Shown piece by piece: positions 1-64,000 of a DNA stretch of 64,000 nucleotides. The translations under genes were made by a program, and so were the position numbers. Numbering within the stretch: position 1 is the first letter of the stretch; each line of letters starts with the position of its first letter. The DNA lies in assembly GCF_030440425.1 (NCBI RefSeq), contig NZ_CP098023.1:1787501-1851500 (forward strand), read 5' to 3'. The notes under the pieces were generated by a model. It had not been told where the DNA came from, did not search any database, and worked only from the letters and a program-made list of their open reading frames with translations. Origin of the DNA: Microbulbifer sp. MI-G. Its GTDB lineage: Bacteria; Pseudomonadota; Gammaproteobacteria; Pseudomonadales; Cellvibrionaceae.

Positions 1-562
1 ATCTGGTGAATATTGCTGAACAGGTGAACTGTCTAGTTCAGTCATACACCTCCCCCCAAGTCCTTCGGCTTTGCCACCGGCCCGATGGTTATTCTTATTG
101 TTAAGCTACAAATCCCTGAATACCAATTAGACCGACATCCCACAGAAAGATTTTTTTTTAAACTCTACTTCCTCTATATTTAAACAAAATTAAATAAACG
201 TCTAGTGTTGAATGACAACGATGCAGAAAAGGCTGTTGAGGGAGTTTGGTGTGGTCAGTAACGCTATCTGTGGCTGTCACAGCACGCATTGGGGGAAATG
301 GGGATGTCAAGCTGGAGAAAAATATAATCGATTTATTTTGTATAGCGGGATTTTTCGGTTAGTTTGTGAGCGATTCTGAATGGATTTCGCAGGGTGTTGG
401 CAAGGGACTTGAAGGCATGCGGCCCCATCCCTGTGGGCTGCACAAGTTTTAGTGGTCGGGCCCTATATTACACATTGTTGCGTGGCGGCCAGGTTTTGCC
501 TGATTCCAAAAGAGGGTCGGGTGTCCGTTACGGCTCGTCCCGGATTTTGTCACGGACAATCC
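1..562. other. No gene recognised at left edge
   Basis: This AT-rich stretch precedes the 3' end of the hemerythrin-like gene. Short open frames from about 394 to 910 on the plus strand run antisense to that gene or give low-complexity, unrecognisable peptides. I see no tRNA, clear terminator or repeat. The first 60 bases could be the tail of something outside the window. Confidence 0.5.
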
Positions 563-1099
563 TCAGGCTGGTTGGTAAAGCACGTAGAGCTCCTTTTCTT
601 CCAGGGCAGTGCGGCGGGTCAGTGCCTCTCCAATTTTCTGGTAGTCCATTTTAAAATCTCGAACCATTTCCGGTGTAAAGGCTTCGTGATTGTACTGTTT
701 GCAGAACTGCACAACCGTATTGGCGATTTCATTCATATCGGAACGAAAATCCTTGATCACCTGCAGTGTGTGGGTATCGCCGGCGAGAGTCTGCTCCAGG
801 TAAACATAGAAGCGCACGTTTTCCTTGATCAGGTGGGCCTGGAAGGTGGATTTGAACTGGGTGAGCAACTGGGACAGCTGGCGATAATTTTGCTGCTCAT
901 ACCCCTCTGACCAGATGCGCTGGAAAATGCCGACCAGGTTCCGATGGTCGTCTTCCAGGGCCTTGATGAGTGTGGGGTCGTAGGAAATGGTCCGGTTTCC
1001 CTTGGCACTGGAGTAGGCGCTGCGTGTGTATCTCTCTTCGAGATCTGCGCTGTCTCTCGACTTGTCACTGCGGAACATACCGGAAAGAAAGCTAAGCAT
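563..1099 (-). CDS. Hemerythrin-domain protein
   Basis: A 178-residue soluble protein that resembles the hemerythrin/HHE cation-binding family, in which a four-helix bundle binds a di-iron centre for O2, NO or iron sensing. A basic N-terminal tail of about 45 residues precedes the helical part. Visible family-like motifs are EDDHRNL near residue 50 and HLIKENVRFYVYLEQ near residue 90, with further His/Glu positions later. ATG at 1099 is preceded on the minus strand by AAGGG at suitable spacing. It stands alone beside gltA and reads in the same direction. The ligand set is not fully canonical, so metal binding is inferred. An Rsd/AlgQ-like helical regulator is the main alternative, because that family has a similar length and fold. 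Confidence 0.6.
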   Translation of the reverse strand: MLSFLSGMFRSDKSRDSADLEERYTRSAYSSAKGNRTISYDPTLIKALEDDHRNLVGIFQRIWSEGYEQQNYRQLSQLLTQFKSTFQAHLIKENVRFYVYLEQTLAGDTHTLQVIKDFRSDMNEIANTVVQFCKQYNHEAFTPEMVRDFKMDYQKIGEALTRRTALEEKELYVLYQPA

Positions 1100-1360
1100 G
1101 TGTCATACCCTTGGTGGAGATTATGGATTGGTGAGTTGTGCAAGTGTGTTGTTCCGCGGATCGGGAGAGTACCCTGTGGGCTTGGCACTGTTCCCCCTGG
1201 CCGGGAGTGGCGGATTTTACATTGGATGACAGGGGCTTTAAGGTTGAATGGAGACCGGATTTTACTCAGTTGTGAAAGATGAGAGGTGTATCACAACTTC
1301 TGCTTGGGAGGTGATTGCTTTCGCAAAAGAGGGCTGGAACCATGGTACTCAGTATTGGCG

Positions 1361-1395
1361 AAAAAAGAAGAAACCCGGCTCTGCCGGGTTTCTTC
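1361..1395 (-). terminator. gltA intrinsic terminator
   Basis: A perfect 13-bp stem (1367-1379 with 1383-1395) and a 3-nt loop are followed, in the minus-strand sense, by six U residues (plus-strand A run 1361-1366). It begins ten bases after the gltA stop codon. This is a textbook Rho-independent terminator. Confidence 0.95.
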
Positions 1396-1404
1396 TCTGC
1401 TTAT

Positions 1405-2694
1405 CTAGCGTTGATCCAGGGGGATATAGTCGCGCTGGGTATAGCCGGTGTAAAGCTGGCGCGGGCGGCCAATCCTGTATGGGTTGGAGATCATTTCATT
1501 CCAGTGGGCAATCCAGCCTGCAGTGCGGCCGGTAGCAAAAATAACCGTAAACATATCGGTGGGAATGCCGATCGCTTTCATAATAATGCCGGAGTAGAAA
1601 TCCACGTTCGGGTAGAGTTTCTTTTCCACAAAGTAGTCGTCCTCAAGGGCGATCTTCTCGAGTTTTCTGGCGATCTTCAGCAATGGGTCATGCTCGACAC
1701 CCATAGCACCCAGAACCTCGTCACAGATACCCTGCATGACACGGGAGCGCGGGTCGAAATTTTTATAGACACGGTGGCCGAAGCCCATCAGGCGGAAAGG
1801 GTCATTCTTGTCTTTGGCGCGTTTCACAAACTCATCGATACGGCTTTCGTCACCGATCTCCTGCAGCATGTTCAGTACCGCTTCGTTGGCACCACCGTGC
1901 GCGGGCCCCCACAGGGCGGCAATGCCGGAGGAGATACAGGCGAAGGGGTTGGCGCCGGAGGAGCCGGCCAGGCGCACGGTAGAGGTGGAGGCGTTCTGCT
2001 CGTGGTCAGCGTGCAACAGGAAGATGATATCCATCGCCTTGGCCACAATTGGATCGATTCTGCTGGATTCACAGGGATTGCCAAACATCATGTGCAGAAA
2101 GTTCTCGGAGTAGCTGCGGCTGTTGTCCGGGTACATGAAGGGCTGACCGTTGGAGTGCTTGAAGCACATGGCAGCCAGTGTGGGCATTTTGGCGATCAGG
2201 CGGTGTGCAGAAATTTCTCGGTGCTCCGGATTATTGATATCCAGGGAGTCGTGGTAGAAGGAAGCGAGGGCGCCAACCACACCGCACATCATGGCCATGG
2301 GATGGGCATCGTAGCGGAAACCCTTAAAAAAGCTCACCAGGGATTCATGCACCATGGTGTGTGACAAGATGGTGTCAACATATTCTTTTTTCTGCTTGGC
2401 GTCGGGCAGTTCTCCATTCATCAGCAGGTAGCAGGTCTCCAGATAATCGGACTGCTCTGCCAGTTGCTCAATAGGGTAACCACGGTGTAGGAGCTGGCCC
2501 TTGGCGCCATCGATAAATGTGATTTTGGATTCGCAGGCAGCGGTGGATACGAAACCCGGGTCGTAAGTGAACAGGCCCTTGCCGGTCAGGCTGCTGACAT
2601 CCACCACCTCGGGGCCGAGGGTGCCGGAGAGAACGGGCATCTCAATAGCGCCGTCAATACCATCAACTGTGAGTAGCGCTTTTTTATCGGACAT
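1405..2694 (-). CDS. gltA: Citrate synthase (type II)
   Basis: This enzyme condenses oxaloacetate with acetyl-CoA to form citrate, the entry step of the TCA cycle, in the cytoplasm. The 429 residues match the hexameric, NADH-regulated type II enzymes of Gram-negative bacteria in length. The catalytic triad is visible: His266 in GPAHGGAN, His307 in [13 protein letters not shown] and Asp365 in YPNVDFYSG, equivalent to E. coli His264, His305 and Asp362. The gene is transcribed away from the sdh-suc cluster, has its own promoter at about 2773-2801 and ends at a strong terminator. The start at 2694 agrees with family N termini and is preceded by an AGGAG-like element. Confidence 0.98.
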
Positions 2695-2772
2695 TGCGGA
2701 CTCCTAAAAACTGTTCCTTTGGCGGCCTTTGCCCAGGATTCTAGTGTGCTGGCAGCCTTTTGAGCGGGGCCA

Positions 2773-2801
2773 AACTTAAGTGTCGGGCCGTAAATTGTCA
2801 A
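2773..2801 (-). promoter_or_regulatory. Putative gltA sigma-70 promoter
   Basis: On the minus strand a perfect -35 TTGACA (2796-2801) is separated by 17 bases from a -10-like TAAGTT (2773-2778). Transcription would start about 70 bases upstream of gltA. The call rests on hexamer match and spacing only. Confidence 0.6.
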
Positions 2802-2966
2802 ACCAAAAGGGGTGGACGGCCAGTCTGATTGTGGCAGGATATCCGGTAGCAGGGTGGGCTCCCTGGAGCTTTTATCTAGAGGGAGGCATAAAAGTCTACG
2901 GAAATCCTGCGATCCCGGATGGGTGCCTGCAAGGACTCCGAAAGCGGGCCTGTTCCCGGACATTCG

Positions 2967-2995
2967 TTGTGTTTTGACTATTGAATGCCTATAAT
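2967..2995 (+). promoter_or_regulatory. Putative sdhC operon promoter
   Basis: A consensus -10 TATAAT (2990-2995) lies 17 bases after a -35-like TTGTGT (2967-2972). This predicts a leader of about 135 bases before sdhC. The 441-bp gltA-sdhC gap (2695-3135) therefore carries divergent promoters for the two halves of the TCA block. The remaining bases of the gap show no gene. I did not find a clear ArcA or CRP site by eye. Confidence 0.6.
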
Positions 2996-3135
2996 CCGCG
3001 CGGCTTGCGCCACGGTACAGCTACTTTTGTATAAGACTCACCCGGGTCGAGTGCCAAGTGATCAGCAAGCGGCTCGTCCCTTCTTTGAAAAGCTAACGGG
3101 CGCCCGGTCGTTCAGGGCAACAAGGTGTTTTTCCT

Positions 3136-3510
3136 GTGAACAAAAACAGACCTGTCAATCTAGATCTTTCCACTATTCAGCTTCCCGCTGCCGCTTTGGC
3201 TTCCTTTTTGCACCGCGTTTCCGGCGTTGTGCTTTTTGCTGTTGTCGCGCTGTTGCTCTATATGCTCGATGTCAGCCTGAAATCGGAACAGGGCTTTGCC
3301 GATGTGGCGGCAGTATTTAACAGCCTCCCTGCCAAGCTCGTGCTGTGGGCCTCACTGGCCGCGCTTATTTACCATCTGCTGGCCGGGGTGCGCCACCTGT
3401 TGATGGATATGGGCATTGGTGAAAGCCTGGAAGGTGGCCGCCGCAGCGCTGTCACAGTACTGGTGCTGAGTGTCATCCTGATTCTACTGGCGGGGGTATG
3501 GTTGTGGTAA
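3136..3510 (+). CDS. sdhC: Succinate dehydrogenase cytochrome b556 subunit
   Basis: One of the two membrane anchors of succinate dehydrogenase (complex II), holding heme b and forming part of the ubiquinone site. The 124 residues contain three predicted membrane helices. The SdhC signature HRVSG (residues 26-30) gives the quinone-site Ser/Arg region. His80, in YHLLAGVRHLLMD, matches the heme ligand His84 of E. coli. The start is GTG, with AAGG about ten bases upstream, because no ATG fits the conserved N terminus. It is the first gene of sdhCDAB and overlaps sdhD by 13 bases, implying translational coupling. Confidence 0.95.
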   Translation: MNKNRPVNLDLSTIQLPAAALASFLHRVSGVVLFAVVALLLYMLDVSLKSEQGFADVAAVFNSLPAKLVLWASLAALIYHLLAGVRHLLMDMGIGESLEGGRRSAVTVLVLSVILILLAGVWLW

Positions 3511-3872
3511 GAACAGTTACAAGTTTTGGCCGTAGCGGCACTTTCGACTGGTTGTACCAGCGCGTTACCGCGGTGGTGCTGATCGTCTATCTCCTGTTTA
3601 TTGTCGGCTTTATTTTCCTTACAAAAGACTTTGGCTACCAGGCCTGGTCAGAGTTGTTCGCCCAGCGCTGGATGCGTGTGTTCAGTCTGGTGGCCCTGCT
3701 GTCGGTCATTATTCACGCCTGGATCGGACTCTGGTCTGTTGTCACCGATTACATCACCAACCGGGTGATGGGGGGCAAAGCCACGGTGCTGCGCCTGTTT
3801 GTGGAAGCCGCTCTGGCGGTAGTTGCCGTGTTGTACACGGTGTGGGGCATCGAAATTCTCTGGGGTGTATAA
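3498..3872 (+). CDS. sdhD: Succinate dehydrogenase membrane anchor subunit
   Basis: Second membrane anchor of complex II, 124 residues with three predicted transmembrane helices. With SdhC it binds heme b and ubiquinone and fixes SdhAB to the inner membrane. Family features are the N-terminal DWLYQRVTAVVL and the segment IIHAWIGLWSVVTDY, where the E. coli protein carries its heme- and quinone-site residues. ATG at 3498 lies inside the end of sdhC, and the stop codon abuts the start region of sdhA. Confidence 0.93.
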   Translation: MVVVRTVTSFGRSGTFDWLYQRVTAVVLIVYLLFIVGFIFLTKDFGYQAWSELFAQRWMRVFSLVALLSVIIHAWIGLWSVVTDYITNRVMGGKATVLRLFVEAALAVVAVLYTVWGIEILWGV

Positions 3873-3875
3873 GTG

Positions 3876-5648
3876 ATGGCGAACATGCGTACTATTTCCT
3901 TTGACGGGGTTGTCATCGGTGGCGGCGGCTCCGGCATGCGCGCGGCACTGCAGATGGCCCGCTCCGGCTACAAAACCGCAGTCATCAGCAAGGTCTTCCC
4001 GACCCGTTCACACACGGTGTCCGCCCAGGGCGGTATCACCTGTGCCATCGCCAGTGCCGACCCGAATGACGACTGGCGCTGGCACATGTACGACACGGTG
4101 AAGGGATCCGATTACATCGGTGACCAGGATGCCATCGAATATATGTGCTCTGTGGGCCCCGAGGCGGTGTTTGAACTGGAGCATATGGGACTTCCTTTCT
4201 CCCGTACCGAAACGGGCCGTATTTACCAGCGTCCGTTCGGCGGTCAGTCAAAGGACTACGGCCGCGGTGGTCAGGCCGCGCGCACCTGTGCGGCGGCAGA
4301 CCGCACCGGACACGCCCTGCTGCACACCCTTTACCAGAACAACATCAGGCACGACACGGAGTTCCTGAATGAATGGTTTGCCATTGACCTGGTGAAGAAC
4401 CAGGACGGCGCGGTTGTGGGTGTGATCGCTTTGTGTATCGAAGATGGCGAGATCGTCTTTATCAAGTCCAGGGCGACGGTGTTCGCCACCGGTGGCGCCG
4501 GTCGAATCTACGCCTCCACCACCAATGCCCATATCAATAGCGGTGACGGTGTGGGGATGGCCCTGCGCGCGGGTATGCCGGTGCAGGACATTGAGATGTG
4601 GCAGTTTCACCCCACCGGTATCTATGGTGCCGGCGTACTGGTGACCGAAGGCTGTCGCGGCGAGGGCGGTTACCTGATCAACAAGGATGGCGAGCGCTTT
4701 ATGGAGCGCTACGCACCCAATGCCAAGGATCTCGCCGGCCGCGATGTCGTGGCCCGCTCCATGGTGCTCGAAACGCTCGATGGCCGCGGCTGTGGGCCCG
4801 AGGGCGACCACGTACTGTTGAAAATTGACCACCTGGGGGAAGAATTGCTCAACAGCCGCCTGCCGGGTATCTGCGAGCTGTCCAAAACATTTGCCCATGT
4901 GGACCCGGTGAAGGAACCGATACCCGTGGCACCCACCTGCCACTATATGATGGGCGGTATCCCCACCAATGTGCACGGCCAGGCCCTGACCCAGGACGCG
5001 GCCGGCAATGACCATATCATCGACGGCTTCTACGCTTGTGGTGAGGTGGCCTGTGTCTCGGTGCACGGCGCCAACCGCCTCGGTGGCAACTCCCTGCTGG
5101 ACCTGGTGGTCTTTGGCCGCGCTTCGGGCCTGTTTATCGAGAAGGCCCTGCGCGAGGGAATTGAGCACCGCGAGGCCTCCGAGTCGGATATCGAAGCGGC
5201 CATGGCGCGCCTGAACCGCCTGGAAACCTGCGAGACTGGCGAAAAGGCCGCCGGTCTGCGCAAGGAGCTGCAGGGTGTGATGCAGAACCATTTTGGCGTA
5301 TTCCGCCGCGGCGACTATATGGCGGAAGGTGTGAAGAAGCTGGCGGGTCTGCGCGAGCGTATCGAGAACGTGCGTCTGGACGACAGGAGCCGCGCCTTCA
5401 ATACCGCCCGTATCGAAGCGCTGGAACTGCAGAATCTGCTCGAGGTTGCCGAGGCCACTGCGATTGCCGCCGAAGCCCGCACCGAGAGCCGCGGGGCCCA
5501 TGCGCGCGAAGACTTCCAGGAGCGCGACGACGAGAACTGGCTGTGTCACTCCCTGTATTTCCCGGTGGAAAAACGGGTTGGCAAGCGTGCGGTAAACTTT
5601 GCGCCAACCACCATGGAAGCCTTTGAACCAAAAGCTCGCACCTACTGA
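3876..5648 (+). CDS. sdhA: Succinate dehydrogenase flavoprotein subunit
   Basis: Catalytic subunit that oxidises succinate to fumarate and passes electrons through FAD to the SdhB clusters. The Rossmann motif GGGGSG is near residue 15. His46, in [11 protein letters not shown], is the expected covalent FAD attachment site (E. coli His45). HPTGIYGAG, the RDVVARSM arginine region and [10 protein letters not shown] are active-site segments. Length from ATG 3876 is 590 residues, against 588 in E. coli. Possible starts are GTG 3873, ATG 3876 and ATG 3885; 3876 sits nine bases after GGGGT and fits family N termini. It follows sdhD without a gap. Confidence 0.97.
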
Positions 5649-5667
5649 TTCGGGAGCGGAATAGAGT

Positions 5668-6372
5668 ATGTTGAAAGTCAGTATTTACCGTTACAACCCG
5701 GAAACCGACAAAGCGCCCTATATGCAGGACTACGAGCTGGATACCCAGGGCAAGGACCTGATGGTTCTGGATGTGCTGGAGCTGCTCAAGGCCGAAGACT
5801 CCACTCTGTCCTTTCGCCGTTCCTGTCGCGAGGGTGTGTGCGGTTCCGACGGCATGAATATCTCCGGGCGCAACGGCCTCGCCTGCACCACGCCTCTGTC
5901 GGAAGCGGCACCGAAAGGCAAGCTGGTGCTGCGGCCACTGCCGGGCATGCCGGTGATCCGCGATTTGGTGGTGGATATGGAACAGTTTTACGAGCAGTAC
6001 AGGAAGATCGAGCCATACCTGCAAAATGATACCCCTGCGCCCGCTATTGAGCGCCTGCAGTCCCCGCAAGACCGTGAAAAACTCGATGGCCTGTACGAGT
6101 GTATTCTGTGCGCCTGCTGCTCCACTGCCTGTCCATCCTATTGGTGGAACCCCGACAAGTTTATCGGGCCCGCCGGGCTGCTGCAGTCCTACCGCTTTCT
6201 GGCGGACAGCCGCGATCTGGCTACTGAGGAGCGGCTCTCCAACCTGGACGACCCCTTCAGCGTGTTCCGTTGCCACAGCATTCAGAACTGTGTGAATGTA
6301 TGCCCGAAGGGATTGAATCCCACCCGCGCCATCGGCCATATTCGCAACATGTTATTGACTCGTGCGGTATAG
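5668..6372 (+). CDS. sdhB: Succinate dehydrogenase iron-sulfur subunit
   Basis: Electron-transfer subunit of complex II, linking FAD in SdhA to ubiquinone. All three cluster motifs are present in its 234 residues. The 2Fe-2S ligands are Cys53, Cys58, Asp61 and Cys73; the Asp at the third position is also seen in E. coli. The 4Fe-4S ligands come from Cys145, Cys148, Cys151, and the 3Fe-4S ligands from Cys155, Cys202 and Cys208, with Cys212 completing the 4Fe-4S set. GGGAGCGG precedes the ATG. It is the last sdh gene before an intrinsic terminator. Confidence 0.97.
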   Translation: MLKVSIYRYNPETDKAPYMQDYELDTQGKDLMVLDVLELLKAEDSTLSFRRSCREGVCGSDGMNISGRNGLACTTPLSEAAPKGKLVLRPLPGMPVIRDLVVDMEQFYEQYRKIEPYLQNDTPAPAIERLQSPQDREKLDGLYECILCACCSTACPSYWWNPDKFIGPAGLLQSYRFLADSRDLATEERLSNLDDPFSVFRCHSIQNCVNVCPKGLNPTRAIGHIRNMLLTRAV

Positions 6373-6476
6373 GGGGTGCAGGGTCGCCCTGCCAGTACCC
6401 GCCCGCTTTAGACCCGGGCCGGGTAATGCACTGATCCAGTGACAGCAAGCCGATAAACCGGCATTCAATTGAAAAG

Positions 6477-6505
6477 GGGAGGTGGCTTTAGGCGCCTCCC
6501 TTTTT
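6477..6505 (+). terminator. Terminator between sdhB and sucA
   Basis: An eight-pair stem, GGGAGGTG with CGCCTCCC (one G-U pair, 8-nt loop), is followed by five U residues. The flanking A/U runs can extend the stem. It lies in the 199-bp sdhB-sucA gap, so it probably attenuates read-through and sets sdh against suc expression. Confidence 0.8.
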
Positions 6506-6571
6506 GTGACTGAAAGGAAAGGCAGTGATTCACGCGATGAGAAGCCCACTGCAACTGAGGTAGGCATTAAC

Positions 6572-9448
6572 ATGCATGAAAGTACCATGGAGCAGCTGTG
6601 GCGCAGCTCTCATATCTCCGGGGGCAATGCCACCTATGTGGAGGCGCTGTACGAGACCTATTTGCACGATGCCAACGGGGTGCCGGAGGAGTGGCGCAAT
6701 TATTTTGACAGTCTCCCCCGTGTGGGGGGGAGTAATGATGTTTCTCACGCCGCAGTGCGCCAGCACTTTGAATTGCTCAGCAGGCACCGCGCGCGCCCGG
6801 TTGCGGCGCCCGGCTCCGGTTCCGCCAATATGGAGCACGAGCGCAAACAGATCAAAGTGCTGCAATTGATCGATTCCTACCGCCACCGCGGTCATAAAAA
6901 AGCCACTCTGGACCCACTTGGTCTGATGGCCCGTGAGCAGGTGCCCGACCTGCAGCTGAATTACCACGGTCTTACCGAAGGGGATTTCGACACCACCTAC
7001 AATACCGGCAGCCTCTTTATTGGCAAGGAAGAGGCCACCCTGAGGGAAATTGTCGAGAGCCTGGAGCGTACTTACTGCGGCAACCTGGGTGCTGAGATTA
7101 TGCACCTGTCCAACCTCGAAGAGCAGCAGTGGCTCCAGCAGCGCCTGGAGCGCAGCCAGTCCAGAGCCAATTTCGGCAATGATATTCGCATCGAAATCCT
7201 GCAGCGCCTCTCTGCAGCGGAGGGTCTGGAGCGCCATCTGGACTCCAAGTATCCAGGCACCAAGCGCTTTGGCGTGGAGGGTGGGGAAAGCCTGATTCCC
7301 ATGATGGATGCGTTGATCCGCCGCTCCGGTACCTATGGTGTGAAGGAAATCGTCATCGGTATGGCCCACCGCGGACGCTTGAATACCCTGGTCAATATTC
7401 TCGGCAAGAACCCTGCGGATCTGTTTCAGGAGTTTGAAGGCAAGAAGACCCTGGATACTTCCGGGGATGTCAAGTATCACCAGGGCTTTTCCTCCAACGT
7501 GATGACTCCCGGTGGCGAAGTGCATCTGGCACTGGCTTTTAATCCCTCGCATCTGGAAATCTGCGCCCCGGTCGTTGTCGGTTCGGTGCGCGCTCGCCAG
7601 GACCGCCGCAAGGATGCCACTGGCGAGAAGGTCATGCCCATCAATATCCACGGTGATGCGGCGTTTGCCGGACAGGGTGTTGTGCAGGAAACCCTGCAGA
7701 TGTCCCAGACCCGCGGTTTCTACACCGGTGGCACGGTACATATCGTGCTGAATAATCAGGTGGGTTTTACCACCAGCAAGCGCGAGGACGCTCGCTCCAC
7801 CGAGTACTGTACAGACCCGGCCAAGATGATTGATGCCCCGGTGCTGCACGTTAACGGCGACGACCCGGAAATGGTGGTGTTGGCGGCATTGCTGGCGGTG
7901 GATTACCGCTATGAGTTCAAGAAAGACATTGTCATCGACCTGGTGTGCTATCGCCGTCGGGGGCACAATGAAACCGATGATCCCTCCGGCACTCAGCCGC
8001 TGATGTATCAGGCGATTCGCAAGCACAAGACCACCCGCACGCTGTTTGCGGAAAAGCTGGTCAGCCAGGGTGTCCTGGACAAACCGACGGCAGACAAGCT
8101 GGCCAATGATTACCGCGATAAACTGGACGCGGGCGAAGATGTGGCCACCGGTTTGGTAAAGCAGCCGGATGCTTCCATGTTTGTGGATTGGGGCCCCTAC
8201 CTGGGTCACGACTGGCAGGAGCCTGCCGATACCGGCTTTGCCCTGCCGAAACTGCAGGATGTGGCCAACCGTATGACCACGGTGCCCGACGGTATCGTGA
8301 TGCAGCGCCAGGTCTCCAAAATTTACGATGATCGACGCAGAATGGCCGGTGGCGCTCTGCCGTTGAACTGGGGTATGGCGGAAACTTTGGCTTACGGCAC
8401 CCTGCTGGAGCAGGGCTATATGATCCGCTTTACCGGGGAGGACGTGGGGCGCGGCACCTTCTCCCACCGCCATGCGGTGATTCACAGCCAGAAAGACGGC
8501 CAGTGCTATGTGCCATTGCAGCACATGTTTGAAGACCAGCCACCCTTTTATATTTATGACTCCCTGCTGTCGGAAGAGGCGGTACTGGCCTTTGAATACG
8601 GCTATTCCACCACCACGCCGAAATCCCTGGTGGTATGGGAAGCGCAGTTCGGGGACTTTGCCAACGGTGCCCAGGTCGTGATCGACCAGTTCATCACCTC
8701 CGGTGAGCACAAGTGGGGGCGTATGTGCGGCCTGGTGTTGATGCTGCCACACGGTTACGAGGGCCAGGGTCCGGAACACTCCTCGGCGCGCCTTGAACGC
8801 TTTATGCAACTGTGTGCCGAGCACAATATCCAAGTGTGTAATGCCACTACGCCAGCGCAGATCTTCCACCTGTTGCGCCGGCAGGCTATCCGCCCGATGC
8901 GCCGTCCATTGGTTATTATGAGTCCGAAGTGGATTTTGCGTCACAAACTGGCCACTTCCAGTCTGGAAGCCCTGGCGGAGGGGCATTTCCACACAGTGAT
9001 CCAGGATCAGGGCGTTGACCCGGCCAAGGTCAAGCGCCTGGTCCTGTGTTCCGGCAAGGTGTACTACCACCTGCTGGAGGCGCGTCTGGAGCGTACCCAG
9101 GAAGACGTGGCCCTGGTGCGTATCGAGCAGCTGTACCCCTTCCCCGACGCAGCATTCGTGGAAGCGGTTTCCGTGTACAAAAATATCAAGAGTGCCGCCT
9201 GGTGCCAGGAAGAGCCCATGAACCAGGGCGCCTGGTACCACAGCCAGCACCATCTGCGCCGCCTGCTGGCGGAGACGCACCCCAAGCTGGACCTGGAATA
9301 TGTAGGGCGTGTGCCCTCAGCGGCACCTGCGGCGGGCTATATGTCCACGCATCTGGAGGAACAGAATAAGTTCATCAACGAGGCGCTGACCGTCAAACAA
9401 CGGCGGCAGTCAGTAAAGCAGAGTCAATCTCAGGAAACAGGAAAATGA
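6572..9448 (+). CDS. sucA: 2-Oxoglutarate dehydrogenase E1 component
   Basis: Thiamine-diphosphate E1 enzyme of the 2-oxoglutarate dehydrogenase complex; it decarboxylates 2-oxoglutarate and transfers the succinyl group to SucB lipoate. The chosen start gives 958 residues beginning [13 protein letters not shown], aligning with the E. coli N terminus, and GAGGT lies ten bases upstream. The open frame continues upstream to 6482, but that segment overlaps the sdhB terminator and is unlikely to be coding. Motifs include [13 protein letters not shown], the ThDP region GDAAFAGQG to [19 protein letters not shown], and the C-terminal [19 protein letters not shown]. The stop overlaps the sucB ATG. Confidence 0.97.
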
Positions 9449-10638
9449 CGATCGAGATTAAAGCGCCAACTTTCCCGGAATCCGTCCAGGACGGCACTGT
9501 TGCCACCTGGCATAAAAAACCCGGCGAAGCCGTGTCCCGCGATGAACTGATCGTGGATATTGAAACCGATAAGGTAGTACTGGAAGTGGTTGCACCGGCA
9601 GATGGCGCCCTTTCCGAGATCCTCAAGAACGAGGGCGACACGGTGCTCTCCAATGAAGTGATCGCCAGGTTTGAGCCGGGAGCCGGCGCCGCAGCTGCTC
9701 CGGCGGAGGAGCAGGCCGAGGCGCCTGCCGCCAAAGACGCGGTGCCCGTTACCGATGAAAAAATCACTATGCCCTCTGCCCGCAAGATGGCAGCGGAAAA
9801 GGGCCTTGATCTGAGTGGTGTGGAGGGCACCGGCAAAGGCGGGCGGGTCCTCAAGGAAGATGTGATGAAGGCGGGCTCCACACCCGCCGAAGCGGCGCCG
9901 GTTGCTGCTGTTGAAGTCGCCGTTGCTGCGGGTGAGCGCGTAGAGAAGCGTGTACCCATGAACCGTATGCGCAAACGTATCGCCGAACGCTTGCTGGACG
10001 CGAGTCAGTCCACCGCCATGCTCACGACTTTCAATGAAGTCAATATGCAGCCGGTCATGGACCTGCGCAAAAATTACAAAGTGCTGTTTGAGAAGGTCCA
10101 CAACGGCACCCGCCTGGGTTTTATGGGCTTTTTTGTCAAGGCGGCAGTGGAGTCGCTGAAGCGCTACCCGGCGGTAAACGCCTCTATCGATGGTGACGAT
10201 ATCGTCTACCACGGCTACCAGGATATCGGTGTGGCAGTCTCCTCCCCAAAAGGGCTGGTGGTTCCTATTCTGCGCAATGCCGGCAACATGGGCCTTGCGG
10301 ATATGGAAAACAGCATCCGCGATATGGGGACGCGCGCCCGCGACGGCAAGCTGTCCATCGAAGAGATGACCGGGGGCACCTTCACCATTACCAATGGCGG
10401 TGTGTTCGGCTCTCTGCTTTCCACCCCGATCCTGAACCCGCCGCAAACTGCAATCCTGGGTATGCATAAAATCCAGGAGCGCCCCATGGCAGTCGATGGT
10501 AAGGTGGAAATCCTGCCGATGATGTACTTGGCACTGTCTTACGATCACCGCCTGATCGATGGTAAGGAAGCGGTTGGCTTTCTGGTGGCAATTAAAGAGA
10601 TGATCGAAGATCCGGCGCGCATTCTGCTGGAAATCTGA
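9445..10638 (+). CDS. sucB: Dihydrolipoamide succinyltransferase (E2)
   Basis: Core E2 of the 2-oxoglutarate dehydrogenase complex, transferring succinyl groups from lipoamide to CoA. Domain order in 397 residues: one lipoyl domain with modified Lys43 in ETDKVVLEV; an alanine/proline-rich linker (about 78-105); a peripheral-subunit-binding domain ([20 protein letters not shown], about 110-145); then the catalytic acyltransferase domain ending in SYDHRLIDG, with His368 and Asp372 as catalytic residues. Its ATG overlaps the sucA stop by four bases and AGGAAA lies upstream. One lipoyl domain and the TFPESVQDG start distinguish it from pyruvate dehydrogenase E2. Confidence 0.97.
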
Positions 10639-10691
10639 GTGCCCTTGTTCAGGGGCCGCTCCGGCGCTTCCCTCGATCACACTGAAATTAG

Positions 10692-12152
<1,461 letters not shown>

Positions 12153-12169
12153 GCGCAATGTTCGATCGC

Positions 12170-12208
12170 GGGGCAGCCAATTAAAAGTTAAGAGGCTGCC
12201 CCGGTTTC
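12170..12208 (+). terminator. Hairpin after lpdA, possible terminator
   Basis: A perfect nine-pair stem (12170-12178 with 12194-12202) and a 15-nt loop are followed by only a weak GGTTTCATTT tract. It could be an inefficient terminator or an mRNA-stabilising stem between sucAB-lpdA and sucCD. Confidence 0.45.
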
Positions 12209-12315
12209 ATTTGCGGAATTCAAAATTTGCAGCGATGTAAAGGTTGAATTTTGTCTTCAGGTGCAGAGTAATCTGCAATTAATAAACACATGTGAAATGT
12301 GAATTGGTATTGACT

Positions 12316-13482
12316 ATGAACTTGCATGAGTATCAGGGCAAACAACTGTTTGCGGCATACGGATTGCCGGTTTCCAAAGGCATTGCGGCGGAAACCCCGG
12401 CAGCGGCTGTAGCGGCGGCTGACGAGATTGGCGGTGATAAGTGGGTGGTTAAGGCCCAGGTACACGCGGGGGGCCGCGGCAAAGCGGGCGGTGTAAAGCT
12501 GGTGGACTCCAAGGCGGAAATCGAGGCGTTTGCCCAACAGTGGCTGGGCAAACGCCTGGTCACTTACCAGACGGACGAAAACGGCCAGCCGGTATCCCGC
12601 ATTCTGGTTGAGAGCTGCACCGATATCGATCAAGAACTGTACCTGGGCGCTGTTGTGGATCGCTCCACCCGGCGCATTGTTTTTATGGCGTCCACCGAAG
12701 GCGGCGTTGAAATTGAGAAGGTCGCGGAAGAGACTCCGGAAAAAATCCTGAAAGCAACTATTGATCCGCTGGTGGGCGCCCAGCCGTACCAGGCGCGGGA
12801 GCTGGCTTTTAAACTGGGCCTGAACCCGACCCAGGTCAAGCAGTTCACCAAGATTTTCCTGGGTCTGGCGAAAATGTTCCAGGAAAAAGATCTGGCCCTG
12901 CTGGAAATCAATCCGCTGGTGATTATCACCGAAGGCAACCTGCACTGCCTGGACGCCAAGGTGGTGATCGACGGAAACGCCCTGTACCGCCACGAGGATT
13001 TGCGCGAAATGCACGATCCGTCTCAGGACGATCCACGTGAAGCGCACGCGGCCAAGTGGGACCTGAACTATGTGGCCCTCGATGGCAATATCGGCTGTAT
13101 GGTCAACGGTGCGGGTCTGGCCATGGGCACCATGGATATTGTCAATCTGTACGGCGGCAGACCGGCCAATTTCCTCGATGTTGGCGGTGGTGCCACCAAA
13201 GAGCGGGTTGTCGAGGCGTTCAAGATCATTCTGTCCGACGAGAATGTAAAAGCGGTGCTGATCAATATCTTCGGCGGTATCGTTCGCTGTGACATGATCG
13301 CCGAAGGCGTGGTTGGTGCAGTGAAAGAAGTCGGCGTACAGGTACCGGTGGTAGTGCGTTTGGAAGGGAACAACGCAGACCTGGGTGCCAAGGTGTTGAG
13401 CGACAGTGGCCTGAATATTATCGCGGCCACCAGCCTGACCGATGCGGCTCAACAAGTGGTCAACGCTGCGGAGGGTAAATAA
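12316..13482 (+). CDS. sucC: Succinyl-CoA synthetase beta subunit (ADP-forming)
   Basis: Beta subunit of succinyl-CoA synthetase, which carries the ATP-grasp nucleotide-binding fold and makes ATP (or GTP) while converting succinyl-CoA to succinate. Starting at ATG 12316 gives 388 residues, the same length as E. coli SucC, beginning [13 protein letters not shown]; the frame opens 24 bases earlier without a plausible start. Motifs are the nucleotide-binding [14 protein letters not shown] near residue 50, LEINPLV, and [13 protein letters not shown] near residue 290. The 163-bp gap from lpdA could hold a secondary promoter, but none is convincing. sucD follows after two bases. Confidence 0.97.
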
Positions 13483-13484
13483 TC

Positions 13485-14357
13485 ATGTCAGTACTGATTA
13501 ACAAAGATACCAAAGTCATCTGCCAGGGCTTCACCGGTTCCCAGGGGACTTTCCACTCCGAGCAGGCGATTGCGTACGGCACCAAAATGGTGGGTGGTGT
13601 GACTCCGGGTAAGGGTGGCCAGACTCACCTGGGCCTGCCGGTATTCAACACCGTGAAAGAAGCGGTGGCAGAGACCGGTGCCGAAGCTTCCGTGATCTAC
13701 GTCCCTGCGCCTTTCTGTAAGGATTCCATCCTGGAAGCCGCCAACGCTGGAATCAAACTGATTGTCTGTATCACCGAAGGCATCCCGACGCTGGATATGC
13801 TCGATGCCAAAGTGAAGTGCGACGAGCTGGGTGTGCGCCTGATCGGCCCCAACTGCCCGGGTGTCATCACGCCGGGCGAGTGCAAGATCGGCATTATGCC
13901 GGGCCATATCCACAAGCCCGGCAAGGTGGGTATTGTTTCCCGCTCCGGAACCCTGACCTATGAAGCGGTCAAGCAAACCACCGACTACGGATTCGGCCAG
14001 TCCACCTGTGTGGGCATCGGCGGCGATCCCATCCCCGGCTCCAACTTTATCGACATCCTGGAGATGTTCCAGAATGACCCGCAGACCGAAGCGATTGTGA
14101 TGATCGGTGAGATCGGAGGCACCGCTGAAGAGGAAGCGGCGGCTTACATCAAGGACAATGTCAGCAAGCCGGTGGTTTCCTACATCGCCGGGGTAACCGC
14201 GCCTCCGGGCAAGCGCATGGGCCACGCCGGTGCGATTATCTCCGGGGGCAAAGGCACTGCGGATGAGAAGTTTGCCGCTCTGGAAGATGCCGGTGTAAAA
14301 ACCGTGCGCTCCCTGGCGGATATTGGCAGCGCTCTGAAGGAAATTGCTGGCTGGTAA
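13485..14357 (+). CDS. sucD: Succinyl-CoA synthetase alpha subunit
   Basis: CoA-binding subunit of succinyl-CoA synthetase, carrying the phosphorylated histidine intermediate. His247, in [12 protein letters not shown], is that residue (E. coli His246). The Rossmann-type CoA site is seen as [12 protein letters not shown] near residue 13 and [19 protein letters not shown] near residue 121. The length of 290 residues is standard. GAGGG precedes the ATG, two bases after the sucC stop, so the subunits are translationally coupled. It is the last gene of the cluster and is followed by a strong terminator. Confidence 0.97.
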
Positions 14358-14384
14358 TAACCACCGGGTAATTCCCCACCAGCG

Positions 14385-14412
14385 AAAAAGCCGTTTCATC
14401 CGAAGCGGCTTT
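14385..14412 (+). terminator. sucD intrinsic terminator
   Basis: A stem of AAAAAGCCG with CGGCTTTTT is extended inward by TTTC/GAAG pairing (one G-U) around a short ATCC loop, and the descending arm runs into eight T residues. It begins 28 bases after sucD and closes the TCA cluster. Confidence 0.9.
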
Positions 14413-14417
14413 TTTTT

Positions 14418-15955
14418 GCGAAGTCACCGGAACCGGAGGATAAGCGCTTTATTCAATCGGGCCTGACAAAGGCAGCCGGATGCTGGTTACACTCCTGTAT
14501 TCACAGGGGCCCATCTTCAAATCACCGACTGGAATTTTTGCTTATAAGCATACGTTATTTATTACTGATTCAGGGAATGGAAGAATTTTACTGTTTAAAT
14601 CCCGTTAATTTCTCATTCGCTGCTGGGCTGCCTGTGGCGGTCTTCAGGATCTGCCTGAGCAAGGGTATAAAACGCCCTCTCAGTCATATGGCCGTATAGA
14701 TTTCTCCCGGCGATCTGGGCAGTGGATCGTCAGTTGTGACAGTGTCAGGTTTCGGTTTTGAATCGGATTCGGCGGTCTGTCTCTCTATGCGGCAGGGCCT
14801 TCTATTAAAAAATGCCGGGCTGCTTATACCAGGTGGGGTGCTGAAGAGTCGAAGAACATGCACCATCGCGCTTACCGCCCCGCAGGGATAGTACGAGAAG
14901 GTAAGCGCTGGTGGGGCTTCTTGAGACCGCACAGACCTTTGGGGCGCCCGCTGCGCCTTGCAACGCTACGTCTTTTTATTGGGTGGCGGTTTGAATGGCC
15001 TGATGATGGCTGGAGGCTGATCGATTGGGCCCTCCTCCAGTGCAGGGGCTTCGTCCAGCCCCCAGGTCTCATCCAACCATTGCAGGAGGCGCACGGCGCG
15101 CATCACCCGGTTGCCCCTGCCGGGCGCAATATGCAGGTCAACCGCGTTCTCTTTGATGGCGACCAGTGTAAAGGTAAAATAATCCCCCAGCTCCACTGGC
15201 TGAAATAATCGACAGGGTAATATAGGCATCTTGAATAGGCTCCTTATGTTGCCTGTGACAGAAACGCCGGGCAAAAGCCCATAGCGCTGTTTCTCTCGCC
15301 GCAGGCGTGATCCTTGTGGGAAAAAAGTAAAGGGAAAATTGCAGGGTGCGCAACCAGGGAGGCGGTGCGCGGCTGAAGTAAAAGACCACACCAATCATCA
15401 CGCAACGCCACAGCACACTCCGCCGCCAGGTGCCGGAGTGACTCGGAAAATGCGCCTTCAGGGAGACCTTTATTGAAGACGAACGAGTGTATGGCGTATC
15501 ATTCAAGACAGCCTCGCTAGATAGGTTATTTATCTATTGGGGTTAGCCATTCCTCGGTGTTCCTGCACCGGGGGGTGGCGTTTTTCTCTCATTTACGCGG
15601 TCATGATGCGGTCCTTCTTTGTTCGTTTATTTGTGTCTAGAATACCTGCGGACGCCCCCGATATGGGGTGCCTCGCGGGGAGAAGCATGATGGTTGCGGT
15701 ATTGCTTATTTATTCTTCTTTTCTTGTACCGTTGAGGCCTTGCGCCATTGAGGCGGCTGGGCGCTAGAGTAGCAGGCCTACGGTATGCGCTTTTTGCAAG
15801 GAATTCAATCGAGTAGAAGTTTTAGGCGACACTTAATGCAGTTTTCTACTGGCTGGAGAGTCCCTTTGCCATACATCTGGGTATCAGCAATCCATTTCCG
15901 GGCAATCCAGGGGGTGTTTTAGAGAATCGCCGTAGGCCGACCCACTTTTACCCGC
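14418..15955. other. Gene-poor region of about 1.5 kb
   Basis: No confidently recognisable gene is present. Several 60-140-codon frames overlap on both strands, and the best of them (minus strand, 14966-15394) is listed separately. Base composition alternates between GC-rich and AT-rich patches, as in decayed coding DNA. No insertion-sequence ends or integrase were recognised. Confidence 0.4.
14966..15394 (-). CDS. Doubtful hypothetical protein
   Basis: An open frame of 142 codons that I do not recognise. Its second half (YFTFTLVAIKENAVDLHI, then GRGNRVMRAVRLLQWLDETW) looks protein-like and the tail is proline-rich. A second minus-strand frame (15138-15506) overlaps its first half and also looks partly coding (FPTRITPAARETALWAFARR). 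One reading is a single gene of about 170 codons broken by a frameshift near 15200-15240. A shorter start at the Met in FKMPILPC is also possible. There is no convincing ribosome-binding site. It could equally be non-coding. Confidence 0.25.
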   Translation of the reverse strand: MVWSFTSAAHRLPGCAPCNFPFTFFPQGSRLRREKQRYGLLPGVSVTGNIRSLFKMPILPCRLFQPVELGDYFTFTLVAIKENAVDLHIAPGRGNRVMRAVRLLQWLDETWGLDEAPALEEGPIDQPPAIIRPFKPPPNKKT

Positions 15956-16561
15956 CTAGGCTTTTTGCACAATCAGGTAGGTGTGTGATTCAGGATGCTG
16001 GCTGTACTCCAGGTGCCTGCAGAGGCAACCCAGGCTGATTAATACTGTAAGGAAGCCATTTGTTCCCAGGGTCGCGTAGTAAACTTCTGGTCCCATAGAG
16101 TCATCGGTGTGGTCACTTTTCTCATCTGTACCGCCGAAAGTGAAAATCAGCACGCCACCTTTGTTCAGGCTGAAAACCAGTTTAGCCAAAACAGTTGCCT
16201 GCTGTTGCAGGGGGATGTGCCAAATACTATCCCAGGCCGTGATAAAGTCATATTTGTCTTCTATACACCATTCACAGATATCCCGGTGATGAAAAACCAC
16301 TCCCGGATGGCGACGCCTGGCCAAGCGAATCATTTCCGCAGAGACATCGACGCCCTCTGGCGTAAACCCCTCACTTAACAGAAGATCAATGAATCGGCCA
16401 GTAGAGCCGCAGCCAACGTCAAGGGCTTTGCCCTTATTGTTGACGAATGCCAAGGCTCTTTTATGCGCATCGATTCCATTTTTCCTATTGAAGTTCCCGT
16501 TCTCCCAAAGGTGGGTAATTTTGTCGTACGCTCTACCAATGTCTTTCGGGTGCATGGTCAT
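15956..16561 (-). CDS. Class I SAM-dependent methyltransferase
   Basis: A 201-residue protein with a class I S-adenosylmethionine-binding fold. Motif I is ALDVGCGSTGRFIDLL near residues 46-61, the acidic motif II region is GVDVSAEMIRLARRRHPG, and a later DFITAWDSIWHIP segment corresponds to motif IV. The substrate is unknown. The thiol-rich metal site expected for arsenite methyltransferase (ArsM) is not evident, so ArsM should not be assumed even though an ArsS-type operon lies 0.9 kb away. It points opposite to that operon and follows the DUF2239 gene in the same direction. AGG precedes the ATG at 16561; ATG 16555 is an alternative. Confidence 0.8.
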   Translation of the reverse strand: MTMHPKDIGRAYDKITHLWENGNFNRKNGIDAHKRALAFVNNKGKALDVGCGSTGRFIDLLLSEGFTPEGVDVSAEMIRLARRRHPGVVFHHRDICEWCIEDKYDFITAWDSIWHIPLQQQATVLAKLVFSLNKGGVLIFTFGGTDEKSDHTDDSMGPEVYYATLGTNGFLTVLISLGCLCRHLEYSQHPESHTYLIVQKA

Positions 16562-16665
16562 TGAGCCTATCGCTTTAAGCCAGACGCAGCCGTCTGGAAG
16601 AAAACCGGCAGCAAGGCACCGCTCACAAAAATATTGCCGGGTTGTTGAGTCATGGTAAATCTGTT

Positions 16666-17232
16666 TTATAAATTACCGCTGTGCATTTCCGCGATTTCGT
16701 TAAATTTGGCTAGCAAAATCTGTTTGAGGTCATCCGGCCAGGAATGGATGGCTTTTTCAAAACTGATTTTGCTGTTTCTGACCAGGGCGCGGCTGGCCTC
16801 CTCGAAGCCAGGAGCATCTCCTGCAACCAACAGCATCAATCCATCCAGTTGTTGTTGTTTTGTGGTGATACGTTCTTCGAGGGAAACCTGTTTTTGCGCC
16901 TGCTCCACCAGCCTGCGAAGAGTGACAGAGGCACCGCCGGGCTGCTGGCCCAGCCACTCCCAATGGCGGGGAAGCAGTGTAACCTCTTTGGGGATAACCC
17001 CTAATTTGGGCCGTCCGCGCCTGGTTTTTGGGGTGTGCGTATCAGCTGTTAGCCTGGCCAGTACTTCCTCTGTATCACCGTGCCAATCCACCTCAACCCG
17101 TTTACAACTTTCAGATTCAAAGACAATGGGTTCATGAGCCGCCCCCATGTCTTTTACTTGGTGCGCAATCGCCTCCAGTGTTCCCCGCGCGATGACCCTT
17201 AGCTGGTCGATAGCGATATAGTCGGTGGCCAT
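16666..17232 (-). CDS. DUF2239 family protein
   Basis: A 188-residue protein of the uncharacterised DUF2239 family, recognised by the central RGRPKLGVIPKEVTLLPRHW and the following WLGQQPGGASVTLRRLVE. The AT-hook-like RGRPK and the ribbon-helix-helix-like segment after it hint at nucleic-acid binding, but no function is established to my knowledge. GGAGA lies seven bases before the ATG. Three inverted repeats sit immediately upstream, which would suit an autoregulated DNA-binding protein; that is inference. Confidence 0.75.
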   Translation of the reverse strand: MATDYIAIDQLRVIARGTLEAIAHQVKDMGAAHEPIVFESESCKRVEVDWHGDTEEVLARLTADTHTPKTRRGRPKLGVIPKEVTLLPRHWEWLGQQPGGASVTLRRLVEQAQKQVSLEERITTKQQQLDGLMLLVAGDAPGFEEASRALVRNSKISFEKAIHSWPDDLKQILLAKFNEIAEMHSGNL

Positions 17233-17243
17233 CGTATTTCTCC

Positions 17244-17320
17244 ATATTTACCCAGGCTAAATATTTTTATCCGGGTAAATATAGCTGATGCATCAGTCTG
17301 TATACAATAGATAATTATCT
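17244..17320. repeat. Cluster of three perfect inverted repeats
   Basis: Between the DUF2239 gene and the arsS operon lie three exact inverted repeats. ATATTTACCC (17244-17253) pairs with GGGTAAATAT (17273-17282) across 19 bases. CTGATGCATCAG (17285-17296) and AGATAATTATCT (17309-17320) are uninterrupted 12-bp palindromes. They could be operators for the divergent genes, or, for the first pair, an RNA hairpin in the DUF2239 leader. Confidence 0.6.
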
Positions 17321-17501
17321 GATTGGCTCTGGCTTCTTGAGTGTCCTCATTGGGAAGGATTGGGTAGCCCAACACCTTGATCCCCAGGATTGCCACCTTG
17401 CCAGATATCTGTGAGGGCCTGATTTTTGTTTACCTGTCAGTGATATACACGGCGTGCGGCTACTCCTATACTGCGGAAAAACCAACTGTTTAGGAGCGGA
17501 T

Positions 17502-18401
17502 ATGGCCAGAGCACTGATTGGCGTTATCGGGGGCAGCGGTCTTTACGAGATGCCGGGGCTGAGTGAGGTAGAGGCGCTGCGGATAGATACCCCTTTCGGC
17601 GCGCCTTCGGACACGATTGTCTGGGGAAAACTACAGGGCATCCCCGTTGCCTTCCTGGCCCGCCATGGGCGCGGCCACCGCCTGATCCCCGGCGAAGTGC
17701 CCTACAGGGCCAATATTCACGCCCTGCGCCAGTTGGGTGTGCGCTATATCCTGTCGCTCTCCGCTGTGGGCTCCCTGCGCGAGGAAGTGCGACCGCTGGA
17801 TATGCTGATTCCGGATCAGTTTATCGATATGACGCGCAAGCGTGACAGCACCTTTTTCGGTGGTGGTGCCGTGGCCCATGTCGCCATGGCGGACCCGGTG
17901 TGCCCGTCAGTGGCACGCTGTCTGGCACAAGCTTTTGAGCGCACGCAGGCGGATCAGCCCATCCGCCTGCACAGACAGGGCAGCTATGTCTGTATCGAGG
18001 GTCCCCAATTCTCCAGCCGCGCGGAATCCCATTGGTATCGCAGTATGGGGGCCTCCGTGATCGGTATGACCAATATGCCGGAGGCGAAGCTGGCAAGAGA
18101 GGCGCAGATTGCCTATGCCACCCTGGCCATGGCCACCGACTATGATTGCTGGCATCCCCGTGAAGCAGCGGTAACTGCAGCGGTGGCCATTGCCAATCTG
18201 CAGCAAAATGCCGCCCGTGCCCAGCAGATCGCTGCAGAGGCGATCCGCCTGCTGGGTGAGGAACAGCCACACTCTTTTGCACACTCCGCGCTGGAAAGTG
18301 GTCTGGTGACGCCCCTGGAGGCTCTGCCCAAAGACACCCTCGCTGTAATAAAGCCATTGCTTGCTCCGACAGAACCGGTGCCTGAAGAAGTGGAGCGCTG
18401 A
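17502..18401 (+). CDS. mtnP: S-methyl-5'-thioadenosine/thioinosine phosphorylase family
   Basis: Nucleoside phosphorylase of the MTAP family (299 residues from ATG 17502, preceded by AGGAG; the frame extends to 17454 without a good start). The family releases the base from 5'-modified nucleosides such as methylthioadenosine, giving a 5-modified ribose-1-phosphate. Visible are the N-terminal phosphate loop IGGSGLYEMPGL, the GPQFSSRAES region, GMTNMPEAKLARE, and ATDYDCWH of the base pocket. In Pseudomonas a close relative prefers methylthioinosine, so the natural base is uncertain. It opens a six-gene operon; arsS begins five bases after its stop. A role in deadenylating the ArsS product is attractive but inferred. 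Confidence 0.88.
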   Translation: MARALIGVIGGSGLYEMPGLSEVEALRIDTPFGAPSDTIVWGKLQGIPVAFLARHGRGHRLIPGEVPYRANIHALRQLGVRYILSLSAVGSLREEVRPLDMLIPDQFIDMTRKRDSTFFGGGAVAHVAMADPVCPSVARCLAQAFERTQADQPIRLHRQGSYVCIEGPQFSSRAESHWYRSMGASVIGMTNMPEAKLAREAQIAYATLAMATDYDCWHPREAAVTAAVAIANLQQNAARAQQIAAEAIRLLGEEQPHSFAHSALESGLVTPLEALPKDTLAVIKPLLAPTEPVPEEVER

Positions 18402-18406
18402 GGCGT

Positions 18407-19354
18407 ATGCACGAAACACTACCGCTGTTGGAATTATCGGATTTCCCGGCCATTCGTCGCGAAAAAATACAAACCCTGCAGGTGAATATCGGTTATCGCT
18501 GCAACCAGAGCTGTGTGCACTGTCATGTGAATGCGGGCCCCAAGCGCACAGAGATGATGTCTGAAGAAAACCTGGCCCTGTTGCTGGAGGTGATGCAAGT
18601 GCGGGGTGTCAGCACCCTGGATATCACCGGTGGCGCGCCGGAGCTGCACCGGGGCTTCAGGCCACTGGTGCAGGCTGCCCGCGGGCAGGATGTACAGGTG
18701 ATAGACCGCTGTAACCTCACGGTGCTGTTCGAGCCGGGTCAGGAGGATACCGCAGAATTTCTCGCGCAACACCAGGTGGAGGTGGTCGCTTCACTGCCGT
18801 GCTACTCCATGGAGAATGTGGATAAGCAACGGGGCAAGGGGGTTTTCGATAAAAGCATTCGCGCATTGCAGCAACTGAATGCACTGGGGTACGGCAAGCC
18901 GGAAACCGGCCTGCGGCTCAATCTGGTTTACAACCCGCAGGGAGCCTCTTTGCCTCCGGAACAGACCGCCCTGGAAGCGGACTACCGCAGGGAACTGGCC
19001 GCGCATTTTGATATCGCGTTTAACAACCTGTTTGCCCTGGCCAATATGCCGATCAAGCGTTTTGGCTCTATGCTGGTGTCCAAGGGCCAGTTTCAGAAGT
19101 ATATGGCGCTGCTCAAGGACAGTTACAGTTCCGCCAACCTCGAGGGCGTTATGTGTCGCACCCTGGTCAGCGTCGATTGGCAGGGCAATTTATACGACTG
19201 CGATTTTAACCAGCAATTGAATATCCCGGTACCGGGCCGTTTACACCTGCGCGATTTGCTCAGGCACGATTTGCAGGATCTTTCCATTTGTGTGGCCGAT
19301 CACTGTTACGGTTGCACGGCGGGGCAGGGCAGCAGTTGTGGTGGTGCCCTCTAG
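18407..19354 (+). CDS. arsS: ArsS-type radical SAM protein (arsenosugar biosynthesis)
   Basis: A 315-residue radical SAM enzyme. The 4Fe-4S motif CxxxCxxC is Cys32, Cys36 and Cys39 in RCNQSCVHCH, followed by DITGGAPELH. The C terminus is Cys-rich, with CDFNQQL near residue 265 and closing CVADHCYGCTAGQGSSCGG, as in the family annotated ArsS or radical SAM/Cys-rich. In cyanobacteria ArsS is reported to attach the SAM-derived 5'-deoxyadenosyl group to dimethylarsenite, making a precursor of arsenosugars. Its position with an MTAP-like phosphorylase and two arsenosugar-type glycosyltransferases supports that assignment. Arsenite methyltransferase, needed upstream in the pathway, is not in the window. 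Confidence 0.85.
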   Translation: MHETLPLLELSDFPAIRREKIQTLQVNIGYRCNQSCVHCHVNAGPKRTEMMSEENLALLLEVMQVRGVSTLDITGGAPELHRGFRPLVQAARGQDVQVIDRCNLTVLFEPGQEDTAEFLAQHQVEVVASLPCYSMENVDKQRGKGVFDKSIRALQQLNALGYGKPETGLRLNLVYNPQGASLPPEQTALEADYRRELAAHFDIAFNNLFALANMPIKRFGSMLVSKGQFQKYMALLKDSYSSANLEGVMCRTLVSVDWQGNLYDCDFNQQLNIPVPGRLHLRDLLRHDLQDLSICVADHCYGCTAGQGSSCGGAL

Positions 19355-19415
19355 GGGGCTTGCGGAAACTGAAAGAGACAGGGAAATCGAACCCTGAACA
19401 GAGGAGCGAAGGGTT

Positions 19416-20099
19416 ATGGGCAAAAGAATCCTGCTGGTGTCTGCGATACTGGTGCTGGTGATTGCCTTTTATGCGTTCGATCTGGACCAGTGGCTGATGC
19501 TGGATAAGCTGCAGGAGGGAACGGATAAATTCATGCAGTGGAAAGACGCCTCGCCACTGCTGGTGGGGCTACTGTTTGCGCTGTTTTATATTCTGGTAAC
19601 CGGTTTGTCTCTCCCCGGCGCTGCCATTCTCACCATTGCCGCGGGCGCGGTATTCGGTTTGTATTGGGGCACGATCATTGTTTCTTTCTCTTCCAGTATC
19701 GGCGCAACCCTGGCTTTCCTGGTGGCCCGTTATCTGCTGCGTGACTATGTGCAGGAGCGTTTTGCCATGCGGCTGAAAATGGTGAATGAGGGTATAGAGC
19801 GCGAAGGGGCTTTTTACCTGTTCGCGCTGCGCCTGGTACCGGTTTTCCCCTTTGTCCTGATCAATATCCTGATGGGCCTTACCCATATCCGGGTATGGAC
19901 CTTTTACTGGGTGAGCCAGCTGGGCATGCTGGCCGCCACTATTGTCTATGTGAATGCAGGTACCCAGTTGGCAAGGATTGATAACCTGAAGGATATTGCC
20001 TCCCCGGCACTGTTGCTGTCCTTTGCCCTGCTGGGGGTATTTCCACTGCTGGCAAAATATATCCTCAACTGGGTGAAGCGCCGCCGCGCTGCCAAATGA
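19416..20099 (+). CDS. TVP38/TMEM64 (VTT-domain) membrane protein
   Basis: A 227-residue inner-membrane protein of the TVP38/TMEM64 (SNARE-associated, DedA-like) family. Hydrophobic segments lie near residues 5-21, 48-90, 130-155, 160-180 and 195-215. The VTT signature is seen in LSLPGAAILTIAAGAVFG, then SSIGATLAFLVARYLLRD, and a later ALRLVPVFPFVLINILMG. Transport or lipid-handling roles are proposed for the family. AAGGG precedes the ATG. In other bacteria this domain is found fused to a flavoprotein like the next gene, so the two probably work together. Confidence 0.88.
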   Translation: MGKRILLVSAILVLVIAFYAFDLDQWLMLDKLQEGTDKFMQWKDASPLLVGLLFALFYILVTGLSLPGAAILTIAAGAVFGLYWGTIIVSFSSSIGATLAFLVARYLLRDYVQERFAMRLKMVNEGIEREGAFYLFALRLVPVFPFVLINILMGLTHIRVWTFYWVSQLGMLAATIVYVNAGTQLARIDNLKDIASPALLLSFALLGVFPLLAKYILNWVKRRRAAK

Positions 20100-20108
20100 G
20101 TCTTTGCA

Positions 20109-21584
20109 ATGAGTAAACCCAAGAAATTCGACCGCAATCTAATTGTTATTGGTGCCGGTGCTGCGGGGCTGGTTAGCGCCTATATCTCGGCTGCGGTAAA
20201 GGCCGAAGTGACTTTAATAGAAGCGGGGAATATGGGGGGTGACTGCCTGAATACCGGCTGTGTGCCCAGCAAGGCGCTTATCCAGTGTGCCCGTATCGCC
20301 CACTGGACGCGCCGGGCCGATCAATTCGGGATCTGTGTCGCCGAGCCGGGAGTCGACTTTCCCGGCGTTATGCGCCATGTGCGCGCCTCTATTGAGCGGA
20401 TTGCCCCTCACGACAGTGTGGAGCGATACACCGAGTTGGGGGTGGAGGTTGTCCAGGGGCAGGCGCGCCTTGTGGATCCCTGGACAGTCACCATTGCGCT
20501 GAACAGCGGCGGGGAGCGAACGCTCAGCGCACGGGCAATTGTACTCGCTACCGGTGCCGAACCCATAGTGCCGCCATTGCCCGGTCTGGAAAATGTGCAC
20601 TACCTGACCAGTGAAACCCTTTGGGACCGGTGCGCAAAGCTGGACCAGGTGCCGCGCAGGCTGTTGCTGCTGGGTGGGGGCAGCATTGGCTGCGAGTTGG
20701 CCCAGGCATTTGTGAGACTGGGATCGGATGTCACACTGGTGGAGAAAGAGAGCCGCCTGCTGCCACGAGAGGATCAGGAGGTATCCGAAGCCCTTTCACG
20801 CGCCCTTGAGTCCGAGGGCGTAAACCTGCTCACCGGGCACGAGGCCCTGGCTTTTATCGGTAAGCCAAACCGCATAGGCGGCGCCCTGCGTCTGCGCAAT
20901 GCAGAGGGTGAAACACAGGTCACATTTGACGAGGTGATCCTGGCTCTGGGCAGGCGTGCCCGGACCCAGGGATTTGGGCTTGAGTCATTGGGCCTGGTGC
21001 AGGGCGGTAAGTTGGAGGCGGATGCCTACCTGCGTACCCGCTATCCCCATATTCTCGCCGCCGGCGATGTTGTGGGTCCCTACCAGTTTACCCATATGGC
21101 CTCGCACCAGGCCTGGTATGCCGCCGTGAATGGCCTCTTTGGGGATATAAAAAAATTCCCGGTGGATTACTCCCTGGTTCCCCGTGCAACCTTCATCGAT
21201 CCGGAGGTGGCCAGTGTGGGGCTCAGCGAGGGCATGGCCAGTGAACAGGGTATCGCCTATGAGGTTACCCGCTACGCTCTCGACGACCTGGATCGCGCCA
21301 TAGTCGACGGTGCCGCACAGGGCTTTGTGAAAGTACTCACGGTACCGGGCAAGGATACAATTCTCGGCGTTTCCATTGTGGGCGAAAATGCGGCGGAGCT
21401 GATCGCGGAGTTTATTATTGCGATGAAGCATGGACTGGGCCTGAACAAAATTTTATCCACTATTCATACCTACCCCACGATGGCAGAGGCGAATAAATTT
21501 GTCGCCGGGAACTGGAAACGGGCGCATGCCCCGGAGTGGGCGTTGCGCTGGCTGAAACTGTTTCACCGGTGGAGGCGGGGTTAG
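20109..21584 (+). CDS. MerA/Lpd-like FAD-dependent oxidoreductase
   Basis: A 491-residue class I pyridine nucleotide-disulfide oxidoreductase. FAD motif GAGAAGLVSAY begins at residue 15, the redox-active disulfide is Cys46/Cys51 in GGDCLNTGCVPSK, the NAD(P) motif is GGGSIGCELAQAF, and the dimer-interface motif HTYPTMAEA is near the C terminus. It resembles mercuric reductase-type proteins but lacks the C-terminal vicinal cysteines of true MerA, so mercury reduction is unlikely. It begins nine bases after the TVP38 gene and its stop overlaps the next start. Within this operon a role in reducing an arsenic or thiol intermediate is conceivable but unproven. Confidence 0.85.
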   Translation: MSKPKKFDRNLIVIGAGAAGLVSAYISAAVKAEVTLIEAGNMGGDCLNTGCVPSKALIQCARIAHWTRRADQFGICVAEPGVDFPGVMRHVRASIERIAPHDSVERYTELGVEVVQGQARLVDPWTVTIALNSGGERTLSARAIVLATGAEPIVPPLPGLENVHYLTSETLWDRCAKLDQVPRRLLLLGGGSIGCELAQAFVRLGSDVTLVEKESRLLPREDQEVSEALSRALESEGVNLLTGHEALAFIGKPNRIGGALRLRNAEGETQVTFDEVILALGRRARTQGFGLESLGLVQGGKLEADAYLRTRYPHILAAGDVVGPYQFTHMASHQAWYAAVNGLFGDIKKFPVDYSLVPRATFIDPEVASVGLSEGMASEQGIAYEVTRYALDDLDRAIVDGAAQGFVKVLTVPGKDTILGVSIVGENAAELIAEFIIAMKHGLGLNKILSTIHTYPTMAEANKFVAGNWKRAHAPEWALRWLKLFHRWRRG

Positions 21585-22258
21585 TGCAGTACAGTGTTGT
21601 TGTTCCGCTGCTGAATGAACGGGAGCAGCTGCCGGAACTCGCGGTGCAGTTGCGGGAGCTGCAAACCCCCGGCAGTTGCGAAATTATTCTGGTCGATGGC
21701 GGCAGTAGCGACAACAGTGTGGAGATTGCCACTGCCGCGGGCTTTCCGGTAATTGTGTCAGAGCGCGGCCGGGCCGCACAGATGAACGCCGGTGCGGCTG
21801 CGGCATGCGGGCACTGGCTGCTGTTTCTGCACGCGGATACCCGTTTGCCCCGGGGGGCTCTGGATGCGATTGCTGCGGCTGCGCTACAGGGGGCACAGTG
21901 GGGGCGCTTCGATATCCGTATTCGCGGCGACAGTGTCTGGTTTCCCTTGATTGCCACCTTGATCAACTGGCGTTCGCGTCTGAGCGGCATTGCCACAGGC
22001 GATCAGGCAATCTTTGTACGCCGCGCACTGTTCGAGCGCCTGGGCAGCTATGCCCGGCAGCCTCTGATGGAGGATATCGAATTGAGCCGGCGGCTGCTGA
22101 AGGTGGCGCGGCCGTTTTGTCTGCACCAGCGCAGCACCACCTCCGGGCGTCGCTGGCAGAAGTTTGGTGTTCTGCGCACTGTGCTGCTGATGTGGCGTTT
22201 GCGCTTTGACTACTGGCGCGGTGTGCCTGCGGCCTCTTTGGCGAAGCGTTATGAGTAG
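21584..22258 (+). CDS. TIGR04283-type glycosyltransferase (GT2)
   Basis: A 224-residue family 2 glycosyltransferase of the TIGR04283 group, whose members are annotated in arsenosugar biosynthesis. The GT-A nucleotide-sugar fold is seen in YSVVVPLLNERE, IILVDGGSSDNSVE and the metal-binding FLHADTRLP; a later GDQAIFVRR and MEDIELSRRL are typical. The GTG start at 21584 overlaps the preceding TAG by one base and has GGAGG eight bases upstream; the frame continues to 21536, but that part lies within the flavoprotein gene. It overlaps the next gene by eight bases. Donor and acceptor are unknown. Confidence 0.87.
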   Translation: MQYSVVVPLLNEREQLPELAVQLRELQTPGSCEIILVDGGSSDNSVEIATAAGFPVIVSERGRAAQMNAGAAAACGHWLLFLHADTRLPRGALDAIAAAALQGAQWGRFDIRIRGDSVWFPLIATLINWRSRLSGIATGDQAIFVRRALFERLGSYARQPLMEDIELSRRLLKVARPFCLHQRSTTSGRRWQKFGVLRTVLLMWRLRFDYWRGVPAASLAKRYE

Positions 22259-22892
22259 TGTTACCCACCACACACTGCGCCTGGTTGTGATGGCCAAGGC
22301 GCCATTAAGCGGCTATGCCAAAACCCGTTTGATTCCCGCACTGGGTGAGCGCGGTGCTGCTGCACTGGCGGAGAGACTGCTGCACCATACTCTGGAAGCC
22401 TGTGTGCGGGCGGACCTGGGGCCTGTGGAATTGCATGTGGTGCCGGACCCCTCGCACGCCTACTGGCGGGATTTCCCGCTGTCGCCCGGTATCAGTCTTT
22501 ACGGGCAGTCGCAGGGGGATCTCGGCCAGCGCCTGTGGCATGCCAGCAGAAACGCGCGGGCGCTGGGGCAGGGGCTTTTGCTGCTGGGCACCGACTGCCC
22601 GGCACTCACCGCGCAGCGTCTGCATACCGCGGCGGAGGTCCTGCAGAGATCCGATGCGGTAATGTACCCGGCAAAAGATGGCGGTTACGCATTACTGGGA
22701 CTCAAAGAGGTACAGGCGCGGCTGTTTGAAGACATCCACTGGAGTACCGCAGAGGTGGCGCAGCAGACGCTGGACCGATTGTGGGAGTGTGGAATGCACT
22801 GCCAGCGCCTGGAGGCACTGACGGATATCGATGAGCCCGGGGATTTAACCGCACTGCCGCAGGCCTGGCGGGAATCTGTCGATGTAGGCTAG
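22251..22892 (+). CDS. TIGR04282-type glycosyltransferase (GT-A like)
   Basis: A 213-residue protein of the TIGR04282 group, a GT-A/nucleotidyltransferase-like fold that regularly accompanies TIGR04283. Motifs are VVMAKAPLSGYAKTRL (like the nucleotide-binding loop of sugar-nucleotidyltransferases), LLGTDCPALT and PAKDGGYALLGL, and DIDEPGDL near the end. ATG 22251 overlaps the previous gene, so translation is probably coupled; the longer frame to 22206 is an overlap extension. It is the last operon gene. Its TAG lies in the palindrome CTAG, which also supplies the stop of the convergent mltF. Confidence 0.85.
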   Translation: MSSVTHHTLRLVVMAKAPLSGYAKTRLIPALGERGAAALAERLLHHTLEACVRADLGPVELHVVPDPSHAYWRDFPLSPGISLYGQSQGDLGQRLWHASRNARALGQGLLLLGTDCPALTAQRLHTAAEVLQRSDAVMYPAKDGGYALLGLKEVQARLFEDIHWSTAEVAQQTLDRLWECGMHCQRLEALTDIDEPGDLTALPQAWRESVDVG

Positions 22893-24367
22893 AGTGCCGG
22901 GGCTGTACCGCTCTCGGCCTCTACCGCGCTGCCATCGGCGAGCACCGTGGGGTTTTCATCGCCAGCGGCCGCCAGGCGCTGCTCCTCGATACGGCTGCTC
23001 CAGTTCAGCAGTGCCTGGTAGTGGCGGATATTCTGTACATAGGTCACCGGCTCCCAGCCCCGGGCATAGCCGTGCCTGGTGGTTTTGTAGTACTGGCGCT
23101 TGGCCAGCAGGGGCAGGTGATCGCGCACATCGGGCCAGCGGTCCGGGTTGCCGCCCATGCGCTCGGTGAGCACACGGGCATCTTCCAGGTGGCCGTAGCC
23201 AACGTTATAGGCCGCCAGTGCCATCCAGGTTCTATCGGGTTCACGAATACGTTCTGGCAGCTTGTTGCGGATCTGTACGATATAGCGGGCGCCACCTTCA
23301 ATACTCTCCGCCGGATTGAGGCGGTTGACCCCCAGTTCCTTTGCCGTATCCAGGGTCAGCATCATCAGTCCACGCACACCGGTGCGGGAACGGGCACGGG
23401 GGTTCCAGTAGGACTCCTGGTAACTGAGTGCCGCCAGCAGATGCCAGTCCAACTGGTACTGATCGGCAACTTTCTGCATGGTGCCCTGCCACTGGGGCAG
23501 GCGCTCGCGGCTGCGCCTGGCGAATGCCTGGGCGCCGCCGACATTCAAGCCGCTGACGTGCCCGAAGAATTCCTCGCGCAGTTGTGCAACCATGCCATTG
23601 GTATTGGCGCGCAGCATAAACAGGCGCGCGAGGTGATACAGGCTGTCGTCGCTGCTCTTGGGAAACGCCCAGGCCACCGGTTGGAACTGGGTGAGATTGA
23701 ACGCGACCGCGGTATTCGGGTAGAGGCCGCGGTGCACCGCGTAGGCGTTGGAATCCACTACGGCGTAGTTGTACTTGCCCTGCTGAACCATTTCCACCAG
23801 TTCCATGGTGTCCACATCGGAGATGGCCTCCCAGTGCAGCTCTGGATAACGCTTGGAGAGCTTGTTCAATTCCTCCGCGTGGGCACTGCCGGCGATCACC
23901 GCGACAGTCTTGTCAGCGAGGTCGCTGATTTTGCGCGGACGCGCCTCGCCCACGCGGTAAATAATCTGTTGGCGGATCTCAAAATAGGACGGGGAGAAGC
24001 GTACCTGTTCGCGGCGCTGGGGAGTCACGGTGAGGCCGGCGGCGGCAAAGTGGGCGCCCTCGGCGGGATCGCGCAGGCGCTCGAACAACTCGTCCAGGTC
24101 GTGTACATCGCGGATGACCAGCTTGACACCGATTTCCTCGGCAAAAGCGCGCAGCATGCCGTGCTCAAAACCGGTGGGGTTGCCGGAGGCATCCTCGTAA
24201 TAGGTGGTGGGCCCGTTCTGGGAAAGCACAACCAGCTCCCCTGAGGTCCGGATGCGCTCCAGGGTATCCGGCGCCTTGCTGGCGACCAGCAGTGCGGCAC
24301 AGCAAAAGAGGGCCAGCCCTTTCAACAGGCGGCGGACATAGCGCAGCAGGCGGCTTGTCATCATCAT
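22889..24367 (-). CDS. mltF: Membrane-bound lytic murein transglycosylase F
   Basis: Cleaves peptidoglycan glycan strands to 1,6-anhydromuropeptides at the periplasmic face. In 492 residues an N-terminal hydrophobic segment (about 15-30, signal peptide or anchor) is followed by a solute-binding-protein-like domain (about 40-265) and a C-terminal SLT lysozyme-like domain (about 295-450). The catalytic acid is Glu318 in SYQESYWNPRARSRTG, with the later GGARYI and LAAYNVGYGH motifs typical of family 1 transglycosylases. Three consecutive ATG codons begin at 24367, after GAGGGGA. It is monocistronic and converges on the arsS operon. Confidence 0.95.
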   Translation of the reverse strand: MMMTSRLLRYVRRLLKGLALFCCAALLVASKAPDTLERIRTSGELVVLSQNGPTTYYEDASGNPTGFEHGMLRAFAEEIGVKLVIRDVHDLDELFERLRDPAEGAHFAAAGLTVTPQRREQVRFSPSYFEIRQQIIYRVGEARPRKISDLADKTVAVIAGSAHAEELNKLSKRYPELHWEAISDVDTMELVEMVQQGKYNYAVVDSNAYAVHRGLYPNTAVAFNLTQFQPVAWAFPKSSDDSLYHLARLFMLRANTNGMVAQLREEFFGHVSGLNVGGAQAFARRSRERLPQWQGTMQKVADQYQLDWHLLAALSYQESYWNPRARSRTGVRGLMMLTLDTAKELGVNRLNPAESIEGGARYIVQIRNKLPERIREPDRTWMALAAYNVGYGHLEDARVLTERMGGNPDRWPDVRDHLPLLAKRQYYKTTRHGYARGWEPVTYVQNIRHYQALLNWSSRIEEQRLAAAGDENPTVLADGSAVEAESGTAPAL

Positions 24368-24781
24368 AGGCTGTCCCCTCTAGCTCGTCCGTTGGTGTTA
24401 TCGCTGTTATGCCCGGGATCTGATGCCAGTGTTGCGGCCAGGACTTGTGTGGCCAACGCTGTCTCATGCCATCAATTTTACATGATTTGGCGACAGGCTG
24501 ACCAATTTGGCTTTTGAGCCCTGTGATCTGTGCGCTTGAAAGCCTGCGAAGACTTGTGTACGCAATGCTTGCCCCCGATGCAAAAAAGAAGACTCTGGCG
24601 AAAAATGCTATCTACCTTTTGAATACCTTGATGGCGAATTAGTTCATGTGTCTCCAGGTGTCGGACAGGTGTGTTGGAGCGGCGATGCTTCAGGTACAAT
24701 TGCGCCTCTCAAATTTCCGGGGCCTTGTGCGCTCTTTCTTTCACGCTATTTTTCTCATACAGACAAGAGGCAAACTCCCGC
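24368..24781. other. mltF-purL divergent gap with weak promoter
   Basis: This 414-bp gap holds no recognisable gene. A possible purL promoter is the -10-like TACAAT near 24695, with a weak TGTTGG 17 bases upstream. The PurR-type palindrome expected in E. coli purL was not found by eye. AAGAGG near 24764 is the likely purL ribosome-binding site. Confidence 0.35.
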
Positions 24782-27700
24782 ATGCTAGTTCTGCGTGGTG
24801 CTCCCGCACTGTCGACATTCCGCCGAAAAAAACTGCTCAATCAGCTCCGTGCACTGCAACCTACGATTGAGGATCTCTACGCCGAGTTTGTGCACTTTGC
24901 CGATAGTGAATCACTGGATAACAGGGAGAGCGCGCTGCTCGAGCGGCTGCTCCAGTATGGTCCGACAGAGGAAAAGCGCGAACCTACTGGCGAGTTGATC
25001 CTGGTGCTGCCGCGCCTGGGCACGATCTCCCCCTGGTCCTCCAAGGCCACCGATATCGCCCACAATACCGGTCTGGCAAAAATCCACCGCCTGGAGCGGG
25101 GGATCGCCTATTACCTTAGCGGCGTGGCATTAACCGAAGCTGAACGCCAGGCCCTGGCATCGCAATTGTACGACCGCATGGTTGAGGTGGCGTTTACGGA
25201 TTTTGAACAGGCGGAGCAGCTGTTTGTAGAAGAGGCACCCCGTCCGCTACGCGGTGTGGATATCCTCGATGGTGGCCGCGAGGCGCTGGAGGATGCCAAC
25301 GTCACCCTGGGTCTGGCCCTTGCCGAGGACGAAATGGATTACCTGCTCGCCAGTTTCCAGACGCTGGAGCGCAATCCCACCGATGTGGAGTTGATGATGT
25401 TTGCCCAGGCGAACTCCGAGCACTGCCGCCATAAGATCTTCAATGCCTCCTGGACCATCGACGGCGAGGAGATGCCGCACTCCCTGTTTGGCATGATCAA
25501 GAACACCTATCAAAAGGGCGGTGACAATGTATTGTCGGCCTATGCGGACAACGCCGCGGTTGTGACTGGCAGTGTGGGCGGACGCTTTTACCCGGACCCG
25601 GTCAGTAGGGAATACAGCTTCAGTCACGAAGCCATCCATCTGTTGATGAAGGTGGAGACCCACAACCATCCCACTGCGATCGCGCCGTTTCCCGGCGCCG
25701 GCACCGGTGCCGGTGGGGAAATCCGTGATGAGGGCGCGGTGGGTCGCGGCTCCAAGCCAAAAGTGGGCCTGACCGGCTTCACAGTTTCCAATCTGCAGAT
25801 CCCCGGTTGGGAGCAGCCCTGGGAATCCAATTACGGCAAGCCCGAGCGTATCGTGACCGCTCTGGATATTATGATCGAAGGCCCCATTGGTGGCGCTGCG
25901 TTCAACAACGAGTTTGGACGCCCAAATATCTGTGGTTACTTCCGCACCTTTGAGGAGCACTTTGGCGGTGAGCGCCGCGGCTACCACAAGCCGATTATGC
26001 TCGCCGGTGGCTACGGGAATATCCGCGCAGAGCATATCGACAAGCCCGAGTTTTCCCCAGGTGCCAAGCTGGTTGTGCTGGGTGGTCCGGCCATGTTGAT
26101 CGGCCTCGGTGGCGGTGCCGCCTCCAGTATGGCCAGTGGTTCCAGCTCCGAGGATCTGGATTTTGCTTCTGTACAGCGTCAAAACCCAGAAATCGAGCGC
26201 CGCTGCCAGGAGGTGATCGACCAGTGCTGGCAGTTGGGTGAGAAAAATCCCATTGCTTTTATTCACGATGTGGGCGCGGGCGGCCTGTCCAATGCCTTCC
26301 CCGAACTGGTTAAAGACGGCGGCACCGGCGGTAATTTTGAGTTGCGCAAGATTCCTTGTGATGAGCCGGGCATGAGCCCGCTGGAAATCTGGTGCAATGA
26401 GTCCCAGGAGCGCTATGTACTGGCTGTGATGCCGGAAGACCTGCTGTGCTTTAAAGAAATCTGTGTGCGCGAACGCGCACCTTTTGCCGTTGTGGGTGAG
26501 GCGACTGCAGACAAGCACCTGCTGCTGAACGACACCAGGTTTGAGTCCAGGCCGGTGGACCTGCCGATGTCTGTGCTGTTCGGCAAACCGCCGCGCATGC
26601 ACCGCAAGGCGGAAACACATGCGGTTGACACCAGGGCGTTTTCCACTGCGGATATCGACCTCAAGACAGCCGCCGAACGGGTGCTGCGCCTGCCCACTGT
26701 GGCGAGCAAGAGTTTTCTGATCACCATTGGCGACCGCTCTGTCACCGGCCAGGTATCCCGCGATCAGATGGTCGGCCCCTGGCAGGTGCCGGTAGCGGAT
26801 TGTGCCGTGACCACCGTCGCCTACGACAGCTATGCCGGTGAGGCCATGTCCATGGGGGAGCGCACACCTGTGGCCCTGTTGGATGCCCCCGCTTCCGGTC
26901 GCCTGGCGGTGGGGGAAGCGATCACCAATATCGCCTGTACCCCGGTGAGGCAGCTCTCCGATATCAAACTCTCCGCCAACTGGATGTGTGCCGCGGGCCA
27001 CCCGGGCGAAGAGGAAAAACTCTACCGCACCGTGGAGGCGGTGGGCATGGAGCTGTGCCCGGTGCTGGGCATTACCATTCCGGTGGGCAAGGATTCCATG
27101 TCCATGCGCACCGCCTGGGAGGACGAAGGCGAGCAGAAAGCGGTGACTGCACCGCTGTCTCTGGTAATCTCCGCCTTTACCCCGGTGACCGATGTGCGCA
27201 AAACGGTGACGCCACAGCTGCGCACTGACAAGGGCGATAGCGAGCTACTGTTGATCGACCTGGGGGCGGGTAAAAACCGCCTGGGCGGCTCCTGCCTGGC
27301 GCAGGTCTATAACGAACTGGGTGACGAACCTGCCGATCTGGACGACGCCGGAAAACTGAAAAGTTTCTTCGAGGTGGTACAGCAGGCTCTGCAGGAAGGC
27401 CTGATCATGGCCTACCACGACCGCGCCGATGGGGGTCTTTTCACCACCCTGGCGGAAATGGGCTTTGCCGGCCGGGTGGGTATGGATGTGGAAATCTACG
27501 AACTGGGTGAAGATCCGGTAGCCGCACTGTTCAGTGAAGAGCTGGGTGCCGTGTTACAGGTTCCCGCCTGTGAGGCGGATATGCTGGTGCAGCGCTTTGC
27601 CGCTGTCGGTGTGCCCGCCCACCAGATCGGTTACCTGAATCACAGCGAGCACCTGTGTATCACCAATAACGGGGTTGAAATCTTCAGGCGCGCCCGTGCC

Positions 27701-28648
27701 GAGCTGCAACAGATCTGGTCGGAAACCAGTTTCCGTATCCAGTCCCTGCGTGATAACGCCCACTGCGCTGAGCAGGAATTTGCCGCAATTACCCAGCAAG
27801 ATCCGGGCCTGTCAGTCAATCTTACCTTTGATATCAACGAAGATATCAGCGCGCCTTATATAGCCAAAGGTGTTCGCCCGAAAGTCGCAATACTGCGCGA
27901 GCAGGGGGTAAACAGCCAGGTGGAGATGGCGCACGCTTTCCACCGCGCCGGCTTCAGTGCGGTCGATGTGCATATGAGCGACATCCTCTCTGGTCGTGTA
28001 GCGCTGGATGCGTTCAAGGGCCTGGTGGGCTGTGGTGGGTTCTCTTACGGTGACGTACTCGGTGCCGGTGAGGGCTGGGGCAAAACCATCCTGTTTAACG
28101 ACCGTGCCCGCGACCAGTTTGCAGGTTTTTTCAACCGCACGGATACCTTCGGCCTGGGGGTGTGTAACGGCTGCCAGATGTTCTCCGTGATCAAGGCATT
28201 GATCCCCGGAGCAGGCCACTGGCCGCGCTTTGTACGCAACCTGTCCGAGCAGTATGAGGCGCGCTTTGCCCTGGTGGGAATTGAAGACTCTCCTTCAGTA
28301 CTGTTTAAAGGCATGGCGGGCACTTACATGCCGGTAGCTGTTGCCCACGGCGAAGGCCGTGTGGAATTTGCCAACCAGCAGGCGCTGGAACTGTGTGAAG
28401 CTTCCGACACCATCGCCATGCGTTACCTGAATAACAACGGCGAGATTGCCCAGACTTATCCGGCCAACCCCAATGGCTCGGTCAATGGTATTACCGCCCT
28501 GTGTTCAGAGGATGGTCGCGTCACCATTATGATGCCACATCCGGAACGCGTTGCCCGTACGGTCAGTAACAGCTGGCATCGGGATGAATGGCAGGAAGAT
28601 TCCGGTTGGATGCGCCTGTTCCGCAATGCGCGGGTATTTGTCGATTGA
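24782..28648 (+). CDS. purL: Phosphoribosylformylglycinamidine synthase
   Basis: Large single-chain FGAM synthase of purine biosynthesis: converts FGAR, ATP and glutamine to FGAM. ATG 24782 gives 1288 residues (E. coli 1295), starting [19 protein letters not shown]; the frame extends upstream to 24671 but loses family similarity. Order: N-terminal PurS-like and linker domains (to about 210), two AIRS-type ATPase halves (motifs such as [41 protein letters not shown]), and a C-terminal class I glutaminase. The glutaminase triad is Cys1128 in GVCNGCQM, with His1253 and Glu1255 in MPHPERV. It is monocistronic here. Confidence 0.98.
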
Positions 28649-28882
28649 GGCGTATCGGTTTGCACCCCAGGCCCAGAGCCAGGGATTTGTGACAGTATTG
28701 ACAGGAGCTTACCGTTGTTCGGCCATGCCCCTTGCAATGGTCGGTAGTCCTGCGGAATTGTTTGGTGTTTCCGGGGCTTACTATGGCCGGTAACCGGTGC
28801 TGGCTTCTGTCCATTATTTCTGGGCCTCTGCCGGGCTCATACTATCAGCTTATGCGAAATCCGTAATTGGAACCGATAAGAA

Positions 28883-29440
28883 TTGACGATCAAGAATACA
28901 GAGCAGCTGATTGATTATGTCAATCGCGGAAATAAGGTGAAGTACCTATTCTTCTGGGGACACAGGAAACCGAAGAAAGGCATATCGAAGTCTTGTTTGA
29001 GTCAGTGGTATGAATCACCTTTTGAATCTGACGGCAACAGGTTTCACACTGCCGAACATTTCATGATGTATGAAAAAGCAAAACTGTTTGGCGATAATTC
29101 CGCTGCAGAAAATTCCCTTGCCGTGGCTGATCCAGGTGCCGCTAAAGCAATTGGCCGTCAGGTTGAAGGATTTGATCAAGAGCTTTGGGATAAGAAAAAA
29201 TTCGATATCGTTGTGCAGGCAAATTTGGCGAAATTTAAAGGTAACCAAGCGCTGAAAGAATTTTTATTGAATACTGGTGATCGGGTGCTGGTTGAAGCGA
29301 GCCCTGTGGATAAGGTTTGGGGCGTAGGTCTGGCTGAAGATGATGACAAATGTCAAAATCCCAAAAAATGGAAAGGCTTAAATCTATTGGGCTTTGCCTT
29401 AATGGCCGTTCGCAGCAAACTGAGAGAGAGTGATACATAA
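28883..29440 (+). CDS. NADAR family protein (YbiA-like)
   Basis: A 185-residue member of the NADAR/YbiA family, recognised by the aromatic start YLFFWGHRKPKKG, the SQWYESPFESDGNRFHTAEHFMMYEKA run (residues about 41-67), DKKKFDIVVQANLAKF and the C-terminal VWGVGL. YbiA relatives are N-glycosidases that hydrolyse riboflavin-pathway intermediates; others remove ADP-ribose from guanine bases in DNA. Which applies here cannot be told from sequence. The first usable codon is TTG at 28883, with no ATG before residue 60 and only a weak ribosome-binding site, so expression may be low. It stands alone between purL and maeA. Confidence 0.85.
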   Translation: MTIKNTEQLIDYVNRGNKVKYLFFWGHRKPKKGISKSCLSQWYESPFESDGNRFHTAEHFMMYEKAKLFGDNSAAENSLAVADPGAAKAIGRQVEGFDQELWDKKKFDIVVQANLAKFKGNQALKEFLLNTGDRVLVEASPVDKVWGVGLAEDDDKCQNPKKWKGLNLLGFALMAVRSKLRESDT

Positions 29441-29547
29441 CAAGTGCCTGCACGATCGCAAATGCTGTGTATCTGCTGGATTTGCACCGCTTTGTGGCTT
29501 CGGCCCGTACCGCAGGCGCCTGACTTGCCTATTGGAAAAACCACGCT

Positions 29548-31227
29548 ATGAGCAACCACGACAAGCGTCCGCTTTATATTCCCCACGCAGGGCCCTCCCT
29601 GCTGGAGATGCCGCTGTTGAACAAAGGCAGTGCATTCACGCTTGAAGAGCGCCTTGAGTTCAACCTGGCGGGACTTCTGCCGAACACCGTGGAGACCATC
29701 GAAGAGCAGGCGCGCCGGGCTTATCACCAGTATCAGCATTGCAAGACAGACCTCGACAAGCATATTTACCTGAGGGCCATTCAGGATGACAACGAAACCC
29801 TGTTTTTTTACCTGATTGAGCACCATATCAAGGAAATGCTGCCGATCATTTATACCCCCACGGTTGGTGCCGCCTGTGAGGAGTTTTCCAATATTTACCG
29901 CGACCACCGCGGCCTGTTCATCTCCTACCCGGATCGCGAGTATATGGACGATATGCTGCGCAGCGCCACCAAGGAGAACGTCAAGGTGATTGTTGTGACC
30001 GATGGCGAACGCATTTTGGGCCTCGGTGACCAGGGTATCGGTGGGATGGGTATTCCTATCGGCAAGTTGTCCCTGTATACCGCCTGTGCCGGCATCAGCC
30101 CCGCCTATACCCTGCCTGTGGCGCTGGATGTGGGCACCAACAACCGCAACTTGCTGAGTGATCCCATGTATATGGGATGGCGACATGAACGGGTTTGCCA
30201 GGAGGATTACGATGCATTCCTCGAGCAGTTTATCGCTGCGGTAAAACGCCGGTGGCCAAAAGTACTGGTGCAGTTTGAGGACTTTGCCCAGACCAATGCC
30301 ATGCCGCTGCTGCACCGTTATCGCGAACAGCTGTGCTGTTTTAATGATGATATACAGGGTACTGCATCGGTGGCGCTGGGCACCATTTTGGCGGCTTGCA
30401 AGGTCTGGCAGGAATCCGTTGCGGCCCAGCGCGCCGTTATTGTCGGTGCCGGTTCCGCGGGCTGTGGTATTGCCGAGCAGATCGTGCGTGCCATGGTGCA
30501 GGCGGGCCTCAGCGATGCGCAAGCGCGCGCGCGTATTTTTATGTACGACCGCTACGGACTGGTGACTGCGGACATGCAGGGGTTGCACGACTTTCAGGCG
30601 GCGTTGGCTCAGGACCCGAAAGCCTATGCGGAGGCCCGGGAGTGGGATCTGCAGACCCTGATCGGCAAAGTGGGCCCAAGTATCCTGATAGGCGTCTCGG
30701 GACAGGGAGGGCTGTTTACCCAGCAGGTGGTCGAAGCTTTGCACGGGAGTTGTCCCCGCCCCCTGGTGATGCCGTTATCCAACCCCACTTCCCGGGCCGA
30801 AGCGACGCCCGCGGAGATTTATACCTGGACCAATGGCGAGGCCCTGGTGGCAACCGGCAGCCCTTTCGCGGCGGTGGAAATAGGGGGGCATTCTATCGCT
30901 GTGGCCCAATGCAATAACGTCTATATTTTCCCTGGCATTGGTCTCGGCGTGATTGCCGCCGGTGCAACGCAGGTGACCGACGGCATGTTGATGGCGGCAT
31001 CCAACGCCCTGGCCGAGCAGGCGCCGGTGGTCAAACACGGCGAGGGTGCGCTGCTGCCGCATTTGAGTACTATCCGCGCGCTGAGCAAGCATATTGCCCG
31101 GGCTGTTGCGGCTCAGGCCCAGTTGGATGGGGTTGCGCCAAAAGTCAGTGGAGAAAACCTGGAACGGTCCCTGGCACGCAATTTCTGGCGGGCCGATTAC
31201 CGCAATTATCGTCGCCGCTCTTTCTAA
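29548..31227 (+). CDS. maeA: NAD-dependent malic enzyme
   Basis: Oxidatively decarboxylates malate to pyruvate with NAD+, linking the TCA cycle to gluconeogenesis and acetyl-CoA supply. The length of 559 residues is close to E. coli MaeA (565) and unlike the shorter or phosphotransacetylase-fused MaeB. Features include [15 protein letters not shown] with the catalytic Tyr, [19 protein letters not shown], the metal-binding FEDFAQTNA and [12 protein letters not shown], the dinucleotide fold [15 protein letters not shown], and [17 protein letters not shown] 29548 follows TGGAAA. It converges on the patatin gene; no terminator was seen between them. Confidence 0.95.
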
Positions 31228-31308
31228 CGAACTTTTTCCACGGTTCACAAACAAGCTGCGCTATGGTGTCCGCTGATGAACAGACGACACGCAGCCGATT
31301 TGCTTCTC

Positions 31309-32607
31309 CTAGGGTTGTTTCTCGCCGGTTTTTGCTGTCTCCCGTTGCCGTAACTGCAGGTAATCCGCCCAAGCAAAGCCCCCGCCCAGGAATTCAGTAG
31401 CCGCTTTTGCGCCGGATAAAAACAGGTGCTCACAGTGGTTTTCGGGCATGGAGAAGTCGAGCCAGTGGGGAGACTCGCCACTCGCCATTGGCCCGATGGC
31501 AATCTCTTTGACCAGGGTATGATACTCCGCATTGAGATGGGCGCGCATATGGCTGTCGAGGATATTGCGGCAGGTATTGATCAGCCCCATGGTAAAGCGG
31601 CCGGCTCGGCTGGATTTTGGCTGGTAGTGATCCACTTCCAGTTTGATGCCGAAGGTGGGCAGTTTCGGTATGCCGCTGGGCTTGTGGAAGATGTCAAAGG
31701 GAAAATTGGATACCAGACCGCCGTCCACAAACTGGACATCCCTGGGAAAGCCGTTTTTGAAGAACCGCTCAGGAATACCTTTAATTTTGTGCCAGTTTTC
31801 CGCCACGGAAGTGCACTCATGCAACTGCGGGATGTTTTTTACCGTGTGGGGCTGGAAGAAACCGGGCACAGACATGGAGGCGCGCACATATTCGGCAGGG
31901 TTGACGGCGCCGGGATTGGCATAATAGAGGGGGGCTTTGGCCGGAAATACCGCCCGCGTTTCTGTTGTGATATCTGCTGCCACCAGTGCTACTTCGGCAC
32001 TGGCCACCTCGCTGTCGGGATGGCCCCGGTAGTACAGAGCCGGGAACTGGTTGATGCGCTGGGAGAGCTGCGCGGTGTTGGTGATGCCCAACTGACGCAA
32101 CGCTTCCTGCAGCCAGCGGGTAAAGGCGTCGCCGGGGTTGAGCCCCTTGTGGCGCAGCAGCTGCCTACAGGTGCGCAGGGAATCCAACGGATGCAGGACC
32201 AGGCTGCCGAACAGGCCCTTGCCCCTGAGCAGGCGCTGTATGGTTTTACAGGCAAAGGGTTCGCCATCCTCGAAACTGGCAAAATCCGCGCTGCCCATAA
32301 TGTCCAGCAGCGCTGCACTCTTGCTGACATCGGGTGTGCCGGCGGCGGCCAGAAACAGTGTATTGATGGCACCTGCAGAAGTCCCGGCGATTTTGCGAAA
32401 GCGAATACCGGCCCTCTCCAGAATGTAGGTATAGCCTACCAGGACAATCCCCAGCATGCCCCCGCCCTCCATCACCAGATCCACATACTGGAGTCCCTCG
32501 TTATCGTACACATCGCTAAATTGTTTGCCTTCGATGTCGGCCCTGGCGTTTTGCCAGTAGGTGTCTGCCTGGGAGATTGCGCTATTGACCCATCCTGTTT
32601 TTTCCAT
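31309..32607 (-). CDS. Patatin-like phospholipase
   Basis: A 432-residue patatin-family acyl hydrolase. The Ser-Asp dyad is visible: Ser77 in the elbow IAGTSAGAIN and Asp295 in FVDGGLVSNFP. The oxyanion hole is formed by EGGGMLGIVLVG (residues 47-58). No signal peptide is evident and the N-terminal 40 residues are polar, so it is probably cytoplasmic or peripheral. Similar proteins hydrolyse phospholipid or neutral-lipid acyl chains; no effector evidence is seen in the neighbourhood. ATG 32607 is preceded by GGAAAA. Confidence 0.9.
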   Translation of the reverse strand: MEKTGWVNSAISQADTYWQNARADIEGKQFSDVYDNEGLQYVDLVMEGGGMLGIVLVGYTYILERAGIRFRKIAGTSAGAINTLFLAAAGTPDVSKSAALLDIMGSADFASFEDGEPFACKTIQRLLRGKGLFGSLVLHPLDSLRTCRQLLRHKGLNPGDAFTRWLQEALRQLGITNTAQLSQRINQFPALYYRGHPDSEVASAEVALVAADITTETRAVFPAKAPLYYANPGAVNPAEYVRASMSVPGFFQPHTVKNIPQLHECTSVAENWHKIKGIPERFFKNGFPRDVQFVDGGLVSNFPFDIFHKPSGIPKLPTFGIKLEVDHYQPKSSRAGRFTMGLINTCRNILDSHMRAHLNAEYHTLVKEIAIGPMASGESPHWLDFSMPENHCEHLFLSGAKAATEFLGGGFAWADYLQLRQRETAKTGEKQP

Positions 32608-32943
32608 GGGAGTTTTCCATATCAGATAATTGTTATTTCACATCCGGAGATTGAGCGTCTGTTTGTAGGGTGGAGACAGGGTACCACCCCGGATCGGCTT
32701 CGCCAGCCCTTGCGAGCGGCTTTCTGTGCCCTGGTAAAGCAATTTACACAAAATGCTGGACAATCGCGGCTGAAAAGCGGTCAGTGGGCTATGCGTAAGG
32801 TCTGCGCAGGTGGTACCCGGCAAACTGTATTGGATTTTAGCATGGAAGCCGTGATGTCTTTTCCAACTACCCGTCTAGGTATTTTTCGGTGCGATCAAGA
32901 AATGAACAAATGCTGGGAAGGGAGAGTGTACTTGCTTTAGCTT
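32608..32943. other. Intergenic, no gene seen
   Basis: This gap upstream of the patatin gene contains no convincing reading frame, repeat or terminator. It should hold the patatin promoter, which I could not pinpoint. Confidence 0.4.
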
Positions 32944-33258
32944 CTAGTAGGTTTCAAATATCTGTGCGTGGGTATTGGCGATCAGAAACGACGGTTCATA
33001 CTCTTTTAGCATAGATAACGGTATCTTGATTGAGGACTCAAGCATCAATGGAGTTTTGGTTTCCCGGACAAGTTGAATTCGTTGTCTGGCGCTTTCACAT
33101 GCCTGGGTCAGCTCGGCGAATACTGATACAGAGCATAGGCCCAATGCCCCAAACCTTTCCTGAGGACTTAACTTTCGGTGTCGATGATAATTTTTCAGAT
33201 CAATGAACAACCGCAGTACACACTCCAGAGACTCTTTCGAAGTGAACTGTCCGTTCAA
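32944..33258 (-). CDS. Hypothetical protein, TTG start
   Basis: A 104-codon frame I do not recognise. Its composition is protein-like, with amphipathic stretches (SLECVLRLFIDLKNYHRHRK, then ELTQACESARQRIQLVRE) and no membrane segment. It opens with TTG at 33258, the frame has no earlier ATG or GTG, and GGAAA is the only possible ribosome-binding site. It could be a small real gene, or the 3' remnant of a longer one. The region is more AT-rich than the neighbouring housekeeping genes. Confidence 0.4.
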   Translation of the reverse strand: MNGQFTSKESLECVLRLFIDLKNYHRHRKLSPQERFGALGLCSVSVFAELTQACESARQRIQLVRETKTPLMLESSIKIPLSMLKEYEPSFLIANTHAQIFETY

Positions 33259-33461
33259 ACGCGGAATTTCCAGGGATTTTTTTAGTATTACTGTTGGCGT
33301 GGTTTATACACAGAGGCAGTGTGTGCATTCGATGCTCTCGCTACTGTTCGTCTCAATCTTTGGGAAGAATTTCACGCGAAGAATTCGTACAACCCGGTTT
33401 GAATCTTTAGAATTAGCGATGGTTTTAACAATAGAGAACCCGATGCATCACTCACTGGGGA

Positions 33462-34391
33462 TCATCGCATGATTTTGCTATCCTCCGGATTTCGAGCGAA
33501 TATCTTCTCTGCTGCTTCTACTAGCATCTTTACACCGGGGTGCTTGACTTTGCGTTCTGGTGAAATAGCATAAAAACGTTCTGTAACCTGTGTTGTTCTT
33601 CCGATAACAGACACGCCATACTGTCTGGAAACATGCTTTTCGATGATCCTTGGCGTACAAAAAACCCCGTAGCCAGATTGACCAAAGTATTTCATCATGG
33701 CACTGTCATCGAATTCTGCTGTGATGGCGGGATGAATCTGTTTCTGGTTAAACCAGGATTGCAGGTTGATTTTTTGATTGGATTTATCGCCACATATCAG
33801 AAAAGGGTGCTGGTGTAGTGACTCAGGGAAGCCTTTGCGCAGCTTTCTTGCGGACTGTGTATCGGCATAAAAGCTCAGGCCACACTCTCCCAGAAGATGG
33901 TTATAAGCTCGAATGGGGACTCCGGGTGCCAGCGGTCGATCCGATAGCACTAGATCCAACTGGTTGAGAGCCAACTCTGACAACAGTGAGTCAAAATCCC
34001 CCTCGCGACAGACAAGCTTGATTGGTCCTTCCAGGTCAAAGCTGTTTTTTAAAATGTCCACAGCCAGTATCTTGGGAATGACATCAGTAACGCCCACATT
34101 GAATACAAATGGTTGGCTGGAATCGACAGCGTTGATCCTTTGCTGTAACTCAGCGCCCAGGGAAAAAATGTCTTCTGCATAGCCATAGACCATCTTTCCC
34201 GATTGATTCATCACCAGCCGCTTACCTTTACGCTCAAATAACTGTACGCCCAGATAGTTTTCAAACACTGTGAGCTGACCGCTGATGGTCTGTGGTGAAA
34301 GGTGCAGTACTTTGGCCGCTTTTACGATACTACCCTCGCTGGCAATGGTGTAAAAATAGCGTAAATGATTGTAATTCAACTGCTGGGCCAT
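33462..34391 (-). CDS. nhaR: NhaR-type LysR regulator
   Basis: A 309-residue LysR-family regulator. The N-terminal helix-turn-helix is in LNYNHLRYFYTIASEGSIVK and AAKVLHLSPQTISGQL (residues 6-43), followed by the LysR effector-binding domain. The YNHLRYFY and LHLSPQTISGQ wording is characteristic of NhaR, which activates nhaA in response to Na+. The start is set at 34391 because GGAGGA lies just upstream; the frame extends to 34457 without a ribosome-binding site. It is divergent from nhaA across 144 bases, which differs from the nhaA-nhaR tandem of E. coli and favours shared operators. Confidence 0.92.
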   Translation of the reverse strand: MAQQLNYNHLRYFYTIASEGSIVKAAKVLHLSPQTISGQLTVFENYLGVQLFERKGKRLVMNQSGKMVYGYAEDIFSLGAELQQRINAVDSSQPFVFNVGVTDVIPKILAVDILKNSFDLEGPIKLVCREGDFDSLLSELALNQLDLVLSDRPLAPGVPIRAYNHLLGECGLSFYADTQSARKLRKGFPESLHQHPFLICGDKSNQKINLQSWFNQKQIHPAITAEFDDSAMMKYFGQSGYGVFCTPRIIEKHVSRQYGVSVIGRTTQVTERFYAISPERKVKHPGVKMLVEAAEKIFARNPEDSKIMR

Positions 34392-34535
34392 GGAATGTCC
34401 TCCGCTTTCAGAGGTTTTTAATGATACGATTTTTTCGATGAATATGTAAGATATCATCGACTTTTATTGATTCACGGGTAGGTTATAGTGCTGCCCTGTG
34501 GTCCCGGGGAAAAGCAACTGTGAGGGGAGTTTTTG

Positions 34536-35738
34536 ATGACTAAGGCATTCAGGGCAATGGTGCACCACGATGCAGCAGGCGGTATTTTATTGGTTGTTGC
34601 GGCCGCTCTGGCTATTGTGGTGGCCAACTCCCCGTTAGCCGGTGTCTACGAGCAGTTTCTCGGTGTGCCTGTGCGTATTGTTATAGGGAGCTTTTCCATC
34701 GATAAACCGCTATTACTCTGGATAAATGACGGTTTAATGGCCCTGTTCTTCTTTTTGATAGGTCTGGAAGTGAAGCGCGAGCTGGTTGAAGGGCATTTAT
34801 CCTCCCGCGATCAAATTATTTTGCCCGCCATAGGCGCTGCAGCTGGTGTAATAACACCAGCCATCATCTATTCATTGATCAATAGTGGGGATCTTATTGC
34901 TGAGCGGGGTTGGGCGGTGCCCGCTGCAACCGATATTGCCTTTGCACTCGGCGTGTTAAGTCTGTTTGGGCGCAGAGTGCCAGCCAGCCTGAAACTTTTT
35001 TTACTGTCTGTTGCTATTTTTGATGATATTGCCGCGATTATCATTATTGCGCTATTTTATTTTGCTGAAGTATCAATGCTCTCCCTGACAGTGGCAGTCA
35101 CTGGGCTGGCGATTCTCTTTGTACTCAATCGAATGGGTGTTCGCTATCAAAGTGTGTACGTTCTGATTGGCATTGTTGTTTGGGCGTCGGTATTAAAATC
35201 CGGTGTGCACGCCACACTGGCTGGTTTTGCTGTCGCTTTGCTGGTGCCGCTGAAAGCTAGAAATGAACACGGGCAACCGATACTGAAAGCCATGGAGCAC
35301 GGTCTGCAACCATGGGTGGCATTTTTTATTCTGCCGGTATTTGCCTTCAGTAATGCTGGCGTCAATTTGGCGGGCACGACCGTGAATGACTTTTTAAATC
35401 CCATTTCTTTAGGTATCGCACTGGGGCTGTTTTTGGGGAACCAGCTAGGTATCTTCACTGTCTGCTGGACCGCAGTCAAGCTGGGGATTTCTAAATTGCC
35501 CATGGGGGCAACCTGGCCACAGCTTTACGGGGTGGCCTCCCTTTGCGGCATTGGTTTTACCATGAGCCTGTTCATCGGCTCGCTGGCCTTTGAAGGATTG
35601 AGTGAATCCTACCTGCACAGTGTCAAGATCGGCGTGCTAAGTGGTTCTATTTTATCTGTACTGTTTGGCTCTTATATTATTTATAAAGCTACGCAGGAAA
35701 ACTTGAAAAATACACGCTTTAAATTGGCCAACTCCTAA
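34536..35738 (+). CDS. nhaA: Na+/H+ antiporter NhaA
   Basis: Electrogenic antiporter that exports Na+ (or Li+) in exchange for two protons at alkaline pH. The 400 residues hold about twelve membrane helices. Asp133 (ATDIAFA) and the ion-binding pair Asp163/Asp164 (FDDIAAIII) fall at exactly the E. coli residue numbers, and the HDAAGGILL N terminus is standard. ATG 34536 lies six bases after GAGGGGAG; the in-frame TTG at 34533 is not needed. Divergent nhaR probably activates it. Salt adaptation fits a marine host. Confidence 0.97.
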   Translation: MTKAFRAMVHHDAAGGILLVVAAALAIVVANSPLAGVYEQFLGVPVRIVIGSFSIDKPLLLWINDGLMALFFFLIGLEVKRELVEGHLSSRDQIILPAIGAAAGVITPAIIYSLINSGDLIAERGWAVPAATDIAFALGVLSLFGRRVPASLKLFLLSVAIFDDIAAIIIIALFYFAEVSMLSLTVAVTGLAILFVLNRMGVRYQSVYVLIGIVVWASVLKSGVHATLAGFAVALLVPLKARNEHGQPILKAMEHGLQPWVAFFILPVFAFSNAGVNLAGTTVNDFLNPISLGIALGLFLGNQLGIFTVCWTAVKLGISKLPMGATWPQLYGVASLCGIGFTMSLFIGSLAFEGLSESYLHSVKIGVLSGSILSVLFGSYIIYKATQENLKNTRFKLANS

Positions 35739-36239
35739 ATTAGCCAGCCGTTTTATTGCGAAACCACTTAAGTAGCAGGAATTAAGTGAAAAAATCAGCT
35801 CATGCAGGTAACCAATCACCGCAATGGACCAATTGTGTCGCGGCATAATGGGTTGGAGTCACACCCCATGCTTCTGACAAACGGTGGCACTGGTGCAGAG
35901 TTTTTGATTTGCTTGAGAATCGCCATGATCTGGCAGTCGGTAGTGGTCATGATGACTATTTTTAGCTAGCACTTACTACCAGGTCGGAAGGAAAGAATAC
36001 CCCTCATTCAGGGCACGTTGTGAATACACCCCTGAAAGCTCCTAATCGGCATCCATGTCTCGTACGATTCTGAGACAAGGGTATTCCTCCCGTACTGGTG
36101 TGTTCCCAAAACGGGTAACTGCATGGTTGAATGAAGGTTGTCAGAGCGTTGACACAGTATCGCTTTGGAGGTAAAAAATGGGATAATAATCATGGTTGTG
36201 TAAATGCTAAGTATCAGGGAGAAAACTCTAAAGCCTGGT
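35739..36239. other. Intergenic, no intact gene
   Basis: About 500 bases follow nhaA. A small inverted repeat (CACTTAA 35765-35771 with TTAAGTG 35782-35788) is followed by A rather than T residues, so it is not a plus-strand terminator. No gene was recognised. Confidence 0.4.
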
Positions 36240-36614
36240 ATGAATACAGTTTTGCTCGCAGCGGGAATACTTTCCATTGGCGTGGGTCTATTTCATTCAT
36301 TATTGGGTGAGCTGTTAATTTTCAAAAAAGTCAGAGATGAGATCATGGTTCCCGCTGTTCTAAGCGGGTTGCTTGGTAAAAGCAATATGCGTATATTGTG
36401 AGCCACGTGGCATGTTGCAAGTATTTTTGGATGGATTGCCAGCGTCATGCTCATCAGTATCGCACTCAATAGGTTTTCAGGCTCAGCATTATTTATTCAG
36501 TATATCTCAGTATCAATGTTTGCTGCGGAGTTGCTGGTCTTTATGGCAACTAAGGTCAGGCATCCTGCTTGGATTGAACTTTGTGATGTTGCTTTTCTGT
36601 GTTGGCTGGCATGA
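36240..36614 (+). pseudogene. Membrane protein gene broken by in-frame TGA
   Basis: From ATG 36240 the frame encodes a hydrophobic protein (LLAAGILSIGVGLFHSLLGE, then KKVRDEIMVPAVLSG and NMRIL) and meets TGA at 36399-36401. The same frame then continues without further stops to TGA 36612-36614, giving ATWHVASIFGWIASVMLIS, FIQYISVSMFAAELLVF and AWIELCDVAFLCWLA. Both halves together make a plausible four-helix membrane protein of about 124 codons, and NMRILxATWH reads across the break. The simplest account is a TGG-to-TGA or similar nonsense mutation. Sequencing error or suppression are alternatives. The family is not known to me. Confidence 0.65.
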
Positions 36615-36756
36615 AAATTAACAGGTTCATCACAATTCATTCAAAGGTACTCCTGAGGGGAGGGGTCTTTACTCTAAGGGTTCGCCGTTATGGTCTGCCT
36701 TTTCCCTTATGGTGGCGATTAATTTCAAGTAAAGAAGAGTTTGCCCGGGAGGCATC

Positions 36757-37068
36757 GTGATTAAACACTACGGGTTTATCGTCAAGGCTAAAAGTTATGA
36801 TTATCCTCATGACAAAACGGTGATGGATACAACAGAGTTTTTTACTGAAGTTATTGGTGTCAGTAATGATCATGACGCTGTTTTAGCTGCAAAAGGAATG
36901 ATAGAGCGTGGTGTGCAGGTCATTGAGCTTTGTGGTGGTTTTGGTTTGGAAAGTGCAGAAGAGATAATCTCACAGTTGGATACAGATATACCTGTTGGTT
37001 ACGTTACATTTAATGAGAGAGAAAATCAAAAATTGGTGCGTATCATGTCTCAAAGTCCAGATGCATAA
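36757..37068 (+). CDS. DUF6506 family protein
   Basis: A 103-residue protein recalling the uncharacterised DUF6506 family: YGFIVKAKSYDYPHDK at the start, then ERGVQVIELCGGFG near residue 50 and PVGYVTFN near residue 78. It is small, soluble and of alternating beta-alpha character. GTG 36757 is the start, with GGGAGG ideally placed upstream. It sits in an AT-richer patch beside a broken membrane-protein gene, which suggests recently acquired or poorly conserved DNA. No function can be given. Confidence 0.7.
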   Translation: MIKHYGFIVKAKSYDYPHDKTVMDTTEFFTEVIGVSNDHDAVLAAKGMIERGVQVIELCGGFGLESAEEIISQLDTDIPVGYVTFNERENQKLVRIMSQSPDA

Positions 37069-37895
37069 CAGCCATTTCAAGCTGACTGCCAACGCATGGT
37101 ATTTTCAGTTTGAGCCAGATTGTGTGTTTGTATTAAAAGAGCGATTTTGAATAGTATAGGGCTCTCGATTTATGCTCGCAATTTGAGCAGAAATTATGCA
37201 ATAGCGCGCAAAGATCAGGAGATCGCTTCTGAGCTATAAAAACTAAATCAAATGGATTAAAGGCAGAAATACTGAGTTGAGTAAATTCTCAGACAGCGAC
37301 GTGCTTAATGCATGTTTGGCGTGAGCCGCGCGATCCAGAATTAGGTATTTAGAGTACTTGCAGTCAGCCTTTGAAAAGCACGTCAACTCAGGTATTTGCA
37401 AGTTTATGTTGTTTTTGTGAGCGATAGCAAAGAATAGAAAAATTCTGAGATGCGCTTATTGAGTCAAAAGTTAACCGCCCAATCTTTGCCTCTAGAAACA
37501 CATGATGTGAAAAGTGTTATTATAAAGGCGTGGTTGAAATTTGAGAAATCATAATTTGAAAATAAAAACCTTAAGAAAACAATAGAAAGCGTTTCTCCAC
37601 AAACTGAAGCGACAGTTTGACGATTATTGGTCGTATTTCGAACATGAGGATGTCATAGCGAAATGTTGGCGTTACGGTTGATAACGGGTTTTTGCAGACC
37701 ATCAGAAAAAATAAGAGAATGAAGCGGTACACCACAGGCGACGTATGCAAAATTCTGGGAGGGTACACAGACAGTTCTTATTCTAGCGGTGACAGTATGA
37801 ATAGCCGGTATCCACCTGCCTACAGATAGATACCGGCTTGATGGTGTGACCATTTTATGATCTTGGAGTTGCCCCCTGCTGACAAGCCCCTTCTT
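37069..37895. other. AT-rich gap of about 0.8 kb with hairpin
   Basis: No credible gene is seen; only frames of about 65 codons occur. A perfect ten-pair inverted repeat (37803-37812 with 37829-37838, 16-nt loop) lies 58 bases beyond the ahpF stop and could terminate or stabilise that transcript, although no U-run follows it on the minus strand. Confidence 0.45.
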
Positions 37896-39437
37896 TTAGG
37901 ACCGGATCAAGTAGTCGAAAGCACTGAGCGCTGCGGTAGAACCGGCGCCCATGGAAACCACGATCTGCTTGTAGGGCACGGTAGTGGCGTCGCCGGCGGC
38001 ATAGACGCCAGGGAGAGAGGTGGTTCCGCGCTCATCGATCACTATTTCGCCCATGGGATTCAATGCCACATCGGTTCTCTGTAGGAACTCTGTGTTGGGC
38101 ACCAAGCCGATCTGTACAAAAACACCGGCAATCTCAAGAATGTGAGTTTCGCCAGTCGTGCGCTCGGTATAGGTGAGGCCGGTCACTTTCTTGCCGTCAC
38201 CGAGCACTTCAGTAGTCTGGGCATTCACGATCATTTCGATGTTATCTTTCTGTTTTGCCTTGCGTACCAGAACCTCATCTGCACACAGTCGATCGGCAAA
38301 TTCCAGTACGGTGACATGCTCGACAATACCGGCCAGGTCGATGGCGGCCTCGATACCGGAGTTGCCGCCGCCGATTACCGCAACACGCTTGCCTTTGAAG
38401 AAGGGGCCGTCGCAGTGAGGGCAGTAGGCAACGCCCCTGGTGCGATATTCCGCTTCACCAGGCACGCCCAGCGTTTTCCAGCGGGCACCTGTGGCGAGTA
38501 CTACCGAGCGGCTGGACAGTGTGGCGCCACTATTGAGTTCCACCTGCAGCATGTCCTTGCGCTGTAAATGCGCGGCGCGCTGCTCTGTAATAATATCCAC
38601 GCCGTACTCTTTCACGTGTTGTTCCAGGTTGGCAGCGAGTTTGGGACCCTCTGTGTAAGGTACGGAGATTAGGTTTTCAATACCCACGGTGTCCATCACC
38701 TGGCCGCCAAAGCGCTCCGCCACCAGTCCGGTGCGAATGCCCTTGCGCGCGGCGTAAATGGCTGCTGCAGCGCCGGCCGGTCCTCCCCCAATGACCAGGA
38801 GGTCGTAGGGGGCTTTTGCATTCAGCTTGGCAGCTTTACGCTCGGCGGCACCAGTATCCAGTTTGCCAATGATTTCCTCAATTGACATCCTGCCCTGGCC
38901 AAAATGGTCACCGTTTAAGTAAACGGCGGGTACTGCCATCACGTTACGTGCTTCTACCTCTTCCTGGAACAGGCTCCCATCGATCATCTCGTGGGATATA
39001 TTCGGATTGAGCGTGGCCATCAGGTTCAGTGCCTGCACCACATCCGGACAATTCTGGCAGGACAGGGAGATATAGGTTTCAAAGTGGTATTTGCCCTCCA
39101 GGTTGCGCACCTGCTCCAGTAGCTCGGGATCGATTTTGGCGGGATGGCCGCCCGCCTGCAGCAGTGCCAGTACCAGCGAGGTGAATTCGTGGCCCAGGGG
39201 AATACCGGCAAAACTGACACGGGGCTTGGTGCCGACAGGTGCAATGGCCATGCTCGGGTTGCGCTTGGCCGGTTCCTGTCGCACGGAGATTTTCCCGCAG
39301 AGCGCAGAGATTTCTTCCACCAAAGCGTGCATTTCTTTGGATTTAACACTGTTATCTGTGGATACGTGAATCGCTATCGGTTGAACAATATTTTGCAGGT
39401 AGGTGTTCAGTTGGTTTTTCAGGTTTGCATCTAACAT
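37896..39437 (-). CDS. ahpF: Alkyl hydroperoxide reductase subunit F
   Basis: NADH-dependent disulfide reductase that recycles AhpC. In 513 residues a tandem thioredoxin-fold N-terminal domain with Cys127/Cys130 (SCQNCPD) passes electrons to AhpC, and a C-terminal thioredoxin-reductase-like domain holds FAD, NADH and the redox pair Cys339/Cys342 (YCPHCDG). Further motifs are [17 protein letters not shown] and [23 protein letters not shown] precedes ATG 39437. It is the last gene of ahpC-ahpC-ahpF, separated from the upstream ahpC by a stem-loop. Confidence 0.97.
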
Positions 39438-39474
39438 CGGTGTTCCTTTACTTTCACATTCTCAATATTTCACC

Positions 39475-39494
39475 AGCCCGCCTTCTGGCGGGCT
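39475..39494 (-). other. Intercistronic stem-loop ahpC-ahpF
   Basis: An exact eight-pair stem, AGCCCGCC with GGCGGGCT, has a 4-nt loop. No U tract follows in either direction. Between a highly expressed peroxiredoxin gene and its reductase, such a stem would fit partial attenuation or an RNA-processing/stability element. Confidence 0.6.
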
Positions 39495-39510
39495 CGAGCA
39501 GTCAATGGGT

Positions 39511-40077
39511 TTAAATTTTTCCTACCAAATCCAGGGAGGGTGTCAGGGTTTCTTCGCCCTCTCTCCACTTGGCTGGGCAAACCTCGCGGGGGTGTGCGGC
39601 AATGTACTGGGCAGCCTTGATCTTGCGCAGCAATTCACCGGCATTGCGGCCAGTCCCTCCGGCAGTCATCTCTACAACTTGAATACGGCTCTGGGGATCG
39701 ACGACGAAGGTGCCGCGATCGGCAATGCCTTCCTCTTCAATCATCACACCAAAATTGCGGGCAATGGTGCCGGTGGGGTCGCCGATCATCGGGAACTGGA
39801 TCTTGCGGATAGTTTCCGAGGCGTCATGCCAGGCTTTGTGAGTGAAGTGGGTATCGGTGGAAACAGAGTAGATTTCCACCCACAGTTTTCGGAAAGCTTG
39901 ATACTGCTCTGCCAGGTCCCCCAACTCGGTGGGACAGACAAACGTAAAGTCGGCGGGATAGAAGAAAAACACGGCCCAACTGCCTAACATGCCGGTATCG
40001 CTGATTTCAAAAAAGTCGCCGTCCTGGGAGGCCCTGGCATTGGAAGGCTTCAACTTGGTTTCTCTATAACGTGACAT
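39511..40077 (-). CDS. ahpC: Alkyl hydroperoxide reductase C, second copy
   Basis: Two-cysteine peroxiredoxin that reduces H2O2, peroxynitrite and organic peroxides. Of 188 residues, Cys48 (FTFVCPTE) is the peroxidatic and Cys167 (REVCPAKW) the resolving cysteine. It is very similar to the copy at 40469-41035, differing mainly in the N-terminal 35 residues and at scattered positions (for example KLWVEIYSV against KLGVEVYSV). The Gly in the GEVCPAKW motif is replaced by Arg. Unlike the upstream copy it lacks an obvious ribosome-binding site before ATG 40077. It probably arose by tandem duplication. Confidence 0.93.
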   Translation of the reverse strand: MSRYRETKLKPSNARASQDGDFFEISDTGMLGSWAVFFFYPADFTFVCPTELGDLAEQYQAFRKLWVEIYSVSTDTHFTHKAWHDASETIRKIQFPMIGDPTGTIARNFGVMIEEEGIADRGTFVVDPQSRIQVVEMTAGGTGRNAGELLRKIKAAQYIAAHPREVCPAKWREGEETLTPSLDLVGKI

Positions 40078-40468
40078 AGGGAACTACTCAAATCTTCAAA
40101 GTCTTGCCGCTAGTGGTTCAAATATGAAATTTATACTATCAAGTAAAATTCACTGATAGAAATTATTTATATAAATATCTTTGATAGTTATTTCATATCA
40201 GTGGCTCTTTCTGATACCCATGTGCAAAAGGTGATCTGGCGCAGGGTGGTACCCGGATGTCTCCGTGGCTCCTAACCTCGCAAAGGCAGGGGAGGGGAAG
40301 GGGCGGGTTTTGAGCCGGCGCGTTAAACAGGAGGGTGAAGTGTCATATTGGGGAAACAGAGAAAACGTGTGGGTTGGTGACTGTTCTTAATGATGGCCTC
40401 AATGGCAGTGCCCGCTAGATAGCGGGCACTGCCAGTTCCAACCCAGTGTGATCCGATTCAGCAATGCC
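40078..40468 (-). promoter_or_regulatory. Region between the two ahpC copies
   Basis: Two elements stand out. A perfect 13-pair stem with an AGAT loop (40404-40416 with 40421-40433) follows the upstream ahpC. Nearer the downstream copy, the AT-rich stretch 40135-40205 carries repeated CTATCA/TGATAG half-sites, including a TGATA-N9-TATCA palindrome (40182-40200), the spacing favoured by LysR-type regulators such as OxyR. TATAAAT near 40130 could be a -10. The second copy may therefore have its own promoter. Confidence 0.45.
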
Positions 40469-41035
40469 TTAGATTTTGCCAATCAGGTCCAGGGAGGGCG
40501 CCAGGGTTTCTTCGCCCTCCTGCCATTTGGCGGGGCAAACCTCGCCGGGATGTGCGGCAATGTACTGGGCAGCCTTGATCTTGCGCAGCAACTCGCCGGC
40601 ATCTCGGCCAATACCACCGGCAGTAATCTCCACAATCTGGATACGGCCCTGGGGATCGACAACGAAGGTGCCGCGGTCGGCAATACCTTCCTCTTCGATC
40701 ATTACACCAAAATTGCGGGTGATGGTGCCGGTGGGGTCGCCGATCATCGGGAACTGGATCTTGCGGATAGTTTCCGAGGTGTCATGCCAGGCCTTGTGCG
40801 TGAAGTGGGTATCGGTGGATACCGAGTAAACTTCCACACCCAGCTTCTGAAAGGCTTCGTAGTTGTCCGCCAGGTCACCCAGCTCAGTGGGACAGACAAA
40901 CGTAAAGTCGGCAGGGTAAAAGAAAAACACGGCCCACTTGCCCAGCACGTCGGTGTTGCTGATATCAAGAAAATCGCCGCTCTGGTAGGCTTTGGCGCTG
41001 AATGGTTTCAATTCGGAATCGATGTATCGGGACAT
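40469..41035 (-). CDS. ahpC: Alkyl hydroperoxide reductase C, first copy
   Basis: Typical two-cysteine peroxiredoxin of 188 residues (E. coli 187), peroxidatic Cys48 and resolving Cys167 in GEVCPAKW; the GGIGRD and YF-region helix controlling overoxidation sensitivity are present. It is the promoter-proximal peroxiredoxin: AAGGAG stands before ATG 41035 and an OxyR-like site lies about 110 bases upstream. This looks like the canonical, well-expressed copy, with the downstream paralogue more diverged. Confidence 0.95.
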
Positions 41036-41140
41036 GAAAAGCTCCTTAGGATGTTTAAGATCTGATGCTGAATAAGCTTGATGGGTTGTATTCTATTTGC
41101 GCTTTCTTATTGATAAAAATAAACAATTTAAATGTGCTAA

Positions 41141-41155
41141 ATAGGTTCCTGCTAT
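41141..41155 (-). promoter_or_regulatory. OxyR-like half-site upstream of ahpC
   Basis: ATAGGTTCCTGCTAT matches the 15-base OxyR element ATAG-N-T-N3-A-N-CTAT at all but one defined position. It lies 106 bases before the ahpC start; the matching second element seven bases away is degenerate. A -10-like TAGAAT occurs between it and the gene. OxyR control is expected for this operon. Confidence 0.55.
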
Positions 41156-41291
41156 CGGGTAGTTACCCCTGCCACAGTGTCAGTTTTGCCACCTGCCCCT
41201 GTGGATAGGCACCACACTATCAGTACTCCAGCGGTATGGGACATGATCCACCGGTTGCGTCCACAATGGTGTTTTTGTGTAAGGGAATGGT

Positions 41292-42608
41292 ATGCGATTG
41301 ATTCGGCTGTTAAAGCACGACCTGGCTCGGGAGGCCCGGGAGTGGGTGGCGGATGGTGTGATCAGCGAGGCCCAGGCGAGATTGATCTGTGCCCGCTATG
41401 CGGTGGACTACCACGGAGCGCCCCAGCGCGCACTCGGTTACAACCTGCTGGTAGGACTCGGGTATTTATTTGTCGGACTGGCTGTGATCACCTTGCTGGG
41501 GGCCAATTGGGAAGAGATTCCTCGCGCCCTGCGCATGATAGGAGTGATTGCCATCACCATTGGGACCCAGGTTTTGGCTTTGCGGGTGTATCTCACCCGC
41601 GATCCCCGGGCGGGGGAGGGGCTCTTCCTGTTGGGGAATATCTTTTTTGGTGCGGCGATCATTCTGATCGCACAGATCTACCACCTGGGTGAGCATATGC
41701 CCGACGGGGTTTTCTGGTGGGCCCTGGGATGTGTGCCTTTTGCCTTGATTACCCGCAGCCCCTGGCTTGCCATCCAGGCCAATGCACTGGCGCTTATCTG
41801 GTTTCTGCTGCAAGTCAACCTGGGCTTTTATCCGGTGCTTTTCCCACTCTTTTTGCTGGTTTCCCTGTATGTACTGATTTGGGGACGGACAAGCATCATC
41901 CTGTTGCTGATGACCATACTCAGCGGAGGCCTATGGCTTGAATATTCCCTGGCGGAATTGTGGCGGTCGCAAGCACAGCGTTTTGATTTGAACTTACTCC
42001 CGGAAAATCTGGCAGTGGCGGTTGGCCTGCTTATCTTTCTGTATGTATTCGCGCACTGGCTGGCGCGGCGGCTGTCACCGACGGCCAGAGATTATGCCGC
42101 TGTGATCTCGGTGTGGTGCCTGCGTTTTGCCCTGATTGCTATGTTGATTTTCAGTTTCGAGCAGCCCTGGAAGCAACTGATTGAGGCGGACTGGCACCAC
42201 CGCTACGCCATGTGGGTGGTGGTTGCTGTAATAGGGGGCGCAACCCTGATGCTGGCGGTGCCGGCGAGGCGTCTGTTAGCCAGTGCAATCCAACTTCTGA
42301 CGTTGGTCGCAGTACTGTTTCTGGTGAGTCACAGTGACAGTGCTGCACTGGCTGTCTACCTGCAGGTGGCTACCAATTTTGCCCTGATCGGCAGCGGCAT
42401 CTGGCTCATTTTACGCGGCATTTACGCCGGTATTTCTCATTATTTTTTCCTGGGGGTAGTGTCTATTTTACTGGTTGCGCTGCTGCGGTATTTCGACCTG
42501 ATGGGTGATTATGTGGGGGCAGCACTGATCTTTATCCTGTTTGCCGGCCTGCTGATCGGTGTCGCAAAGTACTGGAGGTATCGCCAAGGCAGGGAGGGCT
42601 CGCGATGA
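41292..42608 (+). CDS. DUF2157 membrane protein
   Basis: A 438-residue polytopic membrane protein of the DUF2157 family. A soluble N-terminal part (about 1-45, LKHDLAREAREWVADGVIS) resembles the family signature of a short helical pair before the first membrane helix; about twelve hydrophobic segments follow, including LGYNLLVGLGYLFVGLAVIT and GEGLFLLGNIFFGAAIILIA. Function is unknown. A purine-rich AAGGGAATG element precedes the ATG. Its stop overlaps the ATG of a GDYXXLXY protein, a pairing seen in many bacteria, so the two probably form a unit. Confidence 0.88.
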   Translation: MRLIRLLKHDLAREAREWVADGVISEAQARLICARYAVDYHGAPQRALGYNLLVGLGYLFVGLAVITLLGANWEEIPRALRMIGVIAITIGTQVLALRVYLTRDPRAGEGLFLLGNIFFGAAIILIAQIYHLGEHMPDGVFWWALGCVPFALITRSPWLAIQANALALIWFLLQVNLGFYPVLFPLFLLVSLYVLIWGRTSIILLLMTILSGGLWLEYSLAELWRSQAQRFDLNLLPENLAVAVGLLIFLYVFAHWLARRLSPTARDYAAVISVWCLRFALIAMLIFSFEQPWKQLIEADWHHRYAMWVVVAVIGGATLMLAVPARRLLASAIQLLTLVAVLFLVSHSDSAALAVYLQVATNFALIGSGIWLILRGIYAGISHYFFLGVVSILLVALLRYFDLMGDYVGAALIFILFAGLLIGVAKYWRYRQGREGSR

Positions 42609-43123
42609 AACGCACAATCCCGATTGCCCTGGGGATGGCTATTGCCGCGCAGTGTTTAATACTCATCGGGTTGTATGTAGAGGCGCAGGTACCCCTGTGG
42701 CTTGGCGAGCCGATTCGGGTAAAGACCGTACCGGTGGATCCCCGCTCCCTGTTCCGCGGCAATTACGCCAGACTCAGTTATGATTTCTCCACTATTGCTC
42801 AGTCGGCCTTTCAAGAAGATCAGCCACTGCGCCAGGGAGAAGTGGTGTATGTCTCCCTGAAAAAGCACCCGTCCGGTCTCTATGTATTTTCCTCGGCGAG
42901 TCTGGAAAGGCCGCAGAGGGGCATTTTTCTGCGGGGGCGTGTGGTGGGAAATCGCTGGGGCAATACCGGCGATTACCGCATCAAGTACGGTATTGAAGCC
43001 TACTTTGCTCCCAGGGAAAAAGCGCTGCAGCTTGAAGACGCGTTGCGGGATGGTGGAGTGGCAGAACTGATGGTGATGTCCAGTGGCAGGGCTGGTCTCA
43101 GGAAACTGGCTGGCGATGACTAA
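42605..43123 (+). CDS. GDYXXLXY domain protein
   Basis: A 172-residue protein with one N-terminal membrane segment (about 6-24) and an exported domain. The defining motif appears as GNYARLSY (residues 52-59), with Asn in place of the usual Asp. A second conserved part is RGRVVGNRWGNTGDYRIKYGIEAYF split around residues 110-135, including YGIEAYF. Start and DUF2157 stop share ATGA, showing translational coupling. Function is unknown. Confidence 0.87.
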   Translation: MKRTIPIALGMAIAAQCLILIGLYVEAQVPLWLGEPIRVKTVPVDPRSLFRGNYARLSYDFSTIAQSAFQEDQPLRQGEVVYVSLKKHPSGLYVFSSASLERPQRGIFLRGRVVGNRWGNTGDYRIKYGIEAYFAPREKALQLEDALRDGGVAELMVMSSGRAGLRKLAGDD

Positions 43124-43143
43124 CACTTGCGGAACCCGTTGAA

Positions 43144-43743
43144 ATGACAGTACCTCAAATGACCAGGACAGGCGTCTTTCCTTTGCTGCTGGCCATACAG
43201 GCCGTCTGTCTGCTGGCTGCTGTGGTGGGGGGCTACTTTTCCGGTGTTGAGCTGAATTTGCTGGGTGGTGCTCTCTGGGGCGCGCTTTTTTTTGCGTTGA
43301 TTGGTGCACTGGCCAGTTTTGTCTCGGTGGTCTGGCTGACCCGTTCCAATACTGCTGTGGGCCGGACTCTGCGCCGGCATTGTACTCAGCTGACACCGGT
43401 GTTCGCGGGACTCTCCATCGGCCAGATTGCAGTGATTGCCGCTGTCACGGGTATTTGTGAGGAACTGCTGTTTCGCGGTTTTTTGCAGGTTTGGTGGTCC
43501 CAGTTGAGTTCGCCATTGGCCGGGCTGTTGGGTGCCTCGCTGGTATTCGCGTTATTGCACTGGGCATCACGGGTTTATGTTCTGCTGACTTTTGTGTTCG
43601 GGTTGATTTTGGGTCTTGCGTACCAGGCAAATGGCAGCTTGTTGGGTGTTATTACCTGGCATGCCATGTACGATCTTCTCGTGTTGGTGACACTCGTTTA
43701 TCACCCGCACTTGCTCGGTGTGGATGCAGCCGGTATCCACTGA
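43144..43743 (+). CDS. CPBP family intramembrane protease
   Basis: A 199-residue membrane protein of the CPBP (Abi, CAAX-like) glutamic endopeptidase family with about six hydrophobic segments. Catalytic-site motifs are present: Glu106-Glu107-x3-Arg111 in CEELLFRG, FALLHW with His139, and WHAMYDL near residue 178. It lies 20 bases after the GDYXXLXY gene, likely in the same transcript. No bacteriocin or other obvious substrate is nearby. Confidence 0.87.
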   Translation: MTVPQMTRTGVFPLLLAIQAVCLLAAVVGGYFSGVELNLLGGALWGALFFALIGALASFVSVVWLTRSNTAVGRTLRRHCTQLTPVFAGLSIGQIAVIAAVTGICEELLFRGFLQVWWSQLSSPLAGLLGASLVFALLHWASRVYVLLTFVFGLILGLAYQANGSLLGVITWHAMYDLLVLVTLVYHPHLLGVDAAGIH

Positions 43744-43768
43744 GCAGCTCCGCCTGAAGAATATCAAA

Positions 43769-44353
43769 CTAGAGGAGTGTGCTGACGAGCAATCCCGTTA
43801 AAAGTGCGGTAACCGCAAATGCCATCAGGGCCAGCAGGCCGTCGTGGGACACCAGAGCCAGACCGAATATCGTAAGGGCGAACCCCGCGGTAGTCGCGGA
43901 AAAAGGCACTGGTTCCATCAAGGGTATGGCCAGTGCGATTAGGGAGCAAATCGCTGCGATGGCATAGGTTCCCCCCCGCCTGACCAAAAAGTCCAGGCGC
44001 GGCTGCATCCAGCGGTCGGCGAACTCAGCTGGTTTTTTCATGCCATTGAGGGCCTTGTTGAGCTTGCCTTTGGAGATGGAACGCCGCAGCAGCCACTGGG
44101 GCAGCCACACATGCCGGCGCCCCAGCAGCAGTTGAATGGCAACCAGTAGCAGCAGAGCCGCCATGGCACTGGAGACACCGGGTACACCGCTGAGCGGTGA
44201 GAACAAAATCAGTCCCACCAGTAACAGGAAGGGGGCAAAAGACCTGAGCCCGATGGCTTCAATTACCAATTGCAGGGAGATGCGTTTCGAATGCCGGCTG
44301 CTGGTTTCGATTTGATCCAGCAGCTGGCTCAATCCTGTGATTTCATCCGCCAT
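43769..44353 (-). CDS. Exopolysaccharide synthesis ExoD family protein
   Basis: A membrane protein of the ExoD family, 194 residues from ATG 44353. Motifs are ISLQLVIEAIGLRSFAPFLL, FSPLSGVPGVSS and the arginine-rich LGRRHVWLPQWLLRR, followed by three or four membrane helices. ExoD was linked to exopolysaccharide production and alkali tolerance in rhizobia; the biochemical role is unknown. The frame extends to 44533 and into batD, and ATG 44398 (after AGGGG) is an alternative start, so the N terminus is uncertain. It is the last gene after the moxR-bat set and converges on the CPBP gene. Confidence 0.85.
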   Translation of the reverse strand: MADEITGLSQLLDQIETSSRHSKRISLQLVIEAIGLRSFAPFLLLVGLILFSPLSGVPGVSSAMAALLLLVAIQLLLGRRHVWLPQWLLRRSISKGKLNKALNGMKKPAEFADRWMQPRLDFLVRRGGTYAIAAICSLIALAIPLMEPVPFSATTAGFALTIFGLALVSHDGLLALMAFAVTALLTGLLVSTLL

Positions 44354-44486
44354 AGCGATGGTTTGGCTCTGGTAGTTGCTCCCCAGGCATTTGCTCATCC
44401 CCTGCCAGCCGTTTGCTGAATGGCCGCCACCCAGCCTGGGGTTACTGATAGTCTGAACTCCATGAGCGGGGATCGCCAGTTTTCTA

Positions 44487-46235
44487 CTAACCAAACAACT
44501 TGGGCAAAGCTTCCGCCTCTTCAGCCTCTCCATTATGACCGGCCCTGCGGTCCATCAATCGCTCTACAAGCCCCTGGATTTTCCCCATGGGCAATGGCCT
44601 GGGTGGCTGTTGATAGAGAGCGGCACCCAGCAGTTCTTGCAATTCATCAAGCTCTTCAAAGCCGAGCTGGCGGGTGGCATCGGCCAGGGTAGCGCTCTCA
44701 ACCTGAGGCCAGCGGGTGTGCAGCCAGTTGAGGATGGCTTGCTGGATGTGTCTGGGGTTTCCACTGTCGACAGCCCGCTTCACGGCACTGCTGCCATAGC
44801 TTTTGTGCGGCCGCGGGTTTTTAGGCACAGCCTGCCCATTTGCGCGGATGTGCTGGCGGCGCAGGTGGTAAAAATAGAGTAGCCATAACAGGTTCGAGGC
44901 AAGTGCGGCTATCGCCAGGTTGCGCCAGAAGTGGTCCTGCACTTCGAGGCTGGGAGTACCTGGCACCAGTGTTTGCAGGGTTCCGGCCTCCTGGCTGGGA
45001 GCAGCGGGTGCAGCGCTGCCGCTAACGTTAAAACGGAAGGCGGGCAGTTGCGTAGCCCTTTGTTGATGGTTTTTGGTATCCCACCAGGTGAGGGTTATGG
45101 CCGGCAGTTGATAGCTTCCGGGCCGGGTGGCGACAATGGCTGTGGTCTCTATACGACTGCCGGTCACCCCGTCGGGACCGGTCTGGTCTTCCTGTTGGGG
45201 TTGATCCGGATAGGTCTTCAGTCCTTCCACATCCAGTTTGGGCAGTGGTGGCAGTTGTGCAGCGCGCAGGCCTTCACCACGCACCGTAAGGATGCGGGTA
45301 ATGGGCTCCCCAACTGCGAATGTATCGGTGTCCTGGCTCCAGCTCTGTACTATACCCAGGCTCGTAGCTGGCAGCCAGTGTGCACCGCTATAGCGATCGG
45401 GTTTGGGCAGCACTTCCACGGTTTTTGCCAGGGAGCGGAGGCGCAGGCGCTGACTGTTGCGGTTGAAAAGGGAAAAGGGGTCCCTGCGCCCGGCCACTGC
45501 AGCATAGGCCAGCGCTGGAATGGTGAGTTGTCCCGAGCTGTCTGCAAAGACCGCATAGGTCAATTCGTACACTGCATAACTGGTGCCGTTCAGTTTTCGC
45601 TCGTAGCGCTGCTCATTCACTTTCTCGACATGGGCTCCGGTGACCTGCAGGGGCTGAGTGGCAATATCGTGCAGGCCGATTGTGGTATACAGGCGCACAT
45701 CCACCAATAATTGCTCCTGAACGTAGACTTTGCTTTTATCCAGTTCTACTTCCAGAAAGACTTTGCGCTCGCTATCCTCTGGGCGGCTTTGCGGTTCGCT
45801 CACGGCAATGGGGATCGCGTTGGAGACCTGGTCCTTGTAGTGGAGGGATGGAATCATTAATTCACCCTCGCGCTTGGGAGCGAGCGAGAGCGTCCATTCC
45901 ACAAAGCTTTCCGCTCGACCATTGATCACGCGGTATTGGTTCGACTGTTGCCGTGAAAGAATATCAAAATCTTTTTCCAGCAGTTCAAAATCGGGCTGTC
46001 CGCCACTTTCGTCACCGGAGTATCTGAGGCGCAGGTTGACGGTCTCGTCAATAGCGATTTTATCTCTATCAACGCTGGCATTCAGTTCGCTTGCACGGGT
46101 GATGGTCGCCAAACCGAGCAGCACAAAAATGAAACACAATCCATAGAGCCCCACCCCCAATCGAATCCCTGGGCCGCGGGTCAACTGTTTTTTATTTGAC
46201 CGCCTCATAGAATTGTCTGATGCCAGTGCCGTCAT
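44487..46235 (-). CDS. BatD family protein
   Basis: A 582-residue BatD (aerotolerance-related) protein. An N-terminal hydrophobic segment (about 27-46) acts as signal or anchor. Two or more immunoglobulin-like exported regions follow (for example RASELNASVDRDKIAIDETV and FVEWTLSLAPKREGELMIPS), then a C-terminal membrane segment near 430-450 and a cytoplasmic tail. The family accompanies MoxR ATPases and VWA proteins; a chaperone or envelope-stress role is proposed, the exact one unknown. AGGTG precedes ATG 46235. It follows batB/C by 21 bases. Confidence 0.9.
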   Translation of the reverse strand: MTALASDNSMRRSNKKQLTRGPGIRLGVGLYGLCFIFVLLGLATITRASELNASVDRDKIAIDETVNLRLRYSGDESGGQPDFELLEKDFDILSRQQSNQYRVINGRAESFVEWTLSLAPKREGELMIPSLHYKDQVSNAIPIAVSEPQSRPEDSERKVFLEVELDKSKVYVQEQLLVDVRLYTTIGLHDIATQPLQVTGAHVEKVNEQRYERKLNGTSYAVYELTYAVFADSSGQLTIPALAYAAVAGRRDPFSLFNRNSQRLRLRSLAKTVEVLPKPDRYSGAHWLPATSLGIVQSWSQDTDTFAVGEPITRILTVRGEGLRAAQLPPLPKLDVEGLKTYPDQPQQEDQTGPDGVTGSRIETTAIVATRPGSYQLPAITLTWWDTKNHQQRATQLPAFRFNVSGSAAPAAPSQEAGTLQTLVPGTPSLEVQDHFWRNLAIAALASNLLWLLYFYHLRRQHIRANGQAVPKNPRPHKSYGSSAVKRAVDSGNPRHIQQAILNWLHTRWPQVESATLADATRQLGFEELDELQELLGAALYQQPPRPLPMGKIQGLVERLMDRRAGHNGEAEEAEALPKLFG

Positions 46236-46256
46236 AAAATCGTATCACCTCTTTCC

Positions 46257-48110
46257 CTACCATCTTTGAGTGGCGCCATTTTCCGGGGGCTCCCACTCGC
46301 CGCTGCGATAAGCGCGACGCCTTTGCAGACTTTCATATTTGAATTTTTCGCGCATCAGGCCCGCGGGGTCGTCGGGGATCTGCCGTAGCCACTGGTCCAA
46401 TGCCTGTTGAGTTTCCGGGTCCAGGTCAGATTCCCGGATACCTGTTTCAGCAGGTTCCTGGTCCCCATCCTGATTCTGTTCTTCCCCAATCTGTTGCGCT
46501 TTTGGAGATGGCTGTTCTTTTTCCTGTGGCTCGGCACTGGAGGTTTCCTGCGAGGAAGATTGTTCCCGCTTTTGTTCCTGACCGGGCTCCTGCCCGGAGG
46601 AGCGCTCTTCACGGTCAGCGGATTGCCGGTTGTCGCCCTGCTGCTGTTGCTGGCTCTGTTGTTGGTTGGCCGATTGCTGCTGTTCTTGTTGTTGTCCCTG
46701 TTGTTCTTTTGATTCCTGCTGCTGTGGGGGTTTTTGCAGCTCCTGCAATTGTTTGGCAATGCGCCGATTGTGTTCAGCGTCGGTGAATTGTGGAGCTTGT
46801 TGCAGGGCGCGGTCGTAGGCTTCAATGGCCCTGTTGTAATCCCCTTGCTGAACCAGGCTATTGCCCAGGTTGTAGAGACCTTGAGGATCATTGCTGAGGG
46901 CAAAATCCTCCTGGGCTGCGGCATAGTCACCGGCGCGATAGTTGGCAGTGCCCCGCCACTGGGGGTTCCTGAATGTCTCTGCCGCCTCCGCAGGCTCACC
47001 CTCGGCAAGCAGTTGCTGACCCTGTTGGTCCTTGCGCTGCCAGAGATCTTTCCAATCGAAAGCCCGGCTCTCATTGGGCAGACCCACAAGCAGGACCAGG
47101 GGCAGGGTGCAGGCCAGTGTGCCGCGGCGGAATAGAAGGGCGGCAAGGGGCAGGATCAGCAGAATCAGCAAAGGGCCTTCATCGCGCCACTGATCGAACT
47201 CTCTCTCGGTTAGTTGCGCCTGCTGTGGGCGCCCGGATTGTGGTAACAAATGATCGATATCGCTGTCGCTTACGGCAATCCTTGCATAGCGGCCGCCACT
47301 GCTTCTGGCGAGGTTACGCAGTGCACGGGGATTGAAATTGGATATCACAATCGCCCCTTCCCTGTCTGTGACAAAGCCACCGCTGGTACCCCGGGGTATT
47401 GGGCTCCCCTCGCCACTGCCCACGGCGAGAATATTGAGCGCTACATTGGCATCGGCAAGCGACTTGGCCACGGTATCCAGGGCCATTGGGTCAATACCGT
47501 CTGTTACCGCGAGAAGCTGACCGCGGCCGGCAGCCCCGTCTTTCAGAAGGCGAATGCCGGTTTCCACGCCCATTTCAATATTGCTGCCGGGTACCGGCAT
47601 CACAGAGGGGGAGAGTGCGGGAACCAGGTTGGCAATGGTGGCAGTATCCTCGGTGAGCGGTGTCACTACGTGGGCCTCGCCGGCATAGGCCACCAGAGCC
47701 GTCAATCCGTCCTTGCGTTCTCGCAGAATATCCAGGACTTTCAGCCGCGCGCGCGTGAGACGGTTGGGGGAGAGATCTGTCGCCATCATGGAGGGGGACA
47801 GGTCCAGCAAAATTACCAGGGCGTCCTGATTGCTGTATATCGGTGTGGGCAGTTTCCGCCAGGTGGGGCCGGCCAGGGCGAGAATCATCGCGGCCATCAG
47901 GGCAAAAACCAGTGCAAACAGCCAGGGGCGTTTGGCCCCTCCACGCAACAATAGGTGCGGTAACAGGTCTGCATCAATCACTTTTTGCAGTTGTGCGCTG
48001 TTGAGAACGGTCTTCCAGAGCCCCCAGCAAAGCAGTGCGGCCGGTATCAGCAGCCACAGCCAGTAGGGGCGCAGAAAGTGAAAGGACTGTAGTAAGTCTG
48101 GCATATTCAT
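46257..48110 (-). CDS. BatB-BatC fused VWA/TPR protein
   Basis: A 617-residue protein joining two Bat functions. Membrane segments near 15-32 and 63-82 precede a von Willebrand A domain (about 95-290) with the MIDAS motif DLSPS at residues 103-107; another segment lies near 313-345. One or two TPR-like repeats (about 387-445) lead into a glutamine/glutamate-rich linker (461-550, runs such as QQQEQQQSANQQQSQQQQQ) and a short charged C terminus. The VWA domain would bind a partner through a metal ion, the TPRs other proteins. GGAGG precedes the ATG, which overlaps the batA stop. Confidence 0.92.
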   Translation of the reverse strand: MNMPDLLQSFHFLRPYWLWLLIPAALLCWGLWKTVLNSAQLQKVIDADLLPHLLLRGGAKRPWLFALVFALMAAMILALAGPTWRKLPTPIYSNQDALVILLDLSPSMMATDLSPNRLTRARLKVLDILRERKDGLTALVAYAGEAHVVTPLTEDTATIANLVPALSPSVMPVPGSNIEMGVETGIRLLKDGAAGRGQLLAVTDGIDPMALDTVAKSLADANVALNILAVGSGEGSPIPRGTSGGFVTDREGAIVISNFNPRALRNLARSSGGRYARIAVSDSDIDHLLPQSGRPQQAQLTEREFDQWRDEGPLLILLILPLAALLFRRGTLACTLPLVLLVGLPNESRAFDWKDLWQRKDQQGQQLLAEGEPAEAAETFRNPQWRGTANYRAGDYAAAQEDFALSNDPQGLYNLGNSLVQQGDYNRAIEAYDRALQQAPQFTDAEHNRRIAKQLQELQKPPQQQESKEQQGQQQEQQQSANQQQSQQQQQGDNRQSADREERSSGQEPGQEQKREQSSSQETSSAEPQEKEQPSPKAQQIGEEQNQDGDQEPAETGIRESDLDPETQQALDQWLRQIPDDPAGLMREKFKYESLQRRRAYRSGEWEPPENGATQRW

Positions 48111-49147
48111 TGTGCCCGGCCTCCGCGGACAGCCGTGCGGTTAAGACGGCCTCCCGCGTGGCTCAAAGAGGCAGCAAGTGGCGTCAGGGCCCAGATACCC
48201 GACAGTAACAGAGCGGTGCCCAGTGGCCAGAAAAAGAGGGATTTCAGCGGTCGATAACTTTCCGCTTCCTGTTCTACCGGCTCAAGGGCATCCAGTTCGG
48301 CGTAAATCTCTGCCAGTTCCCGGGGGTTGTGGGCGCGGAAGTAGCGCCCGCCGGTTTCTTCCGCGATGGCTTGCAGTGTCTTGCTGTCCAGGTCCCTGGA
48401 GGGATTGATCCTGCGGCTGCCAAAGCGACTGCCCAAAAGCCCTGGCTGCACCATTTCATCAGCGCCCACACCGATGGTATAGACAGTAATTCCGGCCTGT
48501 TGTGCCAGTTGTGCCGCTTTGAGTGGAGAGACCTCCCCAGCGGTATTGGCACCATCGGTCAGCAGGATAAGAACCCGCTGTTCGGCGGGGCGCTGGGTGA
48601 GCCGCTTCACGGACAGGCCAATGGCGTCGCCGATAGCGGTGCCCTGACCGGCAAACCCAATCTGTGCCTCGCGCAATAATGTACCGACGGTTTCCCGGTC
48701 ATAGGTGAGCGGTGCCTGAAGATAAGCGCGGGTGCCGAACAGTACCAGCCCCAGCCGATCGCCTTTGCGGCGCTCGACAAAATCCCCGACGACCTGCTTG
48801 ACGGCATCGATACGCATGGCTGGACGGCCCCCAATCAGCATATCTGGAGTTTCCATACTGCCGGAAATGTCTACGGCCACCAGTAGGTCACGGGCGCTGC
48901 CAGCCTGGGTAATGGGCTCGCCGTACCAGCGCGGGCGGGCGGCGGCGCAGATCAGCAACAGCCAGAGGAGGCTGAGTAGCAGCAGGTTGAACAGATTACT
49001 TTGACCTCCGCTGTCGCGGTGTGACAAGGCCGCATAAAAAGGGACTTTGAGTGCGCTGTTTAAGGGTTTGGCGCGGGGCAACAACCAGCGCAGCAAAAGT
49101 GGCAGCGGGGTGAGAAAAAAAACCCAGAGCCAGGCAAATTCAAACAC
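48107..49147 (-). CDS. BatA-like VWA membrane protein
   Basis: A 346-residue protein with membrane segments near 5-20 and 52-68, a von Willebrand A domain (about 87-285) with MIDAS motif DISGS (residues 93-97), and a C-terminal membrane helix near 315-335. Its partner BatB/C has the same layout, so the two VWA domains may form a complex remodelled by MoxR. GTG 49147 is preferred because GGGAG lies eight bases upstream and it overlaps the DUF4381 stop; the frame continues to 49219 within DUF4381. Confidence 0.9.
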   Translation of the reverse strand: MFEFAWLWVFFLTPLPLLLRWLLPRAKPLNSALKVPFYAALSHRDSGGQSNLFNLLLLSLLWLLLICAAARPRWYGEPITQAGSARDLLVAVDISGSMETPDMLIGGRPAMRIDAVKQVVGDFVERRKGDRLGLVLFGTRAYLQAPLTYDRETVGTLLREAQIGFAGQGTAIGDAIGLSVKRLTQRPAEQRVLILLTDGANTAGEVSPLKAAQLAQQAGITVYTIGVGADEMVQPGLLGSRFGSRRINPSRDLDSKTLQAIAEETGGRYFRAHNPRELAEIYAELDALEPVEQEAESYRPLKSLFFWPLGTALLLSGIWALTPLAASLSHAGGRLNRTAVRGGRAQ

Positions 49148-49700
49148 GGCCGGTCTCCCGGTTTGGCTCGGCAGAAGACATTCCTTGCGCAGGGTGGCCG
49201 TGTTGTTCCACCCAGCCAATAGCGTATTCTCGCAACACGTTGTTTTTTTCCGGGTCGTCGGTACCGCGATACAACTGTTCTAGCAGAACCTGCCTTGCAT
49301 CGGAAGGGCATGGCAATGGGGCGGTATTTTGCAGAAATGTCAACCACTGAGGGCCGGTGAGATTGGCGCACTGCATACGGCCAAAGCTGGTCACGGCGAC
49401 CCGCTTTAGAATTTCGTTCATCTCGGCACTGGCTGTGGACTGGCTGGTGTCGACCGCTCTCAAAAGGGCCACAGCTTCGACCCGATAGCGATTGCGGCGG
49501 GCTTTTATGCGTCGGCGCACGATTCCCAAACAAACGCCCACCAGACAAGCCGAGATCAGTGCCGCGAGCAGCCACCATCCTGGTGCAGGCGGCCACCAAC
49601 TGACGGAAGCAGGCTCTCGTATGTCGTGTAGTTGCGCCAGCAGTTCCCGGGCTTGCGGGGAAGGCGCTGGTGTTTGTTGCCGTTTGGTCCCTCTCAGCAT
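49140..49700 (-). CDS. DUF4381 domain protein
   Basis: A 186-residue membrane-anchored protein of the DUF4381 family, regular in moxR-bat operons. A short cytoplasmic or periplasmic N terminus with the family motif LLAQLHDIREPASVSWWPPA (about residues 20-40) is followed by one membrane helix (about 41-63) and a helical domain with KRVAVTSFGR and WLTFLQN. ATG 49700 follows GGGAG; the frame extends to 49760 but without signal. The stop overlaps batA. Confidence 0.88.
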   Translation of the reverse strand: MLRGTKRQQTPAPSPQARELLAQLHDIREPASVSWWPPAPGWWLLAALISACLVGVCLGIVRRRIKARRNRYRVEAVALLRAVDTSQSTASAEMNEILKRVAVTSFGRMQCANLTGPQWLTFLQNTAPLPCPSDARQVLLEQLYRGTDDPEKNNVLREYAIGWVEQHGHPAQGMSSAEPNRETGRV

Positions 49701-49794
49701 AACGGCTCCCAGGCGGGTACAGACTTGCCGATGACCGTGCTTTTGAGCGTCTGGCGACAACCGTTGGCAGATATTGAAACGCCCACCTTACCAA

Positions 49795-50775
49795 TCACGG
49801 TTGCCCCCTTTTTCTGTTTCTGTAGCAGTTGTTTTTCTGGTGTGACCCATAGAAGGACATCAGCTCCGGCACCAGGGGTTTGGTGTTGTCAAAGTCCAGT
49901 AACGGCAGCCGGTGGCGGCGGCAGAGCTGCTCCACTTCGATACGAAGGCGGGCCTGTTTTTTTGCAAAAGCGTCCCGCTGGGAGCGGTTAACGGCATTCA
50001 GAAAAGTGCGCTGGAGGCCGTCTGTGATCGTCATCGAGTGTGCCGGAAGTTTTTGCTCCAGAGGATCGGTTACCCGGATTACCTGCAGGTCCGCTTGTCG
50101 GGATAGCAGGTATAGGGGTTGCGAACAGGGTTCATTGAGGTCGTGACAGTCGCTGATCAGGAAAAGGGCACTGCCAGGGCGGGCGATGCGGCGGGCCTCT
50201 TCCAACAGGGTCTTCAGGGAATGACTGCCATTTTCCGCTATCGGGCTGCTGAGTTCGCCCGCCCTGGCCACCATACTGTGAATCATTGCCAGTACGGCGT
50301 GGTGACTGCGCCGCGGACGAACAGTATCAATCTCCCGGTCTGAAAAAAGCAGGGCGCCAATACGATCGCTGTGCAGCAGTCCGGCCCAGCCGAGTGCTGC
50401 GGCAATGCCGCTGGCGGCTACAGATTTAAAAGCGCGATGGCTGCCAAAGAACATCGGTGAGCGCAGATCCAGCAGGATAACCACCGGCCTTTCCCGCTCC
50501 TCCTGGTAGAGTTTGGTATGGGTTTTGCCAGTACGTGCTGTAACGCGCCAATCAATAGAGCGGACATCGTCACCAGCCTGATAGCCCCTGACCTCCTCAA
50601 AGTTCATGCCGCGGCCGCGATAGCGGGTGAGCAGATTGCCGGCCTGGTCGCTGCGCGCCAGGCGCGGTTGAAACAATTGCAGCTGGCGCGCTGCATAGCG
50701 CAATTGTACCAGCGGGCCCACTTGTGGATAGGCGCCGCGCAATTCCGAATCTAACTGGGGGGCTGCAGCTTGCAT
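49795..50775 (-). CDS. DUF58 domain protein
   Basis: A 326-residue DUF58 protein with a degenerate VWA fold. The family signature RGMNFEEVRGYQAGDDVRSI is near residue 56, then DWRVTARTGKTHTKLYQEER, and VILLDLRSPMF replaces a full MIDAS. These proteins pair with MoxR ATPases. The ATG shares its A with the moxR TGA (TGATG), giving strict translational coupling; an in-frame TTG three bases earlier is not needed. 94 bases separate it from DUF4381. Confidence 0.92.
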   Translation of the reverse strand: MQAAAPQLDSELRGAYPQVGPLVQLRYAARQLQLFQPRLARSDQAGNLLTRYRGRGMNFEEVRGYQAGDDVRSIDWRVTARTGKTHTKLYQEERERPVVILLDLRSPMFFGSHRAFKSVAASGIAAALGWAGLLHSDRIGALLFSDREIDTVRPRRSHHAVLAMIHSMVARAGELSSPIAENGSHSLKTLLEEARRIARPGSALFLISDCHDLNEPCSQPLYLLSRQADLQVIRVTDPLEQKLPAHSMTITDGLQRTFLNAVNRSQRDAFAKKQARLRIEVEQLCRRHRLPLLDFDNTKPLVPELMSFYGSHQKNNCYRNRKRGQP

Positions 50776-51746
50776 CAAATGGCTGGAACCTGCTGCAGCA
50801 ATCGCTCTATTACCTGGCCGGTGTTAATGCCGGCGGCTTCGGCTTCAAAACTGAGCAACAGGCGATGGCGTAAAATATCGGGAGCCACATCCATTACGTC
50901 GTCTGGGGTCACATAATCACGGCCGGCAAGCCAGGCTCGAGCGCGGGCACAGCGATCCAAGGCAATGGTTGCCCTGGGACTGGCGCCAAAATCTAACCAG
51001 GACGCCAACTCGCGGTCATACTTCATTGGCTCACGCGTGGCGATGACAAGTTGCACAGTGTAGGTTTCCACTGCCTCAATCATCTGCATGTCCAAAATTT
51101 GCTTGCGGGCCTGAAAGATGGTCTCCTGATTGATCACGTCGTCAGGGCGATTTTCGCCAAGGCTAGCCTCGGATCTGGCCAGACGCAGAATTTTTGCTTC
51201 CGCCTCTGCATCCGGGTAGGCAAGATTCACCTGCATTAAGAATCGGTCTAACTGAGCCTCTGGTAGAGGATAGGTGCCCTCCTGCTCAATAGGGTTTTGA
51301 GTGGCCATCACCAAGAATAACTGTGGTAGCGGATAGGTTTTCCGCCCTACACTGATTTGTCGCTCTGCCATGGCCTCCAACAGTGCGGACTGCACTTTGG
51401 CGGGAGCGCGATTGATCTCATCGGCCAGGATCAGGTTGTGAAAGACCGGCCCTGGCTGGAAGTGGAACTCACCGGTTTCCGGCCGGTAAATATCAGTACC
51501 AGTAATATCTGCCGGCAACAGGTCCGGTGTAAATTGAACGCGATGGAAGTCTCCCTCAACAGCTTCGCCCAGTGTTTTAATCGCCTTGGTTTTGGCCAGG
51601 CCCGGAGCGCCCTCCACCAACAGGTGGCCGTCTGCAAGCAGGGCGATCAATATGCGGTTGACCAGCGTTTTCTGACCGATAATCTGCTCTTCCAACCAGT
51701 CGCCCAGGGCGACAATGCGATCTCTGATATTCCGGTTTGCTTCCAT
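50775..51746 (-). CDS. MoxR family AAA+ ATPase
   Basis: A 323-residue AAA+ ATPase of the MoxR class. Walker A is GAPGLAKT (residues 46-53), Walker B LILADE with Asp109/Glu110, followed by the helix-2 insert region and the sensor I segment VMATQNPIEQEGTYPLPEAQ, and a C-terminal lid with GASPRATIAL. MoxR proteins are thought to act as chaperones that load metals or remodel VWA partners; four such partner genes follow it. It begins the moxR-DUF58-DUF4381-batA-batB/C-batD-exoD unit. Confidence 0.95.
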   Translation of the reverse strand: MEANRNIRDRIVALGDWLEEQIIGQKTLVNRILIALLADGHLLVEGAPGLAKTKAIKTLGEAVEGDFHRVQFTPDLLPADITGTDIYRPETGEFHFQPGPVFHNLILADEINRAPAKVQSALLEAMAERQISVGRKTYPLPQLFLVMATQNPIEQEGTYPLPEAQLDRFLMQVNLAYPDAEAEAKILRLARSEASLGENRPDDVINQETIFQARKQILDMQMIEAVETYTVQLVIATREPMKYDRELASWLDFGASPRATIALDRCARARAWLAGRDYVTPDDVMDVAPDILRHRLLLSFEAEAAGINTGQVIERLLQQVPAI

Positions 51747-52055
51747 AGCATCTCTTCTTTTGCGAATGTGCCCGCCGAGTCGAATTGGCTGGCTATCTGC
51801 GATCTTTTATATATAGTCGCCCCTATTGGGGTTGGCTCCGTTGATTTTAACGGCACCAGAAGAAGAGGCAAGTACGTAACAACGGATCATCGGCAAGACG
51901 ACAAAAGTTTGAGGTTGTTCTGTCAGACCTCAAAGGGTAACTGAAAGTGAACTTGTAGGACTCACTCCGGCTGCAATCCGAGGATGAGATGACTGTCTTT
52001 TCGGATCTACAGTTATTGGATCGGATGAGACAAAAATGCGATTGGGAGGTTCCCC
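51747..52055. other. moxR-gdhB divergent gap
   Basis: These 309 bases must hold both divergent promoters. A CCCC-TATT-GGGG palindrome near 51813-51824 adjoins an AT-rich TATATATA stretch (about 51808) that could be the moxR -10. GGGAGG at 52044-52049 is the gdhB ribosome-binding site. No gene is seen. Confidence 0.4.
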
Positions 52056-55000
52056 GTGAATATGGCGACGGTGATTACCAATAGCCGTGAAGAGTTGGTA
52101 GCACAAATTTGTGAGCTGATTCGCGATAAGCTGGCGAGTGAGGCCGAGCCAGTGGTGGCCTTTGCACAGCAGTTTCTTCACCAGTATCCGTTGGAAGACC
52201 TGGCGGGCCGACGACTTGTGGATGTGTACGGTTGCATCTACTCCTGGTGGAACTTTATTCAGCAGCGCCCCAGCGATCTTCCCAAGGTGTGGATCTTCAA
52301 TCCGCGTCTGGAGGATGATGGCTGGGAATGTACCCATACGGTGATCGGGCTGTTGCAGCGGGATATGCCATTTCTGGTGGATTCCGTGCGAATGGAGGTC
52401 AATCGGAGAAATACCGTCATCCATTCCATCAAAAGTACGGTATTGCATCTTGAACGCAATAGCAGTGGTAAGTTGAAACATCTGCTTCCCGCCCCCGGAA
52501 TGTCGCCGGATTTGTCCTACGAGCATCTCTCGACACGCAGGAGCAAACCTGGCAAAGGAGGGGGAAAGCGGGTCGAAGCCCTGATTTATATCGAGGTGGA
52601 CCGCGACACCTCGGCGGAGTTCGCCTCTGGATTGACCGCTACCTTGAAAGAGATTCTGGGCGAGGTGGAATTGGTGGTAGATGATTACGCGCCTCTGCTC
52701 GAAACCTGCAGCCAGATGGAGGGCCAGTTACAGACCGGGCTTTCGGAAGACGACACCAATCTGCTGGAGGCATGCGCTTTCCTGCAGTGGATGCGCGATG
52801 GCAACTTTACTTTCCTGGGCTATCGGGAATACGAGTTCAGCCAGGTGGACGACAAGAAGATCCTGAGCGAGATGGAAGACCGGCGCCTGGGGATTTTCAA
52901 GAAGTTGCAGGAGACGGCTGCTCCCATGCCGGAGACCGCTTTCAGCGAGGGCAAGCAGCGCTTTTATCAGGGCCCCAATTATCTGACGTTCGCCAAATCC
53001 TCGGTAAAATCCCGTGTGCACCGCAGTGCCTATTCGGATTACGTGATGATCAAGCGCTATAGTGCGGAAGGCGAGGTCATCGGCGAGTCGGCGTTTATGG
53101 GGCTTTATACCTCCCCGGTGTATACAGAGAGCCCCGCCAAGATCCCGATTATCCGGCGCAAGATGGCGTCTATCATCGAGTACAGCGGTCTGACAGGCCA
53201 CGGCCACGATGGCAAGGCGCTGCGCCGTATCCTCGACACCCTGCCCCGCGACGAACTGTTTCAGGGCAGCACACAGGAATTGTTCGACGTGGTGATGGGG
53301 GTGCTGAGCCTGAATGAACGCGCGCAGATCCGTCTGTTTATGCGCCGCGACCCGTTTGGCAAGTTTGTCACAGCGACGGTGTATGTGCCGCGGGAACAAT
53401 TCAGCAGTAGCGTGCGTGAGCTGATTTGTTCCCATATAAGCCGAGCCATAAAGGCCAGGGATTCGGATTTCACCACCTTCTTCTCCGAATCCATTCTCGC
53501 GCGGGTGCATTTTGTCTTCCGCGTTTCACCTGAAGAACCTGTGGATATAGATGTAGCGCTGTTGGAGGCGCAGATTGTGGATATAACCCGCTCCTGGGAA
53601 GATGTATTTCAAAGATCGCTCATTGAAAGCAGTGGGGAGGAGGAAGGCAACCGGCTCTTTCGTATCTACGGGCGCGCTTTCCCGGCGGGCTATCGTGAAG
53701 ATTTTGAACCGCGTATCGCGGTACAGGATGTCACCGCCATCCAGGGGTTGGATGAGCACAACCGCGTCGCCATGAGTTTCTACCAGCCTGCCGGTGCAGC
53801 CCAGGGCAGCCTCCGTTTCAAAGTCTTTAACTGGGGCAGTGGCCTGACCCTATCAGATATTATCCCGGTACTGGAGAACCTGGGTCTGCGGGTAATCGGT
53901 GAGTTCCCCTATACGATCCGCCCCTGTGGCGGCACCGATGTGTGGATGCACGAGTTTTACCTGGAGTTTGGCCTGGCCACCAAAATCGATGCCCAGGCTT
54001 CCCGCAACCTGTTCCAGGATGCCTTCTCGGCTATCTGGAGCCAGACCGCCGAGAGCGACGCCTTTAACCGCCTGGTATTGGCCGCCCGCTTGAACTGGCG
54101 TGAAGTATCCATGTTGCGCGCCTATGCCCGCTACCTGAAACAAACAACATTCAGTGCCAGCCAGGACTATATCGCAGCAACGCTGGCCAGTCATGTGGAG
54201 ATTACCCGCAACCTGGTGGCGCTTTTCCGCGCGCTGTTTGATCCGCGCCTGAGCTCCGGCAAGCAGGAGCAGACCCGGGTTGAACGGTTGATTATTAAAA
54301 TTCACGATGGATTGGATGGGGTCGAAAATCTCAATGAGGACCTGGTGCTGCGTCGCTACCTGGAATTGCTGCTGGCAACCCTGCGCACCAACTTTTTTCA
54401 GAGTGATGCCGAGGGGCGCTCCAGAGATTACATCTCAATCAAGTTCAGTCCGCGGGATATTCCAGGTATTCCCGAGCCACGCCCCGAGTTTGAGATTTTT
54501 GTCTACTCACCGCGTGTGGAAGGGGTGCACCTGCGCGGCAGTAAGGTGGCCCGGGGTGGCTTGCGCTGGTCGGACCGCCTGGAGGATTTCCGCACCGAGG
54601 TATTGGGGCTGGTGAAGGCCCAGGCGGTGAAAAATGCGGTCATCGTTCCCAGCGGTGCAAAAGGGGGGTTTGTGATACGTCGCCCGCCGGCGGGTGGCAG
54701 CGGCGAGGCTGTGCTGGAAGCGGGAATTGCCTGCTATAAAACCTTTATCCGCGGCCTGCTGGATATCACCGATAACCTGAGGGATGGTGAGATCGTCCCG
54801 CCACCATTGGTCGTGCGCCGGGATGAGGACGACCCCTACCTGGTGGTGGCGGCGGACAAGGGGACCGCCTCCTTCTCCGATATCGCCAATGGCATTGCCA
54901 AAGACTATGGTTTCTGGTTGGGCGATGCCTTTGCCTCCGGCGGCAGTCAGGGGTATGACCATAAGAAAATGGGGATTACCGCCCGTGGTGCCTGGGTATC

Positions 55001-56978
55001 TGTACAGAGACACTTCCGCGAAATGGGGGTGGATGTGCAGAAAGAGGATTTCTCCGTCATTGGTATCGGTGATATGGGTGGCGATGTTTTTGGGAATGGC
55101 ATGCTGTTATCCGAACATATTCGTCTGAAAGCCGCCTTTAACCATATGCACATCTTTATTGATCCCGATCCGGATGCGTCCAGCAGTTTTGCGGAACGCA
55201 AGCGCCTGTTTGACCTGCCCCGCTCCAGTTGGAGAGATTACAACCGCGAGCTGATCTCCGAAGGCGGTGGCGTTTTCGAGCGCCGTGTCAAGGCGATCAG
55301 GATCTCCCCGCAGATGAAGAGCACCTTTGATATCCAAGAAGACCAACTCACGCCCAATGCGTTGATCAGTGCACTGCTGCGAGCGCCGGTGGATTTGATC
55401 TGGAATGGCGGCATTGGTACCTACGTCAAGGCCGCTACAGAATCCGATGGCGAAGTGGGGGACAAGTCCAATGACCATTTGCGAATCAATGGGCGTGAGC
55501 TGCGCGCGAGGGTCTTCGGTGAAGGGGGCAACCTGGGCATGACCCAGCGCGGTCGCATTGAATACGCTCTGAATGGCGGCCGCTGTAATACCGACTTTAT
55601 CGACAATGCCGCCGGTGTGGATTGTTCCGACCACGAGGTGAATATCAAGATCCTTCTCGATCGGGTGGTGGCAAGTGGGGATCTCACCGACAAGCAGCGC
55701 AATCAGCTGTTGGATGGAATGACCCACTCCGTGAGCGATCTCGTACTGCGTAATAACTACGATCAGACCCGCGCATTAAGCATTGCTGAGTATCAGGTTT
55801 CCAACCGTCTGGATGAATACCGGCGCACCATTAATGGGCTGGAGGATGACGGCCGCCTCAATAGGGCACTGGAGTTTATCCCCGACAACGAACAGATTTC
55901 CGAGCGGCTGCACAAAGGGCAGTGCCTCACCCGTCCGGAATTGTCGGTTTTGATTTCCTATGTGAAAGTGCAGCTCAAAGAAGCGCTGCAAGGCTCAGAG
56001 ATTACCGATAACCCCCAAGTGCGTCGGGCTGCCGAATCCGCCTTTCCCGCGGAGCTCGTGGCGCAATACCAGGACCAGATATACAGCCACCCGCTGTTGC
56101 GTCAGATTGTGGCCACCCAGGTGGCCAATGAAATGGTCAACAGTATGGGGATCACATTCTATAATCGCATCAGCACCGCCACCGGGGGGAATATCGATGA
56201 TGTCGCAGCGGCCTATGTGAGTGCCCGCGATGTCTACAGCATGCGAGAGTTCCAGGAGCAGGTGGTTCTGCTCGACTACAAGGTACCGGCGGAACTGCAA
56301 ACCGAGCTGCTGAATTCCATGATTGGCCGGGTGCGCCGTGCCACCCGCTGGTTTCTGCGCAATCGTCGCAGTGATTTGGAGCCGGCGCACAATTGTGCGT
56401 TGTTCCAGGAGCCGGTACAGCGCGTCATCCAGGCCCTGCCTAAAATCCTGAGCGGAGATCCACTCAGTGAGTGGGAGCAGCGTTACCAGAAGCTTTTGGA
56501 AGCGGGGGTGCCAGAGCCTCTGGCACTTCTGTCAGCCTCCCCAACTTATCTCTATTCGGCGCTTGGTATCTCCGCGTCGGCGCGGGTCAGTGGGAAGTCG
56601 GTGGAAGAGGTTGCCATCGTGTATTTTCGGCTTTCCGACGCGTTGAATCTGCACTGGTTCGGCAATCTGATTGTCGATCTGCCGGTCGACAGTTTCTGGC
56701 AGGCACAGGCCCGGGAAACCAGCATGGATGATCTGGACAACCAGCTCTCGACCCTTGCGGTCAACATTCTGCGCCTTGCCAGCGGGGAGAAATTGGATGT
56801 CGATACTGCGATGAAGCGATGGAGCGCTATTATGGGGCCTGCTATTGCGCGTTGGCACACGATGATTGCCGAGTTAAAAGCAGCCTCTATGGGTGATTTT
56901 GCGATGTTTACGGTGGCTTTGCGTGAGTTGATGTACCTGGCACAGGCTACCGCAGACTGCGAATCCCTGGAAGAATAA
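52056..56978 (+). CDS. gdhB: NAD-dependent glutamate dehydrogenase (large type)
   Basis: Very large (1640 residues) NAD-specific glutamate dehydrogenase of the GDH-180 class, which deaminates glutamate to 2-oxoglutarate during amino-acid catabolism. N-terminal ACT-like regulatory regions (roughly 1-650) precede the catalytic core, seen in VHLRGSKVARGGLRWSDR and the following FRTEVLGLVKAQAVKNA and VPSGAKGGFV near residues 830-870, then the NAD fold with GIGDMGGDVFGNG near 1010; a long helical C terminus follows. GTG 52056 lies six bases after GGGAGG; ATG 52062 is the alternative. Pseudomonas homologues of about 1620 residues are allosterically controlled. Its product enters the nearby TCA block. 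Confidence 0.95.
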   Translation: MNMATVITNSREELVAQICELIRDKLASEAEPVVAFAQQFLHQYPLEDLAGRRLVDVYGCIYSWWNFIQQRPSDLPKVWIFNPRLEDDGWECTHTVIGLLQRDMPFLVDSVRMEVNRRNTVIHSIKSTVLHLERNSSGKLKHLLPAPGMSPDLSYEHLSTRRSKPGKGGGKRVEALIYIEVDRDTSAEFASGLTATLKEILGEVELVVDDYAPLLETCSQMEGQLQTGLSEDDTNLLEACAFLQWMRDGNFTFLGYREYEFSQVDDKKILSEMEDRRLGIFKKLQETAAPMPETAFSEGKQRFYQGPNYLTFAKSSVKSRVHRSAYSDYVMIKRYSAEGEVIGESAFMGLYTSPVYTESPAKIPIIRRKMASIIEYSGLTGHGHDGKALRRILDTLPRDELFQGSTQELFDVVMGVLSLNERAQIRLFMRRDPFGKFVTATVYVPREQFSSSVRELICSHISRAIKARDSDFTTFFSESILARVHFVFRVSPEEPVDIDVALLEAQIVDITRSWEDVFQRSLIESSGEEEGNRLFRIYGRAFPAGYREDFEPRIAVQDVTAIQGLDEHNRVAMSFYQPAGAAQGSLRFKVFNWGSGLTLSDIIPVLENLGLRVIGEFPYTIRPCGGTDVWMHEFYLEFGLATKIDAQASRNLFQDAFSAIWSQTAESDAFNRLVLAARLNWREVSMLRAYARYLKQTTFSASQDYIAATLASHVEITRNLVALFRALFDPRLSSGKQEQTRVERLIIKIHDGLDGVENLNEDLVLRRYLELLLATLRTNFFQSDAEGRSRDYISIKFSPRDIPGIPEPRPEFEIFVYSPRVEGVHLRGSKVARGGLRWSDRLEDFRTEVLGLVKAQAVKNAVIVPSGAKGGFVIRRPPAGGSGEAVLEAGIACYKTFIRGLLDITDNLRDGEIVPPPLVVRRDEDDPYLVVAADKGTASFSDIANGIAKDYGFWLGDAFASGGSQGYDHKKMGITARGAWVSVQRHFREMGVDVQKEDFSVIGIGDMGGDVFGNGMLLSEHIRLKAAFNHMHIFIDPDPDASSSFAERKRLFDLPRSSWRDYNRELISEGGGVFERRVKAIRISPQMKSTFDIQEDQLTPNALISALLRAPVDLIWNGGIGTYVKAATESDGEVGDKSNDHLRINGRELRARVFGEGGNLGMTQRGRIEYALNGGRCNTDFIDNAAGVDCSDHEVNIKILLDRVVASGDLTDKQRNQLLDGMTHSVSDLVLRNNYDQTRALSIAEYQVSNRLDEYRRTINGLEDDGRLNRALEFIPDNEQISERLHKGQCLTRPELSVLISYVKVQLKEALQGSEITDNPQVRRAAESAFPAELVAQYQDQIYSHPLLRQIVATQVANEMVNSMGITFYNRISTATGGNIDDVAAAYVSARDVYSMREFQEQVVLLDYKVPAELQTELLNSMIGRVRRATRWFLRNRRSDLEPAHNCALFQEPVQRVIQALPKILSGDPLSEWEQRYQKLLEAGVPEPLALLSASPTYLYSALGISASARVSGKSVEEVAIVYFRLSDALNLHWFGNLIVDLPVDSFWQAQARETSMDDLDNQLSTLAVNILRLASGEKLDVDTAMKRWSAIMGPAIARWHTMIAELKAASMGDFAMFTVALRELMYLAQATADCESLEE

Positions 56979-57131
56979 CAAAATCATAAGTTCCAGCCAT
57001 TGTTTGATTGCCGGATTGGTATGGATAAGAAAGACCCCTGTGGTTGGTCCCGACCAGGTATTTGTGTAACCCGAATGCTTCGTTTGCCCTTCCCGTGGCA
57101 GAGAGGTAGTCACCCCCCATTAAGGTAAGGT

Positions 57132-58178
57132 ATGTATTCAGCACTGCGTAAGGCATTGTTCGCGCTCGATCCCGAGCGCGCCCACCATTTCTCACTGGAT
57201 GCAATCGGGGCCGCCGAGCGCCTCGGTCTGATGTCGCTGTTCACAAAACCCATAGCGCATGATCCTGTCGAATTGATGGGCCTGACGTTACCCAACCCCG
57301 TGGGCCTGGCTGCAGGGCTGGACAAGAATGCACAGGCATTCAACGGATTGGGGGCACTGGGTTTTGGTTTTATCGAAGTGGGGACTGTGACACCGCGCCC
57401 GCAGCCAGGCAATCCACAACCGCGCCTGTTCCGTGTGGAAGAGGCTGGTGCTCTGATCAATCGTATGGGCTTTAATAACCTCGGTGTCGATTACCTTGTA
57501 CAGCGGGTGCGACATCGCCGTTACAAAGGGGTACTGGGCATCAATGTGGGCAAGAACTTCGATACGCCGGTTGAGAAAGCGGCGGAGGACTACTGCCTGT
57601 GCATGGAAAAAGTTTATCCTTTTGCAGATTACATTACTGCCAACGTGTCCTCTCCCAATACCCGTGGGCTGCGGGATCTGCAGTTTGGCAAAAGCCTGAA
57701 ACATCTGCTGGAGCGAATCAAGGACAAGCAGCTGCAGCTGGCACAGAAGAGTGACCGCTATGTGCCCGTGGCAGTGAAGATTGCCCCGGATCTGGATGGG
57801 GAGGCTATCACCCAGATTGCCGAAGTGTTGTGTGAGTACAGTATCGATGGCGTGATTGCGACCAATACCACCATCGATAAGTCCTCGATGGCCAGTCTGC
57901 CCTATGGAAACGAGGAAGGCGGTCTCAGCGGCAAGCCGCTACGACAGCGCTCGACCCAGGTCATTGCGCAATTGGCCAAGGTGTTGCACAAGCAGATCCC
58001 CATTATCGGTGTGGGCGGTATTTTTGACGGAACCAGTGCGGTGGAAAAGATTCGTGCCGGTGCCACTGCCGTGCAGATCTATACCGGGTTTATTTATCGG
58101 GGACCGGCACTCATTCGCACTGCGGCGCAGGCCCTTGCCCTGGAACGCCGTCGCTCGGTCGGGCATCACTCCCAATAG
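57132..58178 (+). CDS. pyrD: Dihydroorotate dehydrogenase (quinone), class 2
   Basis: Membrane-associated flavoprotein that oxidises dihydroorotate to orotate with ubiquinone in pyrimidine synthesis. The 348 residues include the N-terminal helical extension (1-40) of class 2 enzymes, the FMN-binding GLAAGLDKNAQAF near 58, catalytic Ser174 in NVSSPNTRGLRDLQ, TNTTI and the terminal GVGGIFDGTSAVEKIRAGA. ATG follows AAGGT. It converges on rmf across about 110 bases that contain a CCCCGG repeat. Confidence 0.97.
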   Translation: MYSALRKALFALDPERAHHFSLDAIGAAERLGLMSLFTKPIAHDPVELMGLTLPNPVGLAAGLDKNAQAFNGLGALGFGFIEVGTVTPRPQPGNPQPRLFRVEEAGALINRMGFNNLGVDYLVQRVRHRRYKGVLGINVGKNFDTPVEKAAEDYCLCMEKVYPFADYITANVSSPNTRGLRDLQFGKSLKHLLERIKDKQLQLAQKSDRYVPVAVKIAPDLDGEAITQIAEVLCEYSIDGVIATNTTIDKSSMASLPYGNEEGGLSGKPLRQRSTQVIAQLAKVLHKQIPIIGVGGIFDGTSAVEKIRAGATAVQIYTGFIYRGPALIRTAAQALALERRRSVGHHSQ

Positions 58179-58221
58179 GCTTGGTAGAGCGCAGACAACC
58201 GCTCATTTCGGCACTCTGGCT

Positions 58222-58245
58222 CCCCGGCCCCGGCCCCGGCCCCGG
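58222..58245. repeat. CCCCGG hexamer x4
   Basis: Four exact consecutive copies of CCCCGG (24 bases) lie between the convergent pyrD and rmf stop codons. It is self-complementary in parts and could fold, or vary in copy number by slippage. Other terminator signals are not seen. Confidence 0.85.
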
Positions 58246-58286
58246 GCAGGGCCTGAGAGAAAAGCTGCGACGCCATTTGGGTCTAT

Positions 58287-58538
58287 CTAAATGGTGCTCC
58301 AGCCGTCCGGGTACTGGATGTCGGTGGAAATAGCGCTATAAATCTCCAATTTTTGCGCCTTGGTGGTTCTGTCAAAGCCATTCCAGTAGTCTTCCCGCCC
58401 TTCACGCCAGCCGTTGACCCATTCCTGGTGGGCATTGCTTTCCACAAAGGGGCAGCTGTCAATGGACTTGTTGTTCAGAGCAGCTAAATACCCCCGGTAG
58501 AATGCCCTGTCGGTGTGATTGCGTTTTTGGCGTTTCAT
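58287..58538 (-). CDS. rmf: Ribosome modulation factor, extended
   Basis: Ribosome modulation factor, which joins 70S ribosomes into inactive 100S dimers in stationary phase. The start at ATG 58538 (after AGAGGTG) gives 83 residues. Residues 1-55 match the family: MKRQKRNHTDRAFYRGYLAA at the start, a CPF segment, and WVNGWREGREDYWNGF. E. coli Rmf has 55 residues; here about 25 extra residues (TTKAQKLEIYSAISTDIQ and a PDGWSTI end) follow. The frame runs upstream to 58703, but that part lacks family similarity. Confidence 0.92.
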   Translation of the reverse strand: MKRQKRNHTDRAFYRGYLAALNNKSIDSCPFVESNAHQEWVNGWREGREDYWNGFDRTTKAQKLEIYSAISTDIQYPDGWSTI

Positions 58539-59037
58539 TGTATCAGGCACCTCTGTTTGTAGATGTACCGGCGGCAGCACGGTATGATGCATACGCTTTA
58601 CAGTTATATTGCACTGCCTGTTTAAGCTTATTGAATCTCTCCTGCAGGTGACCGCGCTTTCCTTTCCGCCTCCTATTGCAAGAATACTGTCGGGTTTGCC
58701 CAATCGGAAAATTCCGGGCGGGCATATAGAGCGTTACTGGCGGGGCGGAAAAATCCAACTTGACTTGCTAGACATGGGGCGAATAAGTGCGTTTTGCCCG
58801 GATCGAAACGGCACAGTGCGGAACAATTTGACGGCAGTGCAGTGACCTTCTGGGTGTGTCCGGTATCGAAAGTGGCCATGTGTGGGAGGAATCGGGGGGT
58901 ATCGAAGCCTCTCTCGGGTCCTTGGCCTCTGAGGGCGGCCTGTCCATTATTGCGACACCAGACAGAAAAGACTGTGGAGAGGCTAACAAGCTTCGACAGG
59001 CATGAAATATTCCCCCAAAGGGGCAAATTGGGTAAAT
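58539..59037. other. rmf-rlmKL divergent gap
   Basis: About 500 bases without a convincing gene. On the minus strand a TATAAC hexamer near 58600 may be the rmf -10; its -35 is weak. Several short frames here (60-115 codons) lack family similarity and good starts. The rlmKL promoter was not pinpointed. Confidence 0.4.
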
Positions 59038-61239
59038 ATGTTCACAGATTTACAGTGCGAAGTAGTAAATTTTACTGCCACCTGTCCCAGAGGGCTTGAA
59101 GGTCTGCTCGCCCGGGAGCTGCAAGCCCTCGGTGCGATTGGGCTACAGGAGCAGCCCGCAGCCGTGCACTTTTGCGGTTCTGTAGCGCTGGCCTACCGCT
59201 GTTGTCTCTGGAGCCGCCTTGCCAACCGTATCCTCATGCGCTTGGGTCAGGTGCGTATTGGCAGTGCGGAAGACCTGTACCGGGCAGTTGCCACCCTGCC
59301 CTGGGAACAGCACCTCCAGCCATCCGGCAATCTCTGGCTGCATTTCTCCGGTACCAACCGCGAGATTCGCAACAGCCAATTCGGTGCGCAAAAAACAAAG
59401 GATGCAATCGTCGATCGCCTGCGCCGGCAAACCGGCGCTAGACCGAACATCGTCAAACACCATCCCGATTTGACCGTGGCATTGCGACTACAGCGGGATA
59501 AGCTGGATATTGCGATTGATCTCAGTGGTGACAGCCTGCACAAGCGCGGCTATCGCACCCAAATTGGCGCCGCGCCATTAAAAGAGAATCTCGCCGCCGC
59601 ACTCTTGCTGCGCGCGCGGTGGCCACAGATTGCTGCAGAGGGTGGTGCACTGCTGGATCCTATGTGTGGCTCGGGCACCATTTTGATTGAAGCGGCCCTG
59701 ATGGCGGCAGATATCGCCCCGGGCTTGTTGCGTGAACGTTTTGGCTTTGAGAACTGGCTCAATCACCAGAGCGATATCTGGCATACGCTGCAGGCGGAGG
59801 CGCTGCAGCGCCGCGCCGTCGGTTTGGGGAAAGAGTTAGCGGAAATTCGCGGCTATGATGCGGATGCCAGAGTACTTTCTGCGGCCGAAGCCAATATTGC
59901 CAGGGCGGGACTGGAGGGCCGGGTGCGGGTGCGCTGCCGGCCCGTAGCGGGCTTCAAAGTCCCGAGTCACAAGGTGGTCAAACCGGGCTTGGTACTGACC
60001 AACCCTCCCTATGGTGAGCGCCTGGGTGAACAGGAAGCCCTGCGGGAAACCTATGCGGAGCTGGGGCGTCAGTTGAAAGGGAAATTTCCCGGTTGGCAGG
60101 TAGGTATTTTTACCGGTAACCCGGAACTTGGCTATTCTACCGGGCTGCGCTCCCACAGGCACTACCAGCTGTACAACGGCAGTATTCCCAGCCAATTGTT
60201 ATTGTTCCAGATTCACCCGTTGAGCGAGCGGGGAAAAGCGGCAGACAGGGCCTGTAAACTCTCTGCAGAAGCACAAATGGTAGCCAACCGCCTGCGTAAG
60301 AATCTGCGCACCACCGGCAAGTGGGCCGATAGAAAGGGTATCGATTGTTACCGCCTCTACGATGCCGATCTGCCGGAATATTCTGCCGCAGTGGATTTGT
60401 ACCGAACCTGCGGGGGTACGCTGTATGCGCATCTGCAGGAGTACCGCCCGCCGGTTACAATTGATGAGGGTAAAGCACGGAACCGTCTGCGCGACCTGCT
60501 CCGTGCCGTGCAATCTGTTCTGGACTTGCCACGGGCAAATATCATCATCAAGGAGCGGCGCCGCCACAGTCACAAGAGCGGGCAGACGGGTGGTGGTCAG
60601 TATCAAAAGCAGGCGGAGGCTGGCACCGCTTTGCGGGTGAAGGAGTACGGTGCTGAACTCGAAGTGGATTTGTGGCGTTATCTCGACACCGGGCTGTTTC
60701 TCGACCACCGTCCGGTGCGGAAATACCTTCGTGAGTCAGCTTCCGGCAAAACGTTTCTCAATTTATTCTGTTATACCGCCAGTGCGACTGTGCAAGCCGC
60801 CCTGGGGGGCTGTGTGCAGAGTACCAGTGTGGATATGTCCCGAACCTATCAGTCCTGGGCCGCGCGCAATTTTCGCATGAATCATTTGGATCCCTACAGA
60901 CACCAGCTCGTGGAAGCTGACTGTCTGCAGTGGCTTGCCTCTGCCCAACAAAATCGCAAAGGGCAGTATGATTTGATCTTCCTCGATCCCCCGACCTTTT
61001 CCAATTCTGTCAAAATGCACAGAGTACTGGATATACAGCGCGATCACGTCGCGCTGATTCACCAGTGCATGACGTTGCTGGCGCCCGGTGGCAGACTGGT
61101 ATTTTCAAATAATTTGCGCAGTTTCAAAATGGATGGGGAGCTTGGCAAAACCTACCGGGTAAAGCCGCTGCAACTGCTGGACAGGGATTTTCACAGAAAC
61201 CCGAGGATTCACAATGTCTGGGAATTGAGTGCAGGGTAG
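59038..61239 (+). CDS. rlmL: 23S rRNA G2445/G2069 methyltransferase RlmKL
   Basis: Bifunctional rRNA methyltransferase: the N-terminal RlmL half makes m2G2445 and the C-terminal RlmK half makes m7G2069 in 23S rRNA. ATG 59038 gives 733 residues, close to E. coli RlmKL (702). Order: N-terminal ferredoxin-like region (TCPRGLEGLLARELQALGA), THUMP domain (about 60-160), RlmL Rossmann domain with DPMCGSGTILIEAALMAADI and NPPYGERLG, then the RlmK domain with FLDHRPVRKYLRESASGKT, FLNLFCYTASATVQA and FLDPPTFSNS. ATG 59002 is an alternative start, giving 12 extra residues with no better ribosome-binding site. Confidence 0.95.
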   Translation: MFTDLQCEVVNFTATCPRGLEGLLARELQALGAIGLQEQPAAVHFCGSVALAYRCCLWSRLANRILMRLGQVRIGSAEDLYRAVATLPWEQHLQPSGNLWLHFSGTNREIRNSQFGAQKTKDAIVDRLRRQTGARPNIVKHHPDLTVALRLQRDKLDIAIDLSGDSLHKRGYRTQIGAAPLKENLAAALLLRARWPQIAAEGGALLDPMCGSGTILIEAALMAADIAPGLLRERFGFENWLNHQSDIWHTLQAEALQRRAVGLGKELAEIRGYDADARVLSAAEANIARAGLEGRVRVRCRPVAGFKVPSHKVVKPGLVLTNPPYGERLGEQEALRETYAELGRQLKGKFPGWQVGIFTGNPELGYSTGLRSHRHYQLYNGSIPSQLLLFQIHPLSERGKAADRACKLSAEAQMVANRLRKNLRTTGKWADRKGIDCYRLYDADLPEYSAAVDLYRTCGGTLYAHLQEYRPPVTIDEGKARNRLRDLLRAVQSVLDLPRANIIIKERRRHSHKSGQTGGGQYQKQAEAGTALRVKEYGAELEVDLWRYLDTGLFLDHRPVRKYLRESASGKTFLNLFCYTASATVQAALGGCVQSTSVDMSRTYQSWAARNFRMNHLDPYRHQLVEADCLQWLASAQQNRKGQYDLIFLDPPTFSNSVKMHRVLDIQRDHVALIHQCMTLLAPGGRLVFSNNLRSFKMDGELGKTYRVKPLQLLDRDFHRNPRIHNVWELSAG

Positions 61240-61300
61240 GAGACTGGTGGCCGCCCGACAACCCACAATACTGGGGGCTCAGTTGCCGGCGGGGTACGCA

Positions 61301-63703
61301 TTATTCGAGCTCCATCACAATTCGGAAGCCGAGATCCCGCAAGCGGCTATCATCACCGAGACCTTTGCGGTAATCCGCACTGATCTTGCTGGAGGCATCC
61401 CGCATTGAGCCACCGCGCACGCTGTGTAGTTTACAGTTCGCTATCAACAGAGGGGTCGCATCGGTGCGGCTGCGGTCATAGCCGGGCTGATAGCAATCCT
61501 GCACCCATTCAGCGACGTTACCCGCGGTATCGTAGAGCCCAAAGGGATTGGCCCGGTAGTGGCCCACAGGTGCCGTAGTGACACGAAAGAGACTGTTGAA
61601 TTCACTGTTACAGCCACGCCGGCAGTTGGCCTTGCCGCGCGCATCGTCATCTCCCCACCAGAAAGGCTCTGCAACGCCTCCGCGGGCCGCGTATTCCCAC
61701 TCTGCTTCAGTAGCCAGACGGTAGCGCTGGCGGGTTTCTGTGGATAACCACTGGACGTACCGTTGGGCATCTTCCCAGCTGACATGGATAACGGGCCTGT
61801 CTCCGCGCCCCCAGCCGGCGTCGTCCGGCAGAGTGCTGCCAGTGGCCAGAGCAAAGCGGTCATAATCATCAAACGTAATTTCATGGGTCGAAATGGCAAA
61901 AGCGCGGGTGATGACCACCTTGTGGGCCGGACTGCTGAAAGAGCGCCGGTTACTGCCCATGGTAAACCCGCCCGCTTCAATCACAATCATCTGCGGTCCC
62001 CAGCCTCCAGATGGGAGTTTGGAGCGGATTTTTTTCCCGGCAAAGTAAGTCCGTTCCAGCGCGAGTGACAGTGTGAGGTCACTATCTTTGAGAGTGACCC
62101 AGCGGCGCACCTTGGTAAAACCGGGCCTGCTGATTTCCAGGTCGTATTTTCCCGGCTCTAGCTTGATGCCCGGTTGATAGCGGGGGGCAATATTCATAAT
62201 GCGTACACGGGCGTCTTGCGGCGATGTCTTCACATTCAGGGCATAGGTGGGCGGGGTCTCGGGGCTTTCGGATGGCCGAGCCTGATTGGTCCCGGAGTCA
62301 TTGTTCACTTTTTCCGGGTTTGGTGCGGCCGTTTTGACTATGCCGCTGCCGGGGTCCTGGGGAGGCCGCCCATCTTCTGCGGGGGCAACGGGTTCTGCGG
62401 TTGTATGATTCCCACCGCTTATTGCCCCCAAAACTGCCGTTTGCACCCCAGCGGCGGGATGTTTGTCGGGTGCTGTGTCGGGCGTGTGTAAAGGGGAGTC
62501 TGCCTGACCCGACAGAAACCCGGCGGTCAAGCGGCTGGCGCTGTCGAGGAGCAGAATGCCGCTGCGCCACTGGGCTTTGGCGCTGATCAGGCTGAACAGA
62601 CTCCAGGCGAGGAACAGGGACAAGAGCATGAGCCCGCCGGCCAGCCAGGGGCGTTTGTGTTTTGCGGGCTCACGCAGCAGCTGGTGCAGGCGCACGAGCG
62701 TGTCCCGTTCTGTTTGCGCCCGTTGCGGCTGCTCGGGGTGTGTTCTCCCCCGCTTCAGCGCGAAGACAAAGCGCTCCTTCGCGCTGCTGTACAAGGTGAG
62801 CAACAGGGCGCGGGCCAGGCTGTAAATCCCAACGGATGCGTTGTTGAGCTGGCTGACCTGGTTGCTGGGTTTACCCGCCAGAGCAGAGAACCACTGGTCC
62901 ATCGCATCACTCACATCCAGTCCGCGCTGAAATCGTTTGTCCGGGTCCTTGGCCAGAAAACGGTCTATCAGTGGCTGGTAGACGGCGCTGCGCGACGGCA
63001 GTCGCGGGATGGGGCCGGTCAAATGCTTGATGGCAATTGCCACCGCTTCCTCGGCCTGATAGGGCACGGCACCGGTCAGCATTTCATAGAAGACTACACC
63101 GAGGCTGTAGAGGTCGGCGCGACCGTCAATGGCGGCTCCCCGCGCCTGTTCAGGGCTCATGTAGTGGGGGGTCCCCACTACCATGCCACTATTGGTCATG
63201 CGGGTGGTGCGCGCGACTGCCCGCGCGACCCCAAAATCGCTGAGCACGGCGGAGCCATCCTCTCGGAACAGAATGTTTTCCGGTTTGAGATCCCGGTGCA
63301 CATAGCCCTTGCTGTGAGAGTGATCCAATGCCATGGCGATTTGCCGTACGACATGCAGGGCTTCCAGCGGTGCCAGGGGGCCTTTTTCTAGCCGCTCTGA
63401 TACTGAGCCACCTGGCATAAAATCCATGGCGATATAATTTAAGCTGCGGTAGCGACCGATATCGTGGATACCGACAATATTGGGGTGGGAGAGCTGCCCG
63501 ACGATATTGGCCTCGCGCTGAAATCGCTCACTGAAGACCGGGTCTGCATTCAAAACCGGCGACATCACTTTGAGGGCCACCTGGCGGCCCACGCTGCGCT
63601 GGATTGCCAGGTACACCGTGGACATACCGCCCTGATTGATCTTCTTGAGGATTCGATAGCCCGGAATTTGCAGGGATGAACTACCGCTGGTGACGACTTC
63701 CAT
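61301..63703 (-). CDS. Ser/Thr kinase with PEGA and FGE-like domains
   Basis: An 800-residue membrane protein kinase. The Hanks-type kinase domain (residues 16-275) has a glycine loop NQGGMSTVY, Lys45 in VALKVM, catalytic Asp138 in HRDLKPEN, and DFG at 156-158; all essential residues are present. A membrane helix (about 352-374) is followed by a low-complexity linker, a PEGA-type beta domain (about 490-555), and a formylglycine-generating-enzyme/SUMF1-like domain (about 570-800). RGGSMRDASSKISADYR lacks the two catalytic cysteines of true FGE, so that domain is probably a ligand-binding module. A PP2C phosphatase gene lies just upstream; the two likely form a signalling pair. Confidence 0.92.
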   Translation of the reverse strand: MEVVTSGSSSLQIPGYRILKKINQGGMSTVYLAIQRSVGRQVALKVMSPVLNADPVFSERFQREANIVGQLSHPNIVGIHDIGRYRSLNYIAMDFMPGGSVSERLEKGPLAPLEALHVVRQIAMALDHSHSKGYVHRDLKPENILFREDGSAVLSDFGVARAVARTTRMTNSGMVVGTPHYMSPEQARGAAIDGRADLYSLGVVFYEMLTGAVPYQAEEAVAIAIKHLTGPIPRLPSRSAVYQPLIDRFLAKDPDKRFQRGLDVSDAMDQWFSALAGKPSNQVSQLNNASVGIYSLARALLLTLYSSAKERFVFALKRGRTHPEQPQRAQTERDTLVRLHQLLREPAKHKRPWLAGGLMLLSLFLAWSLFSLISAKAQWRSGILLLDSASRLTAGFLSGQADSPLHTPDTAPDKHPAAGVQTAVLGAISGGNHTTAEPVAPAEDGRPPQDPGSGIVKTAAPNPEKVNNDSGTNQARPSESPETPPTYALNVKTSPQDARVRIMNIAPRYQPGIKLEPGKYDLEISRPGFTKVRRWVTLKDSDLTLSLALERTYFAGKKIRSKLPSGGWGPQMIVIEAGGFTMGSNRRSFSSPAHKVVITRAFAISTHEITFDDYDRFALATGSTLPDDAGWGRGDRPVIHVSWEDAQRYVQWLSTETRQRYRLATEAEWEYAARGGVAEPFWWGDDDARGKANCRRGCNSEFNSLFRVTTAPVGHYRANPFGLYDTAGNVAEWVQDCYQPGYDRSRTDATPLLIANCKLHSVRGGSMRDASSKISADYRKGLGDDSRLRDLGFRIVMELE

Positions 63704-63718
63704 GATGGGCGGATCCTG

Positions 63719-64000
63719 TCAGAGCAGCTTGGGAAGCCCGATCACTGCCATCGTAACGGCAGCTAACACAAGAAGCGCCGCAAACGTCCGCTTCGACAGC
63801 CTCTGGAACTGCCCCGATAGTGGTTTGTTATGAACAGCTGCGCTGTCCGGAGTCGGGCGAAGGGCAGGTGCCTGGGGCGGGGCGTCGATAATTTGTACGG
63901 TAATGTTATCTCTGCCGCCGGCATCGAGTGCTGCCCCGATCAGTAAATCCACTGCGCGGTGATTGTCAGCATTTTCAGCCAGTATTTGCGCAATCTTTTC
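63719..64000 (-). CDS. PP2C-type phosphatase, C-terminal part
   Basis: The C-terminal 93 residues of a PP2C-like (PPM) Ser/Thr phosphatase whose start is beyond the right edge. LIGAALDAGGRDNITVQII is the terminal PP2C segment, whose Asp in GGRDN binds metal. A short linker leads to a C-terminal membrane helix (TFAALLVLAAVTMAVIGL), so the enzyme is tail-anchored. It stops 15 bases before the kinase gene. It probably reverses phosphorylation by the kinase, as in Stp/Stk pairs. Confidence 0.88.
   Translation of the reverse strand, partial: EKIAQILAENADNHRAVDLLIGAALDAGGRDNITVQIIDAPPQAPALRPTPDSAAVHNKPLSGQFQRLSKRTFAALLVLAAVTMAVIGLPKLL

Follow-up and report, generated by a model that had tools for sequence, protein, structure and literature searches.

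An arsS-linked MTAP-like phosphorylase with a widened 5′ pocket suggests a ribose-1-phosphate route to arsenosugars

Many algae contain arsenosugars, which also enter popular sea foods, and ArsM and ArsS are described as the known first steps of their synthesis. How, then, is adenine lost from the ArsS product, and how is the arsenoribose activated and transferred? An operon in the window, the whole 64,000-nucleotide stretch of Microbulbifer DNA analysed here, allows candidate enzymes to be named for these three remaining steps. ORF calling places six plus-strand genes at 17502-22892, with intergenic gaps of 5, 61 and 9 bases followed by overlaps of 1 and 8 bases, which bears out the same-strand arrangement described in an earlier note on this DNA.

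17502..18401, + strand: MTAP-like nucleoside phosphorylase, proposed arsenonucleoside phosphorylase (above the TIGR01694 cut-off; arsS-linked clade)
18407..19354, + strand: ArsS, radical SAM arsenosugar enzyme (TIGR04167, 467.5 bits, cut-off 300)
19416..20099, + strand: VTT-domain (DedA-like) membrane protein (PF09335)
20109..21584, + strand: FAD pyridine-nucleotide-disulphide oxidoreductase (PF07992, PF02852)
21584..22258, + strand: TIGR04283 glycosyltransferase, GT2-type (TIGR04283, PF00535; start codon GTG at 21584)
22251..22892, + strand: TIGR04282/DUF2064 protein, proposed nucleotidyltransferase (TIGR04282 profile, predicted fold)
22889-24367, opposite strand: MltF, the next gene after the operon

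The phosphorylase scores 317.8 bits against TIGR01694 (curated cut-off 274.85), falls under the cut-off of the cyanobacterial-type model PRK07432 (418 versus 453) and is the sole PF01048 member found in this genome. An MTIP (PRK09136) identity was rejected, as the protein scores 201.8 against a cut-off of 223 and its site has Asp rather than the MTIP-type (6-oxopurine) Asn.

18138..18146, + strand: adenine-recognition pair Asp213/Asp215 (codons 213-215, D-Y-D; row comparison)

From the MTAP literature we take this pair to recognise adenine; it is Asp in 33/33 arsS-linked rows, whereas MTIP-type rows carry Asn/Ala (17/17). The window protein shares full-length homology and the adenine-type Asp pair with MTAP (TIGR01694), and differs from it in being tied to arsS loci and in having smaller residues at three 5′-pocket positions.

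Across 48 Microbulbifer genomes, the MTAP-like gene adjoins arsS in 19/19 genomes that carry arsS and is present in 0/29 that lack it. Its absence from all 29, together with the 24/48 genomes in which any PF01048 match is missing altogether, indicates that the gene has no general housekeeping role in the genus. Among the 80 nearest named MTAP loci, 21, all beta- or gammaproteobacterial, have cluster genes in the retrieved piece (arsS in 20), while the remaining 59, of which 27 span ~10 kb on both sides, have them in none. The linkage persists across several gene orders and orientations; in Psychrobacter, arsS lies 2.9-4.7 kb from the phosphorylase gene in 18/20 loci, and in one locus (L102, with a contig of the same length as L326) the cluster is present but the retrieved piece contains no arsS. 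In 41 Psychrobacter genomes no match to the phosphorylase clade was found. The conserved pairing that the earlier note wished to see surveyed is therefore found, within the genus and in a 33-member linked clade, far beyond chance.

We rejected the idea of a universal pairing, as an MTAP gene was seen within 10 kb of arsS in at least 12/104 arsS-positive genomes of the order; among the rows listed for the class sample, arsS-MTAP linkage appears only in G000, G758 and G870. Since most sampled arsS loci have no linked phosphorylase, a dedicated enzyme is one solution rather than a general one. Any MTAP-family gene at all occurs in 94/104 arsS-positive versus 92/189 arsS-negative genomes of the order, a difference uncorrected for kinship and not taken as proof. 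The presence of MTAP in 26/98 arsS loci is not a frequency, as these loci were partly chosen for MTAP (L227, a repeat of the G078 region, was excluded from the set).

In a phosphorylase tree, 33 arsS-linked proteins from beta- and gammaproteobacteria form one clade (SH-aLRT 99), in which every row lies near arsS-cluster genes and no unlinked row is found. Cyanobacterial MTAP is its sister group, with cluster genes in 0/24 rows (retrieved pieces, some short). The two groups differ at three pocket positions that we take to match human MTAP Val233, Val236 and Leu279.

18177..18188, + strand: widened 5′ pocket, codons 226 and 229 (Ala, Ala; row comparison)
18306..18308, + strand: codon 269 (Val), pocket residue from the neighbouring subunit (row comparison)

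Position 226 is A31 T2 in the 33 linked rows against V24 in the 24 cyanobacterial rows, position 229 is Ala in 33/33 against V20 I4, and position 269 is V31 I2 against L12 M8 I4. The bulky MTAP-type residues (Val, Val/Ile, Leu/Met/Ile) are absent from the window protein, which has A226, A229 and V269. The combination A/T226, A229 and V/I269 occurs in 33/33 clade rows and 0/106 other sequences; outside the clade, Ala226 alone is seen in 2 sequences and Val/Ala269 alone in 8. Judging from these residues, the pocket would be enlarged, as a dimethylarsinoyl group would need. All of the changes lie on one ancestral branch and so count as a single event. Diagnostic sites are enriched at the pocket (3/3, p = 8e-5; 3/5, p = 8e-4), with a pocket list that follows the human MTAP numbering given above. 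Deadenylation of the ArsS product by an MTAP-family enzyme, as first suggested from the locus, gains from the conserved pairing and from a 5′ pocket that differs in the predicted direction, and does not extend to arsS loci in general.

A solved structure probably falls in the same group. RSFP (PDB 4glf/4glj), from an Antarctic soil metagenome, was published as a rhodamine-B-binding putative MTAP, and the accessible text of that paper defers enzymatic examination to later work. It has the same Ala/Ala/Val pocket as the window protein, which it matches at 392.9 bits, and it matches one Psychrobacter arsS-linked protein at 535 bits; these likenesses, taken from sequence comparison and not from the tree, suggest that it belongs with the arsS-linked clade. 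The RSFP cleft holds two rhodamine B molecules. Val278 (Val269 here) touches bound dye and Asp222/Asp224 (Asp213/Asp215 here) touch the second dye molecule, contacts that partly support the pocket role of the three positions. Six of 14 diagnostic sites fall in the 51 residues of the cleft loops described for RSFP (p = 0.019). The RSFP crystal structure may thus already serve the candidate arsenonucleoside phosphorylase group, whose members the pocket signature would predict from sequence.

The phosphorylase could instead clear 5′-deoxyadenosine from uncoupled ArsS turnover, or methylthioadenosine, shielding the radical SAM enzyme and leaving the arsenic nucleoside untouched. MTAPs are known to accept 5′-deoxyadenosine, and this role would suit a protein above the MTAP cut-off with an adenine-type Asp pair. 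It would also suit a second, remotely related MTAP lineage that adjoins arsS (G758 and G870, two genomes of one family), in which the pocket is an unwidened Val/Val/Leu and no TIGR04283 or TIGR04282 match was found near arsS. The position of this second lineage next to arsS also counts in favour of the arsenonucleoside role. However, 5′-deoxyadenosine is the smaller of the two nucleosides, and yet smaller residues would leave a larger pocket in 33/33 clade members, and arsS-negative Microbulbifer lack the gene. We consider such a clearing role unlikely and favour phosphorolysis of the arsenonucleoside.

The window ArsS has a CxxxCxxC motif (C32, C36, C39) and C-terminal C300, C303 and C311; across 115 sequences, each of these cysteines is conserved in 98% or more. 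An ArsM-like methyltransferase gene lies 157 kb from the operon and is present in 17/19 arsS-positive versus 0/29 arsS-negative Microbulbifer; it was not found in the arsS-positive G949 and G952. Arsenite methyltransferase models are the best matches of the ArsM-like protein, all below cut-off (161-169 versus 263). These scores come from the G933 homologue (161.2 against 263 for PRK11873, 84.8 against 400 for AsSugarArsM), and the G000 copy shares 72% identity with the query across 341 residues. Such scores would sit well with ArsS and the phosphorylase acting here on a non-arsenic nucleoside under an arsenosugar label inherited from the family, as would the fact that the functions of the TIGR04283 and TIGR04282 proteins are family names and the arsenosugar product is a prediction. 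Against this, the methyltransferase tracks arsS across the genus and its cluster members lie near arsS in 20/98 loci (a biased sample), and the accessible part of a review assigns arsenic adenosylation in oxo-arsenosugar biosynthesis to a radical SAM enzyme, citing work on ArsS. A non-arsenic substrate therefore appears quite improbable.

We give still less weight to the idea that this is a housekeeping MTAP of methionine salvage, accompanying arsS by chance: as the sole PF01048 member found, the enzyme may also salvage methylthioadenosine, yet 0/29 arsS-negative Microbulbifer keep it, and the linkage runs through several gene orders and orientations and all 33 clade rows. This identity was rejected after the genus survey.

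The last two genes had both been read as glycosyltransferases, a view that stands for the first and gives way for the second. The TIGR04283 protein scores 265.4 bits (cut-off 182; PF00535 65.2, cut-off 23.3), and the best solved Foldseek matches of its model (pLDDT 96.5), WrtF, PcManGT, AvpGT and ArnC, are glycosyltransferases. The TIGR04282 protein (190.8 bits, cut-off 134) has conserved K24-T25-R26, D115, D143-G-G, D192 and D194, and its model (pLDDT 95.2) finds nucleotidyltransferases as its best solved structural matches, with the glycosyltransferase WrtF among the lower ones, from rank 28 on. The predicted fold appears closest to CofC-type nucleotidyltransferases, not glycosyltransferases; the protein differs from CofC/FbiD-type guanylyltransferases in scoring 51.2 against the CofC profile TIGR03552, below the cut-off of 105. 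With a nucleotidyltransferase-like fold, the chemistry would become sugar-1-phosphate to NDP-sugar to glycoside.

We propose, with a probability of roughly 0.64, that the operon makes an arsenosugar, converting the ArsS product to arsenoribose-1-phosphate, NDP-arsenoribose and then the arsenosugar. The model builds on observed family membership, linkage, co-occurrence, clade structure and pocket substitutions and on predicted folds, from which we infer all the substrates and which of the final two steps comes first. The ArsM-like methyltransferase would supply dimethylarsenic, which ArsS would couple to the 5′-deoxyadenosyl group of SAM, the chemistry described for ArsS in the literature. Phosphorolysis of this arsenonucleoside by the MTAP-like enzyme would release adenine and yield 5-deoxy-5-dimethylarsinoyl-alpha-ribose-1-phosphate. 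The TIGR04282 protein would turn the sugar phosphate into an NDP-sugar, and the TIGR04283 GT2-type enzyme would move the arsenoribosyl group, with inversion, onto an acceptor (glycerol, glycerol phosphate or a lipid) to give the naturally occurring beta-riboside. Phosphorolysis is also a catabolic reaction, but a cluster that degrades arsenonucleosides or arsenosugars is scarcely credible given the biosynthetic layout, with linkage to ArsS, nucleotidyltransferase-like and GT2-type proteins.

We would give even odds to the complete ribose-1-phosphate route, in which a pocket-widened phosphorylase clade arose from a cyanobacterial-type MTAP and works with a nucleotidyltransferase making NDP-arsenoribose and an inverting GT2-type enzyme. 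By this route, a phosphorylase rather than a nucleosidase would have been recruited because the next enzyme needs a sugar-1-phosphate. The model predicts an arsenic-bearing nucleotide sugar, and we know of none that has been described. With inversion at both the phosphorylase and the GT2 step, the product would be a beta-riboside. This agrees with arsenosugars being listed as beta-D-Ribf.

The cyanobacterial arsenosugar pathway of Synechocystis, as far as the accessible accounts describe it, likewise begins with ArsM and ArsS; unlike here, the 24 cyanobacterial MTAP rows are without cluster genes in the retrieved pieces, some of them short. A proposed algal route to AsSugPhytol546 uses an adenosyl nucleosidase followed by phytyl diphosphate, so that adenine is likewise removed from an arsenonucleoside. 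That nucleosidase would release a ribose derivative, whereas the phosphorylase proposed here would release a sugar-1-phosphate, and the accessible portion of the source names no gene for the step. We found no MTAP-type phosphorylase or nucleotide sugar tied to ArsS in the accessible open-licence literature, so other reports may exist.

Ten arsS-positive genomes have no MTAP-family match. Of the two scanned, G304 and G550, each has an MTA/SAH nucleosidase; similar nucleosidase-like matches, not profile-scanned, occur in G569 and G606. A PRK08202-type PNP is present in G436 (2.4 kb from arsS) and G400 (21 kb), and G559 has two fragments. G447, G455 and G517 have no PF01048 match, and no substitute deadenylase was found in them. 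These matches do no more than hint that other deadenylases may stand in for MTAP in such genomes.

The analysis suggests that the methionine-salvage name of one gene and the glycosyltransferase name of another are wrong in these operons. Promoter and terminator patterns at the locus are at shuffle level or close to it (2 versus 2.3 and 7 versus 5.2). The FAD oxidoreductase falls under the cut-off of all 25 best NCBIfam families, led by PRK06370 (444 versus 620). In 26 other loci, it and the VTT-domain protein are one fused protein.

The ORF positions bear out the six same-strand genes of the earlier note, with gaps of 5, 61 and 9 bases followed by overlaps of 1 and 8 bases. The features concerned are as follows.

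17502-22892, plus strand: operon encoding, in order, an MTAP-like phosphorylase, ArsS, a VTT protein, an FAD disulphide oxidoreductase, TIGR04283 and TIGR04282
19416-21584, plus strand: the VTT and FAD oxidoreductase genes (third and fourth of the operon)
15956-17232, minus strand: upstream gene pair for a small class I methyltransferase and a DUF2239 protein

In family scans, MTAP, ArsS, TIGR04283 and TIGR04282 each exceed the curated cut-off, and genes 3 and 4 are identified as the VTT protein and the FAD disulphide oxidoreductase, the latter below the cut-off of every family among the 25 NCBIfam families listed. The same locus is present in other genomes of the genus, and the nearest named loci among the matches listed are from Microbulbifer. 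The main Microbulbifer loci and L211 encode VTT and FAD oxidoreductase as two genes; in 26 other loci the two are fused into a single protein (L095-L097, L170 and L188 are among the loci compared). The matches of the upstream methyltransferase include no ArsM family. The DUF2239 protein also adjoins the locus of genome G562, and its cluster covers 5 of 98 arsS neighbourhoods, a set chosen partly for MTAP whose counts are not frequencies.

Within Microbulbifer, the expected adjacency of phosphorylase and arsS is fully conserved. arsS occurs in 19 of the 48 genomes searched, and in all 19 a PF01048 search finds an MTAP-like gene on the contig and strand of the arsS match, separated from it by 0.2-0.3 kb. 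The same search finds this gene in none of the 29 genomes lacking arsS (Fisher p 9e-14, kinship between genomes ignored); five of the 29 carry a different PF01048 member with a weaker match (79-84 bits), and no PF01048 match at all turns up in 24 of the 48. Since MTAP is found only alongside arsS in these genomes, the genus evidently needs no MTAP for ordinary life.

Beyond the genus, the pairing holds for part of the arsS carriers. Among the 80 best-scoring MTAP loci listed from a scan of named genome contigs, 21 have arsenosugar-cluster genes within the fetched piece, including arsS in 20, and all 21 are beta- or gammaproteobacterial by record title (Microbulbifer, Polaromonas, Hylemonella, Caldimonas, Pseudogulbenkiania, Psychrobacter, Nitrincola and MAGs among them). 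The other 59 show no cluster genes in the fetched piece, which spans about 10 kb on both sides in 27 and less in the rest. MTAP lies immediately before arsS in Microbulbifer and Polaromonas, is divergent from it in Hylemonella, Nitrincola and genomes G078 and G457, converges with the cluster in Psychrobacter and G473, and sits several kb off in Pseudogulbenkiania and G366. In an order-wide sample of 293 genomes, MTAP and arsS lie within 10 kb in at least 12 of 104 arsS-bearing genomes; the pairing thus stands for Microbulbifer and the linked clade described below but not across the order, and a dedicated phosphorylase is one regional solution.

We placed these enzymes in a 139-sequence tree, built by a quick method with SH-aLRT support only, calling a phosphorylase linked when within 10 kb of arsS or of a TIGR04283/TIGR04282 pair. 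Thirty-three linked phosphorylases form one clade (SH-aLRT 99) with no unlinked member inside; its rows come from the best-scoring matches, and unlinked members may exist elsewhere. This clade is sister to 24 cyanobacterial MTAPs (SH-aLRT 98 for the two together). The linkage label changes twice on the tree, versus 31.5 times in shuffles. The second change falls on a distant MTAP lineage seen in genomes G758 and G870 of a single gammaproteobacterial family, where MTAP follows arsS within about 30 bases, a pairing independent of that in the clade. Of 100 genomes of Psychrobacter (the genus of G530), a complete clade member is present in 57 and a broken or partial match in two others; one member, matched as two separate pieces, is apparently a broken copy (G1010:C56:147107-147833). 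In 18 of 20 Psychrobacter regions fetched, arsS lies 2.9-4.7 kb from the clade member; of the remaining two, one ends at a contig end and one holds a cluster without arsS in the piece.

Fourteen diagnostic positions (at least 90% one residue in the clade, under 30% that residue in the sister) separate the clade from the cyanobacterial enzymes. Three of them, 226, 229 and 269, we take to be the 5′-methylthio pocket residues Val233, Val236 and Leu279 of human MTAP, and at each of them the clade has the smaller residue: A31 T2 versus V24, A33 versus V20 I4, and V31 I2 versus L12 M8 I4, respectively. The combination occurs in 33/33 clade rows and 0/106 others; singly, Ala226 appears outside the clade in 2 sequences, Val or Ala269 in 8 and Ala229 in none. 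These changes are one ancestral event, and the G758/G870 lineage keeps Val/Val/Leu. The clade retains the adenine-type Asp pair, which the MTIP-type enzymes frequent in the order lack. The obvious alternative substrate, 5′-deoxyadenosine, would call for a smaller space rather than a larger one.

RSFP, a crystallised putative MTAP (PDB 4glf/4glj), scores 535 bits against a Psychrobacter arsS-linked protein, groups with the clade by sequence (outside the tree) and has the identical Ala, Ala, Val pocket. Its published description places two rhodamine B molecules, each at half occupancy, in the active cleft; one of them touches residues 239, 242, 243 and 278, which correspond to 230, 233, 234 and 269 of the window protein. 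An unusually roomy 5′ side is consistent with both the small pocket residues and the dye binding. Adenine removal from the ArsS product by the MTAP-like enzyme is now much better supported than when first suggested, a putative function resting on distribution and sequence.

Of the two glycosyltransferases originally proposed, TIGR04283 retains that assignment: its predicted model (pLDDT 96.5) matches WrtF, PcManGT, ArnC, GtrB and TarS. TIGR04282 (pLDDT 95.2) is better read as a predicted nucleotidyltransferase. Its top match is 3cgx, a putative nucleotide-diphospho-sugar transferase, followed by CofC/FbiD-type guanylyltransferases, IspD, TarI and GlmU; WrtF appears only from rank 28 on in Foldseek and is absent from the 50 rows of a second structure comparison. 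Its conserved residues are K-T-R, a lone Asp115, D-G-G and Asp192/Asp194. With TIGR04282 as a nucleotidyltransferase, a phosphorylase is what the pathway would need, since it would deliver the sugar-1-phosphate substrate. Phosphorolysis turns a beta anomer into the alpha form, nucleotidyl transfer spares the anomeric centre and GT2 enzymes invert. The two inversions would give a beta-riboside, the form in which arsenosugars are listed. A nucleosidase route has been proposed, according to a review of microalgal glycoconjugates; among the matches listed for arsenosugar or these families with (nucleoside) phosphorylase, MTAP or glycosyltransferase, the present proposal was not found.

SsArsS acts together with SsArsM in Synechocystis, according to a paper citing Xue 2019. 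The ArsM-like methyltransferase found at arsS loci has a homologue in this genome 157 kb from the operon, and homologues occur in 17 of the 48 Microbulbifer genomes, all within the 19 bearing arsS. The best family is arsenite methyltransferase, yet scores fall under its cut-off (161 of 263 for the G933 homologue, 169 of 263 for the L095 query), and we therefore label it only ArsM-like. One Microbulbifer genome, G543, has two complementary loci: L174 with MTAP, arsS and TIGR04283, and L175 with arsS, a VTT-FAD fusion, TIGR04282 and an ArsM-like gene.

Other arrangements were also seen. In G436, a genome with no MTAP-family match, arsS at L287 has a purine nucleoside phosphorylase of PRK08202 type 2.4 kb away; in G400, of the same genus, the distance is 21 kb. 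Many genomes of the order carry an MTAP-less arsS-TIGR04283-TIGR04282 trio next to flagellar genes (L169, L171, L176, L180, L181, L191, L194, L199 and L218 among these loci); a FlgA-chaperone cluster occurs in 15 of the 98 arsS loci, and Pfam confirms three representatives. DUF547 proteins about 250-300 residues long (PF04784 in the single one scanned) lie in 13 of the 98, including L174:6493-7371, L188:6324-7235, L178, L222 and L226.
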